A DNA stretch of 64,000 bases, from the IMG/VR virus record IMGVR_UViG_3300044971_001477, positions 1 to 64,000 of that record. One strand, given 5' to 3'. Each line of letters opens with the position of its first letter. Positions within the stretch are counted from its first letter, which is position 1. This document shows, piece after piece, positions 1-64,000 of this stretch. Under the pieces are notes generated by a model, which made no database searches, had not been told where the DNA came from, and saw nothing but the letters and a program-made list of their open reading frames with translations. This DNA comes from a virus. A program made the translations under genes and the position numbers.

Positions 1-2467
1 TTCCTGAAGAACCACTTGTTCCGTCAATACCACTTGAACCTGAAGTTCCTGAGCTACCGCTAGTTCCACTTGAACCACTAGTTCCACTTGAACCTGAAGT
101 TCCCGAAGAACCACTTGTTCCGTCTATACCGCTAGAACCTGAAGTCCCTGATGAACCACTTGTTCCATCAATACCACTTGAACCTGATGTTCCCGAAGAA
201 CCACTTGTTCCGCTTGATCCTGAAGTTCCCGAAGAACCTGATGTTCCACTTGATCCTGATGTTCCTGAAGTTCCTGATGAACCCGAAGTTCCTGAAGAAC
301 CCGAAGTTCCTGATGAACCACTTGTTCCGCTAGTTCCTGAACTTCCACTTGTACCATCTATACCACTTGAACCTGATGTTCCTGAAGAACCACTTGAACC
401 TGATGTACCATCTGTACCTGAACTACCACTAGTTCCTGAAGATCCACTTGTTCCACTTGAACCTGATGTTCCTGATGAACCCGAAGTCCCTGATAAACCC
501 GAAGTCCCACTTGAACCTGATGTTCCATCTATACCGCTAGAACCTGAAGTCCCTGATGAACCACTTGTTCCATCAATACCACTTGAACCTGATGTTCCCG
601 AAGAACCACTTGTTCCGCTTGATCCTGAAGTTCCCGAAGAACCTGATGTTCCACTTGATCCTGATGTTCCTGAAGTTCCTGATGAACCACTTGTTCCGCT
701 AGTTCCTGAACTTCCACTTGTACCATCCGTACCACTTGAACCTGATGTTCCTGAAGAACCACTTGTACCATCTATACCACTTGATCCTGATGTTCCACTT
801 GAACCTGATGTACCTGAACTACCTGATGTTCCTGAAGTTCCTGATGAACCACTTGTTCCGCTAGTTCCTGAACTTCCACTTGTACCATCTATACCACTTG
901 ATCCTGAAGTTCCCGAAGAACCACTTGTACCATCTATTCCTGAACTACCACTAGTTCCTGAAGAACCACTTGTACCATCCGTACCACTTGAACCTGATGT
1001 TCCACTTGAACCTGATGTTCCACTTGAACCAGATGTTCCCGAAGAACCACTTGTTCCGCTTGATCCTGAAGTTCCCGAAGAACCACTTGTACCATCCGTA
1101 CCACTTGAACCTGATGTTCCTGAAGAACCACTTGTACCATCTATACCACTTGATCCTGATGTTCCACTTGAACCTGATGTACCTGAACTTCCTGATGTTC
1201 CTGAGCTACCACTAGTTCCTGATGTACCACTTGAGCCTGATGTTCCAGAAGAACCACTTGTACCATCTATACCTGAGCTACCACTAGTTCCTGATGAACC
1301 ACTTGTACCATCTATTCCACTTGAACCGCTAGTACCTGAAGAACCACTTGTTCCGTCAGTTCCTGAGCTACCACTAGTTCCCGAAGAACCACTAGTGCCA
1401 CTTGTTCCGCTAGTACCACTTGATCCTGATGTTCCACTTGAACCGCTTGTACCATCTGTGCCTGAACTTCCTGATGTACCATCTGTACCACTTGAACCTG
1501 AAGTTCCTGAAGAACCACTTGTTCCATCTATTCCACTTGAACCTGACGTGCCTGAACTTCCGCTAGTACCTGAAGAACCGCTAGTTCCGTCTGTTCCTGA
1601 GCTACCACTAGTCCCTGAAGAACCACTTGTACCATCCGTACCACTTGAACCTGAAGTGCCATCGGTTCCTGAACTTCCTGATGTACCATCCGTACCACTT
1701 GAACCTGATGTTCCCGAACTACCTGATGTACCATCTATACCTGAACTACCGCTAGTTCCTGAAGAACCACTTGTACCATCTGTTCCTGAAGAACCGCTTG
1801 TACCATCTATACCTGAACTACCACTAGTTCCTGAAGAACCACTTGTGCCGTCTGTTCCTGAACTTCCTGATGTTCCATCTGTTCCTGAAGAACCACTTGT
1901 TCCTGAAGAACCTGAAGTTCCGCTAGTACCTGATGTTCCTGAAGAACCACTTGTACCATCTATTCCACTTGAACCACTTGTACCATCTATTCCACTTGAA
2001 CCTGATGTTCCGTTTATACCTGAACTACCGCTAGTTCCTGAAGAACCACTAGTTCCACTTGTTCCTGAAGTACCACTTGAACCTGATGTTCCGTTTATAC
2101 CTGAACTACCACTAGTTCCACTTGAACCTGAAGTACCATCTATTCCACTTGAACCGCTAGTTCCTGAAGAACCACTAGTTCCTGAGGAACCTGAAGTACC
2201 ACTTGTTCCTGATGTTCCGTCTGAACCTGAAGTACCACTTGTTCCTGATGTTCCATCTATACCTGAGCTACCACTAGTTCCTGAAGTACCTGAAGTACCT
2301 GAAGTACCAACACTACCAATAACTGAAGCAAGTTGAGCTAAACTAGCCTTATAAGATGATCCGGCAGGATTTTGAGATGTGTCACCTGTAATGACAATAT
2401 GTACTATATCATTTACAGATATAGTTGGTGCTAATACTCTATCCGTCAGTCTTTGATAATTTGGCAT
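1..2467 (-). CDS. Giant collagen-like (Gly-X-Y) fibre protein, C-terminus outside window
   Basis: Open minus-strand frame from ATG at 2467 through the left edge, 822 codons visible with no stop. The first ~55 residues (MPNYQRLTDRV...) form a short non-repetitive head, probably the virion attachment part. From about residue 57 on, glycine is every third residue in an unbroken run of ~760 residues, mostly GTS and GSS with GID/GTD/GSD triplets. This is a collagen-like triple-helix pattern, known from phage tail fibres and bacterial surface filaments, so a trimeric fibre shaft is likely; the receptor-binding tip would lie outside the window. A late-type element precedes the start by 10 nt, followed by AGAGG. 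Thr and Ser make up most X and Y positions and proline is nearly absent, so stability must come from other contacts or from glycosylation. The fibre role is inferred. Confidence 0.85.
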   Translation of the reverse strand, partial: MPNYQRLTDRVLAPTISVNDIVHIVITGDTSQNPAGSSYKASLAQLASVIGSVGTSGTSGTSGTSGSSGIDGTSGTSGTSGSDGTSGTSGTSGSSGTSGSSGTSGSSGIDGTSGSSGTSGSSGINGTSGSSGTSGTSGTSGSSGTSGSSGINGTSGSSGIDGTSGSSGIDGTSGSSGTSGTSGTSGSSGTSGSSGTDGTSGSSGTDGTSGSSGTSGSSGIDGTSGSSGTDGTSGSSGTSGSSGIDGTSGSSGTSGSSGTDGTSGSSGTDGTSGSSGTDGTSGSSGTSGSSGTDGTSGSSGTSGSSGTSGSSGIDGTSGSSGTSGSSGTDGTSGSSGTDGTSGSSGTSGSSGTSGTSGTSGSSGTSGSSGTDGTSGSSGTSGSSGIDGTSGSSGTSGSSGIDGTSGSSGTSGSSGTSGTSGSSGTSGSSGTSGSSGTSGSSGIDGTSGSSGTSGSSGTDGTSGSSGTSGSSGTSGSSGTSGSSGTSGSSGTSGSSGTDGTSGSSGTSGSSGIDGTSGSSGTSGSSGIDGTSGSSGTSGTSGSSGTSGTSGSSGTSGSSGTSGSSGIDGTSGSSGTSGSSGTDGTSGSSGTSGTSGSSGTSGTSGSSGTSGSSGTSGSSGTSGSSGTSGSSGIDGTSGSSGTSGSSGIDGTSGSSGTSGLSGTSGSSGTSGSSGTSGSSGTSGSSGTDGTSGSSGSSGTSGSSGIDGTSGSSGTSGTSGSSGTSGSSGTSGSSGTSGTSGSSGTSGSSGTSGSSGTSGSSGTSGSSGIDGTSGSSGTSGSSGIDGTSGSSGTSGSSGTSGSSGTSGSSGTSGSSGIDGTSGSSG
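124..357 (-). repeat. Long internal duplication in collagen-like gene, copy 1
   Basis: A stretch of about 234 bp that recurs near-identically at 529-726, 405 bp away. The copies differ mainly by a 36 bp (12-codon) in-frame indel. It is superimposed on the 9-bp Gly-X-Y periodicity and suggests recent unequal recombination within the gene. Confidence 0.8.
529..726 (-). repeat. Long internal duplication in collagen-like gene, copy 2
   Basis: Second copy of the block at 124-357, lacking 36 bp. The reading frame is kept because the indel is a multiple of nine. Part of the same block reappears around 820-890. Confidence 0.8.
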
Positions 2468-2476
2468 CCTCTTTTA

Positions 2477-2486
2477 CTTATAAATA
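2477..2486 (-). promoter_or_regulatory. Putative late promoter element (TATTTATAAG)
   Basis: TATTTATAAG on the coding strand, 10 nt before the ATG of the collagen-like gene. It is one of about 22 copies of this motif upstream of virion and lysis genes. Confidence 0.55.
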
Positions 2487-2498
2487 TTAAAAATTTTA

Positions 2499-2804
2499 TT
2501 ATTGGTCCTCAAAAATATAAATATTTCCATCCATGAATAAGAATACCTCCGCTGATTGGAATATTTTACCCTTGGCATCCCCACAATATATGATTCCAAA
2601 TTCTTCACAACCATTTGCATCAATTATTTTAAGACCAATTGCAGGAACATTATTAAATTGAGATGGTACGTTTAATGTTATTGATGGTGGAATCGGAGTG
2701 TTTATTGTTGCCAAAATTGCACATTGATTACCATAGACATCGCAGACATATAAAACGTAGGGTGCGGTAGCACCTGTTATTCCATCAATTTGTAATATTA
2801 ACAT
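2499..2804 (-). CDS. Small putative virion protein
   Basis: 101 residues, family not recognised. The composition (MLILQIDGITGATAPYVLYV..., Cys residues at CDVYGNQC, NGCEEF and YCGD) resembles the short Cys-containing beta-rich modules in the 1430-residue protein at 3373-7665 and the protein at 32262-32648, so a fibre-associated or decoration role is a reasonable guess. It lies between the collagen-like gene and a TPTP-rich gene, all in one direction. The late-type element TATTTATGG ends 3 nt before the ATG, which would make the transcript leaderless or nearly so. No signal peptide or membrane segment. Confidence 0.6.
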   Translation of the reverse strand: MLILQIDGITGATAPYVLYVCDVYGNQCAILATINTPIPPSITLNVPSQFNNVPAIGLKIIDANGCEEFGIIYCGDAKGKIFQSAEVFLFMDGNIYIFEDQ

Positions 2805-2807
2805 ATA

Positions 2808-2816
2808 CCATAAATA
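2808..2816 (-). promoter_or_regulatory. Putative late promoter element (TATTTATGG)
   Basis: Three nt upstream of the ATG at 2804. Sense-strand copy of the TATTTAT motif. Confidence 0.5.
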
Positions 2817-2837
2817 GTTTGATAATAAAAAAACAAA

Positions 2838-3338
2838 CTACGGTAGTATTGGACAATATCCATTTGTTACCGTTAATGTTGGTGTCCTTGTTGGTTTAGG
2901 CGTTCTACTTGGTGATGGACAACCACACGGATTTGTACACGTAGGGTGAGGTGTGGGAGTTAGTGTTTGAGTCATTGTTTGTGTTACCGTAATTGTTGGT
3001 GTTGGTATACAAACATATTTAGTTTCAGTCGGAGTAACCGTTTGAGTTGGTGTTGGCGTAGGTGTTTTTGTTAATGTTGGTGTAGGTGTTGGTGTAGGAG
3101 TTGGTCTAACAACATTTAATATATTAGGGCAATCACTATCAAGACATTGATCGTTTAATACTAATATAGTATAAGTACCATATATTTCTCTTGGTGGTGT
3201 TAACAACGAAGGGTTAAACGTACAAGGTAAAGTTACATCACCTAAATTAATTACAATATTATCATTGTCAGGTTTAAATATTATATTTGCAACCTCACCA
3301 TCGTAATTAACACTTTGTATTATTATAGTTTGACTCAT
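2838..3338 (-). CDS. Thr-Pro-rich putative fibre/adhesin protein
   Basis: 166 residues. The N-terminal ~80 residues look like a small beta-rich domain; the rest is dominated by Thr-Pro dipeptides (runs such as RPTPTPTPTPTLTKTPTPTP) with scattered Cys (CTNPCGCPSP). Such mucin-like stretches are extended linkers and classic O-glycosylation substrates. The same TPTPT linkers occur in the adjacent 1430-residue protein, so the two probably belong to the same virion appendage. The late-type element TATTTATAGG lies 10 nt before the start, followed by AAGG. No family could be named. Confidence 0.6.
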   Translation of the reverse strand: MSQTIIIQSVNYDGEVANIIFKPDNDNIVINLGDVTLPCTFNPSLLTPPREIYGTYTILVLNDQCLDSDCPNILNVVRPTPTPTPTPTLTKTPTPTPTQTVTPTETKYVCIPTPTITVTQTMTQTLTPTPHPTCTNPCGCPSPSRTPKPTRTPTLTVTNGYCPILP

Positions 3339-3347
3339 CCTTGTTTA

Positions 3348-3357
3348 CCTATAAATA
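3348..3357 (-). promoter_or_regulatory. Putative late promoter element (TATTTATAGG)
   Basis: Upstream of the ATG at 3338 with a 10-nt gap that contains AAGG. Confidence 0.5.
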
Positions 3358-3372
3358 CAATCTGAAATTATT

Positions 3373-6300
3373 TTATAAAAAATAATTCGGATCAACAACA
3401 TGACCACTAGGGTACAATGAATTAACCTCATAAACTAATGTACCAGTAGGGTTAAGATATCTTAATTCATAGTATGTTGGGTTAGTTATATCAGTCAAAA
3501 CTATAAAGTACTGATAGAATGTATTTGTAAAATATTGTGATTCATTTCCAGTTAATATATCAATTTGATTTTCAAACGTCATCCAACTAAAATTACAAGT
3601 TGTTGCGGATAAACTTGGTATAAATGTTAATGGACTACCGGAATATGGTAATGTTCTTGTTGAATAATAAGGAATACTTAATCTAGAATCTCCCAAATAC
3701 GATACCGGTGTTGGTGAATTAATTTCCATTTTATATCTACCGTTAAATGGGTTTTCATATCTTAATGCAATATTTGACGTTTGGTTAATGTTAGGATAAT
3801 TAATTGTTGAGTTAATTGTTGAAGTAATGTCTTCCGCAACAAAATAACAATCATCACAAGTACTTTGTGGATATTGATTTGTTATGGTCGCTAAATTTAT
3901 TGTTAAAATATATGAACCAGGACCACCACTTGGTGTTACAGTTGAACTTGGATGTATATCATACACAAAGGTGTTATATTGACCATCACCGCAAGTACTA
4001 TTAACCGATAAAGGTTCAATATTTTTAAAAGTAATATATTGATAATAATCAATATTAGTTGGAGATGGGGGTGTTGGGGTCCATCCATTTAATAAATTAA
4101 ATTGTGTTTGATATGAGTTATAAAACGCATCTCTATCCGTAATAGATGAACAAGTTATTGTTATTACGGAACCAACTTTTACCACATTTATTGTTTGTCC
4201 AATAGTTGTTTGACAAACATCATCTTCTATAACACCTGTAAAATCACATCCTTGATTAAATGATACGTTAGCAGACATTGTCCCACCATTTAATCCCTGA
4301 TAAAGAGATTGAGGAGTTTGAGTGTAGAATGTTGTATCTAAAGAAGGGTTTGATAATGAGTGCATATATTTGAAGATATCCTCATTTGTTAATCCAGATT
4401 GTGGACACCCTATAATGTTAGCACTAAACGATAATATATCACAAGGAGATATTAATGAGTTTGTAATTGTAGTTTCGTCAATTTTAAATAATGGGTTTGT
4501 TTCTAAACAACTATCACAACTAAAACTTTCTAAACAAGTGAAATATAAATCCCAACTTGTTTGAATAATATTGGAGTTTGGTATCAATTCCAAAATTAAA
4601 TAATCACCATTGTTAATTATAAAATTAGTTAAGTTAATTGGTTTACTATAGTAGGAATTTGAATTATTTGTGGCAATTCGTTTAGGATTTGTGGAAACTC
4701 TATAGTCTGTTCCACCATTAACAGATTGACCAATTTCTAAATATTCAACAACAATTGGATCACTATAATTAGTACCATCTTGGTTTATAAATGTTATTTT
4801 TAATGTGTCAGATACTGTATCCCCCTTAATTGAATATGCAAAATACGGTTGTGTTGGATCCAATTCAAACGTTGTTGATAATGAACCTGGAAGTACTTGA
4901 GATCCTGGTGTTGTTGTGTAAGTTTTTCTACATTTATAATTACCAACTTCTGTGCAGTTCTCACAACTATAAGATAATACCGTAATATTAATATCACTTA
5001 AACAATCTAAATTTGCTTGTGTTGTTCCTTCCGCACCTGTTGATGTATATGTTACTCCGTCAATTACTATTGATTGTAAAACAGGTGTATATTGTCCCGC
5101 AGGTATTGGAGGCGCAAAATTTGATGTTAATGGGTGAGTCACAGTATAAACTGTAAATCCTGGTATTAACGGTCCATATCCACTAACTAATTGTATGTTT
5201 CCTAATGAATCGTACCAATAAATAACATACGATGTTATTGAACCACACCCACCTGTTAAACTACCAACAACTAATTGCCCAATAGTATTTGAACTATATG
5301 TGTCAAATCCTAAACTACATGGTGGTGAACATAAATTTTCACTGTATACCGATGTTGAGGTTGGAGTTGGTGTTGGAGTTATTGTTAGTGTTGGAGTTAT
5401 TGTTAGTGTTGGTGTTGGTATTATAGTTGTAGTAGTTGTTATTAATGGATGAGTTGTAGTTGTTGTTTCAATTTCATATGTGAAATCATTTACATCACAA
5501 ACAAATACATCACAATCAGGACAATCGTAATCAAACATATCAAAAGTACCTTTCAATACGTTAAAGTTATGTTTAACCTCAGCCGATGATAATGGTGTCA
5601 CATACATTCTAAATTGAGATATACCTCCTTCAAATGTTCCACCAAAATTTTGTTCCAATAAAATATTTGTTTTCATTCCCGCAAATGTTGTTCCACTAAG
5701 AATATTCACAGGGAATAATTCAGGATCCTGAATATAATTGTTATAAGGATAAGTTGTTGATGAGAAAGTTAAGTTCTCATGTAGTCCTTGAGTACCCCCA
5801 CCCCACGAAATGTTGAATGGAACCCCAAGTTGTCTTTCTTTATCTGTATTAAGTGCTCTTGGAATAATTTCTTCAAAGTCTTCAATAGTGTAAAATGGTT
5901 TACCATTAACATAGATTCTTAATCTACCCATTCTATATTTTTTATCATCCAACCATTTTTGATTTAGATTAACAAGTTCAACCATTTCAGGTTCCTTTTT
6001 ACCATTAGTAATTGGAACGGTAATTAATTTTGTTGTGTCATTTGCAAGTGAATCAAGATATTCACGTTTTGTGATATCATCTAACCCACCTCTATATTTT
6101 AAATCACAAGTATCTAAATATGTATACCTACTCCATACAACATTAATATTAACCCATTTCTCTACATCAAAGAATGGGGCACATTTGTCAACACAATAAT
6201 CGTATATACCATTTGGTGAACAATATTCGGATATAGTATAACCCGTTACATAAGTTTGACCGGTAATACAAGTTCCTGATGTTTGGCAATCACCTGTAAT

Positions 6301-7665
6301 TTTTAATACTTTAACACCAATCTTTGGATTTTTTGGATCACCACATAATTTTAATGAGAACGCATTTGATAAAGAATCAAATAAAGGATCTTTTTCACAA
6401 GTATCTTCTATTGAAGTATATCCTGTTGTTGAACAATCAAGACAATCATAACAAGTCTCACAACCCGCACAACTTGGTGTACACACAGGTGGTAATAAAC
6501 AATTCTCAACAGTTAGTGTTGGAGTAAATGATGGTGTTGGTGTAGGTGTGCAATAACAACCCTGTTCTACCGTTGGTGTTGGAGTTGGTGTTGGTGTAAC
6601 AAAAATTGTAGGACAAATATGTGTCTGACATTCCCAACCACAAGTGTCACATCGTTCTTCACCACAATTACAACCACAAGTTAATTTTTTATCTTTATCT
6701 CCACCACATAAATTACAACCATAATTTAAATGGTTATCGTGTTTATTATCAACGGATCTTGGTGGGTAAACGTAAATACATCTACTATTATTAGTGTAAG
6801 TGTTACAACACGCACAAGTTTCAACTTTTGTTAAACCAGATGTGACTCTTGTGTATCCTGTAAAACAATTTGGTGAACCATCTGCGTGGTGATAAAATTT
6901 ATTTTCAGCTCTTGTACCAAAATAAAAAAATGTGTTTTTATTATCGGGATATATTTCATTTAATGTTGTCTCATCAGGATCAGGAAAATATTGATCAATC
7001 AATCTAGGTTTAATTACCATTTCAACTGACCAACCTTTATTCATTCTCTCAGGGAAAATGTCATAATCATACCCAAATAGTTTGTAGAATCCTTGATAAA
7101 AACCACCATATAATTCGTGATATTTACCAAAAGTTGGGTCTGTCTTACTAACAACCTCATATAAAGTTGTTTTTGGTATTCCCGAAAACCTATGATTAGT
7201 TTCAGTATAACCGGTAACTTGAAACATTTTTAATCTTCTATCAAAATGTAATCTATCAAATTTTAAACTATCATCATATAAACCATTTGTAAAATAAATT
7301 GTTTCTCCTGACATTTTTGTTACCAACCCATTATCAATACCAGTTAAACCAATATCACAAGCCGTTGATGATGAAAAACAAGTTAAATCTAAATTTTTTG
7401 GGTTATAGTAGTTTTGTGATACAAAAACATTATTGGTGTTATAATTTTTATAGGTTAGCGTTAAATCTTGTGCGCTTAATGGGTCACTAATATTAAAATT
7501 AATTGGTAAACGATCACCATATGTTTGGGCAATTAAAAACGGAGAAAAAATAACTTCTTGATTATAATCTTTTTCATCAGAAGTCAACGACATATCCATA
7601 CTATCGGACTCAAGATTTATCCTGTACTTCTTATAAACATATTGATTAATATTTTGTTCCGCCAT
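3373..7665 (-). CDS. Large modular fibre protein with lectin-like (ConA/LamG) domain and TPTP linkers
   Basis: 1430 residues, the longest complete gene here. The N-terminal part (~1-330) is followed by a Cys-rich stretch and a TPTPTPT linker (~350-390). A segment around 510-700 has features of a concanavalin A/LamG-like fold: WVNINVVWSRYTY, LRIYVNGKPFYTIEDFEE and FEGGISQFRMYVTPLSSAEV. A second linker (TPTLTITPTLTITPTPTPTS) follows, and the C-terminal half is beta-rich with Cys pairs. In phages such proteins are usually tail fibre or whisker components that bind glycans. No signal peptide. The late-type element TATTTATTAA lies 9 nt upstream. The lectin-like call is motif recognition, not alignment. 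Confidence 0.65.
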   Translation of the reverse strand: MAEQNINQYVYKKYRINLESDSMDMSLTSDEKDYNQEVIFSPFLIAQTYGDRLPINFNISDPLSAQDLTLTYKNYNTNNVFVSQNYYNPKNLDLTCFSSSTACDIGLTGIDNGLVTKMSGETIYFTNGLYDDSLKFDRLHFDRRLKMFQVTGYTETNHRFSGIPKTTLYEVVSKTDPTFGKYHELYGGFYQGFYKLFGYDYDIFPERMNKGWSVEMVIKPRLIDQYFPDPDETTLNEIYPDNKNTFFYFGTRAENKFYHHADGSPNCFTGYTRVTSGLTKVETCACCNTYTNNSRCIYVYPPRSVDNKHDNHLNYGCNLCGGDKDKKLTCGCNCGEERCDTCGWECQTHICPTIFVTPTPTPTPTVEQGCYCTPTPTPSFTPTLTVENCLLPPVCTPSCAGCETCYDCLDCSTTGYTSIEDTCEKDPLFDSLSNAFSLKLCGDPKNPKIGVKVLKITGDCQTSGTCITGQTYVTGYTISEYCSPNGIYDYCVDKCAPFFDVEKWVNINVVWSRYTYLDTCDLKYRGGLDDITKREYLDSLANDTTKLITVPITNGKKEPEMVELVNLNQKWLDDKKYRMGRLRIYVNGKPFYTIEDFEEIIPRALNTDKERQLGVPFNISWGGGTQGLHENLTFSSTTYPYNNYIQDPELFPVNILSGTTFAGMKTNILLEQNFGGTFEGGISQFRMYVTPLSSAEVKHNFNVLKGTFDMFDYDCPDCDVFVCDVNDFTYEIETTTTTHPLITTTTTIIPTPTLTITPTLTITPTPTPTSTSVYSENLCSPPCSLGFDTYSSNTIGQLVVGSLTGGCGSITSYVIYWYDSLGNIQLVSGYGPLIPGFTVYTVTHPLTSNFAPPIPAGQYTPVLQSIVIDGVTYTSTGAEGTTQANLDCLSDINITVLSYSCENCTEVGNYKCRKTYTTTPGSQVLPGSLSTTFELDPTQPYFAYSIKGDTVSDTLKITFINQDGTNYSDPIVVEYLEIGQSVNGGTDYRVSTNPKRIATNNSNSYYSKPINLTNFIINNGDYLILELIPNSNIIQTSWDLYFTCLESFSCDSCLETNPLFKIDETTITNSLISPCDILSFSANIIGCPQSGLTNEDIFKYMHSLSNPSLDTTFYTQTPQSLYQGLNGGTMSANVSFNQGCDFTGVIEDDVCQTTIGQTINVVKVGSVITITCSSITDRDAFYNSYQTQFNLLNGWTPTPPSPTNIDYYQYITFKNIEPLSVNSTCGDGQYNTFVYDIHPSSTVTPSGGPGSYILTINLATITNQYPQSTCDDCYFVAEDITSTINSTINYPNINQTSNIALRYENPFNGRYKMEINSPTPVSYLGDSRLSIPYYSTRTLPYSGSPLTFIPSLSATTCNFSWMTFENQIDILTGNESQYFTNTFYQYFIVLTDITNPTYYELRYLNPTGTLVYEVNSLYPSGHVVDPNYFL

Positions 7666-7673
7666 TCTTTTTA

Positions 7674-7683
7674 TTAATAAATA
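7674..7683 (-). promoter_or_regulatory. Putative late promoter element (TATTTATTAA)
   Basis: Upstream of the ATG at 7665. It forms a divergent pair with the plus-strand element at 7697. Confidence 0.5.
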
Positions 7684-7696
7684 CCATAAATGAAAG

Positions 7697-7705
7697 TATT
7701 TATAT
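7697..7705 (+). promoter_or_regulatory. Putative late promoter element (TATTTATAT), rightward
   Basis: Motif copy on the plus strand about 83 nt before the preferred start at 7789. Because it overlaps the possible upstream ATG at 7690, it argues against using that start. Confidence 0.45.
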
Positions 7706-7788
7706 TAAAAAAAGTTTTTATGATTAACTTTAATACAGAATATTTTAAAAAACCATATTATTTCTTTCTGAAAGACAAAGGAGATAAA

Positions 7789-8871
7789 ATGTCATTGTAT
7801 TACTCAGTTTCAGAAAATTTAAATGAGGCTAAACAAATAGATAGTAGAATGGATTTTGATAAATCAGAAGAAAAAAATATTAAAACTTTTATTAGTGTAA
7901 TACTATCTGAAGGTAAAAAAATGAGTACTGGTGAAATTACAGGTCGTTTAAAGAAATATAAAGATGGTATTACTAAAGAATTTAAAGAAACAAAATTATT
8001 AATTAAAATTATTTTGTCTTCAGCAAAAAATTATATAAAAGATAAAGATTTTGAATTATCAAAAGAAGAAAAAGATTTTATTAAAGACCAATCTGGTGAT
8101 ATTGCTAAGTTAATTCCATTAATTGTTTTACAACTATTACCGGGATCAACATTGGCAACACCATTTATAATTGAGTTTGGGAAAAAATTAGGAATTAAAA
8201 TGAATAGTAAAATTCCTGAAAAATATAAAGAAAAAGAAATTGAGGGTGAGGGTGAGTTAGCAGAATTTGTTGATGCCGATGGTACATTATTAGGATCAAA
8301 TATTCCAATGTTAGACCAACAAATGCATCCACACAAAACATTAGATCAAACGATTAAAATGGCAAGAGCAAATCAATGGCCTTATTTTAAACGTTATTAT
8401 GGTGAATCTATAGAAAATAATATTAAAAATTTACTTGATGAGGTTGATCAATCTGAATCATTTGGATTTGAAGAAACTGAAGATGTTTCAACTTACGATG
8501 AGGCAGATGAAATTTTCAAAGATGAGTTAGGTGTTGAGGATGATATGGAACGTGAAGAAAGAGTTAAACGTTTAGGTTTTGATAGAAACTTAGATAAACA
8601 ACTTAAGAACGAAAAGAAAAAAGGAATGTGTAGAAATTGTTTTACTAAAAGACGATTGTCTGAATTAGAAAAACAAAAAATGACAGATCTTATTGATGAA
8701 ATATTAGTAAAGAAAAAGAAAAAAACTAACGATGTAGTACCTAAAGATGACTCTGAAGATTCTCCCGTTAGTAAAATATTAATAAGAAATATTGAATCTA
8801 TTAAAAAAATTGCAGACAAAGAAGGTATTAGTATTAATAAATTAATCAAACATTTAAAAGAAGGTGAATAA
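7789..8871 (+). CDS. LETM1-like or unknown protein with Lys/Glu-rich tail
   Basis: 360 residues from the ATG at 7789. That start is chosen because it follows AAAGGAG, one of few clear Shine-Dalgarno sites in the window; in-frame ATGs at 7690 and 7720 lie on top of or next to a promoter-like element. Residues ~100-140 (KEEKDFIKDQSGDIAKLIPL then LLPGSTLATPFIIE) resemble the hydrophobic LETM1-type core, though a true membrane role is uncertain. The C-terminal half is highly charged and contains a CRNCFTKRR segment. The gene opens a rightward series of small genes that overlap by a few bases. Function unknown. Confidence 0.6.
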   Translation: MSLYYSVSENLNEAKQIDSRMDFDKSEEKNIKTFISVILSEGKKMSTGEITGRLKKYKDGITKEFKETKLLIKIILSSAKNYIKDKDFELSKEEKDFIKDQSGDIAKLIPLIVLQLLPGSTLATPFIIEFGKKLGIKMNSKIPEKYKEKEIEGEGELAEFVDADGTLLGSNIPMLDQQMHPHKTLDQTIKMARANQWPYFKRYYGESIENNIKNLLDEVDQSESFGFEETEDVSTYDEADEIFKDELGVEDDMEREERVKRLGFDRNLDKQLKNEKKKGMCRNCFTKRRLSELEKQKMTDLIDEILVKKKKKTNDVVPKDDSEDSPVSKILIRNIESIKKIADKEGISINKLIKHLKEGE

Positions 8872-9334
8872 AAATTTATATGGTAAATTGATTTCATTAC
8901 CGAAAGAAATTACCGAATACTTAGGTAAGTGTTTTGATTATATACCAAATTCAGATCCATCAATTGAAGGTCATAAACGTAATATTGATTTACGAGATAA
9001 AGGTCATGTTTCTTACCAACAATTAGGTAGAATGAAAAATTGGTTTGATAATTATGATGGTGATGGTACTGACGCACCTTTTATATTAAATGGTGGTGAA
9101 TACGTAAAAAATTGGACTAATGACACAATCACTCAATTAAGAAAGGGTGATGAGCAAAATACTGAGGTACATAGAGATTATATGCCATCTGACGTTAATC
9201 AAGATTTAGTTGATGATATGGGTTGGTTGGCAGATATGAATAGACCATCAAAAGAACATAGTTCTACTAATGATGATATAAAAATAACAGAAGCCCTAAA
9301 AAGGATAAACGACATAATGAAAAAAATAATTTAA
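8864..9334 (+). CDS. Hypothetical protein (GTG start)
   Basis: 156 residues, starting at a GTG that overlaps the TAA of the preceding gene by 8 nt, a translational-coupling arrangement. Soluble and acidic; it begins LYGKLISLPKEITEYLGKCF and contains a DNYDGDGTDAPF segment that looks like a calcium-loop type sequence without a clear EF-hand. No family recognised. Co-transcribed with its neighbours and probably part of a small set of conserved phage proteins. Confidence 0.6.
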   Translation: MNKNLYGKLISLPKEITEYLGKCFDYIPNSDPSIEGHKRNIDLRDKGHVSYQQLGRMKNWFDNYDGDGTDAPFILNGGEYVKNWTNDTITQLRKGDEQNTEVHRDYMPSDVNQDLVDDMGWLADMNRPSKEHSSTNDDIKITEALKRINDIMKKII

Positions 9335-9335
9335 T

Positions 9336-9623
9336 ATGGCAACAAGTGAAAGATTAGATTTTAGTCAACCTAATAATGAATTAGGACAAATCGCTGAACA
9401 ACAAAGACAAAAGTTAATCCCAAAAAACGATTACAAGTCGGTTAACCCTTATTCCTCAACTAACAAAGATGCAATATCTGATGGTGATGAATTTGGTAAA
9501 GGTACAGGAGTATTTTTGGATACCGCCAATGGTGGTTCATCTGTGGATACAATTGAACGTATTAGTGAGATAAAAATTAATGAATATCAAAAAAACAAAC
9601 CTTACACAACTCCGTCAGCATAA
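9336..9623 (+). CDS. Hypothetical small protein
   Basis: 95 residues, hydrophilic, rich in Asn, Ser and Gln, likely disordered in the first half (NNELGQIAEQQRQKLIPKND). The stop codon shares a base with the start of the next gene, so the genes are coupled. No domain recognised. Confidence 0.6.
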   Translation: MATSERLDFSQPNNELGQIAEQQRQKLIPKNDYKSVNPYSSTNKDAISDGDEFGKGTGVFLDTANGGSSVDTIERISEIKINEYQKNKPYTTPSA

Positions 9624-10027
9624 TGAAACTTTACAATACATTAAAAGGTCTTATTGTTGAAGTAGCATCAATTGAATCAGTAGTTGATGCTATTAAGAAA
9701 AAAAGACGCGTTGTGATTTATTATAATGGTCGTGAGCCGGGAGGTAATGGTTTAAGAACGATTGAACCTGTATGTTTTGGTTATAGTAAAAGTGGAAATC
9801 CTGTATTACGAGCTTGGGACATGGAAGGTGCTTCCCACAGAGCGTACTTAGGTGAAAAACCTTTACCAAGTTGGAGAATGTTTAGATTAGACAAAGTTCA
9901 ATTTATCAGACCAACGGCAGAAACATTTAATGAACCAAGACCAAACTATAATCCTAACGGAGATAAAAGTATGACTAAAGTTATTATTAACGCAGTCTTT
10001 GATAACACTGAAGAAAATTTAGCATAA
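9623..10027 (+). CDS. WYL-domain-like protein
   Basis: 134 residues. The core (RRVVIYYNGREPGGNGLRTI, then EPVCFGYSKSGNPVLRAWDM and FRLDKVQFIRPT) follows the WYL-domain plan: beta strands that read V.I.Y...G....R.IEP...g.s..g..vlRAw, then W..FrldkI. WYL domains bind nucleic acids or nucleotides and often regulate transcription, but this one has no DNA-binding domain attached. Its start overlaps the stop of the previous gene. A phage regulatory or ligand-sensing role is possible but not shown. Confidence 0.6.
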   Translation: MKLYNTLKGLIVEVASIESVVDAIKKKRRVVIYYNGREPGGNGLRTIEPVCFGYSKSGNPVLRAWDMEGASHRAYLGEKPLPSWRMFRLDKVQFIRPTAETFNEPRPNYNPNGDKSMTKVIINAVFDNTEENLA

Positions 10028-10029
10028 CT

Positions 10030-10632
10030 ATGAATTCAGAACAAGATTTAATACAAAAATTAATGATCTCAAAAAAGATCATGGAAAAACACAATGACAT
10101 GGGTAGAAATGGTATTCAGTCATCAGGGGGATCATCATCACCAATGGTAGAAGATTACCAACCTATTCAAGCAACTTACAATTTACCACAAGAATTTTTA
10201 TCGGAACAAGAAGTTGCAAAACCAATTAATAATGGACCAATGACAACTGATAGAATTTTAGGTTCTAAATTACCTGATGAAATTAAAAAATTAATGATGG
10301 AACATCCAATACAACAACCTACAATGGGTGCTGGTAGTGGAACATTATCAAATGAGTTGGTTGAAAAGGCAAGTAGGTTAATGAATATAAATGCAAAAGG
10401 AGAATTGTTAGAGAACAAACAACCACAAAGACAACAACAACCACAACAATCTAATGTTGGTGTAGATGCAAATGTGATAAGAGACATTGTTAGAGAAACA
10501 GTACAAGATGTTCTTAGAGAAAATGGGTTATTAACTGAATCTGAAACTAAGAGTAATGAAGTTTTTAAATTTAGAGTTGGTCAACATATTTTTGAAGGTA
10601 AGTTAATTAGAGTCAAAAAAATAGCAAAATAA
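10030..10632 (+). CDS. Hypothetical protein with Gln-rich linker
   Basis: 200 residues. A disordered N-terminal half ends in a Gln/Pro run (QPQRQQQPQQS, about residues 136-146). A predicted helix (VIRDIVRETVQDVLRENGLL) and a small C-terminal beta module (VFKFRVGQHIFEGKLIRVKK) follow. Last gene of the rightward series; a strong terminator sits 20 nt downstream. Phages of this type carry several proteins with a similar DVLREN helix near virion genes, so a structural role is possible. Confidence 0.55.
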   Translation: MNSEQDLIQKLMISKKIMEKHNDMGRNGIQSSGGSSSPMVEDYQPIQATYNLPQEFLSEQEVAKPINNGPMTTDRILGSKLPDEIKKLMMEHPIQQPTMGAGSGTLSNELVEKASRLMNINAKGELLENKQPQRQQQPQQSNVGVDANVIRDIVRETVQDVLRENGLLTESETKSNEVFKFRVGQHIFEGKLIRVKKIAK

Positions 10633-10653
10633 TTTAATTTAAAATAAAAAAGG

Positions 10654-10682
10654 AAACCTCAATCAATGATTGGGGTTTTTTG
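10654..10682 (+). terminator. Rho-independent terminator
   Basis: Stem AAACCTCAATC / GATTGGGGTTT with a short loop, followed by a T-run, directly after the gene ending at 10632 and before the glycan cassette. Confidence 0.85.
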
Positions 10683-10739
10683 TTTTTATGGGTTGATATT
10701 TCTATAGAATTAGATTATATTTCTATTATTATTATAACT

Positions 10740-11954
10740 ATGGAAAAAATTAATGTATTAGTATTGCCCTCAGACACATCAGGTGTTGGGAAATTTAGAT
10801 CGGTAGATCCACACGTAAAATTACAAAATATATATCCTAACGACTTTCACGTTGATATTGATTACACACCTAAAATTCAAGATGACAACTATTGGAAAAA
10901 ATATCAAATAGTTCATTTCCACCGTAGTATTGGACAAGACTATGACTCATGTCCTGCTTTGATTGAGAAATTAAAAGGTATGGGAATTGTTGTTGTTGGT
11001 GACATTGATGACTATTGGTTACCAACAAAGGAACATCCTATTCATCAATTAATTATGCAAAATAAATTACATGAGAAAATCATTAAAAATTTAAAAGTTT
11101 GTTCGTATGTTATTACAACAACAGAAATTTTTGCAGATGAGATTCGTAAATTTAATAAGAATGTTGTTGTATTCCCAAATGCTATTGACCCAAATGAATC
11201 ACAATTTAAAGAACCAACATTATCATCAGATAAAATCAGAATTGGTTGGTTAGGAGGTTCTTCACATTTACACGATTTAAAGTTAATGGATGGTACAATT
11301 TCTAAATTATCACCATTACAAGATAAATTACAATATTTTGTTTGTGGTTTTGACATTCGTGGAACTGTTACCGAATTAAATAAACAAACGGGAGAAAAAA
11401 CCCAAAGACCAATAAAACCTGAAGAAACAGTTTGGATTAAATATGAGAAAATTTTTACAAACGATTATAAAATTATAACACCAAAGTATAAAGAATTCTT
11501 AGATAAATTTGAAGATGGTACATACAATGGTTGGGAAAATGAAAATTATGTTAGAGTATGGACAAAACCTGTTACATCTTACGCTAAAAATTATTCTAAA
11601 TTTGATATATCGTTAGCGCCAATTCAAAATCATATTTTTAATAGAATGAAATCTCAATTAAAAGTTATTGAGGCGGGATTTTATAAGAAAGCATTAATTG
11701 CGTCAAATGTTGGTCCATATACTATTGATTTGAAACACGCTTTACATCAAGGTCAATTTACCGATGGTAATGCTTTATTAGTTAATGAAAATAATAATCA
11801 TAGTGATTGGGCAAAAAATATTAAAAAATTGGTTGACAACCCAAGTATGATTGTTGATCTTGGTGAAAGATTATACGAAACGGTAAAAGACAAATATGAC
11901 CTTAACCAAGTCACTAAAACAAGATCAGAATTTTATAAATCTTTAATTAAATAA
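10740..11954 (+). CDS. Glycosyltransferase, GT-B fold (GT4-like)
   Basis: 404 residues from the ATG at 10740; an upstream in-frame TTG lies inside the terminator region and is not used. The N-terminal half has IVHFHRSIGQDY and VVVGDIDDYW; the C-terminal half has the nucleotide-sugar side typical of GT4-like enzymes: VVVFPNAIDP, IRIGWLGGSSHLHDL, and a late KVIEAGFYKKALIASNVGPY segment where the donor-binding E usually sits. It would transfer a sugar from a nucleotide-sugar donor in the cytoplasm. First gene of a tightly packed ~11.6 kb cassette of sugar-handling genes. Acceptor unknown. Confidence 0.8.
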   Translation: MEKINVLVLPSDTSGVGKFRSVDPHVKLQNIYPNDFHVDIDYTPKIQDDNYWKKYQIVHFHRSIGQDYDSCPALIEKLKGMGIVVVGDIDDYWLPTKEHPIHQLIMQNKLHEKIIKNLKVCSYVITTTEIFADEIRKFNKNVVVFPNAIDPNESQFKEPTLSSDKIRIGWLGGSSHLHDLKLMDGTISKLSPLQDKLQYFVCGFDIRGTVTELNKQTGEKTQRPIKPEETVWIKYEKIFTNDYKIITPKYKEFLDKFEDGTYNGWENENYVRVWTKPVTSYAKNYSKFDISLAPIQNHIFNRMKSQLKVIEAGFYKKALIASNVGPYTIDLKHALHQGQFTDGNALLVNENNNHSDWAKNIKKLVDNPSMIVDLGERLYETVKDKYDLNQVTKTRSEFYKSLIK

Positions 11955-11955
11955 C

Positions 11956-12414
11956 ATGAACAATAAAAAAGGAATAATAGGTTTTACGGCAGGTAACTTT
12001 GATTTGTTACATCCAGGTTACATATACACATTTGAAACCGCAAAAGAAAATTGTGATTATTTTATGGTATTCTTACAAAGAGATCCATCTGAAACAAGAT
12101 TCACTAAATATAAACCAGTTATACCTTTGTATGAAAGGTATAAAACTTTGATGTCAATAAAATACGTTGATGAGGTTGTAACATATCAAACCGAAGAAGA
12201 TCTTATTAAGTTAATTGAATTTTACAAACCTGATGTAAGAATTTTAGGTGATGATTACATAGGTAAACGATTTACGGGTGATCACCTACCTATTGAGGTT
12301 ATTTACACAACTAGGTCACATAATTGGTCAACAACCAAAATAAAAGACCTTATTACAATACAAACTTTAAAACAAAATCCAGATTTAATAAAAAATTTAG
12401 AATCAAATGATTAA
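11956..12414 (+). CDS. Cytidylyltransferase-like nucleotidyltransferase (TagD/GCT family)
   Basis: 152 residues. Two family signatures are clear: GNFDLLHPGYIYTFETAKE near the N-terminus (HxGH-type motif, here HPGY) and TTRSHNWSTTKIKDL near the C-terminus, matching the RTxxxSTTxI motif. Enzymes of this family activate glycerol 3-phosphate or similar polyol phosphates with CTP, feeding teichoic-acid-like or capsule glycan synthesis. The final H of HxGH is Tyr, so activity needs testing. Its end overlaps the next gene by 8 nt. Confidence 0.8.
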   Translation: MNNKKGIIGFTAGNFDLLHPGYIYTFETAKENCDYFMVFLQRDPSETRFTKYKPVIPLYERYKTLMSIKYVDEVVTYQTEEDLIKLIEFYKPDVRILGDDYIGKRFTGDHLPIEVIYTTRSHNWSTTKIKDLITIQTLKQNPDLIKNLESND

Positions 12415-13108
12415 TATTCCAATTACAAAAATTTTATTCCTTGACATTGAAACTGTGGGAATAACAAAAGATTATCAAACTTGTGTAAAAGAATACCCAA
12501 GAGTTGCCGAACAATTTGTGAAATATATTGATTGGTTTCACAAAAGATTTCCTGAGGACTCACAATCATCTTTGGATGAAATTTTCACAAGAAGAACCGC
12601 ATTAGTTCCTGAGTTTGCAAAAATAGTTTGTGTTAGTGTTGCATTTGTTATGGATAACAATGAAGTTAAAAAACAAACATTCTCAAGTGATAATGAGGGT
12701 GAACTATTAAAAGATTTACAAACGTTATTAAATCGTTGTGGTAAATTGGATTTTTACTTATGTGGTCACAATTTAAAAAACTTTGACATTCCAATGATTG
12801 CAAAAAGAATGATCATCAATGGATTAAAACCATCTTCAATTCTACCATCCTATGACACAAAACCTTGGGAAGTTAAAGCAATTGACACAAAGGATGTGTG
12901 GCAATACGGAGCATACACCGCAATTGGGTCATTAGATTTAATGTGTTCTTGTTTAGATATACCAACACCAAAAGGTGGTGACGTAACTGGTGACAAAGTT
13001 CATGATTGTTATTGGAACAAAGGTATGTTAAAAGAAATTGGAGAGTACTGTGAGAGAGATGTTGAGGTACTAATTGATGCAATTATTAAATTAAAAGAAT
13101 TAAAATAA
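12407..13108 (+). CDS. DEDD-type 3'-5' exonuclease (PolB-exonuclease related)
   Basis: 233 residues. Exo I motif ILFLDIETVG, Exo II CGHNLKNFDIPMI and Exo III region YCERDVEVLIDA give the four acidic residues of the DEDD superfamily. The layout matches the stand-alone predicted exonuclease related to the DNA polymerase B proofreading domain. Likely role in phage DNA replication or repair, or DNA end processing. It sits between sugar genes, in the same operon, overlapping both neighbours by a few bases. Confidence 0.8.
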   Translation: MINIPITKILFLDIETVGITKDYQTCVKEYPRVAEQFVKYIDWFHKRFPEDSQSSLDEIFTRRTALVPEFAKIVCVSVAFVMDNNEVKKQTFSSDNEGELLKDLQTLLNRCGKLDFYLCGHNLKNFDIPMIAKRMIINGLKPSSILPSYDTKPWEVKAIDTKDVWQYGAYTAIGSLDLMCSCLDIPTPKGGDVTGDKVHDCYWNKGMLKEIGEYCERDVEVLIDAIIKLKELK

Positions 13109-13689
13109 TGGATGACGTTACAAAATTAATAAAACAATTAGAAGAATTAGATTCAATGTTTGGTGAAGACATGAATGAAATGAACTATGATGAAATTATA
13201 GATAAACATGGGTTGGATCTTTTTGAACTTGAAAAAGAAATGGAATCTTATCAACCAACAATGAAATTAGAGTTTTCATCAAAAAAATACGATCCTAATT
13301 TTGCATATCCAACTGATTCAGGTATGGATTTATATTCAATGGAATCATTAACTATTGAACCATTTGGTAGAATATTAATACCAACGGGAGTTAATTTTGA
13401 TGTTCCCGAAAATTATGAAATTCAGATTAGATCAAAAAGTGGGTTAGCAATTAATCAAGGTCTAATGGTATTGAACTCACCAGGAACCGTAGATCAAGGA
13501 TACACAGGTGAAATTAAAGTTATATTATTCAACACAACAAATAGTCCTGTTGAGATTAAAGAAGGTCAAAAAATTGCTCAAGCGGTTGTGTGTCCTGTGG
13601 TATGTGGAAAATGGTTGGATTTAATAAAAGTTAACACAATAAAGAATAAAGACAGATCTGATAATGGATTTGGTAGTACTGGATTATAA
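13108..13689 (+). CDS. dut: dUTPase with N-terminal extension
   Basis: 193 residues. Trimeric dUTPase motifs occur in order: YPTDSGMDLYS (I), IRSKSGLA (II, ~108-113), GTVDQGYTGEI (III, D129 and Y132), and C-terminal RSDNGFGSTGL (V). About 50 residues precede the core, unlike typical ~150-residue enzymes; the extension is acidic and helical. It hydrolyses dUTP to dUMP and PPi, keeping uracil out of phage DNA. The start codon overlaps the exonuclease stop, so the two DNA-metabolism genes form a pair inside the glycan cassette. Confidence 0.9.
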   Translation: MDDVTKLIKQLEELDSMFGEDMNEMNYDEIIDKHGLDLFELEKEMESYQPTMKLEFSSKKYDPNFAYPTDSGMDLYSMESLTIEPFGRILIPTGVNFDVPENYEIQIRSKSGLAINQGLMVLNSPGTVDQGYTGEIKVILFNTTNSPVEIKEGQKIAQAVVCPVVCGKWLDLIKVNTIKNKDRSDNGFGSTGL

Positions 13690-13695
13690 ACGAAT

Positions 13696-14529
13696 ATGAA
13701 AAAAGTAGACGTATTAATACCAATTTATGGGAAACCTTGGCAAACTTTATGTACATTAAAAAGTTTAATGAGTCATTCGGGAGAACACATTGATAAAATA
13801 TTTTTCATAAAAGAACCAACACATCCTTTTAATGATAATGTTGATTGGGTTACGGATTATTTTGATAATTTATTAATTTACGAAAGAGAAACTTCTTTTA
13901 TATATAAATTAAAAGATATACATAACCAAAACGATAGACTTAAACTTTTTGCTCAATATGGTTTTGAGCATAGTGATAAAGAATTTATTTTTATAACTCA
14001 CAATGATGTTTTATATACGGGAGACATTATTGGTAATATGCTAGAAAATATAAAAGATTCTATAGGTATTGGAGAAATTGGTCAGTGTTGGAATTGTCCG
14101 GCAAAAAATGCAAATTTATGTAGTGGTGAAAAATTTTATGATTGGAACCCAACTTATGAAGAAGTTCTATCATTAGAGTTACCATATTCAAGAACTAACA
14201 AAGAAAATATTGACCCAATAAACCCAAAACCATTACCCGAATGTAGATTAAATGAATGGGCATGTTTAATTAATCGGGAAATGTCTAATAAAGAAACATA
14301 CCCAAATGGTAACACTCCATTTTTTGGTGTGTTTGGGCCAGATGCCGGTGTCCCTTGGTTTAAAAGTTTACATTTAAAAGGATATAAATTTGTGGATTAT
14401 AGGAAAAATTTTACACATTCATTTTGGTCAGAATTATCAAGTGGTTATCAAACCGTTCAGAGTGAACATCATTATGTAAAATCAGAAGAAAATGCAAAAA
14501 AATACTACAATGAAAATTTTTTAACATGA
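13696..14529 (+). CDS. Glycosyltransferase-like protein (GT2-related)
   Basis: 277 residues. The N-terminus KKVDVLIPIYGKPWQTLCTL is the typical GT-A nucleotide-binding start. An FIFITHNDVLYTGDI segment stands where the DxD metal motif is expected, here HND. It ends with FVDYRKNFTHSFW, typical of an enzyme of this family. A Cys cluster (CWNCPAKNANLC) is unusual and might bind a metal. The stop overlaps the next glycosyltransferase by 4 nt. Donor and acceptor unknown. Confidence 0.7.
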   Translation: MKKVDVLIPIYGKPWQTLCTLKSLMSHSGEHIDKIFFIKEPTHPFNDNVDWVTDYFDNLLIYERETSFIYKLKDIHNQNDRLKLFAQYGFEHSDKEFIFITHNDVLYTGDIIGNMLENIKDSIGIGEIGQCWNCPAKNANLCSGEKFYDWNPTYEEVLSLELPYSRTNKENIDPINPKPLPECRLNEWACLINREMSNKETYPNGNTPFFGVFGPDAGVPWFKSLHLKGYKFVDYRKNFTHSFWSELSSGYQTVQSEHHYVKSEENAKKYYNENFLT

Positions 14530-16037
14530 TAACGATTATCTACTCAACACATAAGGATCAAGAATATAATAACAAATTTAAACAACATTTGTTACAAACA
14601 GTTGGTGTTAAAGATGTTCAAATATTAGAATATGTGAACCATAACCAATATTCATTATCGGAAGTTTATAACAGTGGTGTTACACAATCAATTTATGATA
14701 TTGTTGTATGTTGTCACAACGACATTAAACTTGAAAAGAATTGGGGTAAAAAATTATTAGAAGATTATTCTAATAACCCCGAATTCGGTATAATTGGAAA
14801 AGCCGGATCTTGTTATTTTCCTGAAACAGGCGTTTATTGGGATAGAATGAAACAAACAATGGTTGGTCAAGTTTATCACCATCCTGACGGACAAAAAAAA
14901 TGGTTAAACAAGTATTCACCTAAATTACCATTTTTAATTCCTGTCGTTACAATTGATGGTTTATTTATGTCATTTGATAAAACAAAAATTAAACATAGGT
15001 TTGATGAAACAATTGGTAAATTTCACTTTTACGATCATCTTTTTTGTCTTCCAAATTATTTAGATGGGATTAAAATTGGGGTTACCTCATCCTTTGAAAT
15101 AACTCACCAATCTATAGGTAAACCAAATCAGGAATTTTGGGAGAGTAAAGAAAAATTTGTTGAGAAATGGGGTAGTATGTTACCTTTAGATTTAAAACCT
15201 TCGTTTATTTACGCTCCAGACATAAAAAGAAAAGAATTTAAAAAATTTGGTAAGATTGCAATTATAATACCAACTAAAGGTAAAGTTGAAATGTTATACG
15301 AATGTGTTAAATCATTTCACGATCATTGTGATTATAAAATTTTTGATGTCTACATTGCGGACACAGGGTCAACTGAAGAAGAAAAAAATTGGATTAAGGA
15401 TAATATATTACCTTTTGGGAATGTTAAATTAATTGAGTATGATTACTATAATTTTGCAAAGATTAATAATGATGTTGTAAAAAACTTACCTAAAGATGAA
15501 TATGAATTTTTATTATTCTCTAATAACGATATAAAAATAATGAATGACGTTATTACTGGAATGTTGTCAGTATTTGAAAAAAATAGGATGACAGGTACCG
15601 TTGGAGCTAGACTTCATTTTGAGGATAACACAATACAACATGATGGAATCTTAATGTTCATTCGTAAAATAGATAATAAAATTGGAGTAACACATTTAAA
15701 TTTAAAAAACTATTACAATTATTCTAACTCAACAAAAGAAGTTTTTGGTAACACGGGTGGTCTAATGATGGTTAGAAACTACACTTTTGAAAAATATGGA
15801 ATGTTTAATGAAAATTATGTTTCTTGTTTTGAAGATGTTGAAGTTAATATGAATCTTTTATCCTCAGGTTTTAAAAACTATATATGTAGTGAATGTGTGT
15901 CATATCATTATGAATCCCAAACAAGAAATGAAGATCCAAAAAATTTGGTAAAATTAAATTACGATTACCACAATAATCTACTTCCATCTATTAAAAATAA
16001 CATAGACAAAATAAAAAATAACATTATAATTATATAA
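14526..16037 (+). CDS. Two-domain glycosyltransferase (GT-A + GT2)
   Basis: 503 residues made of two GT-A-like halves. Domain 1 (~1-230) starts ITIIYSTHKDQEYNNKFKQH and has VVCCHNDIKLEKNW and PVVTIDGLFMSFDK. Domain 2 (~238-490) starts KIAIIIPTKGKVEMLYECVK, has FLLFSNNDIKIMN and GNTGGLMMVRNYTFEKYG, and a CFEDVEVNMNLLSSG acceptor-side motif like that of rhamnosyltransferase-type GT2 enzymes. Such tandem enzymes often add two different sugars in sequence or polymerise a repeat. It overlaps its upstream neighbour by 4 nt. Confidence 0.75.
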   Translation: MITIIYSTHKDQEYNNKFKQHLLQTVGVKDVQILEYVNHNQYSLSEVYNSGVTQSIYDIVVCCHNDIKLEKNWGKKLLEDYSNNPEFGIIGKAGSCYFPETGVYWDRMKQTMVGQVYHHPDGQKKWLNKYSPKLPFLIPVVTIDGLFMSFDKTKIKHRFDETIGKFHFYDHLFCLPNYLDGIKIGVTSSFEITHQSIGKPNQEFWESKEKFVEKWGSMLPLDLKPSFIYAPDIKRKEFKKFGKIAIIIPTKGKVEMLYECVKSFHDHCDYKIFDVYIADTGSTEEEKNWIKDNILPFGNVKLIEYDYYNFAKINNDVVKNLPKDEYEFLLFSNNDIKIMNDVITGMLSVFEKNRMTGTVGARLHFEDNTIQHDGILMFIRKIDNKIGVTHLNLKNYYNYSNSTKEVFGNTGGLMMVRNYTFEKYGMFNENYVSCFEDVEVNMNLLSSGFKNYICSECVSYHYESQTRNEDPKNLVKLNYDYHNNLLPSIKNNIDKIKNNIIII

Positions 16038-16038
16038 T

Positions 16039-16680
16039 ATGGCACAAGGAGTACACAAAATAACTGAAGACTTTGAAAAGAAATTATCTCACTATACGGG
16101 AGCAAAGTATGTTGTTACCGTTGACAACCAAAGTAATGCGTTATTCTTGGCATTAACTTATGAAAAAATAAAAGGAATGACCATTGAGATTCCGTCAAGA
16201 ACATACCCTTCGGTACCTTGTGAGATTATTCATGCAGGAGGTAAAGTTAAATTTACACCTGTTGAGGGTGACACAATAAAAGGTGCGTATCAATTATATC
16301 CAACAAAAGTATGGGATAGTGCTTTAAGATTTACATCTAATATGTATGTCCCTAATACACATATGTGTTTGTCTTTTACCGGCCCTTATAAACACCTAAA
16401 ATTAGGTAAGGGAGGTGCAATTCTAACTGACGATGAACAAGCTTATAAATGGTTCAAAAAAGCAAGGTTTAGTGGTAGAGACGAATGTAGTTATCACGAT
16501 GATGATTTTGACAACAACCCAGTTGTTGGGTGGAACTTTTATATGATGCCGGAGATATCCGCAAGAGGGCTGCTATTGATAACTCAATTTTACGAAACAA
16601 AAACAGGTAAACCTAAAGAAAATGATGATTTAGAATTATCTTATCCCGATCTTTCAAAATTTAAAGTGTATGGACAATAA
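16039..16680 (+). CDS. Short DegT/DnrJ/EryC1-type aminotransferase homologue
   Basis: 213 residues, against about 370 for the sugar aminotransferase family. The PLP-domain pattern is visible: FEKKLSHYTGAKYVVTVDNQ at the start, a Schiff-base-type region CLSFTGPYKHLKLGKGGAIL (probable Lys in PYK), and GWNFYMMPEISARGLLLI, equivalent to the YRMxExxAA segment. The whole C-terminal subdomain is missing and the gene ends cleanly, overlapping the next start by 11 nt. It may be a minimal enzyme, a partner subunit, or a degenerate form that only binds sugar. The family acts on UDP- or dTDP-keto sugars. Confidence 0.7.
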   Translation: MAQGVHKITEDFEKKLSHYTGAKYVVTVDNQSNALFLALTYEKIKGMTIEIPSRTYPSVPCEIIHAGGKVKFTPVEGDTIKGAYQLYPTKVWDSALRFTSNMYVPNTHMCLSFTGPYKHLKLGKGGAILTDDEQAYKWFKKARFSGRDECSYHDDDFDNNPVVGWNFYMMPEISARGLLLITQFYETKTGKPKENDDLELSYPDLSKFKVYGQ

Positions 16681-17365
16681 CATTACGATTGGGATAATGC
16701 AACCCTACTTTTTCCCTTATATTGGGTATTTTCAATTAATTAATGCGGTTAATTTATATGTTAATTTAGATCACGTTAGTTTTATGAAAAGAAGTTATAT
16801 GGTAAGAAATAAAATAAAAAGTGACACTCAAATAAACATTCCTGTTATAAACGGCAGTCAAAATAAAAAATGTACAGAAGTTAACGTTTTATTAAATGAA
16901 GATTGGTTTAATAAATTTGAACAAAAACTTTCTCAACTTTATAAAAAAGACGAGTATTACAATGATGTAATTGATAACATAATACATCCATGGAAGAATG
17001 AAATTTTATCTATAGGTGATAATGTCAGTATTTCAAATTTTAATTTTACATCAATTAAATATGTTTGTAATTATCTGAACATAAAATGTAATTTAATATC
17101 AACTAGTTGTGGAATCACAGATAGAAAAAAAAATGAAGGGTTACAAGATATTGTTAAACATTTTAATGGTAACAAGTACGTAAATGCAATCGGGGGTCAA
17201 AAACTTTACAATAAAGAAGATTTTAATTTAAACGATATTGAACTTAATTTTATAAAAATGGGAGACGTTAATTTTGACAATCCATACAATTCAATATTAG
17301 ATATTTTATTTAGATACCCAAAAAACACAATAATAAAAGAATTAAACAATTACACTTTAATATGA
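16670..17365 (+). CDS. WbqC-like family protein
   Basis: 231 residues. The start IGIMQPYFFPYIGYFQLINA is the diagnostic beginning of the WbqC family, followed by NLYVNLDHVSFMKRSY and FNGNKYVNAIGGQKLYNKED near the C-terminus. WbqC proteins occur in O-antigen and amino-sugar clusters, usually beside DegT aminotransferases as here; the biochemical role is not settled (N-acylation of amino sugars has been suggested). Overlaps both flanking genes. Confidence 0.85.
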   Translation: MDNNITIGIMQPYFFPYIGYFQLINAVNLYVNLDHVSFMKRSYMVRNKIKSDTQINIPVINGSQNKKCTEVNVLLNEDWFNKFEQKLSQLYKKDEYYNDVIDNIIHPWKNEILSIGDNVSISNFNFTSIKYVCNYLNIKCNLISTSCGITDRKKNEGLQDIVKHFNGNKYVNAIGGQKLYNKEDFNLNDIELNFIKMGDVNFDNPYNSILDILFRYPKNTIIKELNNYTLI

Positions 17366-17976
17366 ACTATTTAAAAATTGCCGAACATTATAAAAAGTGT
17401 TTTGAGGATCATGGGGATAATCACTTGGGGGTCGATTGGCCAAAATATGAAGATACATTAACAAGATATAAAGTTATGTTAGATCTAATAAATGAAAACA
17501 ATAAATCATCATTACTTGATTTTGGGTGTGGTTTAGGTCATCTTTATAAATTTATTTTAAACGAAAAAAAAGAAAACGAAATCGTTTATAGTGGTTTAGA
17601 TATAAATGAAAAATTTTATGACCATTGTATAAAAAAATACCCTGAAGTTAATTTCTTTTTAAAGGATATTAATATTAACGATGAAATACCTAATTTTGAT
17701 TATATTGTTTGTAATGGTACTTTTACCGAAAAAAGAGATTTAAGTTATGAAGAAATGTTTGATTTTATGTCAAATACTCTAAAAACTCTTTGGTTAAAAA
17801 CAAACAAAGGGTTATCCTTTAATGTGATGTCAAAATTAGTTGACTGGGAAAGAGATGATTTATTTCATGTATCAATGGATGAGATTGGCTTATTTCTTAA
17901 AAATAATTTATCTAAGAATTTCGTTATAAGAAATGATTATAAACTTTATGAATATACAATATATGTCTACAAATAA
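17362..17976 (+). CDS. SAM-dependent methyltransferase (class I)
   Basis: 204 residues. Motif I SLLDFGCGLGHLYKFI, the acidic residue after strand 2 in SGLDINEKFYDHC, and NFDYIVCNGTFTEK (motif IV region) define a Rossmann-fold SAM methyltransferase. In this setting it most likely O- or N-methylates a sugar, although small-molecule methyltransferases look alike. The start overlaps the WbqC stop by 4 nt; the next gene begins within its last codons. Confidence 0.8.
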   Translation: MNYLKIAEHYKKCFEDHGDNHLGVDWPKYEDTLTRYKVMLDLINENNKSSLLDFGCGLGHLYKFILNEKKENEIVYSGLDINEKFYDHCIKKYPEVNFFLKDININDEIPNFDYIVCNGTFTEKRDLSYEEMFDFMSNTLKTLWLKTNKGLSFNVMSKLVDWERDDLFHVSMDEIGLFLKNNLSKNFVIRNDYKLYEYTIYVYK

Positions 17977-18640
17977 AATAATAATTTTTGGAACTTTAGA
18001 TTTAGCTGAGTTGGCTCACTATTACCTTTCTAAAGACACTGATTACGAAGTAATTGGTTTTACGGTTAATAAAGAATATTTAACCAAAGATTTTTTCACC
18101 CCAAGAGGATCCTCAACTAGTTATCCTGTTTTTGAATTTGAAACTTTAGAAACTATTTTCCCTCCATCAGAATACTTGTTATTTGCTCCAATGACCGGAT
18201 CAAAAATGAATATGGTTAGAAAAAGAATTTACGAAGAAGGTAAACGTAAAGGATATAATTTTATTTCATATGTATCACCAAAGGCAACGGTATGTGATAA
18301 TAAAATTGGTGAAAATTGCTTTATTCTTGAAGATAATACGTTACAACCATTTACTGAAATTGGTAATAATGTTATGATGTGGAGTGGTAACCATATTGGT
18401 CATCATGGTAAAATAGATGATCATGTATTTTTTACGTCTCATGTGGTTTTATCGGGTCATTGTCACGTTAAAGAACGGTCTTGGTTTGGAGTTAACTCAA
18501 CGATCAGAGATTTTGTCACAATAGGTGAAGGTTCATTAATCGCAATGGGTAGTATGATAACAAAATCCACAGATGACAATGGATTTTATATGGGATCACC
18601 AGCAAAAAAACAAGATAAATCACCATTAGATGTAATGTAA
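17963..18640 (+). CDS. NeuD/PglD-like sugar O/N-acyltransferase (left-handed beta-helix)
   Basis: 225 residues from the ATG at 17963 (the in-frame ATG at 17933 would overlap the methyltransferase further). The N-terminal part (NKIIIFGTLDLAELAHYYLS) is a Rossmann-like sugar-binding domain. The C-terminal hexapeptide-repeat helix reads IGENCFI, IGNNVMM, NHIGHHGKIDDHVF, IGEGSLI, and ends YMGSPAKKQ, close to the VxGxPAK ending of NeuD/PglD proteins. It would transfer an acetyl or similar group to a sugar nucleotide. Fits the aminotransferase and WbqC context. Confidence 0.8.
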   Translation: MSTNKIIIFGTLDLAELAHYYLSKDTDYEVIGFTVNKEYLTKDFFTPRGSSTSYPVFEFETLETIFPPSEYLLFAPMTGSKMNMVRKRIYEEGKRKGYNFISYVSPKATVCDNKIGENCFILEDNTLQPFTEIGNNVMMWSGNHIGHHGKIDDHVFFTSHVVLSGHCHVKERSWFGVNSTIRDFVTIGEGSLIAMGSMITKSTDDNGFYMGSPAKKQDKSPLDVM

Positions 18641-18646
18641 AATAAT

Positions 18647-19543
18647 ATGTGGGATAAAAAAGGTAACATTTTTAACGATCATCATTCTCAAGTACCTGTG
18701 GTTGATGAATATGATAATTTCTATCGTATTTATTATTCCACAAGAATCGAAGGGAAAAGTAATCCGATGTTTGTTGATGTTGATAAGGAAGACCCTAATA
18801 AAATTTTAAACAAATCAAACGACCCAATCCTTAAACTTGGGGAAAAGGGTAGTTTTGATTGGGCGGGTATTATGCCAACAGAAATAGTAACGGTAGGTAA
18901 TAAGAAATTTCTTTATTATATTGGTTGGTCATTAAGAATGGATGTTCCGTATCATAACAATTTAGGGTTAGCAATAAGTGATGATAATGGTAAAACATGG
19001 GAAAAATTTTCTAAAGGACCTGTTTTAAGTACATCTTATAAAGAACCTGGTTATATCGGAACCGTAAGTATAATGATAGAAGATGGGTTATGGCGTATGT
19101 GGTATCTTTCATGTTTAGATTGGGTTGAGTCGGAATATGGTATGGAACCAACATACGATATAAAATATGCAACATCCACAAATGGAGTTGATTGGAACCC
19201 AACAGGAATAACTTGCATACCATTAGATGGTGATGAAGGTGGGATATCCGCAACAAGAGTTTTAAAAATTAATAATGAGTATCAAATGTGGTATTCAATA
19301 CGTAATAAATTAGACTATAGGGATAATATTAATAATTCATATAGAATAAAAAAATCAACATCTAAAGATGGGATTAATTGGATTAAAGATAATTCAATTG
19401 AATTAGATATTAGTGAAAATAACGAATGGGAAAATATAATGGTATGTTACCCTTATATTTTAAAAACAAAAAATAAACTTATAATGTTTTATAATGGAAA
19501 TGGATTTGGTAAAACCGGAATTGGTTACGCAGTTAAAGAATGA
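18647..19543 (+). CDS. Glycosidase-like beta-propeller protein (GH43/GH32-type fold)
   Basis: 298 residues with repeating propeller blades of the form W.MWYS...I..ATS.DG..W: examples are LAISDDNGKTWEKFS, YATSTNGVDWNPTG and KSTSKDGINWIKD, with RMWYLSCLDW and YQMWYSIRNK between. An early EYDNFYRIYYSTRI blade completes the pattern. Five-bladed propellers of this type are glycoside hydrolases or phosphorylases and related sugar-binding proteins. No secretion signal, so it acts in the cytoplasm or as part of a particle. Catalytic acids not assigned. Confidence 0.65.
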   Translation: MWDKKGNIFNDHHSQVPVVDEYDNFYRIYYSTRIEGKSNPMFVDVDKEDPNKILNKSNDPILKLGEKGSFDWAGIMPTEIVTVGNKKFLYYIGWSLRMDVPYHNNLGLAISDDNGKTWEKFSKGPVLSTSYKEPGYIGTVSIMIEDGLWRMWYLSCLDWVESEYGMEPTYDIKYATSTNGVDWNPTGITCIPLDGDEGGISATRVLKINNEYQMWYSIRNKLDYRDNINNSYRIKKSTSKDGINWIKDNSIELDISENNEWENIMVCYPYILKTKNKLIMFYNGNGFGKTGIGYAVKE

Positions 19544-20261
19544 ATTACATGAAAATGGATTTATAATAATTAAAAATTTCTTTAATAAAGAATATATTAA
19601 TAACTTACGAAATAAGGCGGAGGAAATATTTAAAATTCAATTTAATAAATACGGTTACACGGGTGATTTTACTGAAAATATGGTTAAATTATTTCAGAAC
19701 CACGAAGAAGTTTTTATTAATTGCGGCAAAATAATTCAGTCTGGATTAATAGAATTATATAAACTTCCAGTTGAAGATAAGTTATTGAGTTTGATAAATG
19801 GTTTAGGTTTATCATTCCCTAATTTATGTACTAGACCTGTATTATTTTTTAACCACCCTAAATTAGCAAAAGAAGAACACTATTATAAAACCCCACCTCA
19901 TCAGGATTGGTTATCTATGGAATCAAGTTCCGACTCAATAGTTTTATGGGTACCATTGGTAGATGTTAATAAAGAAAATGGTTCTATTCTTATTTGGCCA
20001 AAAACACATAAATTAGGTCCATTACCTTATAAATCAGTTGGTGGATTTGCATCTGTAGAAATAAGTGGAGACCACATTCAACCGGAACTTGAGATTGGGG
20101 ATATTGCAATATTTTCAACTTTTCTAATACACTCATCTGGTGATATTTTTAACAACACAATAAGATGGTCATGTCATTTTAGATATACTAATATGGTAGA
20201 TCAAGATTTTATTGATAGAGGGTTTCCTAACCCATACATTTATAAACCCACAACAAAATGA
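19494..20261 (+). CDS. Phytanoyl-CoA dioxygenase (PhyH) family Fe(II)/2-oxoglutarate oxygenase
   Basis: 255 residues. PPHQDWLSMES supplies the HxD iron ligands, FSTFLIHSSGD the distal His, and NTIRWSCHFRYTN the Arg that binds 2-oxoglutarate. In sugar clusters such enzymes hydroxylate or epimerise a glycan or amino-sugar precursor. It overlaps the preceding gene by ~50 nt; the second ATG at 19500 is also possible. The C-terminus overlaps the next glycosyltransferase start by 4 nt. Confidence 0.8.
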   Translation: MEMDLVKPELVTQLKNELHENGFIIIKNFFNKEYINNLRNKAEEIFKIQFNKYGYTGDFTENMVKLFQNHEEVFINCGKIIQSGLIELYKLPVEDKLLSLINGLGLSFPNLCTRPVLFFNHPKLAKEEHYYKTPPHQDWLSMESSSDSIVLWVPLVDVNKENGSILIWPKTHKLGPLPYKSVGGFASVEISGDHIQPELEIGDIAIFSTFLIHSSGDIFNNTIRWSCHFRYTNMVDQDFIDRGFPNPYIYKPTTK

Positions 20262-20968
20262 TTAATTTTAGTATAGTTATAACAACTTACCAAAGAAAAG
20301 ATGGTAACACCCCAAAATATTTAAAAAGAGCATTACAGAGTATATTTGATCAAGATTATCATCTATTTAAAATTTATGTGATTGGAGATAAATATGAAAA
20401 TAATGAAGAGTTTGAGTCTATTTTTAATGAATTCCCAAAGGATAAAATATATTTTGAGAATCTACCTATTGCACATGAAAGAGATAAATATACTGACAAA
20501 ACATTAATATGGAAATATGGTGGGTGTTTTGCAAATAATTATGGTATTAATAAATCAATATCAGATGGTTATGAATATGTTTGCCATTTAGATCATGATG
20601 ATGAGTGGTACCCAAATCATCTTTCATCATTAAACGATGCCATAATAAAAACAAATTCATTATGGTTATGTACTAAATCAGAATACGAACATTTTATGGA
20701 ATATCCAATGATAAATAGTGATTTGGAGTTAGTAGAATTTAATCCAACACCTGAAGGTTTAATACATTCATCAACTTGTATAAATTTTAAAAAAATACCA
20801 CTTAGACATAGAAATGTCTTTGAAGAAACAGGATTTTCAGGATTACCTGGTGATGCCGATTTATGGTATAGGATAAGAGAATATTTTAATAATAATAATT
20901 TGAAGGGTGTTTTAGTTAATAAAGTTACGTGTAAACATATTGAAGAGGGTTATGAAAAAACACATTGA
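20258..20968 (+). CDS. Glycosyltransferase family 2
   Basis: 236 residues. Begins INFSIVITTYQRKDGNTPKY, continues with ALQSIFDQDYHLFKIYVIGD and a DxD region YVCHLDHDDEWYPNH; the later GLPGDADLWYRIREYF resembles the catalytic-base ED region. A complete GT-A domain with no extra modules. It probably adds one sugar to a growing glycan; specificity cannot be read from sequence. Confidence 0.85.
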   Translation: MINFSIVITTYQRKDGNTPKYLKRALQSIFDQDYHLFKIYVIGDKYENNEEFESIFNEFPKDKIYFENLPIAHERDKYTDKTLIWKYGGCFANNYGINKSISDGYEYVCHLDHDDEWYPNHLSSLNDAIIKTNSLWLCTKSEYEHFMEYPMINSDLELVEFNPTPEGLIHSSTCINFKKIPLRHRNVFEETGFSGLPGDADLWYRIREYFNNNNLKGVLVNKVTCKHIEEGYEKTH

Positions 20969-21701
20969 TAATGTTAAACTAAAAATTGGAACTTACATAG
21001 ATAGATCTAATATTATTTCCGATATTTTTATTGACTACTACTTAAAATTTTTTAATTACAGTGAGTTTCATTTTTTAATTTTAGATAAAAATTTTGATGT
21101 GGTTTCAGATTATTTAAAAACTAAAGGGTTTTCTGAAGATTCTTTTGAAATGGTTAAGAACTCACACATAGGTGTTCCAATTTTATTAGGTAAACAAAAC
21201 TCATTTGTTGATCACTACATATCAAAAGGATTTATTACAATATATGTTGATATTGATGAGATTTTATATCACACAGATTTACGTAATTACATTATTAATA
21301 ATGATTCGGATTTTATAACACCTAAAGGTGTGGTCATAATACCCGACATAACCGAGAACATTATTAATAAAGACGATAAAATTTTAAACCAAAGGTCTTT
21401 TTGTGTTTTTGATGATGAACACCATTCAAAAGTAACCGTACTAAAAAGTTATTATACGTGGGATGGAGGAAGACATAATAAAAATGGTAATAAAATTTCA
21501 GATAATATTTTTTTAATTGATATTGGTAAATGTTGTCCTATGATTATGGTGAATAATAATATTATTAGTAATAACTTATATTCTAAATCAACAGACAGGT
21601 ATTCAATGACAGACGAAAAAAAAATAAACGATATTTTAAATGACTGGAGAAACTCCTTAACTAAATTACCTGAATATATTACAGATAGTAAATTATTTTA
21701 A
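20952..21701 (+). CDS. Putative glycosyltransferase-related protein
   Basis: 249 residues from the ATG at 20952, overlapping the preceding gene by 17 nt. The start YIDRSNIISDIFIDYYLKFF and the segment GFITIYVDIDEILYHTDLRN (a DxDE where GT-A enzymes place their metal motif) resemble glycan-synthesis proteins that handle a bound polypeptide or sugar substrate (GT92-like arrangement). Overall similarity is weak. Position between two glycosyltransferases supports a role in the same pathway. Confidence 0.5.
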   Translation: MKKHIDNVKLKIGTYIDRSNIISDIFIDYYLKFFNYSEFHFLILDKNFDVVSDYLKTKGFSEDSFEMVKNSHIGVPILLGKQNSFVDHYISKGFITIYVDIDEILYHTDLRNYIINNDSDFITPKGVVIIPDITENIINKDDKILNQRSFCVFDDEHHSKVTVLKSYYTWDGGRHNKNGNKISDNIFLIDIGKCCPMIMVNNNIISNNLYSKSTDRYSMTDEKKINDILNDWRNSLTKLPEYITDSKLF

Positions 21702-21703
21702 TA

Positions 21704-22369
21704 ATGAAAGTAACCGCACTATTATTAAATTGGAAACGACAAGAAAACATTGTTAAAGTAATTCAATCCATACGGGATCAATCAATTGATGTTGATATAT
21801 GGTTATGGAATAATAATATTGAGGATAAGACATCTTATGATGTAGATGTTCAAATTAATTCGTCAAATAATTTTAAATGTTGGCCAAGATGGTTAGTTGG
21901 ATCAATGGTTGATGAAGGTTTTATTTTTACATTAGATGACGATATAATGTTTAATAAAACAGATGTGATTGAAAATTGTTTAAAGACATATAAGACTATA
22001 GGGAAAAATAGGACATTCCCAATAATTGGTTATTCGGGTGTCGTTTTAAATAAGGAAAAAGATTATTGGGAATCAAAACACATAAATAAACCCTATGATG
22101 ATACCGATGTTATAGTTGATGTTATTAAAGGTAGATTTATGTTTATGGATAGTAAAATTTTAAAAAATGTTTTATTAGAGAATGAACCCACTTGTGAAGA
22201 TATAAAAATATCTTCCTATTCAAATTACAAGATTATCCCATCTTTAATATCAAATGGATTAATCAACTTGGATGAGGGTCGTGAAGCATTACACTCAAGT
22301 TTAGAACAAAGAAAAAAAAGAACTGAGGCAACCAAAAAGTATTTTATTAAAACCTTAAAATATAGTTAA
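21704..22369 (+). CDS. Glycosyltransferase (GT-A, GT2/GT64-like)
   Basis: 221 residues. Begins KVTALLLNWKRQENIVKVIQ and holds IFTLDDDIMFNK, a clear DxD motif. The central FPIIGYSGVVLNKEKDYWES and a CEDIKISSYS segment match small GT64-like or GT2 enzymes. Last gene of the uninterrupted glycan cassette; a ~50 nt gap carrying a late-type element separates it from phoH. Confidence 0.75.
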   Translation: MKVTALLLNWKRQENIVKVIQSIRDQSIDVDIWLWNNNIEDKTSYDVDVQINSSNNFKCWPRWLVGSMVDEGFIFTLDDDIMFNKTDVIENCLKTYKTIGKNRTFPIIGYSGVVLNKEKDYWESKHINKPYDDTDVIVDVIKGRFMFMDSKILKNVLLENEPTCEDIKISSYSNYKIIPSLISNGLINLDEGREALHSSLEQRKKRTEATKKYFIKTLKYS

Positions 22370-22377
22370 TTATTTAT

Positions 22378-22387
22378 TATTTATAAG
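22378..22387 (+). promoter_or_regulatory. Putative late promoter element (TATTTATAAG)
   Basis: Rightward copy 32 nt upstream of the phoH-like start. It begins a new transcription unit after the glycan cassette. Confidence 0.5.
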
Positions 22388-22419
22388 TTGGTTTTATATT
22401 TAAGTTAAATAAAAAACTT

Positions 22420-23166
22420 ATGGCAATTAGAAAAAAACCAATTTTAAAAGACGATACAACGTCAACTACTCAACCACAAATTTCAAGAAAAGAGTTAATT
22501 AACTCTGTAATCAAAAGAAAACAAAAAAGTAAATTTTTATCAGAAAATCAAAAAGACTATTATGATATTTTAATTAATAATCAAATTACAATTTGTTCAG
22601 GACCGGCAGGTGTTGGTAAAAGTTATATTTCAATGAAGGCAGCGGTAGATTTATTAATAGATCCAAACAATTCATACGAAAAAATTATTATTGTTAGACC
22701 TGCGGTTGAGGCTGAAGAAAAGTTAGGATCCCTTCCGGGAAATTTAGAAGAAAAATTAGATCCTTATATTTTCCCATCTTATTACTTACTTAATAAAATA
22801 ATTGGTAAAGAGGCAAGAGAGAAGTTAAAAGAGTATGAGGTAATTGAAGTTTTTGCTTTGGCTTATATGAGAGGAATGAATATTGATAATTCAATTTTAA
22901 TTTTTGAGGAGGGTCAGAACTCAACCCCAAATCAAATGAAATTATTATTAACAAGAATTGGATACAATAGTAAATTTTTTATATCAGGTGATTTAGAACA
23001 AACAGATAGATATAAAGACAAAAAACAATCAGGTCTTTACGATGCATTACAAAGATTCAGTGGTATACCAGATATTGGTATTTATGACTTTAAAAATGCC
23101 AAAAATGTTAGAAACCCATTAATTAGTGAAATATTAGTTAAGTACAATGAAGAAAATAGGGATTGA
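22420..23166 (+). CDS. phoH: PhoH-like ATPase
   Basis: 248 residues. Walker A CSGPAGVGKSYI (about 59-70), then IIIVRPAVEAEEKLGSLPGN, characteristic of PhoH, and a Walker B region ILIFEEGQNSTPNQMK where the common DEAQN is EEGQN. ISGDLEQTDR closes the domain. PhoH proteins are very common in marine and large phages; the activity is RNA/NTP-related (helicase or ribonuclease-linked) and not settled. Overlaps the next gene by 20 nt. Confidence 0.9.
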   Translation: MAIRKKPILKDDTTSTTQPQISRKELINSVIKRKQKSKFLSENQKDYYDILINNQITICSGPAGVGKSYISMKAAVDLLIDPNNSYEKIIIVRPAVEAEEKLGSLPGNLEEKLDPYIFPSYYLLNKIIGKEAREKLKEYEVIEVFALAYMRGMNIDNSILIFEEGQNSTPNQMKLLLTRIGYNSKFFISGDLEQTDRYKDKKQSGLYDALQRFSGIPDIGIYDFKNAKNVRNPLISEILVKYNEENRD

Positions 23167-23824
23167 GATTAATGGTGTTTTAAGAGACACAATTAGTAAA
23201 TTTACTGAATTATATGAAAAACATTTAGTTGATAGTCATTTGAATGAGTCGGCGGATAAAACATATGAAATTGAATTTTCAGGTGATACAGATGAGGTTA
23301 TTGAATTTAATGAAACCATAGAGGTTAATAATTTTGAATATAAAGTTTTAAGTCCTGTTACATCATTAGATTTAGGATCACATTTTTCATTTCCATCTAA
23401 AGATGATTTATATTCATTTATGTATGAAGAATACACAATGGAGTTATTTGGTCATGCGCCATCAACAGAGATGTTATCATTTAATATATTAAACGATATT
23501 TACTATAACTTAAGAGATACTTATGACTTAATGATTGTTTCTGATGAAATAGGTAGATCTAAACCATCGTCACTTTTTTTCTTATCTAAATTTGGTTGTT
23601 TAGTGGAAAAAGTATTTTTCTATAGTGAAATAACAAAAAATGATATGTTAAATGAGGTAGACATTTTACTTACGGCTAATCCTGACCTACTATTAAATAA
23701 ACCTGATAATAAAATCATTATAAAATTTATTACAGATTATAATAAAAACATCAAATCAGAATACGAAATTTCTTCTTTATCTGATTTGGAATTAACTATT
23801 AAAAAAATAGAAGAGAATGTTTAA
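23147..23824 (+). CDS. HAD-like protein with altered catalytic motif
   Basis: 225 residues. The first residues KKIGIEINGVLRDTISKF align with the phage HAD-type signature usually written IGIDLDGVLRDT, but both aspartates that form the nucleophile motif are replaced (Glu and Asn). A later YDLMIVSDEIGRSKPSSLFF matches the HAD motif II region and VDILLTANPDLL the motif IV region. The fold is therefore likely kept while phosphatase chemistry is probably lost. Overlaps both neighbours by a few bases. Confidence 0.6.
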   Translation: MKKIGIEINGVLRDTISKFTELYEKHLVDSHLNESADKTYEIEFSGDTDEVIEFNETIEVNNFEYKVLSPVTSLDLGSHFSFPSKDDLYSFMYEEYTMELFGHAPSTEMLSFNILNDIYYNLRDTYDLMIVSDEIGRSKPSSLFFLSKFGCLVEKVFFYSEITKNDMLNEVDILLTANPDLLLNKPDNKIIIKFITDYNKNIKSEYEISSLSDLELTIKKIEENV

Positions 23825-24071
23825 TGTGTTTGGAGAAAACTATTATATTGATTTAGATAAATTAGAGGACTTTGTCCAGTATAGTGGTACAAGTGGTGAA
23901 ACTCAAATCCACGTAGTAAAATATGAGTCAGTTAAAGCAATGGTTGATACTATTTTAACCGAAATAGGAGAAGTTGATGAAAATTTAGGTATGAAAAATA
24001 ATGACGTTACTATTCCCTTTAAAATTGCCTTTAATACACTTTTAATGAAAAAAATAATAAATAAAATATAA
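23817..24071 (+). CDS. Hypothetical small protein
   Basis: 84 residues (MFNVFGENYYIDLDKLEDFV...). The start overlaps the HAD-like gene by 8 nt and the stop is 3 nt before the next glycosyltransferase. No domain recognised. The C-terminus is basic (LLMKKIINKI). Similar small proteins follow HAD-like genes in some large phages, but a role cannot be stated. Confidence 0.55.
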   Translation: MFNVFGENYYIDLDKLEDFVQYSGTSGETQIHVVKYESVKAMVDTILTEIGEVDENLGMKNNDVTIPFKIAFNTLLMKKIINKI

Positions 24072-24074
24072 AAC

Positions 24075-25136
24075 ATGAACCAAGAACAAATTTTAAAACT
24101 AGAAGAATCCATTCAGAAAATGAGGGATAAGAAGTCAAGAATTTATTTTATAGTACAGGACACTAAAGGAAATGCAAAAGCGTCAATACGTTACATTTAC
24201 GAAATGGCTATGTCACTAAAAAATAATGGATTTAATGCCATAATACTACATGAAACCCCTGAATACTTTGGTGTTACAGATTGGTTAGGTGAGGAATATA
24301 TGACAAATTTAGATCACAAATCTATTGAAGGAACTAATTTAGAAATCTCACCTGAAGATTTAATTGTTATTCCAGAAATTTACGGATTCATAATGGATCA
24401 AATAACTAAACTACCTTGTGGTAAAATTGTGTTATCACAATCATACGATTACATTTTTGAAACGTTACAACCTGGACAAACTTGGACTCAACTTGGATTT
24501 CATAAATGTATTACAACATCAGAAAAACAAAAAGAATATATTTCGTCAACAATGAGGAGTGTCTCAGTTGATGTTATTGAACCAACAATTTCTGAAGTTT
24601 TTGAAAAACAAAAATTTCCACCTAAAACAATTATTGGTGTACACACAAGAGATCACAGAGATACGGTAAATTTAATTAAAACTTTTTACACTAAATTTCC
24701 ACAATACAGATGGATTACATTTAGAGATTTAAGAGGGTTATCTCAAGTTGAGTTTACAAACGCAATGAAAGAAAGTTTTGCATCCGTATGGATTGATAAT
24801 ATTAGTTCATTTGGTACATTCCCACTTGAATCTATGAAGATGGGAATACCTGTTATTGGATTAGTACCTAATATTACACCTGAATGGATGAATGAAGAAA
24901 ATGGTATTTGGATCAATAACCAAAATATGATTGTTGATGTTATTGCTGATTTTATACAAAATTGGTTAGAGGACAATCTTAACCCTAAATTATACGAAGA
25001 AATGGACATAACCATTAATAAACTTTCAACCAAAGAAAAATTTGAATCGGAAGTTGTTGAATTATTTGCAAAAATGATCGACGCAAGAGCAAATTCTTTT
25101 GAGGCTCAATTATCTAAACTTGAAACAACTGAATAA
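24075..25136 (+). CDS. Glycosyltransferase-like protein, GT-B fold
   Basis: 353 residues. The N-terminal half (RIYFIVQDTKGNAKASIRYI, then EMAMSLKNNGFNAIILHETP) is like the acceptor domain of GT4 enzymes. The C-terminal half has IIGVHTRDHRDTVNLIKTFY and a donor-site segment SSFGTFPLESMKMGIPVIGL, where the E in PLESM corresponds to the conserved GT4 glutamate. Probably a cytoplasmic glycosyltransferase acting with the next gene, 1 nt downstream. Confidence 0.75.
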   Translation: MNQEQILKLEESIQKMRDKKSRIYFIVQDTKGNAKASIRYIYEMAMSLKNNGFNAIILHETPEYFGVTDWLGEEYMTNLDHKSIEGTNLEISPEDLIVIPEIYGFIMDQITKLPCGKIVLSQSYDYIFETLQPGQTWTQLGFHKCITTSEKQKEYISSTMRSVSVDVIEPTISEVFEKQKFPPKTIIGVHTRDHRDTVNLIKTFYTKFPQYRWITFRDLRGLSQVEFTNAMKESFASVWIDNISSFGTFPLESMKMGIPVIGLVPNITPEWMNEENGIWINNQNMIVDVIADFIQNWLEDNLNPKLYEEMDITINKLSTKEKFESEVVELFAKMIDARANSFEAQLSKLETTE

Positions 25137-25137
25137 T

Positions 25138-25944
25138 ATGGAAAATAATAAAACAATCTCGGTAATATTACCAATTAAAACTGCTAGGTCCGCAGACTTT
25201 GAGGACTTCTTTGATAGATGTATCAAATCAATTAAAAACCAAGGCGAAACTGTAAGTGAATTGGTTATTGTTTATTGTGATGATTCTCTTTTGGAGACAC
25301 ACATTAACTCTTATGATTTTGATGGATTAAACGTTAAACTTGAAGTGTGGAAAGACGAACCTAATTTTGCTAACCAAGTCAATAGAGGTGTTGAAATATC
25401 AACTTCTAATTGGGTTTCATTAATTGAGTTTGATGATGAGTATTCAAACATATGGTTTAAAAACTCACAAAAATATATGGATATCTATAAAGATATTGAA
25501 GCATTTTTACCAATTGTTGTTGATGTTAATGATAAAGGAGTATTTGTAGGATTTACAAATGAAGCAACATTCGCAGCAAACTTCACACAAGAACTTGGTT
25601 ATTTAACTAACGAAACATTACAAATGTATCAAAATTTCCAAATTGCTGGAATGGTTATTAAAAAAGAAACTTTCTTAGAATTTGGTAAATTTAAATCAAA
25701 CATTAAATTAACATTTGGTTATGAGTTCTTTTTACGTATGACTCACGCATCTGTTAAATTTTTAACAATCCCTAAAATCGGATATAAACATATGAACTTA
25801 AGAGAAGGATCTATTTTTTGGAACTACAAAAATGGTGAAGACAGATTAAGTGAAGATGAGGCTAAATTTTGGATTGAGGCGGCCAAGAAAGAATATTTCT
25901 ACACCGCACAAAGGGACATAAAATATGAACCACAAGAAATTTGA
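25138..25944 (+). CDS. Glycosyltransferase family 2
   Basis: 268 residues from the ATG at 25138; an upstream in-frame start lies inside the previous gene. Begins ISVILPIKTARSADFEDFFD; the DxD-equivalent is SLIEFDDEYSNIW. FAANFTQELGYL and AGMVIKKETFLEFGKF lie in the second half. The stop overlaps the sigma-factor ATG (TGATG). Confidence 0.8.
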   Translation: MENNKTISVILPIKTARSADFEDFFDRCIKSIKNQGETVSELVIVYCDDSLLETHINSYDFDGLNVKLEVWKDEPNFANQVNRGVEISTSNWVSLIEFDDEYSNIWFKNSQKYMDIYKDIEAFLPIVVDVNDKGVFVGFTNEATFAANFTQELGYLTNETLQMYQNFQIAGMVIKKETFLEFGKFKSNIKLTFGYEFFLRMTHASVKFLTIPKIGYKHMNLREGSIFWNYKNGEDRLSEDEAKFWIEAAKKEYFYTAQRDIKYEPQEI

Positions 25945-26693
25945 TGTCCGAAAATGGTAATTTATCAAACGAAGAAATTGAAAAGAAAAAGAAGGGAAGA
26001 AAGCCCACAGTAAATAATTATTTTGACGTAAGAGAAGAAGATGCGGTTAGGGCCTACCTAATCGCAGAATCTTTTGACGAAAAGAACAAAATTTATAATG
26101 AGTTTTTAAAACACCCCTTAGATAAAATGATATCGTCAATTATTAGACGATATAAATTATACAGAAAAGACATGGACTTTGAGGAGATCCACATGGATAC
26201 TCATTCATTTTTAATGACTAAAATAGACAAGTTTAAGCCAGCTAAAGAGAAAAAGGCTTATTCTTATTTTGGAACTATCTGTAAAAATTATCTTATGGGG
26301 CAAATTTTAAAAGACCAAAAAGAAATGAATAGAAAAATATCTTATGAAGATATTTCGGGTGATGTTCATAATATGCCAGATATGATTTATTATATTGATA
26401 ATGACGATGTAAGTTCTGAAGAAATTATAAAAAAATTCCTTAATGAACTTAAAGATAATATGAATGAACCAAATATATCTGAACAAGAATTAAAATTGGG
26501 AGAAGCTTTGACTGACATTTTTACAAATTATGGTGAAATTTTCCAAGAAACATCAAATAATAATAAGTTCAATAAGAACATTATCCTGTTTGAATTAAGG
26601 GAAATGACCAATTTAAGTACAAAAGAAATACGTAATTCATTAAAAAGATATAAAAAAATATACTTTCATATCGTAAATGAATTATTAAAATAG
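25944..26693 (+). CDS. Late sigma factor, T4 gp55-like
   Basis: 249 residues from the ATG at 25944, which overlaps the previous TGA. The centre (FLKHPLDKMISSIIRRYKLY, then FEEIHMDTHSFLMTKIDKFK and KKAYSYFGTICKNYLMGQIL) is the sigma-70 region 2 pattern: the Fxxx...A.sYF.ti..N. signature of gp55-like late sigma factors that bind core RNA polymerase. T4 gp55 is 185 residues; this one has extra N- and C-terminal parts, the C-terminus ending in a possible helix-turn-helix (NLSTKEIRNSLKRYKKIYF). It is the obvious candidate to read the TATTTAT element seen before the virion genes. Confidence 0.8.
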   Translation: MSENGNLSNEEIEKKKKGRKPTVNNYFDVREEDAVRAYLIAESFDEKNKIYNEFLKHPLDKMISSIIRRYKLYRKDMDFEEIHMDTHSFLMTKIDKFKPAKEKKAYSYFGTICKNYLMGQILKDQKEMNRKISYEDISGDVHNMPDMIYYIDNDDVSSEEIIKKFLNELKDNMNEPNISEQELKLGEALTDIFTNYGEIFQETSNNNKFNKNIILFELREMTNLSTKEIRNSLKRYKKIYFHIVNELLK

Positions 26694-26702
26694 AATAAAA
26701 AA

Positions 26703-26711
26703 TACTTATAG
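26703..26711 (+). promoter_or_regulatory. Putative late promoter element (TACTTATAG)
   Basis: Variant of TATTTATAG ending 2 nt before the ATG at 26714. It opens the tail gene series. Confidence 0.4.
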
Positions 26712-26713
26712 AT

Positions 26714-27088
26714 ATGGGAAGGCCAACAAAAAAAGAAATTAATCTAACTAAGGAATCAATGTTATCTTTAATGCAAGAGATTTATAATGAACTTGTTGAA
26801 CAAAGAAATACCGCAATTAGAATACAAAACAAGATGTTAACAATGATGAAAGAACCAGAAGATATGACTCTTATTGGTCCTGTTATTGAAAAACAACAAA
26901 AGATTATTAATGATTGTGTTGAGAAAAAACTATCGTTATCAAAACTACAAGCTCAAATTTGGCAAAAATCTCAGGAAAAACAAGAAGATAATTTTACTTT
27001 GTCAGATTTGGATCTTGATGATGACACATTTAAAAGTTTAATTGATAAAGACACCTCAACAGATAATAGTTACAAACTGAATAAATAA
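26714..27088 (+). CDS. Hypothetical helical protein
   Basis: 124 residues, almost entirely helix-forming and charged (MGRPTKKEINLTKESMLSLM..., then RNTAIRIQNKMLTMMKEPED), likely a coiled-coil. The size and opening are reminiscent of small chaperone or small terminase-type proteins, but that is not enough to name it. First gene of the tail module; its stop overlaps the next start. Confidence 0.55.
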   Translation: MGRPTKKEINLTKESMLSLMQEIYNELVEQRNTAIRIQNKMLTMMKEPEDMTLIGPVIEKQQKIINDCVEKKLSLSKLQAQIWQKSQEKQEDNFTLSDLDLDDDTFKSLIDKDTSTDNSYKLNK

Positions 27089-28995
27089 TGGCACAGGATA
27101 CTGAAGATGGTTTTAATGAAGTAGATAAAAAAACAACTATATTAAAAAAATATAAAAAAGTTAATAGTGATATTGAAGATCTACGAAAAAAGGCTGGAAA
27201 AACTTTAGAAAAGAAAAAATCTGAAACTTCCACACAACTTTCTGATGCAAAAAAATTAAAAAACAAATATCAAAAAGAAATTAAAACTCAATTTGATAAG
27301 TTGTTAGACTTAAACTTTTTGTCATTGGGTGCGGGTAAAAGTAGTCAAAGTTATCTTAAAAAAACTTTTACAAAAGCAATTAAAGAAATCGTACCAAAAT
27401 TAGATGATATTTTATTGGAATTAATGTTAACTGCCGTAGGTTGTTCACAAGACCAAGAATTTGTTCCTCAGACGATTTATATTAGAGTTAAGTCAGTTGA
27501 CCTACTTAACACATTAAAAGAGGATCCTGCAACAGATGTGGGTAAATTATTATATGAAAAGAAAAGTATTCAATATAGTAGTTTTCCATTTTCAATGAAT
27601 AAGGAATTATATAATAGAACTCAAAATATTAACCAACCATTTAGTGTTCCTGCATCGGGACAAAGTTATAAAGGTACATCAGGTCAAGAATTATTTGATA
27701 TTTCATACGTTGAGTCTTACGTTGATCCAACAACTTCACAAACAATACAAGGTAACTTTTTTAAAGTTGATTTAAAAAATAGAATGACTACAAATAAAGT
27801 TTCTGAATTTTTAAAAGATTATTTTACAACAATAAAACTTTTTGATGAAACTAATTTCTTTGCAAATCTTATGAATCAATTGACAGGTGCGATATCTATT
27901 AAAAAAGGAGATGGTAATGCGGATTTAGACGACTTACAAAAAATACTGTTAATCATGCAAAGAATATTAGGGCTATGTTTTGATAATACTAAAGAGATTG
28001 ATGTGTCCGGAATTGCAAAATTGTCTGAAAATGATAATGTTGACGAATCTTTCTTTGAATTTACAGATATTGATTTACGTTTTATCGACTCAAAAGTTTC
28101 CGACATAAAAATGGGGGTAGTTGAATTTGAGGAGTGTGATACGGTTAAATTACCTGTTGATTCAGATAGTATAACAAATGCGTTAAATAATTTAGTCTTT
28201 GTTGATGGTAAAAATAATTCAAATAGTATTGATGACGCAGCTAATTTAACTGATGTTTTAACTAAAAATCCAGGATGGTTTCCATTGGAAATAAATATTG
28301 ATTTATCATTCCTTAAAGAGTTTCCAAAGGCAATGGTGGCCACAGTCCTTTCACCTAAAGTTGTTTTACCTTTAATGATTATAACAAAATCATTAGGTCA
28401 AAGTTTAGATTTACAAATTAGTTCATTTATGGATTTTGCAAGAAGACTTAAATCGTTCTTTATTAAATTTGCATCAAAAGTGGGGGAAATTTTTGTTAAA
28501 ATTTTATTTGATATAATTAAAAAAGATATTTTGAAGTTAGTCCAATCAGTAAATTTAGATGTAATTAGAGGATTAAATAATAAAAGATTAAATATAATTT
28601 TATCTTTAACTGAATTACTAATTGCAATTGCTAAAATTGTAAAAGATTTTAGGGAATGTAAAAGCGTAATTGATGCTTTATTAAATGCGTTAAAAATCGC
28701 ATCAAAAGGATTTGGTGGGGACATCCCATTACCATTATTATTAAGTTCAAAACTTTTAAGTGGTTATTCCTCAGATAGAGCATTTTTAAATGTTATTGCA
28801 AATTTTGAAGAATTGGGGTTACCAACAGGTACGATGCCAGATGGAAGTCCTAACTTAATGTTGGCATCAATAAAAGCGTTATTAGATGGTTCAGATCAAG
28901 AAAATGCGTCAAATGGTAAATCACAAATTGCAATATACCCACTAAGTATAACACCAATTGGACAAACAATACCAATAGTTTGTTATGGTAAATAA
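27088..28995 (+). CDS. Large putative tail/baseplate structural protein
   Basis: 635 residues. A charged, coiled-coil N-terminus (to ~75) is followed by a mixed domain, and the C-terminal third (~410-560) contains long hydrophobic helices (AMVATVLSPKVVLPLMIITK, LSLTELLIAIAKIVKDF). The mix of a helical rod and hydrophobic segments suits a tape-measure-adjacent or baseplate component, but no T4 counterpart is recognised. Next to the gp5-like hub gene and cotranscribed with it. Confidence 0.55.
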   Translation: MAQDTEDGFNEVDKKTTILKKYKKVNSDIEDLRKKAGKTLEKKKSETSTQLSDAKKLKNKYQKEIKTQFDKLLDLNFLSLGAGKSSQSYLKKTFTKAIKEIVPKLDDILLELMLTAVGCSQDQEFVPQTIYIRVKSVDLLNTLKEDPATDVGKLLYEKKSIQYSSFPFSMNKELYNRTQNINQPFSVPASGQSYKGTSGQELFDISYVESYVDPTTSQTIQGNFFKVDLKNRMTTNKVSEFLKDYFTTIKLFDETNFFANLMNQLTGAISIKKGDGNADLDDLQKILLIMQRILGLCFDNTKEIDVSGIAKLSENDNVDESFFEFTDIDLRFIDSKVSDIKMGVVEFEECDTVKLPVDSDSITNALNNLVFVDGKNNSNSIDDAANLTDVLTKNPGWFPLEINIDLSFLKEFPKAMVATVLSPKVVLPLMIITKSLGQSLDLQISSFMDFARRLKSFFIKFASKVGEIFVKILFDIIKKDILKLVQSVNLDVIRGLNNKRLNIILSLTELLIAIAKIVKDFRECKSVIDALLNALKIASKGFGGDIPLPLLLSSKLLSGYSSDRAFLNVIANFEELGLPTGTMPDGSPNLMLASIKALLDGSDQENASNGKSQIAIYPLSITPIGQTIPIVCYGK

Positions 28996-29006
28996 AATAT
29001 AAAACA

Positions 29007-29225
29007 ATGGATAATAAAGTACAATCACAACAAGTTGTGGAAATTATTAAAGAACACAAAGTTAGACCTAATAAAGATCTAATTTTGGCTATGGAATTTA
29101 TTAAAAAAGATTTTGATATTACAAAAGAAAATTTAATTAAAATGACAAGTCATTTAGACAAATTAGAGTTGACATATAATACACTATTAAAAGAATATCA
29201 AGCAAGAAATGTGGTTCAAAAATAA
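29007..29225 (+). CDS. Hypothetical small helical protein
   Basis: 72 residues, helical and charged (QQVVEIIKEHKVRPNKDLIL). The stop lies inside the start region of the gp5-like gene (17 nt overlap), so the two are coupled. Could be a baseplate assembly partner. Confidence 0.55.
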   Translation: MDNKVQSQQVVEIIKEHKVRPNKDLILAMEFIKKDFDITKENLIKMTSHLDKLELTYNTLLKEYQARNVVQK

Positions 29226-30762
29226 AAATTTATTTCCGGGTTATGTAAAAGATAATAAAGATCCAATGATGTTAGGTAGGGTACGAGTTGTACCTACCCT
29301 TGAAAGGTATGAGGATTCTTTACCCGAAGATTGGAATGAAGAAAATGATAAGTGGACGGCAAAAGATCCATTTGTGTTTTTACCGTTATTACCATACTAC
29401 ATTAATCAGGTACCAAAAGAGAATGAATATGTTAACCTAATTTATTACGACAATCGTGAAAGATTAGATGCCAATAAATTTTATATTCAAGGACCAATAA
29501 CAAGACCCCAAAATAATTCTAAAGAAGATTGGAAAAACTCTCAGTCCATGTTGGCAACTGGAGAATTTTTCAAACAGGCAAATCAATTAAGAGATCGTAA
29601 AACAGGGATTACGGACCCAAAAATTTATGGAATATACCCCGAACCTGGTGACAACGCAATATTAGGTAGAGGAACCGCAGATGTTGTTGTTAAAGAAAAT
29701 GATGTGTTAATACGAGCAGGTAAATTAGATCCTCTTAAATCTTCAAGTGCTGATTTTAATATACCCGTACCAAATGATAAAAGATCATTTTTACAAATAT
29801 CCACATCTCCATTAGAAAAAATTAAAGGTGAACCAAAAACAGTTACCGAATACATAAAAGAAAGTAGACAAGTTAAAAATTTGGTTGAGTGGGAAATTAC
29901 AAATCTTGCAACAACAGGAACAACTTTTGATGGTAGTGTAAAATTATATAGTTTAATTCCAGTACCTGAAACTTTATCCAATAAAATTTTCCTTACTTCT
30001 GATTTAGATAGTTACAAAGGAACAACTTTATATGAATTAAACTTTACTGGTAAAACTTCTGAAGAATCTTTAACAATAATTAATGATTTTATTAAAGGTG
30101 TTAATATTGGTAAAATAAATATTGATGGTTATCTTTCATACCCATCACAAGATGGAGCTAAATTGGAAAATCAATTTCCATTTGTGTTTACCCCAACAAA
30201 AAGTAATACTGAAATATATTTAAATGCAAGTATTGATACCCCAAATGGTTTAACTGAATTTAATAATATTTTGGATTTTTATTCAAAAACTAAATTATCA
30301 CCTCAAAATAAAGAGTATGGGTTTGGACTTGTTTGGATACAAGATGTTTTGGGTGAACAACTTGAAGTTAAAATAACTAAAGTTGCAAATGACACATTTG
30401 AGGCAACCCCAACATCATATGGTGTAATGGGTGGAGATTTTCTTTATTTGTTATCACATAAATCAGTTATCCCAAGTAAAGGTACTCCGATTGATCTAAA
30501 AAATACACTATACGGTATTGATCAACCAACGTTAACAGATACGATTTACGGTAAAACAAATTCAATGGTTAGAGGTGAAGAATTAATGTCATTCTTAAAC
30601 CTCATCGTTCAATTTATGATAGGTCACGTACACCCATTTCCAGGACTTGCACCAATACAAGAATATCCATCAATACCTGATGGTCCTTCATCTAAAAAAA
30701 TACTGGAAATACTTAATAATTCTCAAAATACAATATTAAATCAAAATATTAGGATTAATTGA
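29209..30762 (+). CDS. Baseplate hub protein with gp5-type OB-fold
   Basis: 517 residues. The N-terminal LFPGYVKDNKDPMMLGRVRV is the typical start of the gp5/VgrG OB-fold domain (G.V....DP..lGRVrV), here preceding a long unique region. No lysozyme domain can be seen, unlike T4 gp5, so this is either a hub spike without a muralytic part or a hub subunit. Near the C-terminus, FMIGHVHPFPGLAP is a His-Pro loop often seen in these hub proteins. Cell-puncturing role inferred from the fold. Confidence 0.75.
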   Translation: MWFKNKNLFPGYVKDNKDPMMLGRVRVVPTLERYEDSLPEDWNEENDKWTAKDPFVFLPLLPYYINQVPKENEYVNLIYYDNRERLDANKFYIQGPITRPQNNSKEDWKNSQSMLATGEFFKQANQLRDRKTGITDPKIYGIYPEPGDNAILGRGTADVVVKENDVLIRAGKLDPLKSSSADFNIPVPNDKRSFLQISTSPLEKIKGEPKTVTEYIKESRQVKNLVEWEITNLATTGTTFDGSVKLYSLIPVPETLSNKIFLTSDLDSYKGTTLYELNFTGKTSEESLTIINDFIKGVNIGKINIDGYLSYPSQDGAKLENQFPFVFTPTKSNTEIYLNASIDTPNGLTEFNNILDFYSKTKLSPQNKEYGFGLVWIQDVLGEQLEVKITKVANDTFEATPTSYGVMGGDFLYLLSHKSVIPSKGTPIDLKNTLYGIDQPTLTDTIYGKTNSMVRGEELMSFLNLIVQFMIGHVHPFPGLAPIQEYPSIPDGPSSKKILEILNNSQNTILNQNIRIN

Positions 30763-30771
30763 TATTTATAT
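30763..30771 (+). promoter_or_regulatory. Putative late promoter element (TATTTATAT)
   Basis: 11 nt upstream of the ATG at 30783, immediately after the hub gene stop. Confidence 0.5.
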
Positions 30772-30782
30772 TAAAAACGTAA

Positions 30783-32240
30783 ATGTCAATAAATAATTCA
30801 TATTTCAGTAGGAATAATACTTTAATATCTAATAGTCTTGTTAATTCAGGGAGAAATCCTGTTACCGAATTATTTTATGGTGATGGAAGTCTTTTAAACC
30901 CAATTGGATTTACACGTTTTATCTTTGATTTAGACCTTACTTTATTAAATGAAAAATACCAAAATGGTGTTATAAGTGTGGGGTGTAATTTAGATACAAC
31001 TCATACCTTAAGAATGACTAATACAAGTTATTTTGATAAAGAATTATTAAACACTTCAACATCTCAAGGTAGACTAAGAGCAACGTCATTTGATTTAATA
31101 TTATTTAGAATACCTCTTAATTCCTTATCGGGAACTTCTCAGAATTGGGATGAGGGTGTTGGTTATGATTACTATGATCAAGTAACTGGTATACCAAGTG
31201 ATAAGAACTATTCAGATAGACCATCAAATTGGTTGGAAACCACAACAATTACGGATTGGCAAGAACCAGGAATTTATAGTAACACAAATACAGGATTATT
31301 TAATTATAATCAATTACAAATTATTGACACACAACATTTTGAATTTGGTGATGAAAATGTAGAGTTTGATATGACAAATGAAATAAACTCTATTTTAAAT
31401 GGATCACTAACAGGTGTAACGGGTTGGGGAATTGCTTACTTACCTCAAGTTGAAAACTTAACAGGAACAACAGGTAATTATTCTGTTGGATTTTTTACAA
31501 GACACACTCAAACATTCTACGAACCATTCTTAGAAACAAACTATAATGATTCAATTGAAGATGATAGAAATTCATTTTCATTAGGTAAAATTAATAAACT
31601 GTACTTATATATCTTTGAAGATGGGGATTTTCAAAACTTAGATAATAATCCTTTGGTTACAATTGGTGATCAAACAGGAACTCCAATACCGGGTCTTATT
31701 AATTTACCATCTTGTCAGGTAACAAAAGGTGTATATGAGATAACAATACCACCATTACTTGGATATAAAACACCATGTATCTTTACTGATACTTGGTCAA
31801 ACATTTTATTAAATGGTTTTTCATTACCTAATGTAATTAATGAATTTGTAATATACCCATTACAGAAATCAATTCAAATAGGAACAACAACTAATGATCC
31901 TGCGGTATATGGTTTTGATTATTATGGAATTAAACAAGATGAAAAAATATTAAATACCGATATTAGAAAAGTTGGTGTTATAATCAAGAAAGCATATACG
32001 ACCAATCAACAATTACCAAAAATTGAAGGTCAATATAGAGTGTATGTTAGAGAAGGTCAAACCGAAGTACAAGTACAAGATTGGACCAAACTTAATAGAA
32101 CTCCAAATGAGTACTATTTTATATTTGACACAAGGGATAAGATTCCAAATGAATATTATATAGATTTAAAAGTCATTTCTAGTGGAGAAGTAAATACTTA
32201 TAAGAGACAGATTAAATTTCAAATCGTAAATAAAAAATAA
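30783..32240 (+). CDS. Putative virion structural protein
   Basis: 485 residues, beta-rich, no signal peptide. Contains several aromatic-rich segments (FFTRHTQTFYEPFLETNYND) and no recognisable catalytic motif. The order after the baseplate hub suggests a baseplate wedge or tail-tip protein. A late-type element precedes it by 11 nt. Confidence 0.55.
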   Translation: MSINNSYFSRNNTLISNSLVNSGRNPVTELFYGDGSLLNPIGFTRFIFDLDLTLLNEKYQNGVISVGCNLDTTHTLRMTNTSYFDKELLNTSTSQGRLRATSFDLILFRIPLNSLSGTSQNWDEGVGYDYYDQVTGIPSDKNYSDRPSNWLETTTITDWQEPGIYSNTNTGLFNYNQLQIIDTQHFEFGDENVEFDMTNEINSILNGSLTGVTGWGIAYLPQVENLTGTTGNYSVGFFTRHTQTFYEPFLETNYNDSIEDDRNSFSLGKINKLYLYIFEDGDFQNLDNNPLVTIGDQTGTPIPGLINLPSCQVTKGVYEITIPPLLGYKTPCIFTDTWSNILLNGFSLPNVINEFVIYPLQKSIQIGTTTNDPAVYGFDYYGIKQDEKILNTDIRKVGVIIKKAYTTNQQLPKIEGQYRVYVREGQTEVQVQDWTKLNRTPNEYYFIFDTRDKIPNEYYIDLKVISSGEVNTYKRQIKFQIVNKK

Positions 32241-32243
32241 AGA

Positions 32244-32253
32244 TATTTATTAA
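32244..32253 (+). promoter_or_regulatory. Putative late promoter element (TATTTATTAA)
   Basis: Upstream of the ATG at 32262, 8-9 nt away. Confidence 0.45.
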
Positions 32254-32261
32254 ATAAAGAT

Positions 32262-32648
32262 ATGGCAAATTTTATATTAGAACAATGTTCATCATCAAAT
32301 CAATTCACAGTTGGTTTTGGTGTAAGTTTTACCCCAATAACGGGACAAACTTATTCATTTAGTAATGGACTAACAGGAGAAACTATTTGTGGTACCATAT
32401 TAACTGGCACCACTGGAGCAACAACATATTCGGCAATCACCCAATATGATAATTGTAATGAATGTATTATTGATATACCAAGAAGTGCAAATACAGCATA
32501 TGATATATGTGAAGTTTGTTCTGATGAAACAGTAATTACGGTTTATAATTTAACACCACCTCACCCTGTTTATACTGACGGATATGGTACTCCAGTCACT
32601 CAATTAAACATGGTCGTAATAGGAGGACCTAACGGATTAAATTCATAA
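32262..32648 (+). CDS. Small Cys-pair putative virion protein
   Basis: 128 residues. Reads as repeats of short strands with GTT/TGT turns and Cys-x-x-Cys pairs (YDNCNECI, CEVCSDET). The same style of module occurs inside the 1430-residue fibre protein at 3373-7665, so it probably belongs to the fibre or tail tip. No catalytic motif. Confidence 0.55.
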   Translation: MANFILEQCSSSNQFTVGFGVSFTPITGQTYSFSNGLTGETICGTILTGTTGATTYSAITQYDNCNECIIDIPRSANTAYDICEVCSDETVITVYNLTPPHPVYTDGYGTPVTQLNMVVIGGPNGLNS

Positions 32649-32652
32649 TACA

Positions 32653-33135
32653 ATGAAAAGAGTAATAAGATTAAATGAAACGGACATTACCAATTTGGTA
32701 AAAAGAGTCCTTAATGAACAGAAAAGTGAACGATATATGTTCTTTTCTAATTTAGAACAAATGAGAAGACAATGTGATTTATTATTAGATTTTGATCGTA
32801 GTACGGTTGAATCTATTTTAGATAATGGACATGATTGGGCTCAAGATCATATTTCTGAAGCTAAAAACAATATGGATCAAGTATTTGATTTCATGATGAA
32901 TGAAACCACAAGAGACGGTATGAAATCATCTACGAATATTGATGATGAAGATATGGTAATGTCGGAAGGAGATAAAAAAGTTGGCACACCTCTTTGTGCG
33001 AGAGGTATTGCATCCGCAAAATCTAAATATGATGTATACCCTTCAGCATATGCAAATGGACACGCAGTACAAGTATGTAAAGGTACGATTAAAGGTCTTG
33101 ATGGTAAAAAACATTGTTCAGGAGCATATTGTTAA
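32653..33135 (+). CDS. Phage protein with PSAYANG-type C-terminal motif
   Basis: 160 residues. An N-terminal helix (RVIRLNETDITNLVKRVLNEQ) of a type repeated at the start of several proteins in this window, then an acidic middle. The C-terminal motif LCARGIASAKSKYDVYPSAY-A-N-G with CKGTIKG and two final Cys is a recurring phage module (DUF5872-like) of unknown function, probably a small Cys-containing basic domain. A related module ends the protein at 33609-34550. Confidence 0.6.
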   Translation: MKRVIRLNETDITNLVKRVLNEQKSERYMFFSNLEQMRRQCDLLLDFDRSTVESILDNGHDWAQDHISEAKNNMDQVFDFMMNETTRDGMKSSTNIDDEDMVMSEGDKKVGTPLCARGIASAKSKYDVYPSAYANGHAVQVCKGTIKGLDGKKHCSGAYC

Positions 33136-33206
33136 AAATTTTTTAAAAATATTTTTTTATTCAAATAATTTATATATATTTGTAGACACATAAACTTTAT
33201 ACAAAT

Positions 33207-33635
33207 ATGAAAAACAGAGTAAAAAGATTCTTAAGTAGATTAAAACTTAAATTTTATATTTGGTCAAAAAAATCTTCAAATATTATACCAACTTATCAAA
33301 ATGAAATCCTATCATATGAAAAGACCTGTTTTAAAATATGTCTTAAAATAATTCAACATAAAGATACGGAATTTATGATCGCCCCAATGTCTGATAAACG
33401 TTATCTTAAAAATGACGATATGAAAATTTTCATAACAATGACAGATCATAGAGTTGAGATCACTAATCACATTTACAATTATAATGTTAAACTACATGAA
33501 AGAGATTGGGAAAGATTAACGTATATTTTTGATCTTGAGGCAGATAAGAGAAGGCTTAATTATGAGGGAGAGGTTAATTCACAGATTACTAACTCTCTAC
33601 ACAATATCTTAGACCGAGTTTCTAATTTCAAATAA
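33207..33635 (+). CDS. Hypothetical basic protein
   Basis: 142 residues, start MKNRVKRFLSRLKLKFYIWS, strongly basic first ~30 residues, then a mixed alpha/beta domain. A TATATTTGTAG element about 30 nt upstream (33174-33181) matches the host-type -7 box. Its 3' end overlaps the convergent gene at 33609 by 27 nt and a terminator follows. Confidence 0.55.
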   Translation: MKNRVKRFLSRLKLKFYIWSKKSSNIIPTYQNEILSYEKTCFKICLKIIQHKDTEFMIAPMSDKRYLKNDDMKIFITMTDHRVEITNHIYNYNVKLHERDWERLTYIFDLEADKRRLNYEGEVNSQITNSLHNILDRVSNFK

Positions 33636-34550
33636 AATATTATCAACTAAGGAATCTACGGATTCCTTTTTTGTTTTATATGATGTCATAATAGGTTTTT
33701 GTCCTTTTCCTGTCTGAGTGTCTTTTTTTTCTGCGGTTCTTTTTTGTTGACAGGCAGATCTTTTTTGTGAATCACTCATTTTACCTGCAACTCCAGCCGC
33801 CCTACATTTAGGGTAAGATCCTTTAGAAGTATCCTGTCGTCCACATGGAGGATGTTTACCGTCAACTTTACTACAAATGTTAACCCAAGGTCCTTTTGGT
33901 TGAGAAGACCCTTTAGGTTTCTTCTTTTTACCAAACCAAACTCCTAAATCTTCATTTATTGTATGAACATCGTGAGTATTAACGTTATGAGTTCCATCTT
34001 TACCTTTTTCCCAAACACCAACAATTCTTTTTAAATTATTTTTTAAACTTTTTTTAATTGCAATATCATTTAATTTATTGTCTATAAATTCGTAAAAAGG
34101 ACCTAACTCACTTTTACTCCATTTTTTTAAACCTATTTCAATTGGACCACTATATTCACCGGCAGTTATACTTGTACTTGCTTCAGTTATTTCAACCCAT
34201 TCATTTACAGGTACAATTTTTTTATTTTTACCAGGTGTTTGGTTAATATTATTACCATCATCATCACTAAATGTTGAGTTCGGGTGTTTCTTAATATAAT
34301 TTGTAACTTTTTTTGCTTTAGACTCTATTTTTTTGATTTGTTTTTTTGTTTCATCCATTGACCCATCATAACTATCAAATTCTAACATTGGACTATCGTA
34401 TTTTGATACAGGTATTGTGAATGGTCCGTTTTGAGAATTTTTAAATTTTCTAACACCTAACTGCATTGGTGCAATATATGAACCTCTACTCCCACCACTA
34501 TCTGAAGTTGCTTCAGATAAAACTTTCTTTATTATTTGATTTAAATCCAT
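33609..34550 (-). CDS. Phage protein with conserved Cys-rich C-terminal module
   Basis: 313 residues from the ATG at 34550; an upstream in-frame start at 34637 would overlap the divergent gene. N-terminal MDLNQIIKKVLSEAT helix, then SYIAPMQLGVRKF and SGPIEIGLKKW, two similar short motifs. The C-terminal part has WVNICSKVDGKHPPCGRQDT, SYPKCRAAGVAGKMS and KRSACQQKRTAEKK, a pattern common in phage proteins (DUF5872-like) with a likely metal-binding Cys set. Function unknown. Late-type element 13 nt upstream. Confidence 0.6.
   Translation of the reverse strand: MDLNQIIKKVLSEATSDSGGSRGSYIAPMQLGVRKFKNSQNGPFTIPVSKYDSPMLEFDSYDGSMDETKKQIKKIESKAKKVTNYIKKHPNSTFSDDDGNNINQTPGKNKKIVPVNEWVEITEASTSITAGEYSGPIEIGLKKWSKSELGPFYEFIDNKLNDIAIKKSLKNNLKRIVGVWEKGKDGTHNVNTHDVHTINEDLGVWFGKKKKPKGSSQPKGPWVNICSKVDGKHPPCGRQDTSKGSYPKCRAAGVAGKMSDSQKRSACQQKRTAEKKDTQTGKGQKPIMTSYKTKKESVDSLVDNILFEIRNSV
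33649..33672 (+). terminator. Rho-independent terminator
   Basis: Stem AAGGAATC / GATTCCTT followed by six T. It lies inside the 3' coding part of the opposing gene, a compact convergent arrangement. Confidence 0.75.
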
Positions 34551-34562
34551 AATTTGTCTACT

Positions 34563-34572
34563 ATTATAAATA
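34563..34572 (-). promoter_or_regulatory. Putative late promoter element (TATTTATAAT)
   Basis: Upstream of the ATG at 34550 in the short divergent intergenic gap. Confidence 0.5.
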
Positions 34573-34587
34573 TCAACACAATACAAA

Positions 34588-34830
34588 ATGGAAGAACAAG
34601 AAAATGAATTATTTGGTAACCTGTTTGGAACCATCAATTTACTAAGTGAAGAACATTTAGATGCAATTCTTATATCTATGAATAAAGATCACGCATTATA
34701 TTATTTAATTGAGTCAGTTAAAGCATCACATAAACGTGGAGCGTTTACAATTGGTGAATCTGAAGTTATATCAAAAGCCATTAGAGTGTTGTCAAAATTG
34801 GAAGAACCTAACCAAACTATTGATAAATAA
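34588..34830 (+). CDS. Hypothetical small acidic protein
   Basis: 80 residues (MEEQENELFGNLFGTINLLS), helical. Divergent from the gene starting at 34550. Its only promoter candidate is the shared intergenic gap. A strong bidirectional terminator follows immediately. Confidence 0.5.
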   Translation: MEEQENELFGNLFGTINLLSEEHLDAILISMNKDHALYYLIESVKASHKRGAFTIGESEVISKAIRVLSKLEEPNQTIDK

Positions 34831-34832
34831 AA

Positions 34833-34858
34833 AAAGGAGACAAGTAATTGTCTCCTTT
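34833..34858. terminator. Bidirectional rho-independent terminator
   Basis: Stem AAAGGAGACA / TGTCTCCTTT with T-runs on both strands. It lies between the convergent small gene (plus) and the capsid gene (minus). Confidence 0.85.
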
Positions 34859-34880
34859 CTCTTATTCGGTATTTAATTGA

Positions 34881-36710
34881 TTATCTCAATTCTCTCAAGT
34901 CAAATGTTCTAACTCCATCAACTGTGATACGTCCGTAGAAACGGTTATTAACCATTTTCTTAGCGTATCTTGTCATTATACCTTTGATAGGTGTAAAGTT
35001 GAATGGATTGTACATTGTAGGTGTCAATTGTAGAGGTACGTACGGTGCGTAGATGTAACCTGTGTCTAACAATGATGTTCCTTTGTGTCCTACTAACACT
35101 GTGTTAGCTGGGAAGTAAGGGTCACGGTAAACTTGGTAACGTCCTGCAAGAGTACCTACTCTTTCAATACCCATGTTATACTGATCTTGCTCAGGAGATG
35201 CGTTAGATACGTGGAAGTATTCTAAGTCATCAAAGATAGCTGAAATCTCAGAAGAAACTACGATCCAGTTAGCTCCACCTCTCAATGTAGATTTGTGGAT
35301 TTGTGCTGACAATTGGTTAATCGCAGTAATCAAAGTTTGATTCCAATCTTTTTGAGTGTAAGATGTAGTTAAAGACAATCTTCTCCATCCGTTGTAATCC
35401 CAACGTAAGTTCCAAGCCGCTCCTTTTCTCAAGTCACGTAAGATCTCACGGTCAATCTCAGCTGCAACTTGCTCAGATAACAATGCAGTTAACTCAGCTT
35501 CAGCGTCAATGTTATGGAATGCAGCAACGTCTTGAGCTAACTCAGGAGACCATTGTGCTCTTAGTTTTCTTTCAGTTACAGAAACAGTTACTGATTCTAA
35601 ATCAAAAGAAACCTCACCGATTTTATCTTCAAACTCTAAGTTTTTGTATCTTCTGTAAACCGCAGTAAATGCAGTAGCTTGAGCGATAGCACTTAAAGTT
35701 GTTCCTGTGTATCCGTCTAATGTAGTACCACAAGTAGCACATACAGGACAAGATAAATCAACCTCTAAATAGATACATCCTTCTTCATCACAGATATCGT
35801 AGTAAGAACCACCATTTCCTGTTGATGCGTAAGAAGTTTGAGCTTGACTACCGTATTTAACGATTCCTTTACCGTAGATTTGAGTAACAACTCTAAACAA
35901 TAATGGTGTTGATGCGTCAACAGTACAAGGTGATGTTTCAGCTACAGTTAAACCTGAACTTTTAATGATTTTAAGGTCAGATAAGAAAGTTTCAGTATCC
36001 ATCTCGTTACCATCAGGTCCGATTAATTTACCTTCACCAGCTCTGTTAAAGTCACACATTTTGATAATAACTTTTCTTGTTCCTGTAGTTGCAGTGTATT
36101 GTGAATTATTATCACCCGCATTTTCTAAGGTACTACCACTCCAAACTTGTACGTTTGTTGCCGCAGTAACTGCAGTCCATTGACCTTTAGAGTAATCAAA
36201 CAATCCTGGAGGATCTAACGCTGCTTCTGAACCTTCATAAAATAAATCATAAAGATTTTTAGCGTATGATGTACCTGTTCCACCTGGGTATCCTGCGTTG
36301 TCTGCCGGTGCAGGGCCATTTGGTGATCCGATTGGTGAATAATGTTCTCCACCGTTAGCGGTTGAATTATCATATCCTTGGATACGAGGTACAAAGAAGA
36401 ACAATTTACCAATTGGTAAGTTCATTGCTTGTACAGAAACGATATCGTTAGCCAACAATTTAGAGAAAACTCTTCTTACGATAGGGAAAACAACTGTTTC
36501 AAATGCTCCGTTGGAACCTTCAGAAGTTGCTTCGTTAATCAAGAAAGAAGCTTGGTTTTCATACAACTGTGCTACGTTTTCTTTTAGGTGGCCTTTAAGG
36601 CCTTCAAGGAATCCTAATTTATCCCATTTGTTAATAGTATCTTCTTTGATAACTTTAAGGTGTTTTAACCCGATGTTACCAACAAGACCTGATTCTAATA
36701 ATGCTCCCAT
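34881..36710 (-). CDS. Major capsid protein, T4 gp23-like
   Basis: 609 residues (T4 gp23 is 521). The N-terminus (LGFLEGLKGHLKENVAQLYE, QASFLINEAT) and VVFPIVRRVFSKLLANDIVS, SVQAMNLPIGKLFFFVPRIQ are the conserved beginning of gp23-type HK97-fold capsid proteins; AEAELTALLSEQVAAEIDRE and the ending in RFYGRITVDGVRTFDLREL are further landmarks. T4 gp23 is cleaved after its first 65 residues by the prohead protease; an equivalent cut is likely here near residue ~65. Codons look better adapted than in neighbouring genes, as expected for the most abundant virion protein. The scaffold gene lies directly upstream. Confidence 0.92.
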   Translation of the reverse strand: MGALLESGLVGNIGLKHLKVIKEDTINKWDKLGFLEGLKGHLKENVAQLYENQASFLINEATSEGSNGAFETVVFPIVRRVFSKLLANDIVSVQAMNLPIGKLFFFVPRIQGYDNSTANGGEHYSPIGSPNGPAPADNAGYPGGTGTSYAKNLYDLFYEGSEAALDPPGLFDYSKGQWTAVTAATNVQVWSGSTLENAGDNNSQYTATTGTRKVIIKMCDFNRAGEGKLIGPDGNEMDTETFLSDLKIIKSSGLTVAETSPCTVDASTPLLFRVVTQIYGKGIVKYGSQAQTSYASTGNGGSYYDICDEEGCIYLEVDLSCPVCATCGTTLDGYTGTTLSAIAQATAFTAVYRRYKNLEFEDKIGEVSFDLESVTVSVTERKLRAQWSPELAQDVAAFHNIDAEAELTALLSEQVAAEIDREILRDLRKGAAWNLRWDYNGWRRLSLTTSYTQKDWNQTLITAINQLSAQIHKSTLRGGANWIVVSSEISAIFDDLEYFHVSNASPEQDQYNMGIERVGTLAGRYQVYRDPYFPANTVLVGHKGTSLLDTGYIYAPYVPLQLTPTMYNPFNFTPIKGIMTRYAKKMVNNRFYGRITVDGVRTFDLRELR

Positions 36711-36743
36711 TTTTTTGGTTTTTTATTTTTTTTTAGTTTATTT

Positions 36744-38195
36744 TTATTTTATTTTTACCATTAAATCTTTCATTCTCAAGAACTGAGGATTCTCATAAGT
36801 TTTAGATTCAATCAAATTAACGGCCGATCCTGATACAGGAGTTTTAGTGACCGATTTTTCGAATGACTCATTAATAGAGTTTTCCTTAGTTTTTTCAGAT
36901 GAGAATTCATCTTTTAATGATTTGTAAAGACTTTTAGATTCTTTAAGTGTTTCAACATTGTCGAATCGTCTAAGTATATTTATTTTTTCTTGTTTTGTTG
37001 TTGAATGTTCTGTAAACAGTCTAGTTGCGTAAGCCAAATTAGAGTTAAAGATTGCTACTTCATTTAATTTAGTTCTGAAAAGATTCAAAGCCTTTCTGTA
37101 CTCTTCATTTTTAGACTTTAGTAATTCCACTTCAGTCTCACTAATGTGTTGAGGAGCTGCTTTTGGTTTTGGTAAACCTTTTCTTCCAAATTTTGTTCCC
37201 GCACCTAATGTACGTGAAGCTTCTGTAGTTTCTCTTCTCTTTTTAATTGGTCTGTATTCACCATCTAAATTTTCTCCATCTTTATAAGAGAATTTTTTAG
37301 CACTTCCTGTATTGATCATTTTTTTACCTTCTTTTTGTTTGGTAGTTTTATAATCCATAACTTGTCCGTACTTGAATTTAGGTGAACCCATTCCAACGCC
37401 TTTAGCTTTAAATTTTGATTCCATTACATGATCCAAATCTTCTTCATCTAATTCTTCATATTCTTCTTCATCAGACATACCGAAGTCATCCATTTCAATT
37501 TCATACAAAGTTTCATCAACATTAGTTTCGTACATTGGAGTTTCATACATTTCTTCATTATGTCTACGACTCATGCGTCTTGGTCTTTCTTCAAAATCCA
37601 TTTCTTCATCTTCATCTTCATCGGACATACCGAAGTCGTCCATTTCAATTTCGTACAAAGTTTCGTCTAATGTAAGATCTTCATCTTCATATTCATCTTC
37701 ATATTCATCTTCTTCATCAAGTTCATCTTGATATTGTTCAGAAAGTTGGATGAAATAATCGGCTCCTGTTTCACTATCCGATAATGTAATGTTATTACTC
37801 GCATCTCTCTTTACGATAACTCCATCTTCGTCATCCATAGATTTGAAAACTTTAATTACATCTGACATATCTGCTCCAGTCATGTCAATTGCATCATCAT
37901 CATCCGTACCCATGTCAATGTCTTCCATGTCGTCATCTTCCATGTCATCATCAGTATCCATAGGTTCTGCACCTAAATCTACATCCTCGACATCATCTAC
38001 TTGACCTTCAGGTTCAACAACCTCTTCTTCGTCTTCAACGTCAATCTCTTCTTGTTCTCTAAGAGATTCTTTTACTAATGAGCTGATTTCATTCTTCATT
38101 GTAGAAGAAAGTATTCCTTTTGCATTTTCTTTAAGAGCTTCTTCCAAACTTTGAATTTGGAATAATGCGTCTTCAACAACTGATTTTTTGTTCAT
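36744..38195 (-). CDS. Prohead core scaffold protein, gp22-like
   Basis: 483 residues. Extremely acidic centre (long Asp/Glu runs, residues ~50-260) flanked by helical, charged ends. Position immediately upstream of the capsid gene and downstream of the protease matches gp22. The motif DETLYEIEMDDFGMSDE occurs twice (~185 and ~230), an internal duplication. The scaffold would be digested by the prohead protease after assembly. Acidity and repeats are visible; the scaffold call relies on gene order. Confidence 0.8.
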   Translation of the reverse strand: MNKKSVVEDALFQIQSLEEALKENAKGILSSTMKNEISSLVKESLREQEEIDVEDEEEVVEPEGQVDDVEDVDLGAEPMDTDDDMEDDDMEDIDMGTDDDDAIDMTGADMSDVIKVFKSMDDEDGVIVKRDASNNITLSDSETGADYFIQLSEQYQDELDEEDEYEDEYEDEDLTLDETLYEIEMDDFGMSDEDEDEEMDFEERPRRMSRRHNEEMYETPMYETNVDETLYEIEMDDFGMSDEEEYEELDEEDLDHVMESKFKAKGVGMGSPKFKYGQVMDYKTTKQKEGKKMINTGSAKKFSYKDGENLDGEYRPIKKRRETTEASRTLGAGTKFGRKGLPKPKAAPQHISETEVELLKSKNEEYRKALNLFRTKLNEVAIFNSNLAYATRLFTEHSTTKQEKINILRRFDNVETLKESKSLYKSLKDEFSSEKTKENSINESFEKSVTKTPVSGSAVNLIESKTYENPQFLRMKDLMVKIK

Positions 38196-38210
38196 CTATA
38201 GTTTGTTTTA

Positions 38211-38221
38211 CAATATAAATA
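38211..38221 (-). promoter_or_regulatory. Putative late promoter element (TATTTATATTG)
   Basis: 17 nt upstream of the scaffold start; likely drives the scaffold-capsid pair. Confidence 0.5.
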
Positions 38222-38262
38222 GTAGGTAAATTAAAAAAATTCATTTTTTCTAATTTTTAAGC

Positions 38263-38295
38263 AAAAAAAATGGGTACAACTAATGTCATACCCAT
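38263..38295 (-). terminator. Rho-independent terminator
   Basis: Minus-strand stem ATGGGTA / TACCCAT followed by eight T, just after the gene ending at 38315. It separates the protease unit from the scaffold-capsid unit. Confidence 0.75.
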
Positions 38296-38314
38296 CTTAA
38301 AAATTAATTAAAAA

Positions 38315-38530
38315 TTAACCAATCACCTCATCAATTTTACTTTCAGTGATTGACGTAATTCTCCAATCCATAGTATAGTGTTCATACACTTTAGTTACTT
38401 TTGCCTCAACATCAGTTGGTGTATAACCCAATACTAATTTTTCTTCTCTTGTTTTTTTTACTTTGCCTGATTCAGTATCTAATAAATCAGATGTGATTTT
38501 AGCCACAAAATACTTTTCTCCTTGTTCCAT
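38315..38530 (-). CDS. DUF4494-like small protein
   Basis: 71 residues (GEKYFVAKITSDLLDTESGK...REEKLVLGYTPTDVEAKVTK). The pattern of a short beta-rich protein with E-K-x-L-x-x-x-x-T-x-x-E-A matches DUF4494 of Bacteroidota and their phages. Role unknown. Translated from the same unit as the prohead protease 8 nt upstream. Confidence 0.65.
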   Translation of the reverse strand: MEQGEKYFVAKITSDLLDTESGKVKKTREEKLVLGYTPTDVEAKVTKVYEHYTMDWRITSITESKIDEVIG

Positions 38531-38538
38531 AGTTTTTT

Positions 38539-39267
38539 TTATTTATCTAAATAATCGGTTAATCTTTTCATTAAGTCAAGTGATTTGTTACCACTTTCAC
38601 CAACATTTCTTTCTACCGCTATTTTTTTGTCTTCTTCTAAGCTTTCCTCATATTTCATTCTATCGTTCTTATCTTGGAAAAGATAAGCACCAGGTGTTGA
38701 TGGTGAGGACACTAAGTCAAAACAAATAAGTTCAAAATCATCTTGTACTTCATTTTGTTCTCCAACTTTTTTAAGGGATCCTACACCACGAGAAGATATA
38801 CCTAAAGTAACTCCTTGTCGTAAGTAGTTTGCTGCCAAATCACCTTTAGTAGAAACAATCCCTCTTTCATGAAAACCAGGACTTGTTAACAATTTAAGTT
38901 TACCTAACAATACAGGACCTTCCCACCATATATCTGTTATTAGGTGTGATACACGATCTAAATCAATTAAAGAAGACTCAGGGTGGTTTAATTCAGATAA
39001 TGAGGTTCCTTTCTCAATCATCTTTCTATAATTTTCTGATTCTCTCTTTAATATCTTCTCAGGGTATACTCTACCATTTCTGTTAGGTGTATTGTATTTT
39101 TGTAGAACGGCATAAAATTCAAATGGTTTTGAATGGTCCAAATGATTTGATGATTCTTTTAATATCTCGTAATTACGACCTTCTTTTGGGTTAATATATC
39201 CTGCATCGTACTCAATAAGAATTCCTTTACCTGTATCTCTAGGTCCTAAAATTTTATATTCACTCAT
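38539..39267 (-). CDS. Prohead core protease, gp21-like
   Basis: 242 residues (T4 gp21: 212). FEFYAVLQKYNTPNRNGRVY is the typical opening; the catalytic His lies in SELNHPESS (~H95) and the Ser in GVTLGISSRGVGSLKK (S158 or S159), as in the herpesvirus-protease-like S78/S80 family. It would cut scaffold and capsid N-termini during head maturation. Gene order portal - core - protease - scaffold - capsid is conserved. A late-type element lies upstream. Confidence 0.9.
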   Translation of the reverse strand: MSEYKILGPRDTGKGILIEYDAGYINPKEGRNYEILKESSNHLDHSKPFEFYAVLQKYNTPNRNGRVYPEKILKRESENYRKMIEKGTSLSELNHPESSLIDLDRVSHLITDIWWEGPVLLGKLKLLTSPGFHERGIVSTKGDLAANYLRQGVTLGISSRGVGSLKKVGEQNEVQDDFELICFDLVSSPSTPGAYLFQDKNDRMKYEESLEEDKKIAVERNVGESGNKSLDLMKRLTDYLDK

Positions 39268-39278
39268 AATAAGTTTTA

Positions 39279-39288
39279 GTTATAAATA
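39279..39288 (-). promoter_or_regulatory. Putative late promoter element (TATTTATAAC)
   Basis: 12 nt before the protease start at 39267. Confidence 0.5.
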
Positions 39289-39756
39289 TTAGGCCGTTTC
39301 CGTTTTTACTTTAATTGGTTTAACATTACCTGTTTTTGTTAAATAAAATTTAAAATTAGGGTTGTTTATCAAAACATCTGAATAAATTTCTTTTACTAAT
39401 AATTTAAGTGTTTTCTTTAATTTTAAGGATTTGAAATCTATTGGTTCATTTAAAAATAGATTAATTTCTAAATTCATAAATGATTTCTTTTTTAGGTGTA
39501 GACCGCTTGTTCTAAGATCTAAGTCTACTATAAATTTATCATCAAACATTGTCTTATCTAATTTGTGATAGACCGTATGTTTAATTGATCTACTCATATT
39601 TAGGACAACTCTTGTCCAATTTTCGGAGTCTTTTTTTGGTTCAACCCAAGTTTGGATGTTTAAGTAAAGAGATTTAAACTCTTTTGAATCTACCGTCCCA
39701 TAGACTATTTTAGATGTTCTAAAGCCATTGATTTTTTCGGTTTTGCCTTTTTTCAT
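39289..39756 (-). CDS. Hypothetical protein
   Basis: 155 residues, basic, beta-rich. It begins KKGKTEKINGFRTSKIVYGT and contains LRTSGLHLKKKSFMNLEINL. It lies between the S21 gene and the protease and runs toward the protease. No domain recognised; a similarly sized protein occurs near the protease in related phages (inference from position only). Confidence 0.5.
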   Translation of the reverse strand: MKKGKTEKINGFRTSKIVYGTVDSKEFKSLYLNIQTWVEPKKDSENWTRVVLNMSRSIKHTVYHKLDKTMFDDKFIVDLDLRTSGLHLKKKSFMNLEINLFLNEPIDFKSLKLKKTLKLLVKEIYSDVLINNPNFKFYLTKTGNVKPIKVKTETA

Positions 39757-39846
39757 AAATTTTTTTCATACTGATATTGTTTATTTTAGATAATAATAAC
39801 TAATTTTGTAGTATATATCAAATATATAAACTAATAACAAAAAAAT

Positions 39847-40035
39847 ATGCTGATCGTAAAAGTTAATAAAAATGGGGGGATTGAAAAAGCTCTAAAAGAA
39901 TTAAAAAGTAAAGTTATTAAAACAAGACAAAACACCCATCTTAATAACAGAAAAGAACATACAAAAAAATCTGTCCTTAAGAGACAGATTTTAAATAAAG
40001 CTATTTACAGACAAAAACAAATACTTAACAATTAA
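39847..40035 (+). CDS. rpsU: Ribosomal protein bS21 homologue
   Basis: 62 residues. MLIVKVNKNGGIEKALKELK followed by a Lys/Arg-rich helix (KSVLKRQILNKAIYRQKQIL) matches bS21 in length and layout (E. coli S21 is 71 residues). S21 sits on the small subunit near the anti-Shine-Dalgarno end of 16S rRNA; in Bacteroidota it helps bury that sequence. A phage copy could replace the host protein and favour phage messages. Encoded alone on the plus strand between two minus-strand units; its last 4 nt overlap the opposing gene. Confidence 0.8.
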   Translation: MLIVKVNKNGGIEKALKELKSKVIKTRQNTHLNNRKEHTKKSVLKRQILNKAIYRQKQILNN

Positions 40036-40697
40036 ATGTTTTCATTTAATTGTTTTAATTTGAAATAATTTAATTTGTCGTAATTTTCTATTTGTAATTT
40101 TTCTATTGTTTCGTTAATTTTTTGATTAGTTTCGGAATCTTCATTTTTAGATAATAAAGTTTCTAATTTTTCAATCACATCTTCTTTAAGAAATCCATAT
40201 TTTTGATTAAGTTTTTCATCGGAAGTGTTTAATAAAATATTAAGTTGTTTTTTCTCACCTTCGGTTAAACTATCAATATGTGATTTAATTGTATTGTTAG
40301 CCACCTCAACCATAGATTTTAATGGAACCTCAATCACTTTTTTTTCTTTTGATGGATCTTTTTTAAGATTTTCAGAAATAGTTTTTTTACTTCTTAATTT
40401 TTCTTCGATTGTAGATGCGTTAGATGAAAATAAATTATCAATGTCTTGATACCTATTTTCTGAAACAATATGACCTACCCACATATTAAGATCTTTAAGG
40501 TCGTTTTTTTCTACCTTAGAGATTGTATTTTCAAATAATATAATACTTTCGTTAATATATTCATTTATAAAAGATTCATTTAAACCTTTGTTTTTACTAA
40601 GTTCATCATATAAAAAATAAAGTGTACTTAGAGAATCTTTTCTATAAGATTCAACTAAACAATCTTCAATCCTTGATTTTAATATTCCAAATTTCAT
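40032..40697 (-). CDS. Hypothetical protein of head module (prohead core-like position)
   Basis: 221 residues, acidic and helical (KFGILKSRIEDCLVESYRKD..., KKTISENLKKDPSKEKKVIE). It lies between portal and protease, the position of the small core proteins gp67/gp68 in T4-type phages; sequence alone does not confirm this. A late-type element sits 12 nt upstream. Confidence 0.55.
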   Translation of the reverse strand: MKFGILKSRIEDCLVESYRKDSLSTLYFLYDELSKNKGLNESFINEYINESIILFENTISKVEKNDLKDLNMWVGHIVSENRYQDIDNLFSSNASTIEEKLRSKKTISENLKKDPSKEKKVIEVPLKSMVEVANNTIKSHIDSLTEGEKKQLNILLNTSDEKLNQKYGFLKEDVIEKLETLLSKNEDSETNQKINETIEKLQIENYDKLNYFKLKQLNENI

Positions 40698-40708
40698 AAT
40701 TTTTTTTT

Positions 40709-40718
40709 ATTATAAATA
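40709..40718 (-). promoter_or_regulatory. Putative late promoter element (TATTTATAAT)
   Basis: 12 nt before the ATG at 40697; the gap is an A-run and TT. Confidence 0.5.
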
Positions 40719-42530
40719 TCAATCATTTAGTAATTTGTTTAATTGATCTTCCATAGATCCCAAAGAATTTCTACCTTTTGATAAATCAATAAACGTATCT
40801 CCCAATATATTATCATTTTCCAATAGTATATTTAAGTTATCTTTTTTTGATTCTCCTACAGGCATTTCACCTCCCATATCAGGTGGTGGTGGTGGCATTG
40901 CTCCTCCCATATCAGGTGCCGCACCAGGTGCAGGTGGTGCTCCTCCCGCATTTTGTGTTGCTCCTGTTGATGTGTGATAAAGTTTATCAACATTATCAAA
41001 TAACCCCGTATGTGTGATTATAGTTGCGGTGTTATCTAACTCAGCAGATACCGCTCTTTCTAATCTTATTTGTTGTACTTCAAGTTTAATATCTTCATCA
41101 GAGAAACCAAATATATGTTTCTTAGCCCAAGTAGCAGATGTTGGTTGAATTGATTTAGCAATCTCAGTAACCATATCCTTATACAATGTTACTTTTTCTT
41201 TCCATACGTCAATCATTAATAGATCGGCTTGTTTAGATGGATTTGTTAAACCTAAGGTAAAGTTGTGTAATTCATCCTCAAACCCTAATAAGAATAGGTG
41301 AATAATTGCAATTTTATTTAATTCGGCAATAATTGCCTTTTGTATTTTATTGATTGTTCTTGCAAATCTAATGTCCAATAAAGATAGATTTTTACCATCA
41401 CCAACAACTTCCTCAAACCCTAAATACGCTTTTGGAATTCTTAGTGCGGTTAATAATTTCTTTTGGATGTACTCAATATCGGCAATCTCCGATAAGTTTT
41501 GAGCTCCCGCCAATGTCTCAATAGGCATTGTTTGGGCCACATCACGAACAGGAACAAAATAATCTTGATCTACCGCCATTTGATTGAAACGTAAATCCAC
41601 ATTACCTGTTTTACTATCCACAACTTGTTCTCTTTTAAACTTGTTTGCAACACGTTGTACATATGCCTCAACATCTTTGTCATCCATGTTACCAACAAAC
41701 ACTTTGAAAACTCGTCTTTCAGGTGCTCTTGATGTTCTATAGATTAACATTGCATCTTCAGCCAATACCAATTGTTTCCAAATACGACGAGCCTTTTCTA
41801 ACATTGATGTACCATAAGGTAATTTTCTATCATCACCAAGTAATCTAAAGTGCGCAATTTCCCAAGTATTAAATTCCATGTCTTTTACTTTCCAATTGAA
41901 TCTTAATCCTTTGTCGTTTGGATTTGGAGTTGCATTTACGGTTCTTGATTCCATACCCCTCTCTAATCTTTCAATTTCAATATTAGGTAATTGGATACAT
42001 CCCGTAACACCTTTTTCGGTATCTAATTTAAGGTAAACAAAGTTGTCACCATATTTACAAGTATTTCTAACCCACATAGGTAAGTTAGTATTGATATCTA
42101 AGTTGTTAACAAATAAATCAACCAAGATACTTTTAATTCTTTTTGATTCGGAGTAAATTTGTAATAAATAACCATCTTGATTAGGTGTTGTAGATTCTTC
42201 AGAATAAATGTCTAATGCCGTTGAAATCTCAGGTGTAAATTCCATTGATTCATAATCATAGAATGAGGCAATTCTATTTGGTTCATAATAAATTGCTTGA
42301 GTATATAAATTGTTTTCAATTTTTGCCCATTGATTATTTAAAAATACTGATTGTTGATATTGTAGTTTTTCTTTTTCGTACTCTTTCTTATCAGTAGTTT
42401 TAAGAAGGACTTGTTTGTCCAACTTATATGTTGGATAATCCATCCCTAATAACGAGTTAGGTCCAAAAGTCTTTGATAACCTCTGCCATATCGTTAAATT
42501 ATTCATGTTGTTATTATTATTTTGTTCCAT
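40719..42530 (-). CDS. Portal vertex protein, gp20-like
   Basis: 603 residues (T4 gp20: 524). Core signatures include the NRIASFYDYESMEFTPEIST opening, APERRVFKVFVGNMDDKDVE, LRFNQMAVDQDYFVPVRD and the LLTALRIPKAYLGFEEVVGD helix region. The dodecameric portal forms the DNA-entry vertex and docks the terminase. A Pro/Gly/Ala-rich C-terminal tail (PPAPGAAPDMGGAMPPPPPD) is unusual. Downstream of a small gene and the terminase, in head-gene order. Confidence 0.92.
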   Translation of the reverse strand: MEQNNNNNMNNLTIWQRLSKTFGPNSLLGMDYPTYKLDKQVLLKTTDKKEYEKEKLQYQQSVFLNNQWAKIENNLYTQAIYYEPNRIASFYDYESMEFTPEISTALDIYSEESTTPNQDGYLLQIYSESKRIKSILVDLFVNNLDINTNLPMWVRNTCKYGDNFVYLKLDTEKGVTGCIQLPNIEIERLERGMESRTVNATPNPNDKGLRFNWKVKDMEFNTWEIAHFRLLGDDRKLPYGTSMLEKARRIWKQLVLAEDAMLIYRTSRAPERRVFKVFVGNMDDKDVEAYVQRVANKFKREQVVDSKTGNVDLRFNQMAVDQDYFVPVRDVAQTMPIETLAGAQNLSEIADIEYIQKKLLTALRIPKAYLGFEEVVGDGKNLSLLDIRFARTINKIQKAIIAELNKIAIIHLFLLGFEDELHNFTLGLTNPSKQADLLMIDVWKEKVTLYKDMVTEIAKSIQPTSATWAKKHIFGFSDEDIKLEVQQIRLERAVSAELDNTATIITHTGLFDNVDKLYHTSTGATQNAGGAPPAPGAAPDMGGAMPPPPPDMGGEMPVGESKKDNLNILLENDNILGDTFIDLSKGRNSLGSMEDQLNKLLND

Positions 42531-42577
42531 ATTAAAAATCTAATAATTTTTTGTCAATACTAAACATTTCACTCATT

Positions 42578-42748
42578 TTACTTTTTATCAGTATTATTTG
42601 TGGTATTAGGTTGTTTACCATTACTTTTATCCCCCTTACTATTAAATGCCGGATCATTTACTTTTACATTATAAATAGGTTGGCCGGTAACCACAAGTCG
42701 TGATCCTCCAATTATATTCCCTGATTTTTTTCTTGTAGTAAGTCCCAT
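42578..42748 (-). CDS. Short conserved-looking protein between terminase and portal
   Basis: 56 residues: MGLTTRKKSGNIIGGSRLVV, then TGQPIYNVKVNDPAFNSKGD and a hydrophilic tail. The element TATTTATAG ends 2 nt before the ATG, the clearest leaderless late-type arrangement of the window. No overlap with neighbours and no other use for the 220-nt gap, so it is likely real. Function unknown; it may be a head-completion or decoration factor. Confidence 0.65.
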   Translation of the reverse strand: MGLTTRKKSGNIIGGSRLVVTGQPIYNVKVNDPAFNSKGDKSNGKQPNTTNNTDKK

Positions 42749-42750
42749 GT

Positions 42751-42759
42751 CTATAAATA
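42751..42759 (-). promoter_or_regulatory. Putative late promoter element (TATTTATAG)
   Basis: Two nt before the ATG at 42748. Confidence 0.55.
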
Positions 42760-44529
42760 TTATCTATTACCAAATAACCAATTATATTTAATATAATCAT
42801 CTTTAGATGGTCCTGAATCTCTTGACCATCTGTCATTTCTTACATTATTATTTGGGATAAGTGGGTCAAAATGTGTTTGTTGTCTTGCCGTGTTATCATT
42901 AACTACCGTCCAAGATTCTAACATTATTTTTGTTCTTTCAACAACCTTTTCTAATTTATTAAAAGATGACTCCCCAACATATATTGCCATAGAAATACCC
43001 ATAATAAGGTCATCATGTTGACCTCTTTGGTGGTCAGGTCTACCATTAAGGTAAATAAAAGTGTTCATTTCGTTATATAACCTTACACTACGTATCTTAA
43101 ACTTATGTCTCACATATTCTTCAAATGCCGCAATAATCTGCACACGTTTATTGTTAAAGTTTAATCCCGGTATTTTATCCGCCAATTTTGCATTGTATGA
43201 CCATATACTTGTAGAATCAATTCCCTCAATGTATAAATTTTTATATCCAAGTTCTTGTAGTTTTCTAACTGTTGTAATACCCATACCACCAGTTATATCC
43301 ACAACAATGAATGCGTTATACATCATTCCCCATTTATATGCAATTTCAGCAAGAGCGTCAGGTGGAATTTTTCCAACATATTCAAATACTTGTTCTCTAT
43401 CGTCAAAATCAATAATTTGTATGGAAGAAAAGTCTTCACTATCCCCACGAGAAACGTCAACACCCATAATATACTTATGTTCAGGTATAGGTTCTTTCCA
43501 CATCCATAATGAATTACCCATCAATTTACCTGTTGGGTCCATAAGGGTGTTATTTTTAATATATTCTAATTGTGTATTCTCAAATACGTTATCACCCGAA
43601 CCTAAAAATTCACAATTTAACTCTTGGTTAATCTTTCTTTTATCGTATTTAAGTTTTTTAACCATTTTCTCATACCAAGTAGAACATGGTTTATATCCTT
43701 TCTTGAAATATGAGTCTAATTCATCATAATCCCTTTTATATGGGTCAATGTGAGCAAAGGATATGTGTTTACTCTCATCCTGTTCTTCTTTATTAAGAAG
43801 ATATTTAACTAAATCTTCAGTTGGAACTAAAAATAAATCTTTTGAATATCTTGGATCTCTATACCAAAACATCTCAGAGATTTTGAAGTTATTCATTCCC
43901 TTTAATGCTTGATCATATATATCATAATAAATCGGGTCATAACCATTTGGTGTTGAAACCACAATTACTTTACCCCCTGTGGATAAAGACGCCATACAAG
44001 CCGCCCAAAAATCACCATCCGCTTCAATAAATGCGGCTTCATCAAATACAAGAATTGTGGGGGTAAAACCACGCAAGGCATCTTTTGATGTTGCTACCGC
44101 CTTTACCTCAGACCCATTTGTTAATTTATAGTGTTTTTGTGAATTTTTATCATTTGAGAATCCCGCACCAACCCAACTTGGCCATTGATCAACAAACGTA
44201 CGTATTTTATTTGCCATTTCCATTGATGTATCCAATTTGTTGGCAATAATAAGGATTTTTTCAGGTTGTGTTTTTTTAGCAAATACCAACCTTTTTGATA
44301 TCCACGCACCTGTTACCGTAGACACACCCGCCTGACGATATTTTAACGCAATATTCTCTTCATATTCCTCATAGTCATTTAATAACGATATCTGATCGGG
44401 AAATAACTCCAATGGTACGTATTTTGAAACTGTATTATCGTATGTTTGTAGATATGTTTTTAATGCGTATGGAGTATCTTTCATACACTTCACATATTCC
44501 AACATTACCTGTTCTTTAGTTAAACCCAT
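42760..44529 (-). CDS. Terminase large subunit, gp17-like
   Basis: 589 residues from the ATG at 44529 (T4 gp17: 610); the in-frame start at 44553 would lie on the promoter-like element. Walker A variant ALKYRQAGVST (~61-71), Walker B ILVFDEAAF (~160-167), and C-terminal RNase H-like nuclease residues in YIMGVDVSRGDSEDF, FIVVDITGGMG and HDDLIMGISMA. ATPase and nuclease domains are complete, so it should package and cut DNA in a headful manner with a small subunit not recognised here. Confidence 0.93.
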   Translation of the reverse strand: MGLTKEQVMLEYVKCMKDTPYALKTYLQTYDNTVSKYVPLELFPDQISLLNDYEEYEENIALKYRQAGVSTVTGAWISKRLVFAKKTQPEKILIIANKLDTSMEMANKIRTFVDQWPSWVGAGFSNDKNSQKHYKLTNGSEVKAVATSKDALRGFTPTILVFDEAAFIEADGDFWAACMASLSTGGKVIVVSTPNGYDPIYYDIYDQALKGMNNFKISEMFWYRDPRYSKDLFLVPTEDLVKYLLNKEEQDESKHISFAHIDPYKRDYDELDSYFKKGYKPCSTWYEKMVKKLKYDKRKINQELNCEFLGSGDNVFENTQLEYIKNNTLMDPTGKLMGNSLWMWKEPIPEHKYIMGVDVSRGDSEDFSSIQIIDFDDREQVFEYVGKIPPDALAEIAYKWGMMYNAFIVVDITGGMGITTVRKLQELGYKNLYIEGIDSTSIWSYNAKLADKIPGLNFNNKRVQIIAAFEEYVRHKFKIRSVRLYNEMNTFIYLNGRPDHQRGQHDDLIMGISMAIYVGESSFNKLEKVVERTKIMLESWTVVNDNTARQQTHFDPLIPNNNVRNDRWSRDSGPSKDDYIKYNWLFGNR

Positions 44530-44540
44530 AAGACATTTAT

Positions 44541-44549
44541 ATATAAATA
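44541..44549 (-). promoter_or_regulatory. Putative late promoter element (TATTTATAT)
   Basis: Between a terminator and the terminase ATG at 44529. Confidence 0.5.
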
Positions 44550-44551
44550 TC

Positions 44552-44585
44552 AAAACCCCCAGTTATTTTAATAAAAGGGGGTTTT
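44552..44585 (-). terminator. Rho-independent terminator
   Basis: Stem AAAACCCCC / GGGGGTTTT after the gene ending at 44604; it isolates the terminase unit. Confidence 0.75.
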
Positions 44586-44603
44586 AAGTATTTGTAGTTT
44601 AAT

Positions 44604-45974
44604 TTAGAAACCTAATTTAGATAAGATATCATCATCTTCATCCTCATCTTCATAGTCTTCATCGTCCCCATCACCTTTATATTTTTTGTAATCTTCTTTC
44701 GCCTTAACTAATAATTCATTGAATTTTCGTTTTGCTTTATCATTATCTCTTGGGTCTTCAGAAACAACATTAGCCATAATTTCTTTTAAGAATTCTTCAG
44801 CAGGAACTGCATAAAGTAATCTTTCAAAGAATGGTAATAAATCTCTATTTTCAATATTTATCGTTAAATCGTCAGGTAAAAGGAATCTTAATTTTGTGAT
44901 TAATTCTCCACCTACTCTAAATTGCATTGGTTCATTTGAAAATACATCTGTTTGTCCCATCACATCTTGAGCCTTTCCTGGTTCCATACCTCTCCATTGT
45001 TCTCTTGTTGGTATTGCGGCAAAACCTTTAACTAACTCATGTAATAAAATAGGAAATATAACACCATTTGCAATAACTAAGTCTTTGTCTTCATCTTCAC
45101 CATCTTCATCAACACCTGATGATCCAGCGGCACTACCACCCATAGCTTCAATTAAATCCTCATCGGTAAAATACATTAAGTCATTTGCCGACATAATTTT
45201 ATTATAAAGTGGGTATAAACGAGGATCAATTTCATCTAATCTATCTTTAAATGCTTGGAAAGCAAATTGACCTTTTTTACCTTTACCTTGAATAATTGCG
45301 TTAATAACATTTCTTTTTTCAACCTCAAGTTGGAATTCTTCTTGTGGAGTTAACTCATCAACATCAAACGAGAAATTTGAAGGAATTTCAAATTCAGGCT
45401 CCTCTTCCTTTTCCATTTGGAATTCGTTAGGGTTAATTCTTTTTTCGTTTAAAAATACCTCAACGTTAATAAATTCAAATTTATACTTTGTTCCAGCTCC
45501 GTTTGATGGTTCTTTTTCAATCAATCCCTCATCCATTGCATCTTCCAAAGTTTTACTATATGGTAACCAACCTTCTTCTTTAGCCGAAATTTCTAAGGCT
45601 AAATCTTTTAATTCGTCTTTTTTAGGTGATTCAATTCCCATAACTTCTCTTACCGCATTCAATTGTTCAACTTGAATCCCGTGTTTAACTCTTGGATCAG
45701 TAATATTAATACCCTTATTTGGTCTACCTTGATCATCAACCATACCATAATAACGTTTAACGTAATCTACAATATCTTTAAATCGTTTTGATGTTATTTT
45801 TTCAACATCAGACGTACCACCTCTAAAGGCTTTATTTTTACCATATAAGTTTTTTTCAGGATTCTCAATATTACTTTGAGTTTTTGGATCCATTCTTTCA
45901 GGATAATCTCCATAATCAACAGGAGCTTCTTTAATAACCTTATTAATTAAATGTTGTATATATTTATCTTTCAT
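44604..45974 (-). CDS. Hypothetical virion-associated protein
   Basis: 456 residues. N-terminal helix (KDKYIQHLINKVIKEAPVDY) of the same style as other phage proteins here, a mixed middle domain, and an acidic C-terminal tail ending DDDILSKLGF. It contains YPERMDPKTQSNIENPEKNL and GGELITKLRFLLPDDLTINI, a segment with a beta-rich core. No family name. Part of a four-gene leftward unit (48703 to 44604) with adjacent or overlapping ends. Confidence 0.55.
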   Translation of the reverse strand: MKDKYIQHLINKVIKEAPVDYGDYPERMDPKTQSNIENPEKNLYGKNKAFRGGTSDVEKITSKRFKDIVDYVKRYYGMVDDQGRPNKGINITDPRVKHGIQVEQLNAVREVMGIESPKKDELKDLALEISAKEEGWLPYSKTLEDAMDEGLIEKEPSNGAGTKYKFEFINVEVFLNEKRINPNEFQMEKEEEPEFEIPSNFSFDVDELTPQEEFQLEVEKRNVINAIIQGKGKKGQFAFQAFKDRLDEIDPRLYPLYNKIMSANDLMYFTDEDLIEAMGGSAAGSSGVDEDGEDEDKDLVIANGVIFPILLHELVKGFAAIPTREQWRGMEPGKAQDVMGQTDVFSNEPMQFRVGGELITKLRFLLPDDLTINIENRDLLPFFERLLYAVPAEEFLKEIMANVVSEDPRDNDKAKRKFNELLVKAKEDYKKYKGDGDDEDYEDEDEDDDILSKLGF

Positions 45975-45976
45975 TA

Positions 45977-46858
45977 TTATTTAGTTAAAGCCTGTTTAAT
46001 TAATCCAATAAAATCTTTTTTCATTTCATCCTTAGTTTTTATTTGTCCTCTTGGTTTTTCTTTTGTACCAGGGTTTGGATTCTTAAATGGATTGTCTCTT
46101 CTTTTTGGTGGAGTTTTAATTCCAGGATCTTTTACGGGAGCCTCTCTTTCTTTAGTATTCTCCTCCATTGTTCCCATAATTGGCATTCCCATTGTTGGTC
46201 TTTTCATACGTTTCATTTCAATTCCTGATTCTTTTGAAAACATAGTATTTTTTAATGGTTTTCTCAATATCATAGAATCTTGTGATTTTTCATTAATAGT
46301 ACGAATTAAATCACCTTTACTCATTCTAGGACTAATATTTTTTTCAATCAATCTAACAATACTTTCTTCTATAAATTTTTCATCAGATTCATTTTTTTCT
46401 TTTTTTTCAGGTGTTGTTTCATAGTCGGTTTTTTTAGAAGATTCTTTTGCCCATTTACACCATTTTTTTTCTGTTTTTGTTTTACCATTACCACATCTTG
46501 CGTAGAACAATCTTTGTTGTGATTTGGATTCAAATTTTTCAAAAATACCCATACCATCTTCGGTAGCATCTGGGTCGTTAACAACATCTAATGTTGCGTC
46601 TTCACCAATTTCAGTCGCTTTAACCATTCCAGTTGGGTCAACTTTTATATTAACATTACCAATATCGGCTCCTGTTGTTTTTGCGGTTTCAGGAGAAATC
46701 TCATAAGTTGTTGCCACTTTTTTTGTGACTTGTTCTTTATTTTCCTCTTTAGAAATTTTCTCAGATAACACTCTTACCTGTGCCTCATTTAATCTTGCAA
46801 CGGTGTCAAATTTAAACCCGTGAGATAATAAGTTTAAAACGTGATCTTTAGTTTTCAT
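45977..46858 (-). CDS. Hypothetical protein with RLFYARCGNGK motif
   Basis: 293 residues from the ATG at 46858, overlapping the upstream gene by 11 nt. The middle contains QQRLFYARCGNGKTKTEKKW-CKWAKE, a small Cys-containing basic segment of a type found in several phage proteins. N-terminal VLNLLSHGFKFDTVARLNEA helix; Lys/Pro-rich C-terminus. Function unknown. Confidence 0.55.
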   Translation of the reverse strand: MKTKDHVLNLLSHGFKFDTVARLNEAQVRVLSEKISKEENKEQVTKKVATTYEISPETAKTTGADIGNVNIKVDPTGMVKATEIGEDATLDVVNDPDATEDGMGIFEKFESKSQQRLFYARCGNGKTKTEKKWCKWAKESSKKTDYETTPEKKEKNESDEKFIEESIVRLIEKNISPRMSKGDLIRTINEKSQDSMILRKPLKNTMFSKESGIEMKRMKRPTMGMPIMGTMEENTKEREAPVKDPGIKTPPKRRDNPFKNPNPGTKEKPRGQIKTKDEMKKDFIGLIKQALTK

Positions 46859-47255
46859 ATACCACTTTTTTTTCAAATTCAAGAACGATATCTCGTTCAT
46901 ATAGTTTATCTTTTACGTCTTGTTCTGAATCACCAAATTTAAATACTAATCTTTTGACGATTGAGAAATCAACATTGTTATTCTCTTTTTCCCACCCTAA
47001 TGCTAATACACCATCCATTGAGTCTATAACTGAAAAAACATCAGAGTCTTGTACTAACTCCAATGTTATCTCCCCGTTAGTCAAAATCCCAACTCGTTTA
47101 ATATATTCAACATCAGGAGGAAGTGGGTAACCATTTGCAGGTTTTGACTCCCAATTTTCACCCCAAACTTCTAATGTGTCTGAGAATATAAATTCATAAA
47201 GGTTGTCACCCTTATAATTAGGACCCATACCATTTATGTAAATTAATTTATTCAT
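46848..47255 (-). CDS. Hypothetical protein
   Basis: 135 residues (NKLIYINGMGPNYKGDNLYE), beta-rich with FIFSDTLEVWGENW. Soluble, acidic, overlapping neighbours at both ends by 4-11 nt, so translated as part of the unit. No family recognised. Confidence 0.6.
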   Translation of the reverse strand: MNKLIYINGMGPNYKGDNLYEFIFSDTLEVWGENWESKPANGYPLPPDVEYIKRVGILTNGEITLELVQDSDVFSVIDSMDGVLALGWEKENNNVDFSIVKRLVFKFGDSEQDVKDKLYERDIVLEFEKKVVYEN

Positions 47256-48703
47256 ATAACTTGTCCGTTTGGTGTTATTCTAAATTCTTTAATTCCTTCT
47301 TTAAATACCAAATTTTTCTTAACGGTAGATCCAACTAAAATTGCTTTTGGATTTTCTTCCATAAACTTTAAAGAAGATCTTTCTTGTTTAATAGATTCTG
47401 ATAATTTATAAACTTCTTTTTCGTTTAATTTTTTTAAAGTTTGTTTTTGTTTTTGTTCTTTTATTAATTTTTCATTTTTGTCAACCGAAAAATAGTTTGA
47501 AATAATTTTATCTACTTTAGACTCAGTAAAAAGATCCTCAAATGTTTCTTCATCATCATATCTTCTAAATTTTTCTCTTGATCCGTGTCTTGGGTATTCA
47601 TTTTCATACTCATTATATTCTTCATCATCAAATTCATTCATTAAATTATCTGACATTTTTGATGTGTATGCCGCTCCAAGATAATCATTAAATGCTCCTC
47701 CGAAGTTATCATATTCTTCACCCATCTCAGTTTCAGGTTGTGGTTCAGTTACTTCACCTTCCATTCCTTCTCCTTCTGTGTCCATTTCTTCACCTTCCAT
47801 TCCTTCTTCCTCACCATCAATTTCTTCTTCTTCACCTTCCAATCTTGAGATTATATCTTCAACATCATCTTCTTCCAATGTTGTTAAATCAAGTGCCGAT
47901 AAAATTGAATTGATTACGTATTTTGTATCATTTGAACTCATTTCTTCTTGACCAGTATAAGTTCTAATTTTTTGAGCTAATTTACCTGTAAGTTTTTGAA
48001 TTATTTTAAATGTAACTTCCTCTTCAGTTGCCGGTTCCTCTTCAGGTATTGGTACTTCATCAGTCATTGGTACTTCTTCAGGTGCAGGTGCCGCAGCAGG
48101 ATCAGGGGCAGGTGCCGCAGCGGGATCAGGAGCAGGTGCAGGTTGTGGCGCTAATAAAGGATCTAATGCGGGGTCACCTTGTTCTTCCATTGGTTGTGGA
48201 GTTGGTGGTGCCGCAACAGGAGGTGCCGCAACAGGAGGTGCCGCAACAGGAGGTGCCGCAACAGGAGGTGCCGCAATTGTTGTTGTGGTAGTTGTTACAG
48301 GTTGTTTAGATGTGGAAATTACGTATTTAGTGTCTTTTTTTTTTTCACCCTCTTGTTCAAAAAGAGAAGTACCACTTTCGTTACCGTGTAGTTGATTGAA
48401 CTCCCTCGCCATCAAGTTCATTTTCTTCAACGCTTGAGAATAAGAAGAATAATATCTTCTATTTTTCATAGGTGCAATATAATCAGAAACTGATTCAGAT
48501 ATCGTTTGTTTAATAATATACCCTTGTCTTTCTTTAATTATTTCATATGTGTTACCATCAGACAAAGACAACTTATATTCAGATGATTTGTCTTCATTTC
48601 TTGGTGTTGGTATATTTTCTTTGTATCTGGCAATTTCCATAATTCTACGGATCTTGTCCATACCGTCTAATTTCTCACTTCCAATAGGTTTTAATCCTCC
48701 CAT
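47252..48703 (-). CDS. Hypothetical protein with PVAAP repeats and acidic linker
   Basis: 483 residues. An N-terminal domain includes KLSLSDGNTYEIIKERQGYI, then YIAPMKNRRYYSSYSQALKK. A low-complexity region of Ala-Pro-rich repeats (APPVAAPPVAAPPVAAPP) and DPAAAPAP repeats follows (~140-215), then an acidic stretch with EGEEEEIDGEEEGMEGEEMD and a charged helical C-terminus. Such segmented, disordered proteins are often internal head or scaffold-associated proteins. First gene of its unit, with a late-type element upstream. Confidence 0.6.
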   Translation of the reverse strand: MGGLKPIGSEKLDGMDKIRRIMEIARYKENIPTPRNEDKSSEYKLSLSDGNTYEIIKERQGYIIKQTISESVSDYIAPMKNRRYYSSYSQALKKMNLMAREFNQLHGNESGTSLFEQEGEKKKDTKYVISTSKQPVTTTTTTIAAPPVAAPPVAAPPVAAPPVAAPPTPQPMEEQGDPALDPLLAPQPAPAPDPAAAPAPDPAAAPAPEEVPMTDEVPIPEEEPATEEEVTFKIIQKLTGKLAQKIRTYTGQEEMSSNDTKYVINSILSALDLTTLEEDDVEDIISRLEGEEEEIDGEEEGMEGEEMDTEGEGMEGEVTEPQPETEMGEEYDNFGGAFNDYLGAAYTSKMSDNLMNEFDDEEYNEYENEYPRHGSREKFRRYDDEETFEDLFTESKVDKIISNYFSVDKNEKLIKEQKQKQTLKKLNEKEVYKLSESIKQERSSLKFMEENPKAILVGSTVKKNLVFKEGIKEFRITPNGQVI

Positions 48704-48732
48704 ATCATATTTGTTTTTAAAATATTATTTTT

Positions 48733-48743
48733 CTATATAAATA
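48733..48743 (-). promoter_or_regulatory. Putative late promoter element (TATTTATATAG)
   Basis: About 29 nt upstream of the ATG at 48703. Confidence 0.45.
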
Positions 48744-48779
48744 TATCGATAAATAGGTTTATTTGTTGGTTTTATTTTA

Positions 48780-49514
48780 TTATTGTTTCATTGATAGTTT
48801 TTTATCAATAATTTTAGTTGGTAGGTCGTATAATTTTTCAATATAACCATTTCTTCTAAGGAGTTTAAATACCAAATTTTCTAAAGACATTTCACCACCT
48901 TTTTCTAATCCACAATTTCTAAAATTTTTTAATTTTTCTTTATATTTTTTTACAATATTTTTTATTTCTTCAGGGTCTTCGTCTTCTATGTTGTCAACAA
49001 CACCATCAATAATTCTCATCCATTGTTTGGATCTTTCTTTAATTAATTCTTTGTCTATAGTTTCTTTATTAATTTTTTTAGGTTCATTAATCCACATATC
49101 ATAAAGAATTGAATATACCCCACTACTAAATGCTTCTGTGTTTTCATCTTGAACAAAACACTCAACATCATACCCAAACATATTTATATTATGTTTTTGG
49201 TTAAAAATAATTTTTTTCAAATCAAAAAATTCTAAATACAAATCTTTGGTGTTTTCAGAAAATTGATTAAAATTTACAACAATATGTAAATCTATATCTG
49301 AATATTTTGACCAATTATAGTTAACAAGAGACCCAATCATTATAACATCTGATACAACAATATCTACTTTTAAAAACTCTATAAACTCATAAGCAATCTG
49401 AAGTAGACGTGACCTAACTTTAGGTGACATTTTTTTTAAAGAATCATCCCAAATTTTAGGGTTTAATTCCTCTTGCACCTGAAAACTAGTTAATATACTT
49501 TTTAAATCGCCCAT
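48780..49514 (-). CDS. Nucleotidyltransferase (pol-beta/MNT-like)
   Basis: 244 residues. The motif VIMIGSLVNYNWSKYSDIDLHIV is the GSx..N..S.SDiDlhi signature of the nucleotidyltransferase superfamily; the third carboxylate may be in FGYDVECFVQD. It would transfer an NMP to a protein, RNA or small molecule. Such phage enzymes may modify host machinery, but the substrate is unknown. The element TATTTATTA ends 5 nt before the start. Confidence 0.75.
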   Translation of the reverse strand: MGDLKSILTSFQVQEELNPKIWDDSLKKMSPKVRSRLLQIAYEFIEFLKVDIVVSDVIMIGSLVNYNWSKYSDIDLHIVVNFNQFSENTKDLYLEFFDLKKIIFNQKHNINMFGYDVECFVQDENTEAFSSGVYSILYDMWINEPKKINKETIDKELIKERSKQWMRIIDGVVDNIEDEDPEEIKNIVKKYKEKLKNFRNCGLEKGGEMSLENLVFKLLRRNGYIEKLYDLPTKIIDKKLSMKQ

Positions 49515-49519
49515 TAATA

Positions 49520-49528
49520 ATAAATAGT
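49520..49528 (-). promoter_or_regulatory. Putative late promoter element (TATTTATTA)
   Basis: Immediately upstream of the ATG at 49514. Confidence 0.45.
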
Positions 49529-49544
49529 CGAATATTGATAATAA

Positions 49545-49787
49545 TTAAAGTTTAGTATATTTGAATTTTTTAGAAATTTCTGTGTTAAAAAATTTACCTT
49601 GTGATTCATTCATTCTAAATCTTGTGTAAACCTCATGAGGTACCGCATCATATTGATATTTCATACCGTTTTTAAATTCCACCACCATTAATTTGGTTTC
49701 GGTGTCGTACTCAGTTTTTACTAAGTTACTTGAGTCAATCTCATTAATAATCTTCGTCCCGATTATCTCTTCTTTTTTTACTGCCAT
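49545..49787 (-). CDS. KTSC-domain-like protein
   Basis: 80 residues. DSSNLVKTEYDTETKLMVVE, FKNGMKYQYDAVPHEVYTRF and NESQGKFFNTEISKKF match the KTSC family layout (I.Ss....iGYd....L.v.F..G..Y.Y..VP..vy..l....S.G.yfn..Ik..y). KTSC proteins are small, RNA-associated or lysyl-tRNA-synthetase-linked proteins common in phages. Overlaps the upstream gene by 44 nt. Confidence 0.75.
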   Translation of the reverse strand: MAVKKEEIIGTKIINEIDSSNLVKTEYDTETKLMVVEFKNGMKYQYDAVPHEVYTRFRMNESQGKFFNTEISKKFKYTKL

Positions 49788-50079
49788 TTTGTAAAGGTGT
49801 TTCTGAATCTATTATTTGTAATTTACCCCTAAGATAATCAACAAATTCATTGTGGTCAATATCAGGAAAAAAACTTTTTAATTCTTGGAATAATTTTGAA
49901 TGTAAACTACTAAACCTTTGAAGGTTCTTCATAATATCTTGAGGGTAGTATGGTGGGCTTTTTAAATCTTTTTCTGACCATCCTTCTCTTTGAAAGGCCT
50001 GTCTAAGATTCTTATAGGTTTCTATAAGTTCTTCGTCGGCACCAAGAGTCTCAATATATTTGGTATAGTGTTTTATCAT
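49744..50079 (-). CDS. Hypothetical protein
   Basis: 111 residues from the ATG at 50079, which directly follows the late-type element TATTTATGA; two in-frame upstream starts sit inside or before that element. Helical (YKNLRQAFQREGWSEKDLKS, MKNLQRFSSLHSKLFQELKS). Its 3' part overlaps the KTSC gene. No family recognised. Confidence 0.55.
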   Translation of the reverse strand: MIKHYTKYIETLGADEELIETYKNLRQAFQREGWSEKDLKSPPYYPQDIMKNLQRFSSLHSKLFQELKSFFPDIDHNEFVDYLRGKLQIIDSETPLQNGSKKRRDNRDEDY

Positions 50080-50080
50080 A

Positions 50081-50090
50081 TTCATAAATA
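50081..50090 (-). promoter_or_regulatory. Putative late promoter element (TATTTATGAA)
   Basis: Two nt before the preferred ATG at 50079. Confidence 0.45.
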
Positions 50091-50189
50091 TAACCAAAAA
50101 TTAAATTTTTTAATTTAGATATTTTTCTTACCTTTGTTCCTGTAGTTGAAAATACAAAATTAATCCTTATAATTAACTAAAAACAAAAT

Positions 50190-52232
50190 ATGATAGAATC
50201 TGTGGACAACGGGGGGAAGAATAACCCACCTAAATCAATATCTGACTCTTCAACACCTGTGTTGGATAACTTCAGTAGAGATTTAATTAAATTAGCCGAA
50301 CAAGGTAAATTAGACCCTGTTGTTGGTAGAGAGAGAGAAATTACGAGGATTGCCCAAATTCTTTCTCGTAGAAAGAAAAACAACCCTATTATTATTGGTG
50401 AGCCTGGTTGTGGTAAAACTGCAATTGTAGAAGGATTGGCAATTAAAATTTTTAACGGCGAATGTCCAAGAAATTTAATGGATAAAAGAATTGTATCGTT
50501 GGATATGACTTCAATAGTTGCGGGTACAAAATATCGTGGTCAGTTTGAGGAACGTATGAAAGTAATTATTGAGGAATTACAAAACGCCCCAAATATCATT
50601 GTGTTTATTGATGAGATTCACACTATAGTTGGGGCGGGTAATTCATCAGGTTCTTTAGATGCGTCAAATATCTTTAAACCAGCACTTGCTCGTGGAGAAA
50701 TTCAATGTGTTGGTGCTACAACTCTTGATGAGTATCGTAAAAACTTTGAGAAGGATGGAGCGTTAGAAAGACGTTTCCAAAAAGTTATTGTTGACGCTTC
50801 AACAAAAGAAGAAACATTAGAGATTCTTAAAAATGTTAAAGATAAGTACGAAACATTCCATAAGGTATCCTATACTGATGAAGTACTTTCTGTGTGTGTT
50901 GATTTGGCCGCAAGATATATCACGGATAGAGAGTTCCCTGATAAAGCGTTTGATATTATTGATGAGGTTGGTGCAAGATGTCAGGTTGAAATTAAAATGC
51001 CTGAGATTATTGAAAAATTAAAACAAGCGGCCACAGATGTTAAAATTGAAAAACTTGATGTTGTTAAAAAACAAAATTACGAAGAAGCTGCAAATTTACG
51101 TGATAAAGAAAAACGTATTCTTAATAAATTAGATGTTGAGAAGAAAAAATTTGAAGATGAACTTTTAGTTAAGAAGAAAGAAGTTTCTATTGAATTGGTT
51201 TATGAGGTTGTTTCAAATATGACCAAAATCCCTATCAGTAAACTAAATGCGGATGAAACTAAATTATTGTCTGAAATGGAGGCAAACTTATCTGATAAAG
51301 TTATTGGGCAATCTGAGGCGGTTATGAAAATCGCTAAGTCAATCAGACGAAACAGATTAGGCATCAAAGACCCTAATAAACCAATTGGTTCATTTATTTT
51401 TCTTGGTTCAACAGGTGTGGGTAAAACCTACTTAGCAAAACAATTAGCAAAACAAATGTTTGGTAGTCAGGAAAATATGATTCGTGTAGATATGTCTGAA
51501 TATCAAGAAAAACATAGTATCTCAAGATTAATTGGAGCACCTCCAGGATATGTTGGTTATGATGAAGGAGGACAATTAACCGAACAAGTTAAAAACAAAC
51601 CTTACTCAGTAATTTTGTTTGATGAGATTGAAAAAGCAAACAAAGACATATTCTCAACATTATTACAAGTGTTGGATGACGGTCATCTAACTGATGGTAT
51701 GGGAAGAAAGATTAATTTCAAAAACTGTATTATTATTATGACATCAAATGTTGGGGTTAAGAAACTACAAGATTTTGGTGCTGGAGTAGGGTTTAAAACT
51801 AGCTCAAGTTCTTACGTTGAAGAAGAACAAAAAAGAGAAGTTTTGAAGAAAGAGCTTAAGAAGTTTTTTGCCCCTGAATTTTTAAACCGTATTGATGAAG
51901 TCATTATTTTTAATTCATTAGTGAAAGAAGATGTTAAAAAAATTGTTAAACTTGAGTTGAGTGTCTTATCAGAAAGATTAACGGGTCTTAAATATAATAT
52001 AATATTTGATGACTCACTTGTCGATATGATTTCTGAGGTTGGGTTTGATGACATGTATGGGGCTCGTCCATTGAAAAGGGCTATTCAAGATAAAATTGAA
52101 GACTTTATATCGGAAGAAGTTCTTAAGAGTAACATTCAAGAAAACACTAAATATACGTTAATTAGTGAAAATGGGGATGTTAAATTTAAAGAAGTGAAGA
52201 AAGTTACACGAAAAAGAAAAGGGGTTGAATAA
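50190..52232 (+). CDS. ClpC/ClpA-like AAA+ unfoldase without N-terminal domain
   Basis: 680 residues. Two AAA+ modules: Walker A1 GEPGCGKTA (~70-78), Walker B1 IIVFIDEIH, pore loop KYRGQFE; then Walker A2 GSTGVGKTY (406-414), Walker B2 VILFDEIE, pore loop GYVG (453-456). Between them a short UVR-like segment (KKQNYEEAANLRDKEKRI, ~293-310) as in ClpC, not the long ClpB middle domain. VGF at 533-535 fits the ClpP-binding loop. The usual ~140-residue N-domain that takes adaptors is absent. It probably unfolds proteins for the host ClpP, including those tagged by the nearby tmRNA. Host-like -7 box TACCTTTG about 55 nt upstream. Confidence 0.9.
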   Translation: MIESVDNGGKNNPPKSISDSSTPVLDNFSRDLIKLAEQGKLDPVVGREREITRIAQILSRRKKNNPIIIGEPGCGKTAIVEGLAIKIFNGECPRNLMDKRIVSLDMTSIVAGTKYRGQFEERMKVIIEELQNAPNIIVFIDEIHTIVGAGNSSGSLDASNIFKPALARGEIQCVGATTLDEYRKNFEKDGALERRFQKVIVDASTKEETLEILKNVKDKYETFHKVSYTDEVLSVCVDLAARYITDREFPDKAFDIIDEVGARCQVEIKMPEIIEKLKQAATDVKIEKLDVVKKQNYEEAANLRDKEKRILNKLDVEKKKFEDELLVKKKEVSIELVYEVVSNMTKIPISKLNADETKLLSEMEANLSDKVIGQSEAVMKIAKSIRRNRLGIKDPNKPIGSFIFLGSTGVGKTYLAKQLAKQMFGSQENMIRVDMSEYQEKHSISRLIGAPPGYVGYDEGGQLTEQVKNKPYSVILFDEIEKANKDIFSTLLQVLDDGHLTDGMGRKINFKNCIIIMTSNVGVKKLQDFGAGVGFKTSSSSYVEEEQKREVLKKELKKFFAPEFLNRIDEVIIFNSLVKEDVKKIVKLELSVLSERLTGLKYNIIFDDSLVDMISEVGFDDMYGARPLKRAIQDKIEDFISEEVLKSNIQENTKYTLISENGDVKFKEVKKVTRKRKGVE

Positions 52233-52243
52233 CCCCTTTTTTT
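52217..52243 (+). terminator. Rho-independent terminator
   Basis: Stem AAAGGGGTT / AACCCCTTT followed by T-run, overlapping the stop of the unfoldase gene. Confidence 0.85.
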
Positions 52244-52326
52244 ATGTTCATTAATAAGTAAAAAATAACTCCACATTATACGTTTTGAATTTGAGATTCA
52301 AATAGTAAAATAGAGCTCATAATGAT

Positions 52327-52370
52327 TAACTTTATCGTTCAATTTTAATAACTTTATCGTTCAATTTTAA
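52327..52370. repeat. Tandem 22-bp direct repeat in noncoding gap
   Basis: Two exact head-to-tail copies of a 22-bp unit (TAACTTTATCGTTCAATTTT + AA) inside the 198-bp gap between the unfoldase and the peptidase. Flanked by ATGAGCTT copies at ~52377 and ~52400 and an inverted one at ~52313. Could be protein-binding sites. Confidence 0.6.
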
Positions 52371-52430
52371 TAAAAAATGAGCTTGAAATAAAGGTAAAAT
52401 GAGCTTAAAATTAATGACGTAGGAGTTTTT

Positions 52431-53261
52431 TTAGTCAAATAAATAACTGTATCGTGGTTTTGATTTGAATGGGTATTTTACGTTACCCAATTTTTCAATT
52501 AATTCTTTACCCGTTTTAATTCCGTTATAAACATCCTCAATAACCACATATTCTTCTCTTGTGTGGTAATCATAGTACCCAATTGAGAAGTTAATACATG
52601 AGAAGTCAAATGTATTCTTCAATGCGTAAACATCGGTATATGGGTGAGACTGATATTTTCTGTCAGGATTAAATGTTTCGGTTAATACCTCATCACACGA
52701 TTTAAAAAACTCGGTGTCTCTACCAAATAACTGAACACCCATACAGAACTCACTAACCATCCAATTCTCAGGTGCATCAAATTGAATTCCGTACCCTACG
52801 TTCTTGAAGAAATCTTTATCGGCTTGTTTTGAACCGTGACAACCTGTTTCTTCAGAAACAAAAAATGCTGCTTTAAGATTTGGTAATTCTTTTAATAATT
52901 CTAAACATGCATAAACGCCACATTTATCATCACCACCAATTCCTGTTGATTGTCCTAAATCGTTGAACGCTTTTAAAGATGGTTTAATTACTCCCTGAGC
53001 GTTAGGTAATTCCATTTCTTTGACGTTTATAACATCTAATTGATGTACGGTGTCAGTATGGGCAATAACACACGGGAAAAAGAAATCTTCAGTAATATCC
53101 TGAGATGTTTTAGTTGCGTAAATGTTTCGGTGTTTGTCAACTTGAAATGGTATTTGGTTTTCAGTTAACCAATTAACTAAAAACTCAATCATTCGGTCTT
53201 CCTTATATGTCTTTGTTGGGACCGACAAAACGTCCTTTAGTAATTGATAGTTTCTCTCCAT
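52431..53261 (-). CDS. M20/M28-like zinc peptidase (peptidase T-like catalytic domain)
   Basis: 276 residues. Metal-ligand motifs: VIAHTDTVHQL (HxD), GIGGDDKCGVYACLELL (Asp), FVSEETGCHGSKQ (EE), QFDAPENW (Asp) and YHTREEY (His). The spacing fits the catalytic domain of the peptidase T/M20 group; the ~100-residue dimerisation lid of full enzymes (about 400 residues) is missing. A host-type promoter ends 4 nt before the ATG, so the message would be leaderless. Substrate unknown; perhaps recycling peptides from proteolysis. Confidence 0.8.
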   Translation of the reverse strand: MERNYQLLKDVLSVPTKTYKEDRMIEFLVNWLTENQIPFQVDKHRNIYATKTSQDITEDFFFPCVIAHTDTVHQLDVINVKEMELPNAQGVIKPSLKAFNDLGQSTGIGGDDKCGVYACLELLKELPNLKAAFFVSEETGCHGSKQADKDFFKNVGYGIQFDAPENWMVSEFCMGVQLFGRDTEFFKSCDEVLTETFNPDRKYQSHPYTDVYALKNTFDFSCINFSIGYYDYHTREEYVVIEDVYNGIKTGKELIEKLGNVKYPFKSKPRYSYLFD

Positions 53262-53265
53262 AGGC

Positions 53266-53297
53266 CAAAGATAAGTAAATTACTTGACTTTGACAAA
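53266..53297 (-). promoter_or_regulatory. Host-type promoter, TTTG-N20-TATCTTTG
   Basis: -33 TTTG at 53294-53297 and -7 TATCTTTG at 53266-53273. Only 4 nt separate the -7 box from the ATG at 53261. Confidence 0.75.
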
Positions 53298-54644
53298 TTT
53301 ATTTTCAAATAATTCCGATTGATGTAAAAGTTGGTCAAAGTCTTCAAAATCATAACTTCTTTCTTCTCCACGATACCCACCTTTTAATGAAACCACAACA
53401 TGGACTTTATTTGTTTTTGGGTTCATTTTAACTATTTTAAAATTTCTTGATTCGTCTTTGGGTAATTTGTAATTAGTTTCCATATCGTACTTACTTAAAA
53501 TTTTTGACGCATTATCTGAGAATTTTTTAATATCCTCAAATTCGTCAGAGTCTTCAAGTTTAGTAAACATATTATCTAATTGCCAACCACAAGTACGATT
53601 AAATGATTCATCATCAAAATCAATACAATCTTGTTCATAAGAATATTCTTCCCATCCACCAATATTGCCTGATTTATGTCCAATATCACTTAAAACCTCA
53701 CTAACCGTTAAATGTCTTTCTCCCGTCATTGAATATAAAGATAATAACACCGATACTGTCGTCACATAACTATAAAAACAATTTCCCATATTGAATATTC
53801 CATAATTTTGGAAAAAATTACAACAGTCGTCTTCCATCATCTTACGGGCACCTCGTTCTTTACAGTTATTTCTTTCTGACAACCAATCAGACATAATTTC
53901 CTGAGATTCACGTTCAAATGTTGTTAATAATAAACTAGACGATTTTTCCCATTCTTCATCATTTCGTAATTGTGAAAGTTCTGGTGATAGTATTTTTAAA
54001 ATTTCTTTTAATTTAATTAGGTTTTCATCATTTAATTCACGTAATAAATAACCTCTTTTCCAATCCTCATCAACAAAATCTCCACTTTCAAAATCGTAGG
54101 ACTCATAATTAGAATATACGTAATTTGCAAACCAAATATCTCCATCAGATAGGTCAAATAATTTCCAATAATCCTCATAATTGTCAAATTTTAATTTAAC
54201 TCTACTCTTACCCGGTGTTTGTTCATTAAATTTGATGTCATATACGATTGGGTCAAAGTTATTAGCGTCCCAGTTATTTACCTTTTGACCATTTTTAATT
54301 TTCAATAACAAATCATATATTTCACTATTTCCTCTAATATCTTGGACATAGGGTTTTAAGTACGGATACTTAAATGTGATGTTATCGTAACTTTCAAGTT
54401 TTAATTCAATACCTGAATAGTATTCAAGTTCACCGTCTGTAGGTTTGTATAGTGTATATATATATTCAGGGCCAGGATTAAATTTACTTACGGCAAAAAA
54501 TAATTCACCATGACTAAAATCTCGGTCATATAATTCAGTAACTTTTGGAGGTCCGTAATATGTGGCCGCGTTCTTGTTGAACACCTGTACAAATACAACA
54601 TACTCGTTTTCAAATATTATTTTAGCATTTTTTGAATCTTTCAC
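53280..54644 (-). CDS. Hypothetical Tyr/Asp-rich protein (GTG start)
   Basis: 454 residues; GTG start at 54644 because the only nearby ATG is followed by a stop. Rich in Asp, Glu, Tyr and Phe (YSNYESYDFESGDFVDEDWK). It has a mid Cys cluster (CKERGARKMMEDDCCNFFQN) and a C-terminal RNFKIVKMNPKTNKVHVVVS segment. No domain recognised. A late-type element precedes the start by 14 nt; the gene is next to the tmRNA on the opposite strand. Confidence 0.6.
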   Translation of the reverse strand: MKDSKNAKIIFENEYVVFVQVFNKNAATYYGPPKVTELYDRDFSHGELFFAVSKFNPGPEYIYTLYKPTDGELEYYSGIELKLESYDNITFKYPYLKPYVQDIRGNSEIYDLLLKIKNGQKVNNWDANNFDPIVYDIKFNEQTPGKSRVKLKFDNYEDYWKLFDLSDGDIWFANYVYSNYESYDFESGDFVDEDWKRGYLLRELNDENLIKLKEILKILSPELSQLRNDEEWEKSSSLLLTTFERESQEIMSDWLSERNNCKERGARKMMEDDCCNFFQNYGIFNMGNCFYSYVTTVSVLLSLYSMTGERHLTVSEVLSDIGHKSGNIGGWEEYSYEQDCIDFDDESFNRTCGWQLDNMFTKLEDSDEFEDIKKFSDNASKILSKYDMETNYKLPKDESRNFKIVKMNPKTNKVHVVVSLKGGYRGEERSYDFEDFDQLLHQSELFENKFVKVK

Positions 54645-54657
54645 AAATATTTATTTA

Positions 54658-54667
54658 CATATAAATA
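54658..54667 (-). promoter_or_regulatory. Putative late promoter element (TATTTATATG)
   Basis: Leftward element 14 nt upstream of the GTG at 54644. Confidence 0.45.
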
Positions 54668-54675
54668 TAAAATAG

Positions 54676-54706
54676 TTTGGTAATTAATAAGACTTTACTA
54701 TCTTTG
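54676..54706 (+). promoter_or_regulatory. Host-type promoter for tmRNA, TTTG-N19-TATCTTTG
   Basis: -33 TTTG at 54676-54679 and -7 TATCTTTG at 54699-54706, spacer exactly 19. It is followed at 54719-54730 by GTTCTTTAAAAT, which looks like boxA, and then the tmRNA 5' end. Confidence 0.8.
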
Positions 54707-54732
54707 TACAAGAAATAAGTTCTTTAAAATAT

Positions 54733-55119
54733 GGGGGTAACTTGGAATTGACTGGCATTGTTAGTTATTCGGGGCACGCAGTGAGATGTATCCTTTCACT
54801 TAAATCTACGGATGTAAACAGTAAACGGAAACGTTTTAAACAAAATGGCGACAATCGGATTAATCCGTGAAGACGCTGCGGTAGTTGCCTAACATATAGG
54901 AAACAACCATACGGGTCGGTGGACATACAACCTAGGAACAGAAGTCTTTACAAGGGTGGAAAAATGACTGAACCCAAAATTGAGTCATCCATTGGTTGTT
55001 AGTTTACGATGGTGAAGAACGAACTAACTATTTTTGGAACATTAGAAAATGTTATCCTAAGCGTGTAGTCCTTAATAGGTAAGGTGTACAACACGAGGGT
55101 TCGAACCCCTCTACCTCCA
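54733..55119 (+). ncRNA. ssrA: tmRNA (trans-translation RNA)
   Basis: 387 nt. The 5' GGGGGTA pairs with 3' TACCTCC to form the acceptor stem, including the G3-U70 wobble that marks alanine, with A73 as discriminator. The T-arm is GAGGG-TTCGAAC-CCCTC. The tag reading frame probably resumes at GCG 54848 and gives ATIGLIREDAAVVA, stop TAA at 54890. The ending AAVVA differs from the common ALAA of bacteria but keeps small hydrophobic residues. CCA is not encoded. It rescues stalled ribosomes and marks products for proteases; here it is likely coupled to the phage ClpC-like unfoldase. Confidence 0.93.
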
Positions 55120-55125
55120 CTAATT

Positions 55126-55157
55126 AAACCTCATCTTAAAAAGGTGGGGTTTTTTTA
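55126..55157 (+). terminator. Terminator of tmRNA
   Basis: Stem AAACCTCA / TGGGGTTT with T-run, 7 nt after the tmRNA 3' end. Confidence 0.85.
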
Positions 55158-55193
55158 TACACATAAATTAAATTACAAAACTTTTTTTAAAAT

Positions 55194-55222
55194 AAAAAAA
55201 CCCCAAGATTATTGAGGTTTGA
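55194..55222 (-). terminator. Terminator of the large noncoding RNA
   Basis: Minus-strand stem AAACCTCAATAATCTTGGGGTTT followed by a run of T. It is back to back with the tmRNA terminator. Confidence 0.8.
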
Positions 55223-56141
55223 TTAAAAATCGTATTCTATATATTGGGTAATTTTAAAAAGGGCTGAGAATACACCGTTTTGTGAGAATCTTTAGAAGGA
55301 TTATTGTTTCCCTTCATTTCCACCATCTTTTGAATGGTAATCCTCATCGCCGATTGGTTAGACCAATCACTTCTTAAGGTTTTAACTACTCTATTACTAC
55401 TCTACTCTCCTCAATCTTGCGAACTGACTTAGGATTCGACTCCTTAGAGGTTTTTGGTAACAATATACGTTGACTTGCGGTCTCGGTATGCCATGAACAA
55501 CTCATGACTATGTAGGCGACTTTCATCAAAACCTGACGAACACTTTTGCTTATAGTTATTTTAGTTTTACTTAAATTTAGTATAAGTTATGTGTTGTGGA
55601 TGATTCCAAGTAGAGGTCCGTCTTAAGCCTCGTTGTCTTTTGAACAACAAGATACTTTTCTACTCGGTAGAGTGTCCCCACTCTCATATTTTAAGATTAC
55701 TTCGTACCAAGACCTTGGTGGGTCTGTGGTAAGGATATTAGCGACACCACTCGTTCTCTATCTTACCTTCAGGTTTTATCCCTTCGGTTTTAAGTCACCT
55801 CTTATATTGGGACCCGCAATTGTGTATTTGGAGTACACTTCTCACTTGGCCCCTATGGGTTATTCTTATTGGTGTTCCCACCTCAAACTGACAATCCACA
55901 TTGCCCGTTCAGTTTTCCATTTCCCTACGAAGTTATCCTCGGTACTACAGGCTCACTGATATCCCACTTGTATACTCGAGTTCGGTTACCCGAACCGCAA
56001 AACCATTAACACGATGATTTCACTTTATCCCCCTTTCGAGGTTTATTTAACGACCATATACGGCCGATTATCTTTTATACAACACCGAAGTGTTGTAATG
56101 GATAATAATATTTCAAAGAACGTTTCGGACTCTTCCGATTT
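55195..56141 (-). ncRNA. Large ornate noncoding RNA (GOLLD/ROOL-like class candidate)
   Basis: About 945 nt between a triple promoter array and a terminator, without a credible protein. Many compact hairpins are visible: ACAACAC-TTCG-GTGTTGT (56079-56096), CCTC-GAAA-GGGG (~56029-56042), GTTCGG-GTAA-CCGAAC (55980-55995), GGTG-GGAA-CACC, AGAGTG-GGGA-CACTCT and a T-arm-like AGGA-GTCGAA-TCCT. The number of GNRA and UUCG tetraloops is typical of a folded structural RNA. Length, position beside tRNAs/tmRNA, and phage setting match the GOLLD (~800 nt) and ROOL classes; the exact family is not verified. The leader has a boxA-like GTTCTTTGAAAT at 56110-56121. Confidence 0.75.
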
Positions 56142-56147
56142 GTTTTA

Positions 56148-56179
56148 CAAAGATAAGTAAACTTTTTCAATTTACCAAA
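56148..56179 (-). promoter_or_regulatory. Host-type promoter 1 for the large noncoding RNA (proximal)
   Basis: -7 TATCTTTG at 56148-56155 and -33 TTTG at 56176-56179, spacer 20. First of three near-identical units of about 90 bp. Confidence 0.75.
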
Positions 56180-56236
56180 TCTTTTTTTATTTTTTTTAAA
56201 GATTTGTATCTGAATCGTTATCTATCTCTTTTGTTG

Positions 56237-56268
56237 TACAAAGATAAGTAAACTTTTTCGATTTACCA
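56237..56268 (-). promoter_or_regulatory. Host-type promoter 2 (repeat copy)
   Basis: TATCTTTG at 56237-56244 with TTTG at 56265-56268; same flanks (GTTTACTTATCTTTGTACAA) as copy 3. Confidence 0.7.
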
Positions 56269-56330
56269 AATCTTTTTTTATTTTTTTTTTAAGATTTGTA
56301 TCTGAATTGTTATCTATCTCTTTTGTTGTA

Positions 56331-56362
56331 CAAAGATAAGTAAACTTTTTTGATTTACTAAA
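56331..56362 (-). promoter_or_regulatory. Host-type promoter 3 (repeat copy, distal)
   Basis: TATCTTTG at 56331-56338; the -33 box is TTTA instead of TTTG. Unit spacing 89 and 94 bp. Confidence 0.6.
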
Positions 56363-56375
56363 TTTTTTTTTAAAG

Positions 56376-56402
56376 AAAAAAAACCCCCTAAAAAAGGGGG
56401 AT
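56376..56402 (-). terminator. Terminator of the lysis gene unit
   Basis: Minus-strand stem CCCCCT / AGGGGG followed by T8, directly after the gene ending at 56406. It insulates the promoter array from read-through. Confidence 0.8.
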
Positions 56403-56405
56403 TGT

Positions 56406-57098
56406 TTAATTATTTATAATTTTTTTAATCTTATCTATTTGTTCGACAAGTCTTTTATTATTACCATAATCTTCTTTGAAAGCTGTCTTAATGTTTTTAC
56501 CGACACCTTTGATGTTTTTACCGACACCTTTGGTAATATCATTGGCAATTGAAAATGGGGATAATAATGTGTCTAAGAAAACATTACCAGACCCAACATT
56601 TTTATTTCCAATATCAAGTTTAGGGTCATTATCAAGTTTAGGGTCATCTTGTATTGGTTTATTTTTTTTAGGGTCTTCTTTTTTAGGGTCTTCTTTTTTA
56701 GGTTCTTCTTTTTTAGGTTCTTCTTTTTTAGGCTCTTCTTTTTTAGGACCAACCCCTTTTAGATATGTTGATACGTCTAATTTTTTATCATCATTGTTTT
56801 TTATTGAGTAACTAATTCTATCGTCAGTGAAATACCCAATAATTTGACCTTGTTTTATTCTATCGCCTGGTGAAACAAATGATTTACCGACATTACAAAA
56901 TTCGGAATATATATCATCACCATTAAACTCATGTTTAATTTTAATAAAATTTTCACAAGAAGGTGTTCTGTCAAAAATAATAACACCGTCATACGGATTT
57001 ATTAATTTTGAATTTGGGTATGCAATTAAATCAACAGATTTTGACATCATAGATGATTTCATATTACCATACGGGGCTGGGTTAATAAATTTTTCCAT
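56406..57098 (-). CDS. Degenerate M23-like (LysM/peptidase-fold) protein with KKEEP repeats
   Basis: 230 residues. Residues ~35-105 follow the M23/lipoyl-like beta-sheet: INPYDGVIIFDR, then FVSPGDRIKQGQIIGYFTDD, the V.pGd.V..GQ.IG motif of M23 peptidases. The zinc ligands HxxxD and HxH are missing (ISYSIK stands where HLHFE is expected), so it is probably not an active peptidase. A linker of KKEEP/KKEDP units (~118-150) follows, then a helical tail. It overlaps the M15 endolysin stop/start by 1 nt and may help anchor or regulate it. Confidence 0.65.
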   Translation of the reverse strand: MEKFINPAPYGNMKSSMMSKSVDLIAYPNSKLINPYDGVIIFDRTPSCENFIKIKHEFNGDDIYSEFCNVGKSFVSPGDRIKQGQIIGYFTDDRISYSIKNNDDKKLDVSTYLKGVGPKKEEPKKEEPKKEEPKKEDPKKEDPKKNKPIQDDPKLDNDPKLDIGNKNVGSGNVFLDTLLSPFSIANDITKGVGKNIKGVGKNIKTAFKEDYGNNKRLVEQIDKIKKIINN

Positions 57099-58309
57099 TA
57101 TAATAAATTTTTAATTCTTTTAATATCCTCAATCAATTTATTGGTTGGTTCCTCACCTTCTTTAAACCCTAAAGAACCTAACAATGGGCTTAAAAATTTT
57201 TGGATAACGTCGTTACTTTGTGATGAATCATTAGTCAAATCATTAGTCAAATCATTAGTCAAATCATTAGTTGAGATAGAAGTTGAGTTAGAGGTTGAAT
57301 CGTTAGTTGAATTAGACGTTGTTGTGATTGATTCATTACCAATATAGAATAAATGCCAAGGTTCTTTTTTTCTAAGTACCCCATCAACATTGTAAGTTAC
57401 CTTAAACCCATATTTTTTACAATTATCCGCAACCCAATTTTTAACCCCTGAATTTGTATCCCACCAACTAGGTTCAGTACTAAATATGTCAAAGGCCTTT
57501 CCTGTGTGGTGTTGAGAAAAACCAGGAATTGTGTTATACTTTTGTGTGTCATCAACACCCCTATCTTTAGCTTTTTTTCCAAAATTATCTACTTGGTCAT
57601 CATAACTTCTATAATCAGAAACAATACCGTCGGGAAACCGAATTTTAGGGTTTGCTTTTTTACAATCTTTTATTAATTTTTCAATACTTTTCTTAGCTTC
57701 GTTATTAATCCCTCCATTATCTGGTTGTATATTACCTTCTTGTTTAAATTCTTTATCAATATGTGATTGAGTAATGTTAATACCATACTTTGTTTTTAAT
57801 TTATTTATCGAGGATTTAATTTTTTCAGGTAAGTTTTTAAAATTTGTAGATTGAGTATCACTCCCTGTAGACGTACCATTATCAGATTTTCTTGATACAT
57901 GAACATGATGATGATGATTTGGGAATCCAAACCATAAAACGGCTTTATCGTTACCTCGTTCAGAATTTACTTTATACCCCATAGATTCTAGGGTTCTAAC
58001 AAATTTTTCAATTTTATCGTAAATACCTTTTTTTTGAGCACTTTCTTTACTACCGTAACCTTTATTATCAAACATTGCCAAATCAACCGCCAAACCAAGC
58101 TCATGTCTAGTACCTTTTTTATGTCCTGAAACTGCGGTTGTTACACTGGCCATAACATTAGCGTTTTTAGCTGCTAAATTTACGTCCATTAATAAAGATG
58201 GGTTTATTTTATCAGAGGCGGGATTACCGTGACCAATTTGTTTAAAATTAACATTACTATATTTTAAAGGTTGGACCGATTCGGGCTTCTCGTTAATATA
58301 ACTTCTCAT
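57098..58309 (-). CDS. Endolysin with two M15 (VanY-like) peptidase domains
   Basis: 403 residues. Domain 1: GTRHELGLAVDLAMF (H69, D76) and NHHHHVHVS (H132-H137). Domain 2: FSQHHTGKAFDIFS (S265, H267, D274) and KKEPWHLFYIG (E316, H319), the SxHxxGxAxD and ExWH motifs of D-Ala-D-Ala/L-Ala-D-Glu peptidases. A Ser/Thr/Asn-rich linker with repeated TNDL units (~340-365) leads to a small C-terminal helix. No signal peptide, so it would need the holin. Two catalytic domains of the same clan in one endolysin is unusual. Late-type element 2 nt before the start. Confidence 0.85.
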   Translation of the reverse strand: MRSYINEKPESVQPLKYSNVNFKQIGHGNPASDKINPSLLMDVNLAAKNANVMASVTTAVSGHKKGTRHELGLAVDLAMFDNKGYGSKESAQKKGIYDKIEKFVRTLESMGYKVNSERGNDKAVLWFGFPNHHHHVHVSRKSDNGTSTGSDTQSTNFKNLPEKIKSSINKLKTKYGINITQSHIDKEFKQEGNIQPDNGGINNEAKKSIEKLIKDCKKANPKIRFPDGIVSDYRSYDDQVDNFGKKAKDRGVDDTQKYNTIPGFSQHHTGKAFDIFSTEPSWWDTNSGVKNWVADNCKKYGFKVTYNVDGVLRKKEPWHLFYIGNESITTTSNSTNDSTSNSTSISTNDLTNDLTNDLTNDSSQSNDVIQKFLSPLLGSLGFKEGEEPTNKLIEDIKRIKNLL

Positions 58310-58310
58310 C

Positions 58311-58320
58311 TTAATAAATA
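58311..58320 (-). promoter_or_regulatory. Putative late promoter element (TATTTATTAA)
   Basis: Immediately before the endolysin ATG at 58309 (gap about 2 nt). Confidence 0.5.
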
Positions 58321-58338
58321 TAAAGAGATTTAGGTTTG

Positions 58339-58944
58339 TTAACCATTTAGGTGACCCATAAGAACTCCACCAATTGAAGTTGCGTGAACTTGTAAGTGAT
58401 TTATCATCTCCACATCAAGTTTTGTTTTTCTTTTTGAAAAATCTAACCCTAAGGTCCCAATAAACTTATTATCAATTGTTTTTATTGAAAATAAATACCC
58501 TGATTTACATCCTGTATCTTCCGCAATATATTTTAAACCGTGAGTTGCGACAGATTCGTCTTTATAATCGTGAATTTGAATTACATCATTTTCCAGTAAA
58601 TAATTGATAGACTTACTAAATAAATTAACAGGAATGTTTTGAAAATTTGATTGAATTGAATTTGTATTTTGGGAAACCGTCTCATAAATGACACTGAATT
58701 TTGCCATTGATTTACCTGTCGGGTAAAAGTGACCTCCATTATGAAATTGTGTTATCCAAACTCTGTCCGCTTTAAATTCTTCTTTAATATGTTCAATTTT
58801 TGTTGTAATTAATTCACTAACTAGTAGTGTTTCTTTAACCATGTCAGGCATTTCTTTTTTTTTCTCTAATTTGTTCTTTGTATATAAAAGAATAATAGGA
58901 CCTAATACGCCTGATATAAACGCAACAATAACTTCTGTGGACAT
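58339..58944 (-). CDS. Membrane-anchored GAF-like protein
   Basis: 201 residues. One N-terminal transmembrane helix (VIVAFISGVLGPIILLYTKN, ~5-24) and a soluble domain like GAF/PAS: ADRVWITQFHNGGHFYPTGK, YETVSQNTNSIQ, and GYLFSIKTIDNKFIGTLGLD. This FHNGG.fytG..m.K.S module occurs in phages beside lysis genes. It could sense a small ligand or act in membrane disruption. Upstream of the endolysin in the same direction, with a late-type element before it. Confidence 0.65.
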   Translation of the reverse strand: MSTEVIVAFISGVLGPIILLYTKNKLEKKKEMPDMVKETLLVSELITTKIEHIKEEFKADRVWITQFHNGGHFYPTGKSMAKFSVIYETVSQNTNSIQSNFQNIPVNLFSKSINYLLENDVIQIHDYKDESVATHGLKYIAEDTGCKSGYLFSIKTIDNKFIGTLGLDFSKRKTKLDVEMINHLQVHATSIGGVLMGHLNG

Positions 58945-58960
58945 AAATAATATATTTTTA

Positions 58961-58969
58961 TAATAAATA
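58961..58969 (-). promoter_or_regulatory. Putative late promoter element (TATTTATTA)
   Basis: 16 nt upstream of the ATG at 58944. Confidence 0.45.
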
Positions 58970-59006
58970 TTATGATAACCAAAAAAACACGATTTTAAGT
59001 CGTGTT

Positions 59007-59222
59007 TTATAGTTTTTTAAATTTATCGGTGGTTAAATCCTGTATAATACTTTCTTCGTATTCTTTTCTTCCATCACATTTATTTTTTTCTGTTGTACTC
59101 CAAAGGTTTTTTCCTCCGTTTTTTATATGACAGTTGTGGGGTTTATCCATTTTTTTGGAAAACTCCACAATCATGTCATTATGTTTATTCCTTATAACCC
59201 AAGGACATTCTTTACAAGCCAT
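59007..59222 (-). CDS. DUF6283-like small zinc-ribbon-type protein
   Basis: 71 residues. KECPWVIRNKHN near the start, then HNCHIKNGGKNLWSTTEKNK-C-DG: four Cys plus His in the pattern C-x2-C-P-W...C-H...C-x-G of DUF6283 proteins. Probably binds zinc. Follows the gene at 59240 with 17 nt between. Confidence 0.65.
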   Translation of the reverse strand: MACKECPWVIRNKHNDMIVEFSKKMDKPHNCHIKNGGKNLWSTTEKNKCDGRKEYEESIIQDLTTDKFKKL

Positions 59223-59239
59223 TATCTTACAACCGTATT

Positions 59240-59749
59240 TTAATCATATTCCAAAGTTAATTCTTTTTTTTCAAACCAAAAAGGTTTTTCTCTGTTTTTC
59301 CAAGCTGCTAAATTAGATTTAGCCCCCATGTAATAATTTCTGTAAGATTCTACAACAGAATCAACTTTAAACTCATCAGGCATCGCCTTAGCTGGGTCTG
59401 TAAATTCAATATCAGGGATGTTTGGTTTATTAATCAAACACCATTCAATTACATCTTGAGATTTATGTCGTTTACCGTATCGGTAAGTGTATTCTTTACT
59501 TAATTCCAAACCCAACTCACACAAATACAAATAATTTGATAATGACTCGCGACACCAAATAGAACATGGGTGGTTTTTATGTGATAACTTGTACGGTACT
59601 TGGCCGGTATCATGTATTTTATCATGTACGGTCATGTGATGAACACCACACAATAACTGAGCGGTTTCCAAAATCATTTTAACTACGTGTTTGTCAACAT
59701 GATATTGAGCTGATAATGTAGGATTCTCGTCTAAAAAAAATATATTCAT
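59240..59749 (-). CDS. Conserved phage protein with DKHVVKM motif
   Basis: 169 residues. MNIFFLDENPTLSAQYHVDK followed by HVVKMILETAQLLCGVHH is the opening of a widespread phage family, sometimes annotated near pyrimidine-dimer glycosylases, whose function is not established. His- and Cys-rich; the C-terminal half has YRNYYMGAKSNLAAWKNREK. Host-type -7 box TATCTTTGTAC is 25-30 nt upstream, so probably an early or middle gene. Confidence 0.65.
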   Translation of the reverse strand: MNIFFLDENPTLSAQYHVDKHVVKMILETAQLLCGVHHMTVHDKIHDTGQVPYKLSHKNHPCSIWCRESLSNYLYLCELGLELSKEYTYRYGKRHKSQDVIEWCLINKPNIPDIEFTDPAKAMPDEFKVDSVVESYRNYYMGAKSNLAAWKNREKPFWFEKKELTLEYD

Positions 59750-59830
59750 TACACATTATTTTTAATTAAGGTACAAAGATACTATTTTTTTATTAAAAAA
59801 CAAAACTACCAAGGGTTCTGATTATTATCG

Positions 59831-59986
59831 CTAACTTCTTAACAATCCTTTTTTGTATGCAATATAATCTTTTTCGTATTTATATGGCCAAGCAATTAAG
59901 TAAGTATTTCTTTCACTTTTTGGATAGGTGTATAAATTATTTTTTAATTTTTTTTTAATCTTTCGTGGCAATCTAAATTTTTTCAT
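59831..59986 (-). CDS. Small basic hypothetical protein
   Basis: 51 residues, very basic (MKKFRLPRKIKKKLKNNLYT, then YPKSERNTYLIAWPYKYEKD). It sits in the ~260 bp gap between the DKHVVKM gene and the tRNA cluster and would follow the tRNAs on the same strand. No database family known to me. Confidence 0.5.
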   Translation of the reverse strand: MKKFRLPRKIKKKLKNNLYTYPKSERNTYLIAWPYKYEKDYIAYKKGLLRS

Positions 59987-60009
59987 AATAGTTATTATTC
60001 ATTATTTTG

Positions 60010-60082
60010 CGGTCCCGACGGGATTCGAACCCGTATCTCGCACCGTGACAGGGTGGAATTGTAACCATTCAACCACGGGACC
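60010..60082 (-). tRNA. tRNA-Asp (GTC)
   Basis: Acceptor GGTCCCG / CGGGACC, T-arm ACGGG-TTCGAAT-CCCGT, anticodon loop CTGTCAC with GTC, discriminator G. Stem position 27-43 is a mismatch. CCA is not encoded. Confidence 0.9.
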
Positions 60083-60195
60083 AAAAGTTTGTGAGACCCG
60101 CTCCTCACTCTGAACTTGTACTTTGTTCTATTAAGCGTTTATTTAGTAAAGTCAAGGTATGAACCCTTATCGTAGTAAAGCTTGGTTGGCTATAG

Positions 60196-60267
60196 TAGTC
60201 CCACCGGGAATCGAACCCGACTTTCCAGGATGAAAACCTGACGACCTAACCGATAGTCGATGGGACC
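60196..60267 (-). tRNA. tRNA-Glu (TTC)
   Basis: Acceptor GGTCCCA / TGGGACT (G1-U72), anticodon loop TTTTCAT with TTC, T-arm loop TTCGATT. Discriminator A. Confidence 0.85.
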
Positions 60268-60275
60268 AAAAATCA

Positions 60276-60334
60276 GGGTAGACACGGGCCTAGCTAGCCA
60301 TCTTTCAGGAAAGGCCCTTACGAATATTCTACCC
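60276..60334 (-). ncRNA. tRNA-like structured spacer element
   Basis: Seven perfect outer pairs GGGTAGA / TCTACCC like an acceptor stem and an inner stem GGGCCT / AGGCCC, but no tRNA D- or T-arm and no anticodon loop. It lies exactly between tRNA-Glu and tRNA-Met and would be excised with them. Could be a processing signal, a small RNA or a reduced tRNA. Confidence 0.5.
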
Positions 60335-60343
60335 TTTTGTTGT

Positions 60344-60414
60344 TGCGGGAACAGGGCTCGAACCTGTAATCTCGGCTTATGAGACCGAGCGGATGACCAA
60401 TTTCCACATCCCGC
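60344..60414 (-). tRNA. tRNA-Met (CAT), elongator or Ile2 type
   Basis: Acceptor GCGGGA / TCCCGC (7th pair mismatched), anticodon loop CTCATAA with CAT, T-arm ACAGG-TTCGAGC-CCTGT. It lacks the G-C-rich anticodon stem of initiators. It could be a lysidine-modified tRNA-Ile. Confidence 0.85.
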
Positions 60415-60420
60415 GATATG

Positions 60421-60494
60421 TAGTTAATATTGGACTCGAACCAATGACCTATTCCGTATCAGGGAATTGCTCTAACCAACTGAGCTAATTAACT
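60421..60494 (-). tRNA. tRNA-Ile (GAT)
   Basis: Acceptor AGTTAAT / ATTAACT, anticodon stem ATTCC / GGAAT with loop CTGATAC (GAT), T-arm ATTGG-TTCGAGT-CCAAT. Discriminator A. Confidence 0.9.
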
Positions 60495-60506
60495 ATATTT
60501 TTTTTG

Positions 60507-60580
60507 GGTAACTAATGGGAATTGAACCCATGGCACAAGGTACCACAAACCTTTGCTCTACCAACTGAGCTATAGTTACC
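60507..60580 (-). tRNA. tRNA-His (GTG) with encoded G-1
   Basis: Acceptor GTAACTA / TAGTTAC plus an extra 5' G opposite C73, the usual His identity. Anticodon loop TTGTGGT (GTG), T-arm ATGGG-TTCAATT-CCCAT. Confidence 0.9.
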
Positions 60581-60761
60581 ATTTATTTGCAGTTAAGTAG
60601 CTGACACACACTCTCGTTTCACCATCTTATGTCAACAGGTTAATGTACTTTACAAGTTTCCCGTTTCTTACCACCACAATATTTTAATGTCAATGAACTT
60701 CTTCTTTCTTTACGGGAGTAGGACATCAACCTCTCACTTCCTACCCCCGTTGTTTGCCTTA
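60581..60761 (-). other. Structured leader of tRNA operon
   Basis: About 180 nt between the promoter and the first tRNA, with no gene. A strong stem CGGGAGTAGGA / TCCTACCCCCG (60713-60749, read on plus) stands near the 5' end. The stem sequence resembles the GGGTAGA element between tRNAs. Role likely in processing or protection. Confidence 0.5.
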
Positions 60762-60792
60762 CAAAGATACAAACTTTTTTTAATCTACCAAA
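60762..60792 (-). promoter_or_regulatory. Host-type promoter of tRNA operon, TTTG-N19-TATCTTTG
   Basis: -7 at 60762-60769, -33 TTTG at 60789-60792, spacer 19. It lies at the 3' end of the neighbouring gene. Confidence 0.8.
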
Positions 60793-60980
60793 TAAACTTC
60801 AAAATTATCATTTTTTAATGTCCATTTTCTGAATTTATCAAACATTCCGTTGGCGTAATGTGAGTCCAAAGAGTCGTTGATAAAATCAATTACCATTTCT
60901 TTTTGAATATTTTCGTCTGTAATTTTGAGTTCTTTCATTCTATTAAGAACACTATTGGGTATGTTAATTGTTATTTCCAT
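60780..60980 (-). CDS. Hypothetical small protein (ribbon-helix-helix-like?)
   Basis: 66 residues from the ATG at 60980. ITINIPNSVLNRMKELKITD then ENIQKEMVIDFINDSLDSHY has the strand-helix-helix order of small ribbon-helix-helix proteins, which would suit a DNA-binding regulator. -7 box TATCTTTG (60985-60992) ends 4 nt before the ATG: a leaderless arrangement. Confidence 0.55.
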   Translation of the reverse strand: MEITINIPNSVLNRMKELKITDENIQKEMVIDFINDSLDSHYANGMFDKFRKWTLKNDNFEVYLVD

Positions 60981-60984
60981 ATCA

Positions 60985-61016
60985 CAAAGATATATAATCA
61001 CTTTTGATTTGCCAAA
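60985..61016 (-). promoter_or_regulatory. Host-type promoter, TTTG-N20-TATCTTTG
   Basis: -7 TATCTTTG four nt before the ATG at 60980, with TTTG about 20 nt further upstream. Confidence 0.7.
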
Positions 61017-61037
61017 CAATTTGTAAAATATTTTTTA

Positions 61038-61532
61038 TTATTTTACTTCAAACGCATAAAACAATATACGTTTTTTCTTGGTTGAATCTTCATAGTTACC
61101 AATCACAACACCATCTTTAATTGTGAAAGCGTGACGACTAACTAACATAAAAAATGTCCCAACAGGGTTTTGTTTTGTAAAAGTACCAACAGTCATTTTA
61201 CGGTTAACCTTTTCACCCTTTACGTTAACGGTATATTCTAATGTGCGTCTATTGTAATTGTTTAATTTACCAACACATTTAACTTTTTTGTAATTTATTT
61301 GAGTTCTATTCTCCGCAAGTTTGGTCATTTTATTTACAGTACCATAAGTTCCTTGACGGTTATTACGACCAAAGTTATCTCTAACGTATCCGTGAGCATA
61401 ATTGTAAGACACATCAAAACAAGATGCGAATGCTCTTACAACACAATCATTTTTTTCATTTTTCGCAATTTGGGATTCTTCATAACCTTTAATCGCTTTT
61501 TCTGTATTACAATATGGTAGTGAGTCTTTCAT
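61038..61532 (-). CDS. Papain-like-fold phage protein
   Basis: 164 residues from the ATG at 61532. NDCVVRAFASCFDVSYNYAH places a Cys in a helix start (DCVVRA) as in papain-like cysteine peptidases; the His lies in LVSRHAFTIKDGVVIGNYED and the Asn/Asp follows. This family (C..RA..., then H.f.i.dg) is common in large phages and host-interaction cassettes. It may cleave or modify a host protein. A TATCTTTA box lies 4 nt before the ATG. Confidence 0.65.
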   Translation of the reverse strand: MKDSLPYCNTEKAIKGYEESQIAKNEKNDCVVRAFASCFDVSYNYAHGYVRDNFGRNNRQGTYGTVNKMTKLAENRTQINYKKVKCVGKLNNYNRRTLEYTVNVKGEKVNRKMTVGTFTKQNPVGTFFMLVSRHAFTIKDGVVIGNYEDSTKKKRILFYAFEVK

Positions 61533-61608
61533 ATTGTAAAGATACAAAAAATTTTGTAATCGGAGTCTACTTGTGCGAAAAATATTAAACTAATAAATTA
61601 AAATTTTT

Positions 61609-61653
61609 ATCTTTTAACCCAAAACCACGGGTCCTACCATTAGACCAAAAGAC
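61609..61653 (-). pseudogene. Truncated tRNA remnant
   Basis: GTCTTTT / AAAAGAT pair as a 7-bp acceptor-like stem, with a clear tRNA D-arm GGTCTAATGGTAGGACC between them, but anticodon and T-arm are missing or collapsed (45 nt in total). Upstream of the holin-like gene on the opposite strand. Confidence 0.5.
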
Positions 61654-61672
61654 TGTTTTACTATTTTTTTGA

Positions 61673-61681
61673 TATTTATAG
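61673..61681 (+). promoter_or_regulatory. Putative late promoter element (TATTTATAG)
   Basis: Rightward copy 30 nt before the holin-like ATG at 61712. Confidence 0.5.
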
Positions 61682-61711
61682 TCTGGCATAAACCTTTAAT
61701 CAACATTAAAA

Positions 61712-61876
61712 ATGACTAAAGAACAAATCCAAGGTATCGTTAGACACGCACTTACTTTTGTAGGTGGTATCCTGATTATGAAAGGTCTTGCAACTGATTC
61801 ATCAGTACAAGAACTTATCGGAGCAGCGGTTACACTTGTAGGTGGTGTGTGGTCAATTATTTCTAAAAAGAAATAG
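61712..61876 (+). CDS. Holin-like two-helix membrane protein
   Basis: 54 residues: MTKEQIQGIVRHALTFVGGI then LIMKGLATDSSVQELIGAAV and TLVGGVWSIISKKK. Two hydrophobic segments (~10-25 and ~36-50), a short polar turn, and a lysine end: the plan of small class II holins. Late-type promoter upstream, terminator downstream. It would release the M15 endolysin, whose gene lies 3.4 kb away on the other strand. Confidence 0.7.
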   Translation: MTKEQIQGIVRHALTFVGGILIMKGLATDSSVQELIGAAVTLVGGVWSIISKKK

Positions 61877-61900
61877 TTGATAAATACCAAATCAAAGAAA

Positions 61901-61926
61901 AAAGGGGGAATTATCCCCCTTTTTTT
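61901..61926 (+). terminator. Rho-independent terminator after holin-like gene
   Basis: Stem AAGGGGGAA / TTATCCCCCTT followed by T-run. Confidence 0.85.
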
Positions 61927-61951
61927 GTTTATTGATGTAAAAAAATTATCA

Positions 61952-62659
61952 CTAATTAATTTTTAATTTACACTCATTACAGAACTCTTTAGTGTCTAAA
62001 CCGTGAGATTTCATGATACAAGATTGGTTATTACAGTGAGATAACCCAAAGTTATGTCCTAATTCGTGTACCGCAGTATGAACTAAACTAGTATTATTAT
62101 AGTGATTGTTGTTTCTCATTTCTTTAGTACTGATAACAGAGCCGTCACAATTAATTCTTGCGTGTCCACTAATCAAATCATTAGAATTTTCATTACATAA
62201 TGGTTCGTCAGTAACATACATATTCATATTTGATTTACCAACAGATAATGTTAATACTTTGTACGCTAATAATACGTTAGTGTTATTGTCATAGTAAAAA
62301 TCATCTGACTCAACACTTTCAGAGATGACACAACGGATACCGTAGAAGTTTTCAACACCTTCTTTGATTGTATAAAGGTCACTTTGAGTATATTTACCAA
62401 AACCGTGGATGTTGATTACTCGGTCAGAACTAACTTCAGTTGAAGATGGTTGTTTTGAATCAGTAATTTTAACCTCTTCTTCTTTTGAATAGTTCTTGTC
62501 ATAACCGTAAACTTTGTCAAGTCTTTTTGCCTCAGACTCCAAAGAACCCATTACTTTGTCATAACTATAGTCGTATTTTTCCAAATACTCATTGGTTCCT
62601 CCGATAACAAAAACCATCAAACCAATATAAACGATGTCTTTAAGTGCTGAATATTTCAT
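61952..62659 (-). CDS. Archaemetzincin-like zinc protease with N-terminal membrane anchor
   Basis: 235 residues. The C-terminus carries HELGHNFGLSHCNNQSCIM then FCNEC: HExxHxxGxxHC-x4-CxM-x10-CxxC, the archaemetzincin pattern (usual spacing before CxxC is ~17). The two metal Cys clusters and the Met-turn are all present. Residues ~8-22 (DIVYIGLMVFVIGGT) form a signal anchor, so the catalytic domain would face the periplasm or outside. Host-type -7 box TACATTTG ends 4 nt before the ATG. A phage-encoded member is unusual; the target is unknown. Confidence 0.75.
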   Translation of the reverse strand: MKYSALKDIVYIGLMVFVIGGTNEYLEKYDYSYDKVMGSLESEAKRLDKVYGYDKNYSKEEEVKITDSKQPSSTEVSSDRVINIHGFGKYTQSDLYTIKEGVENFYGIRCVISESVESDDFYYDNNTNVLLAYKVLTLSVGKSNMNMYVTDEPLCNENSNDLISGHARINCDGSVISTKEMRNNNHYNNTSLVHTAVHELGHNFGLSHCNNQSCIMKSHGLDTKEFCNECKLKIN

Positions 62660-62663
62660 ACCA

Positions 62664-62671
62664 CAAATGTA
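62664..62671 (-). promoter_or_regulatory. Host-type -7 box (TACATTTG)
   Basis: 4 nt upstream of the ATG at 62659; matches TAnnTTTG. Confidence 0.6.
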
Positions 62672-62697
62672 CTATTTTTTTTTAATCTACAAAAAAA

Positions 62698-62949
62698 TTA
62701 TTCATTTTTTAAATCGTCAATCATCATTTTTTTTAAAATTGATGGATTATTTTTCCACTCTTTCCAAGTTTCAAAATCTTTCAACCTTTCTAAGGTTTGT
62801 TCGGGTATAAGTAAAAACCCTTCAGGTGTTATACCATCATATTTATGAAAATGTGAATTTTCTATTTTTTCCGTAATCATTTGACAAAATAGTTCGCTAT
62901 TAACAAACTCGTTGTGTTCTTGTTCTAAGATATTGTCATGTCTTCCCAT
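62698..62949 (-). CDS. Hypothetical small protein
   Basis: 83 residues (GRHDNILEQEHNEFVNSELF), acidic, helical; no family recognised. A tRNA-Arg gene lies immediately upstream on the same strand. A TTTATTATATGGG segment before the ATG resembles the late element only loosely. Confidence 0.5.
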   Translation of the reverse strand: MGRHDNILEQEHNEFVNSELFCQMITEKIENSHFHKYDGITPEGFLLIPEQTLERLKDFETWKEWKNNPSILKKMMIDDLKNE

Positions 62950-62963
62950 ATAATAAATTTTAG

Positions 62964-63037
62964 TGACCTCGACTGGATTCGAACCAGTAACCTACACATT
63001 AGAAGTGTGTTGCTCTGTCCAATTGAGCTACGAAGCC
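62964..63037 (-). tRNA. tRNA-Arg (TCT)
   Basis: Acceptor GGCTTCG / CGAGGTC (two wobbles), anticodon stem ACACA / TGTGT with loop CTTCTAA (TCT), T-arm ACTGG-TTCGAAT-CCAGT. It reads AGA, the common Arg codon of this AT-rich genome. Confidence 0.92.
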
Positions 63038-63102
63038 GTAAGTTAAATCTTTTTAATTTATAGTATAAAGATAATATAAATTATAAAATAGTCAAAAAGG
63101 GA

Positions 63103-64000
63103 TTACATTCTTTTTTTACCTCCAAAAATATTTGGCGTCTTATTTACCTTATTAAATGTTTTTGTTAAGGACTTTCTTGCTTCGTCGGCAATGGAACCTT
63201 TTTTAATCTCAATTAATTTGTTCCTGTCTAACGGAATATTCTCCCTAATAGGTTTAATATGATTTTTGGGGTTATACACGTTTTTGTTAAGAATAATTTG
63301 ATTAATTAAGTCATAGTTAAATGAAGACACCTTTGGGCTGAGTGGTTTATCAGTTAATAAATTATTAATTAACTCTTTTGATGTCGGGACGTTTTCAACA
63401 TTAATTTTTATCTCATCGTAACCTTTCTCGATAATTAATTTTTTATAAACAGGTAATTGGTATATATGTTTTGCGGTAAGACCTTGTAATTTAGAATCTC
63501 CAAAAGAACTATTTTTAGAATAGGATTGATGGTTGTGCCATGTGTAAAGATAGGTTACCTCATCTAAGAAATAATAATGTTCATTACCTGACATTTCTAA
63601 CATAGGTATCCCAATGCCTAAATCTACTGCCGCTTTAAAATATTGCCCATTGTATCTTAAATCAGCATCTTTTATCATTCTGAATAAAAATGCTCGATAA
63701 GTTCTCATGTGAGAAAAGTTCCAACTAGTACGTCTAGGGTTATCCGCATTTGCTCTACCATACTTCATGGTGCCACCCTTTTTATCTCTCCATTTAGAAC
63801 CACAAATCCAAATATTAGGGTCAGTGTAAATTTTATTAATTAAACCTAACACAAAATTATCAATTAATTGGTCATCCCCATCCAATTCAATAATAACATC
63901 GTTCGAATCAATATTTTTGTTATTACGAATAACATCTATAAAATTTTTGGTTTTATATTTTTTTTCTGTGTTTTTTATAAGAATAAAACGTTCATCATCA
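63103..64000 (-). CDS. Glycosyltransferase family 2, N-terminus outside window
   Basis: The minus-strand frame is open to the right edge; a shorter in-frame TTG at 63885 is not the true start because upstream codons read DVIIELDGDDQL, the conserved GT2 DxD-containing block with its preceding strand. About 299 codons are visible. The later EVTYLYTWHNHQSYSKNSSF resembles the acceptor side. The C-terminal ~100 residues are basic (KSLTKTFNKVNKTPNIFGGK). It extends the set of glycan genes beyond the main cassette. Confidence 0.75.
   Translation of the reverse strand, partial: DDERFILIKNTEKKYKTKNFIDVIRNNKNIDSNDVIIELDGDDQLIDNFVLGLINKIYTDPNIWICGSKWRDKKGGTMKYGRANADNPRRTSWNFSHMRTYRAFLFRMIKDADLRYNGQYFKAAVDLGIGIPMLEMSGNEHYYFLDEVTYLYTWHNHQSYSKNSSFGDSKLQGLTAKHIYQLPVYKKLIIEKGYDEIKINVENVPTSKELINNLLTDKPLSPKVSSFNYDLINQIILNKNVYNPKNHIKPIRENIPLDRNKLIEIKKGSIADEARKSLTKTFNKVNKTPNIFGGKKRM

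Follow-up and report, generated by a model that had tools for sequence, protein, structure and literature searches.

A one-piece phage tmRNA with a long, conserved, host-unlike tag, linked to a ClpC-like gene in a lineage that probably infects Bacteroidota

The stretch of viral DNA considered here (the window; 64,000 nucleotides of the IMG/VR record IMGVR_UViG_3300044971_001477) contains a tmRNA gene between matches to a promoter and a terminator, accompanied on one side by genes for a ClpC-like unfoldase and a metallopeptidase homolog and on the other by a GOLLD RNA. Its features, with strand, are the following.

50190-52232 (+), phage ClpC-like double-AAA+ unfoldase of 680 aa without N-domain (aligns to residues 152-805 of S. 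aureus ClpC, E 1e-222)
52431-53261 (-), homolog of M20/M42-like metallopeptidases, between ClpC and the tmRNA (phrog_4191, E 4e-37; Pfam match below cut-off)
54676-54706 (+), Bacteroidota-type promoter of the tmRNA, TTTG-N19-TATCTTTG (pattern match; -7 box in homologs)
54733-55122 (+), tmRNA (ssrA) gene (full-length RF00023 match; covarying stems; about 70 distinct homologs)
54733-54739 (+), 5' strand of the acceptor stem, GGGGGUA, carrying G3 of the G3-U70 alanyl determinant (from the sequence)
54780-54815 (+), pseudoknot PK1, 5' of the resume codon (compensatory changes in both stems)
54827-54892 (+), tag reading frame with its stop, GNVLNKMATIGLIREDAAVVA and TAA (covariance alignment, A at -4, open frame)
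55112-55119 (+), 3' strand of the acceptor stem with discriminator A73 (from the sequence)
55126-55159 (+), intrinsic terminator for the tmRNA (stem of 12 bp with a T run; -14.7 kcal/mol, z -4.8)
55261-55667 (-), GOLLD RNA, convergent with the tmRNA (RF02032, 324 bits)

A covariance search of the window recovered a complete, one-piece tmRNA at 54733-55122 (+) with 72.1 bits (E 4e-26; score cut-off for RF00023, 47 bits), and this full-length match bears out the tmRNA call that a first-pass annotation had made from the sequence. The tRNA-like domain possesses G3-U70, A73 (at 55119) and the T-arm, while the 3' terminus after A73 reads CTA, so that CCA is not encoded by the gene and needs to be added. 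A homolog set was assembled from IMG/VR, first with the ClpC-like protein and the peptidase encoded nearby as baits and then with nhmmer; it gave a tmRNA match in 138 loci and 70 distinct full-length sequences, the window included. Several of these loci overlap or are near-identical, and locus counts are therefore not independent. A pattern back-translated from AAVVA was also tried on IMG/VR and dropped as too permissive.

Both the alanyl identity and the intact stems proposed in the first-pass annotation find support in this set. G3-U70 is present in 20/20 aligned homologs and the discriminator is A in 67 of the 70 distinct sequences; the acceptor helix is 93.5% paired among the aligned homologs, and the two stems of PK1 are paired in 83% (stem 1) and 65.5% (stem 2) of cells. 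Taken over the 29 named pairs of the acceptor, H2, T and PK1 stems in 20 aligned sequences, 88.4% are paired, and 19 of the 29 pairs have changed on both sides, a covariation score that was matched by 0 of 500 shuffles and by no slid control. The PK2-PK4 region lies inside the full-length RF00023 match and contains many mismatches. ARAGORN, by contrast, reported no tmRNA in the window and called only 8 of the 138 loci that are positive by homology search with the window tmRNA. Since it misses most of these genes, the abundance of tmRNAs in phages is underestimated by surveys that use it. A BLAST comparison of the tmRNA with INPHARED returned short matches only, mostly in the T-arm region.

Promoters of Bacteroidota follow the consensus TTTG/TAnnTTTG. 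Upstream of the tmRNA, pattern matching places the two boxes at 54676 (TTTG) and 54699-54706 (TATCTTTG), and a -7 box precedes the tmRNA in 60 of the 70 distinct homologs. The closest cellular relatives of the window ClpC (the best 80 among the matches listed) are all Bacteroidota, with 56-61% identity. Relatives and promoter type together point to a host among the Bacteroidota. A 454-aa protein encoded at 53280-54644 (-) adjoins the tmRNA and is without a family match in Pfam or PHROGs; farther away, at 48780-49514 (-), lies a protein with an NTP_transf_2 domain (Pfam score just above the cut-off), whose role is unassigned.

The GOLLD RNA on the other side is a frequent neighbour. Of the 102 loci that extend 4.5 kb or more downstream, 79 carry a convergent GOLLD, and at each of the 100 loci having both RNAs the two are convergent, about 0.4-7 kb apart. 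Two near-identical tandem matches to the Bacteroidota-type promoter (56148-56179 and 56239-56270, both (-)) and a terminator-like hairpin at 55220-55198 (-) accompany the GOLLD of the window, and their positions suggest a transcript of about 0.9 kb within 55198-56270 (-). The literature consulted on GOLLD places it near tRNA genes; a link to tmRNA was not found there.

The covariance fold that had been proposed as a check on the resume codon places it at GGA 54827-54829, with the TAA stop at 54890-54892, and ARAGORN sets the identical resume codon in tmRNAs of relatives. An A at -4 from a GGN resume codon is found in all 70 distinct homologs, with U or C at -5. The lineage thus shares the arrangement of E. 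coli tmRNA, where A86/U85 sets the frame (PMC2481249). With this resume codon the predicted tag is (A)GNVLNKMATIGLIREDAAVVA, the leading Ala being untemplated, and it comprises 21 codons rather than the 14 of the first-pass annotation; for reporter fusions it takes the form AGNVLNKMATIGLIREDAAVVA. That annotation had the frame, the AAVVA end (the window tag closes with REDAAVVA) and the TAA right, and was mistaken as to the beginning, which it set at the Ala codon at 54848, so that its ATIGLI... starts at codon eight. A host-like tag in another frame, which it had named as the outcome that would overturn its reading, is rejected on account of stop codons: of the 34 distinct cores of 45 nt, all contain stops in one alternative frame and 19 in the other, and none in the tag frame.

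Across the 70 homologs there are 30 distinct tag peptides, all of them 21-22 residues long, with an invariant internal GL and a final Ala; their C-termini are mostly xVA, and the conserved middle has the form K-[ML]-x3-G-L-[IV]-[RK]. In the 34 distinct cores pN/pS is 0.43 for the tag frame (pairwise counts, phylogeny uncorrected), and second codon positions are near-fixed; by the same kind of pairwise, phylogenetically uncorrected count, pN/pS is 0.33 in codons 1-7 and, over the final 6-7 codons, about 0.4. At the level of codon substitutions, the tag peptide has evolved under purifying selection across the viral lineage.

These data bear on several other uses of the reading frame. The tag could be the shorter ATIGLIREDAAVVA, or the frame an ordinary mini-ORF starting at ATG 54845, as the window carries an in-frame ATG there and so do 21 of the 34 distinct cores; the remaining 13 cores have CTT instead, so that the ATG is not conserved and a mini-ORF starting there is rejected, while the GGN codon is always retained and is fixed by the A at -4, and codons 1-7 are themselves under selection. 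We regard this reading as highly improbable. Alternatively, ribosome rescue alone might matter, with the tag serving as no degradation signal, and indeed the function of the E. coli tag was not critical in a phage propagation assay (PMC2481249); selection that extends over the C-terminus and an invariant final Ala make this explanation unlikely. Finally, a phage RNA consisting only of the tRNA-like domain (TLD), that of mycobacteriophage DS6A, inhibits tmRNA (PMC4131195, PMC11915505), and the RNA of the window might be a comparable decoy directed at host tmRNA. Its PK1, downstream domains, resume codon and selected tag would be hard to reconcile with such a role, to which we give very little credence.

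For comparison with cellular tags, 30 Bacteroidota genomes were drawn from the ClpC relatives, and 28 of them gave a readable tmRNA. All 28 tags are 9-10 codons long and end in ALAA or AMAA, an ending seen in none of the 30 phage tags. The uniformity of the cellular tags makes the contrast between phage and host a real one, and the view that the window tag, with its AAVVA, is not the ALAA-ended tag of Bacteroidota holds.

The ClpC-like protein, whose gene lies 2.5 kb from the tmRNA and is linked to it across the homologs found in the lineage, has two AAA+ domains, with pore loops GTKYRG and GYVG, an M-domain and a ClpP-docking tripeptide, read from the sequence as VGF, of which G and F are invariant in the alignment. 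As its alignment starts only at residue 152 of S. aureus ClpC, it is without the N-terminal adaptor-binding domain. The metallopeptidase homolog is likewise linked to the tmRNA in the homologs found, and from this linkage it may belong to the same pathway.

SmpB and ClpP are absent from the window's own record, a fragment of 66,753 bases. In 13 records examined, 12 of which measure 156-735 kb, SmpB is present in 9 and ClpP in 10, and in 38 loci SmpB is convergent with the tmRNA at a distance of 0.9-2.6 kb. The closest relatives of the window are fragments of at most 93 kb in which SmpB was not found; most of them are also without ClpP, which is present in a 91.5-kb relative whose tag differs by one residue. 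The genes for ClpP and ClpC are not adjacent. That the ClpP of these relatives is a prohead protease was considered and thought unlikely, as the protein matches PF00574 strongly and has catalytic motifs like those of ClpP. The 735-kb phage record LR756501, which shows weak DNA similarity to the window, carries SmpB and an AAA_2 gene; ClpP was not found in it, and its RF00023 matches are weak (best 28.7 bits, below the cut-off) and unconfirmed by the lineage profile or ARAGORN. A weak tmRNA-like match (21 bits) lies at 718388-718731 of LR756501.1.

We consider it very probable that these elements constitute a functional trans-translation system of the phage, with a degron specific to its lineage, which would be one of huge phages infecting Bacteroidota. 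According to this model, the tmRNA would be transcribed from the host-type promoter, charged with Ala via G3-U70, and would join stalled ribosomes together with SmpB, supplied by the host or, in some relatives, encoded by the phage itself. Once translation resumed at GGA 54827, the stalled chain would be extended by (A)GNVLNKMATIGLIREDAAVVA. The C-terminal xVA would act as degron, and the conserved middle probably offers an unfoldase or an adaptor a second site of recognition. The tmRNA would accordingly be expected to be active in infected cells and the tagged proteins to be degraded, most likely by a Clp machine, whether ClpXP of the host or ClpC and ClpP of the phage.

The first-pass annotation went from a different tag directly to a different protease or adaptor, a step that is unsupported as it was put. 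In E. coli and Salmonella the tag AANDENYALVA leads to efficient degradation, for which ClpXP is mainly responsible (PMC11003136); as an LVA-ended tag is thus a ClpXP degron, the V-A end is no sign of escape from ClpXP, and a different protease is not required. Furthermore, SmpB and ClpP were not found in the genomes of smaller Bacteroidota phages with divergent tags, so that tag divergence alone does not imply a phage protease. On both counts the phage tag could well be an ordinary degron for host ClpXP, in which xVA conservatively replaces LAA and the long body reflects drift or avoidance of host adaptors. This is an entirely plausible reading that stays short of probable, as drift leaves the length of 21-22 residues and the selected GL[IV][RK] centre unexplained, and as phage ClpC and ClpP do occur in the lineage.

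Those same genes keep open a second route, in which the tag is read by dedicated phage ClpC and ClpP within a largely autonomous pathway of trans-translation and degradation. The linked ClpC without an adaptor-binding domain, and the SmpB and ClpP (with catalytic residues) of the long relatives, are consistent with it. A precedent is found in Mesoplasma florum, whose ssrA tag is likewise long and divergent and is matched to another protease, Lon (PMC9382460); that tag is cellular and ends in NYAFA, and the match is experimental there and proposed here. Binding of the tag by ClpC is putative, however, the ClpP and ClpC genes stand apart, and LR756501 combines SmpB and an AAA_2 gene with no ClpP, so that we advance the dedicated route tentatively. 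Its broader form, that huge Bacteroidota phages run a quality control of their own in which phage ClpC/ClpP read the tag, apart from the host route of GENNYALAA and ClpXP, is a possibility we regard as rather doubtful.

Whichever protease is involved, the locus touches on the question of what a phage gains by replacing a rescue system that its host already has. A selected, host-unlike tag with a linked ClpC, and with ClpP and SmpB in the lineage, makes this question testable. The phage tag could also provide Bacteroidota genetics with a degron orthogonal to that of the host.

Among known systems, the ssrA of Bacteroidota (RF00023; tags such as GENNYALAA) resembles the window tmRNA in being one-piece, in G3-U70, the A at -4 and the Gly resume codon, and in the placement of PK1 and the promoter type; the phage tag differs from it in its 21-22 codons (9-10 in hosts), its xVA end (ALAA or AMAA in hosts) and its internal GL[IV][RK]. 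The divergent tags of tmRNAs from crAss-like phages and the cultured Chryseobacterium phage MA9V-3 (GNFYVTDYTRIAA, GNINVVDYTGLQEAA, GNVIDINKYVAKLEVAA), whose hosts are Bacteroidota, similarly start with Gly-Asn and lack the ALAA end, but they are shorter, with unrelated bodies ending in AA, and belong to genomes without SmpB or ClpP. Phage-encoded tmRNAs are also known from other hosts, in the mycobacteriophages Bxz1 and Wildcat and in Bacillus phage G (PMC4131195). Huge phages encoding both tmRNA and SmpB were reported by Al-Shayeb et al. 2020 (PMC7162821), in a survey that used ARAGORN, which misses the tmRNA of the window; the passages of that paper considered here say nothing on the tag, Clp or a protease. 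In PubMed Central, whose coverage leaves out most subscription papers, we found no description of the tag, nor of a phage set of tmRNA, SmpB and ClpP, of which Al-Shayeb et al. reported the first two. Phage tmRNAs (PMC4131195) and, since 2020, their combination with SmpB in huge phages (PMC7162821) are thus already known; what is new, as far as this literature shows, is a long tag kept by selection across a viral lineage, together with a linked ClpC gene of the phage and, in relatives, ClpP and SmpB.

Follow-up and report, generated by a model that had tools for sequence, protein, structure and literature searches.

Results

The GOLLD locus and its surroundings

The window, a 64,000-nucleotide stretch of viral DNA that covers the greater part of a virus record of 66,753 bases, encodes T4-type head and portal proteins and carries tRNA genes at 60009–63037. 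On the minus strand, at 55191–56143, lies the gene for a structured RNA of about 950 nt, its ends inferred from a promoter and a terminator. A phage tmRNA gene on the plus strand (54733–55122) converges with it. This is the phage location of GOLLD genes, with the tmRNA adjoining. The tmRNA, which was called by Rfam and not by ARAGORN, is followed by a terminator-like hairpin (55126–55152) and holds a possible tag frame, ATIGLIREDAAVVA*, at 54848–54892 (plus strand). On the far side of the RNA gene, a 15-bp tandem repeat at 56637–56747 encodes the KKEEP/KKEDP linker of a protein at 56406–57098.

The Rfam GOLLD model (RF02032) matches the RNA over the model's full length (positions 1–416 of 416) and scores 324.3 bits (cut-off 150; 4e-92), whereas the ROOL model gave no match at its gathering score in this window. 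The matched part, at 55261–55667 (minus strand), is the 3′ domain. Since the match is full-length and above cut-off, the RNA at 56143–55191, judged by its sequence, is a member of the known GOLLD family. The original prediction had left a choice between GOLLD, ROOL, a relative and a new class, to be settled by such a covariance search; the first option stands, and ROOL and a new class fall away.

The proximal promoter ends at 56148 (minus strand), which places the putative transcription start near 56143, and an intrinsic terminator (55190–55220, minus strand) combines a terminator-like hairpin and a T run at 55220–55198. Terminator-like sites around the region number 10, against 1.4 in shuffled sequences. 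The boundaries proposed earlier, 55195–56141, were accurate to within a few bases.

Covariation supports both domains

At least 119 IMG/VR stretches with the GOLLD motif were collected, and two huge-phage GOLLD loci (LR756502 and LR745206) were added. Many of the collected loci align to the whole length of this RNA at 65–98% identity, and 57 dereplicated full-length phage homologs formed the covariation set. Their consensus comprises 224 pairs, in which 95.9% of the cells are paired; this share falls to 38–45% when the partner column is slid and to 80% when the 3′ letters are shuffled. Changes on both sides occur in 150 of the 224 pairs; the 5′ domain contributes 79 of the 150 and the 3′ domain 69. 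In an independent alignment of half of the 5′ domain, 40 of 51 pairs show two-sided changes, a count reached by none of 500 shuffles. The stems of the 5′ cap domain and of the 3′ ring domain are thus supported by covariation.

The transcript fold is more stable than that of dinucleotide shuffles (z = −5.1), and stems closed by UUCG and GAAA loops, as described from the bare sequence, are present. The longest ATG open reading frames in the homologs average 59 amino acids, against 58 in shuffles, and conservation tracks stem covariation and not codons. The view of the region as an ornate noncoding RNA of about 0.95 kb with no plausible protein is therefore borne out, and a protein-coding reading is ruled out by the frame lengths and the covariation.

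A lineage-specific 5′ domain and a variable linker

The 5′ domain (55669–56105, minus strand) lies outside the Rfam model and holds 111 consensus pairs, among them the 79 with two-sided changes in homologs. An A+U-rich variable linker at 55549–55595 (minus strand) matches by position the linker that is disordered within the cage of the solved GOLLD structure. At the linker start, AUCCAC (55601–55596, minus strand) forms six covarying base pairs with the 5′-domain hairpin loop GUGGAU (55899–55894). The two ends of the linker also pair with covariation (55622–55618 with 55539–55535), as does the first 5′ hairpin loop with 55974–55970.

A covariance model built from the second half of the 5′ domain matches two held-out loci (L002 and L017) and, at 94–103 bits, the huge phages LR756502 and LR745206. 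It found no match in three Firmicutes GOLLDs, nor did nhmmer, although the 3′ domains of the same three do match. This distribution fits the published rule that the 3′ domain is universal and the 5′ domain divergent.

Cage contacts are retained as covarying pairs

GOLLD (the env-38 RNA) has been solved by cryo-EM as a 14-mer that has a 5′ cap and a 3′ ring and holds a disordered linker inside (Kretsch et al. 2025, PMC12286853). Its contacts include an intermolecular kissing loop between L20 and J13/15, a self-pairing dinucleotide in L21a that switches between GC and CG, and a contact between L27 and J24/26 (PMC12286853). We sought contacts beyond secondary structure by a mutual-information scan and a loop count; the matching of sites to the published numbering is our own, from position and description. 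The L20 bridge (B7) corresponds to a hairpin at 55472–55482 (minus strand) whose loop pairs with 55549–55548; at 55548 and 55478, 29 homologs have C-G and 28 have G-C. For L27, the pair 55318 with 55270 is U-A in 41 homologs and A-U in 16. The L21a bridge (B8) maps to a hairpin at 55432–55444 (minus strand) with a palindromic dinucleotide, GC in most homologs and CG in 11, this window included. With the B7 and B8 pairs, contact sites for 14-mer assembly are kept, and by homology the RNA is predicted to assemble into the 14-mer cage.

Tandem promoters and a boxA-like leader

Upstream of GOLLD, on the minus strand, stand three tandem promoters of the Bacteroidota type (TTTG...TAnnTTTG). The proximal one reads TTTG-N20-TATCTTTG (56148–56178), and the second and third lie at 56239–56269 and 56331–56361. 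All belong to a 92-bp unit present in 2.6 tandem copies (56139–56372), each copy of which has a TTTG-like box and a TATCTTTG box. Two or more promoters occur in 43 of the 56 dereplicated homologs whose upstream DNA reaches far enough. The TAnnTTTG box is that of the Bacteroides sigma-ABfr promoter (PMC7366714), and Flavobacterium promoters share the same −7 box (PMC9723704). A generic sigma-70 scan gave no promoter at the right place, whereas the Bacteroidota pattern did. The expectation that the RNA has its own promoters and terminator thus held, the promoters not being of the sigma-70 type; the original prediction had missed the strand, the Bacteroidota promoters and the rRNA-type leader altogether. 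To judge from the promoters only, the phage host very probably belongs to the Bacteroidota. A host-range search with one large phage protein gave no match in the phage collection.

Between the proximal promoter and the 5′ domain, a short hairpin, TCGGAAGAGTCCGA (56125–56138, minus strand), is followed by a boxA-like element, CGTTCTTTGAAA (56111–56122, minus strand). The element stands at the leader position in 51 of the same 56 homologs, where 0.4% would be expected, mostly 26–28 nt downstream of the −7 box. Among homologs about 70% identical, the 12-mer hardly changes while the sequence upstream varies, and it is kept where the flanking leader and promoter have been replaced (L041, L055, L119 and L122). 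L025 and L376, two loci whose 5′ domain is a different one, also keep a boxA-like element, which in one of them fits the gamma-proteobacterial consensus GYTCTTTAANA (consensus from PMC5725501); in L025 the 5′-domain covariance model found no match.

We also considered boxA as a universal feature of GOLLD and rejected it. The element is absent from the Streptococcus and Lactobacillaceae members, so that GOLLD can do without boxA, which is a trait of this phage group and not of the family.

The window holds exactly two copies of GTTCTTTRAMAT, one in the GOLLD leader and one in the tmRNA leader, where 0.17 would be expected. The tmRNA copy, an exact GTTCTTTAAAAT at 54719–54730 (plus strand), follows a Bacteroidota-type promoter at 54676–54706 (plus strand). 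Among relatives, L043, L069 and L119 carry the element in their tmRNA leaders, L037 carries it there with one change, and L059 and L006 do not carry it there. A further sequence, GTTCATTGACAT at 60687–60698 (minus strand), differs from boxA by one change and lies upstream of the tRNA cluster at its tRNA-His end, with a perfect promoter match ahead of it (60762–60792). A one-mismatch boxA search of the window gave matches no more often than chance, which makes this tRNA-cluster site only a lead.

The leader resembles those of Bacteroidota rRNA operons

A pattern scan of genomes found the element ahead of 16S and 23S genes, and it also precedes some host tmRNA genes. As a check independent of the element, we read the leaders upstream of 16S genes in 16 Bacteroidota genomes. 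In Bacteroides and others, AGTTCTTTGAAA follows a promoter and a hairpin, and further genomes of this set carry the variants AGTTCATAGACA and AGTTCTTAAAAG. An element of the exact type is present in 11 of the 19 16S leaders read, in genomes that were reached via an earlier boxA pattern and so do not sample the phylum at random; related elements occur in most of the remaining leaders with enough upstream DNA. The phage GOLLD leader accordingly has the form of an rRNA leader, with the boxA sequence of the host group downstream of a promoter and a short hairpin.

In nascent rRNA, boxA is bound by NusB-S10, which aids rRNA folding and is thought to loop boxA to the polymerase (PMC5725501). Noncoding RNAs were, by its own statement, outside the scope of that boxA study (PMC5725501).

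The same leader precedes other phage RNAs

Searching IMG/VR in reverse, with the leader pattern TAnnTTTG-N26-GTTCTTTGAMA, we found that 81 of at least 121 matches listed lead to GOLLD, a count that includes GOLLD loci collected before and so is not a pure rate, though the contrast with a scrambled-boxA control (0 of 34 matches) is still large. About 20 of the matches look like chance. Patterns for other GOLLD lineages returned nothing, or mostly loci already known.

The remaining leader matches include tRNA arrays behind promoter and boxA (L297, L299 and L263) and, in L294 and L298, tRNA-Leu-like genes that have group I introns nearby. These introns (L294, 460–653; L298, 5365–5591) closely follow the leader, apparently inside the tRNA-Leu-like gene. 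Unnamed RNAs are also among them, at L256 and at L260 and its relatives. In L256 (2670–3767), a stretch of at least 700 nt behind promoter and boxA has neither an Rfam match nor an evident protein and is a candidate for a new large RNA. The second is a recurrent candidate RNA of about 330–450 nt (L260, L283, L289, L304, L314 and L325) with the same promoter and boxA and a strong hairpin at its end; it is represented by three distinct sequences, and the members scanned gave no Rfam match. A permuted tmRNA (RF04321) was seen within a phage tRNA array at L329 (5406–5627).

Discussion

Taken as a whole, the locus is likely to be a GOLLD gene of a Bacteroidota phage that is transcribed by the host through a boxA leader and yields a predicted cage RNA. 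An rRNA-type promoter and boxA leader on phage GOLLD genes appears to be unreported; our literature search, which took in few subscription papers, found no link of GOLLD or ROOL with boxA, so that the claim to novelty is provisional.

The alternative that deserves most thought is an ordinary GOLLD in which CGTTCTTTGAAA is a structural piece pairing with the conserved 3′ AAGRAG, and not a site for Nus factors. RNAalifold does pair CGTTCTTTGAAA with 55377–55370 (93% of cells paired), and the element has a constant place adjoining the 5′ domain. The pairing, however, is backed by hardly any two-sided changes, one side being nearly invariant, and several homologs, this window among them, have uncompensated C-A mismatches. 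Moreover, the 3′ partner AAGAAGTG is retained in a Streptococcus GOLLD that lacks the boxA element, while boxA itself occurs ahead of phage tmRNA and tRNA genes and host 16S and 23S genes and persists in L025 and L376 despite their different 5′ domain. We regard a purely structural role as unlikely.

Less probable still is a leader that contributes nothing to the RNA, being no more than a strong promoter region or DNA inherited alongside the gene. Many homologs do have promoter and leader together, as this would predict, but boxA outlasts the replacement of the DNA around it in four loci, and its near-invariance stands against the variation upstream in homologs about 70% identical. As for the stems being a product of chance folding, or of a gene that is antisense or codes for protein, an open frame of 108 amino acids does exist on the plus strand; with frames no longer than in shuffles, overwhelming covariation that by itself refutes this explanation, and an Rfam match at 4e-92, we give it practically no credence.

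On the favoured reading, a GOLLD gene with a working boxA leader, host RNA polymerase would transcribe the gene from tandem promoters that match the sigma-ABfr pattern. About 20 nt into the transcript, boxA would recruit NusB-S10 as on pre-rRNA, a step suggested by the shared layout, and the bound complex would tie the 5′ end of the RNA to the polymerase. We propose that an untranslated RNA of 950 nt would thereby be helped to completion and folding, so that the phage may use the host's rRNA-type Nus machinery both to transcribe and to fold its GOLLD RNA. Transcription would end at the intrinsic terminator, and the RNA would fold into the 5′ cap and 3′ ring domains, whose stems covary. Kissing loops, by homology with the solved GOLLD, would then assemble a 14-mer cage around the A+U-rich linker. 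A likely role is that of a very abundant RNA compartment during infection, which might, more speculatively, hold or shield RNA or a translation component.

We lean, with less assurance, towards a broader proposal: in Bacteroidota phages, a leader that mimics rRNA, with sigma-ABfr promoters and boxA, may be common to GOLLD, tmRNA, tRNA arrays and two or more unnamed RNAs, host Nus factors lending processivity to the transcription of giant phage RNAs and aiding their folding. If so, new phage RNAs could be sought by way of the leader, which already points to more structured phage RNAs that lack an Rfam family. For GOLLD cages, whose structure is solved, use of the rRNA boxA leader would name NusB, S10 and their partners as candidate host factors, would help to explain how an untranslated RNA of this length is completed and folded, and would tie GOLLD to ribosome-like expression.

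The RNA shares with the GOLLD family its place in a phage near tRNAs and tmRNA, and with the solved GOLLD a full 3′ domain, a variable linker and a separate 5′ domain, together with the L20–J, L21a and L27–J24/26 contacts, kept here as covariation. Its 5′ domain, of a lineage found in these phages and in LR756502/LR745206, sets it apart from the three Firmicutes GOLLDs, and it carries an rRNA-type leader; a search of the text of PMC12286853 found no mention of boxA. ROOL is likewise a large, cage-forming phage RNA near tRNAs, but its Rfam model does not match here. The lambda nut site and the suhB boxA also employ boxA outside rRNA, although on mRNAs, where here it precedes a structured noncoding RNA. 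With the Bacteroidota rRNA operon leader, the phage leader has in common the TAnnTTTG box, the short hairpin and then [A/C]GTTCTTTGAAA, the difference being that it precedes a phage noncoding RNA in place of 16S or 23S.
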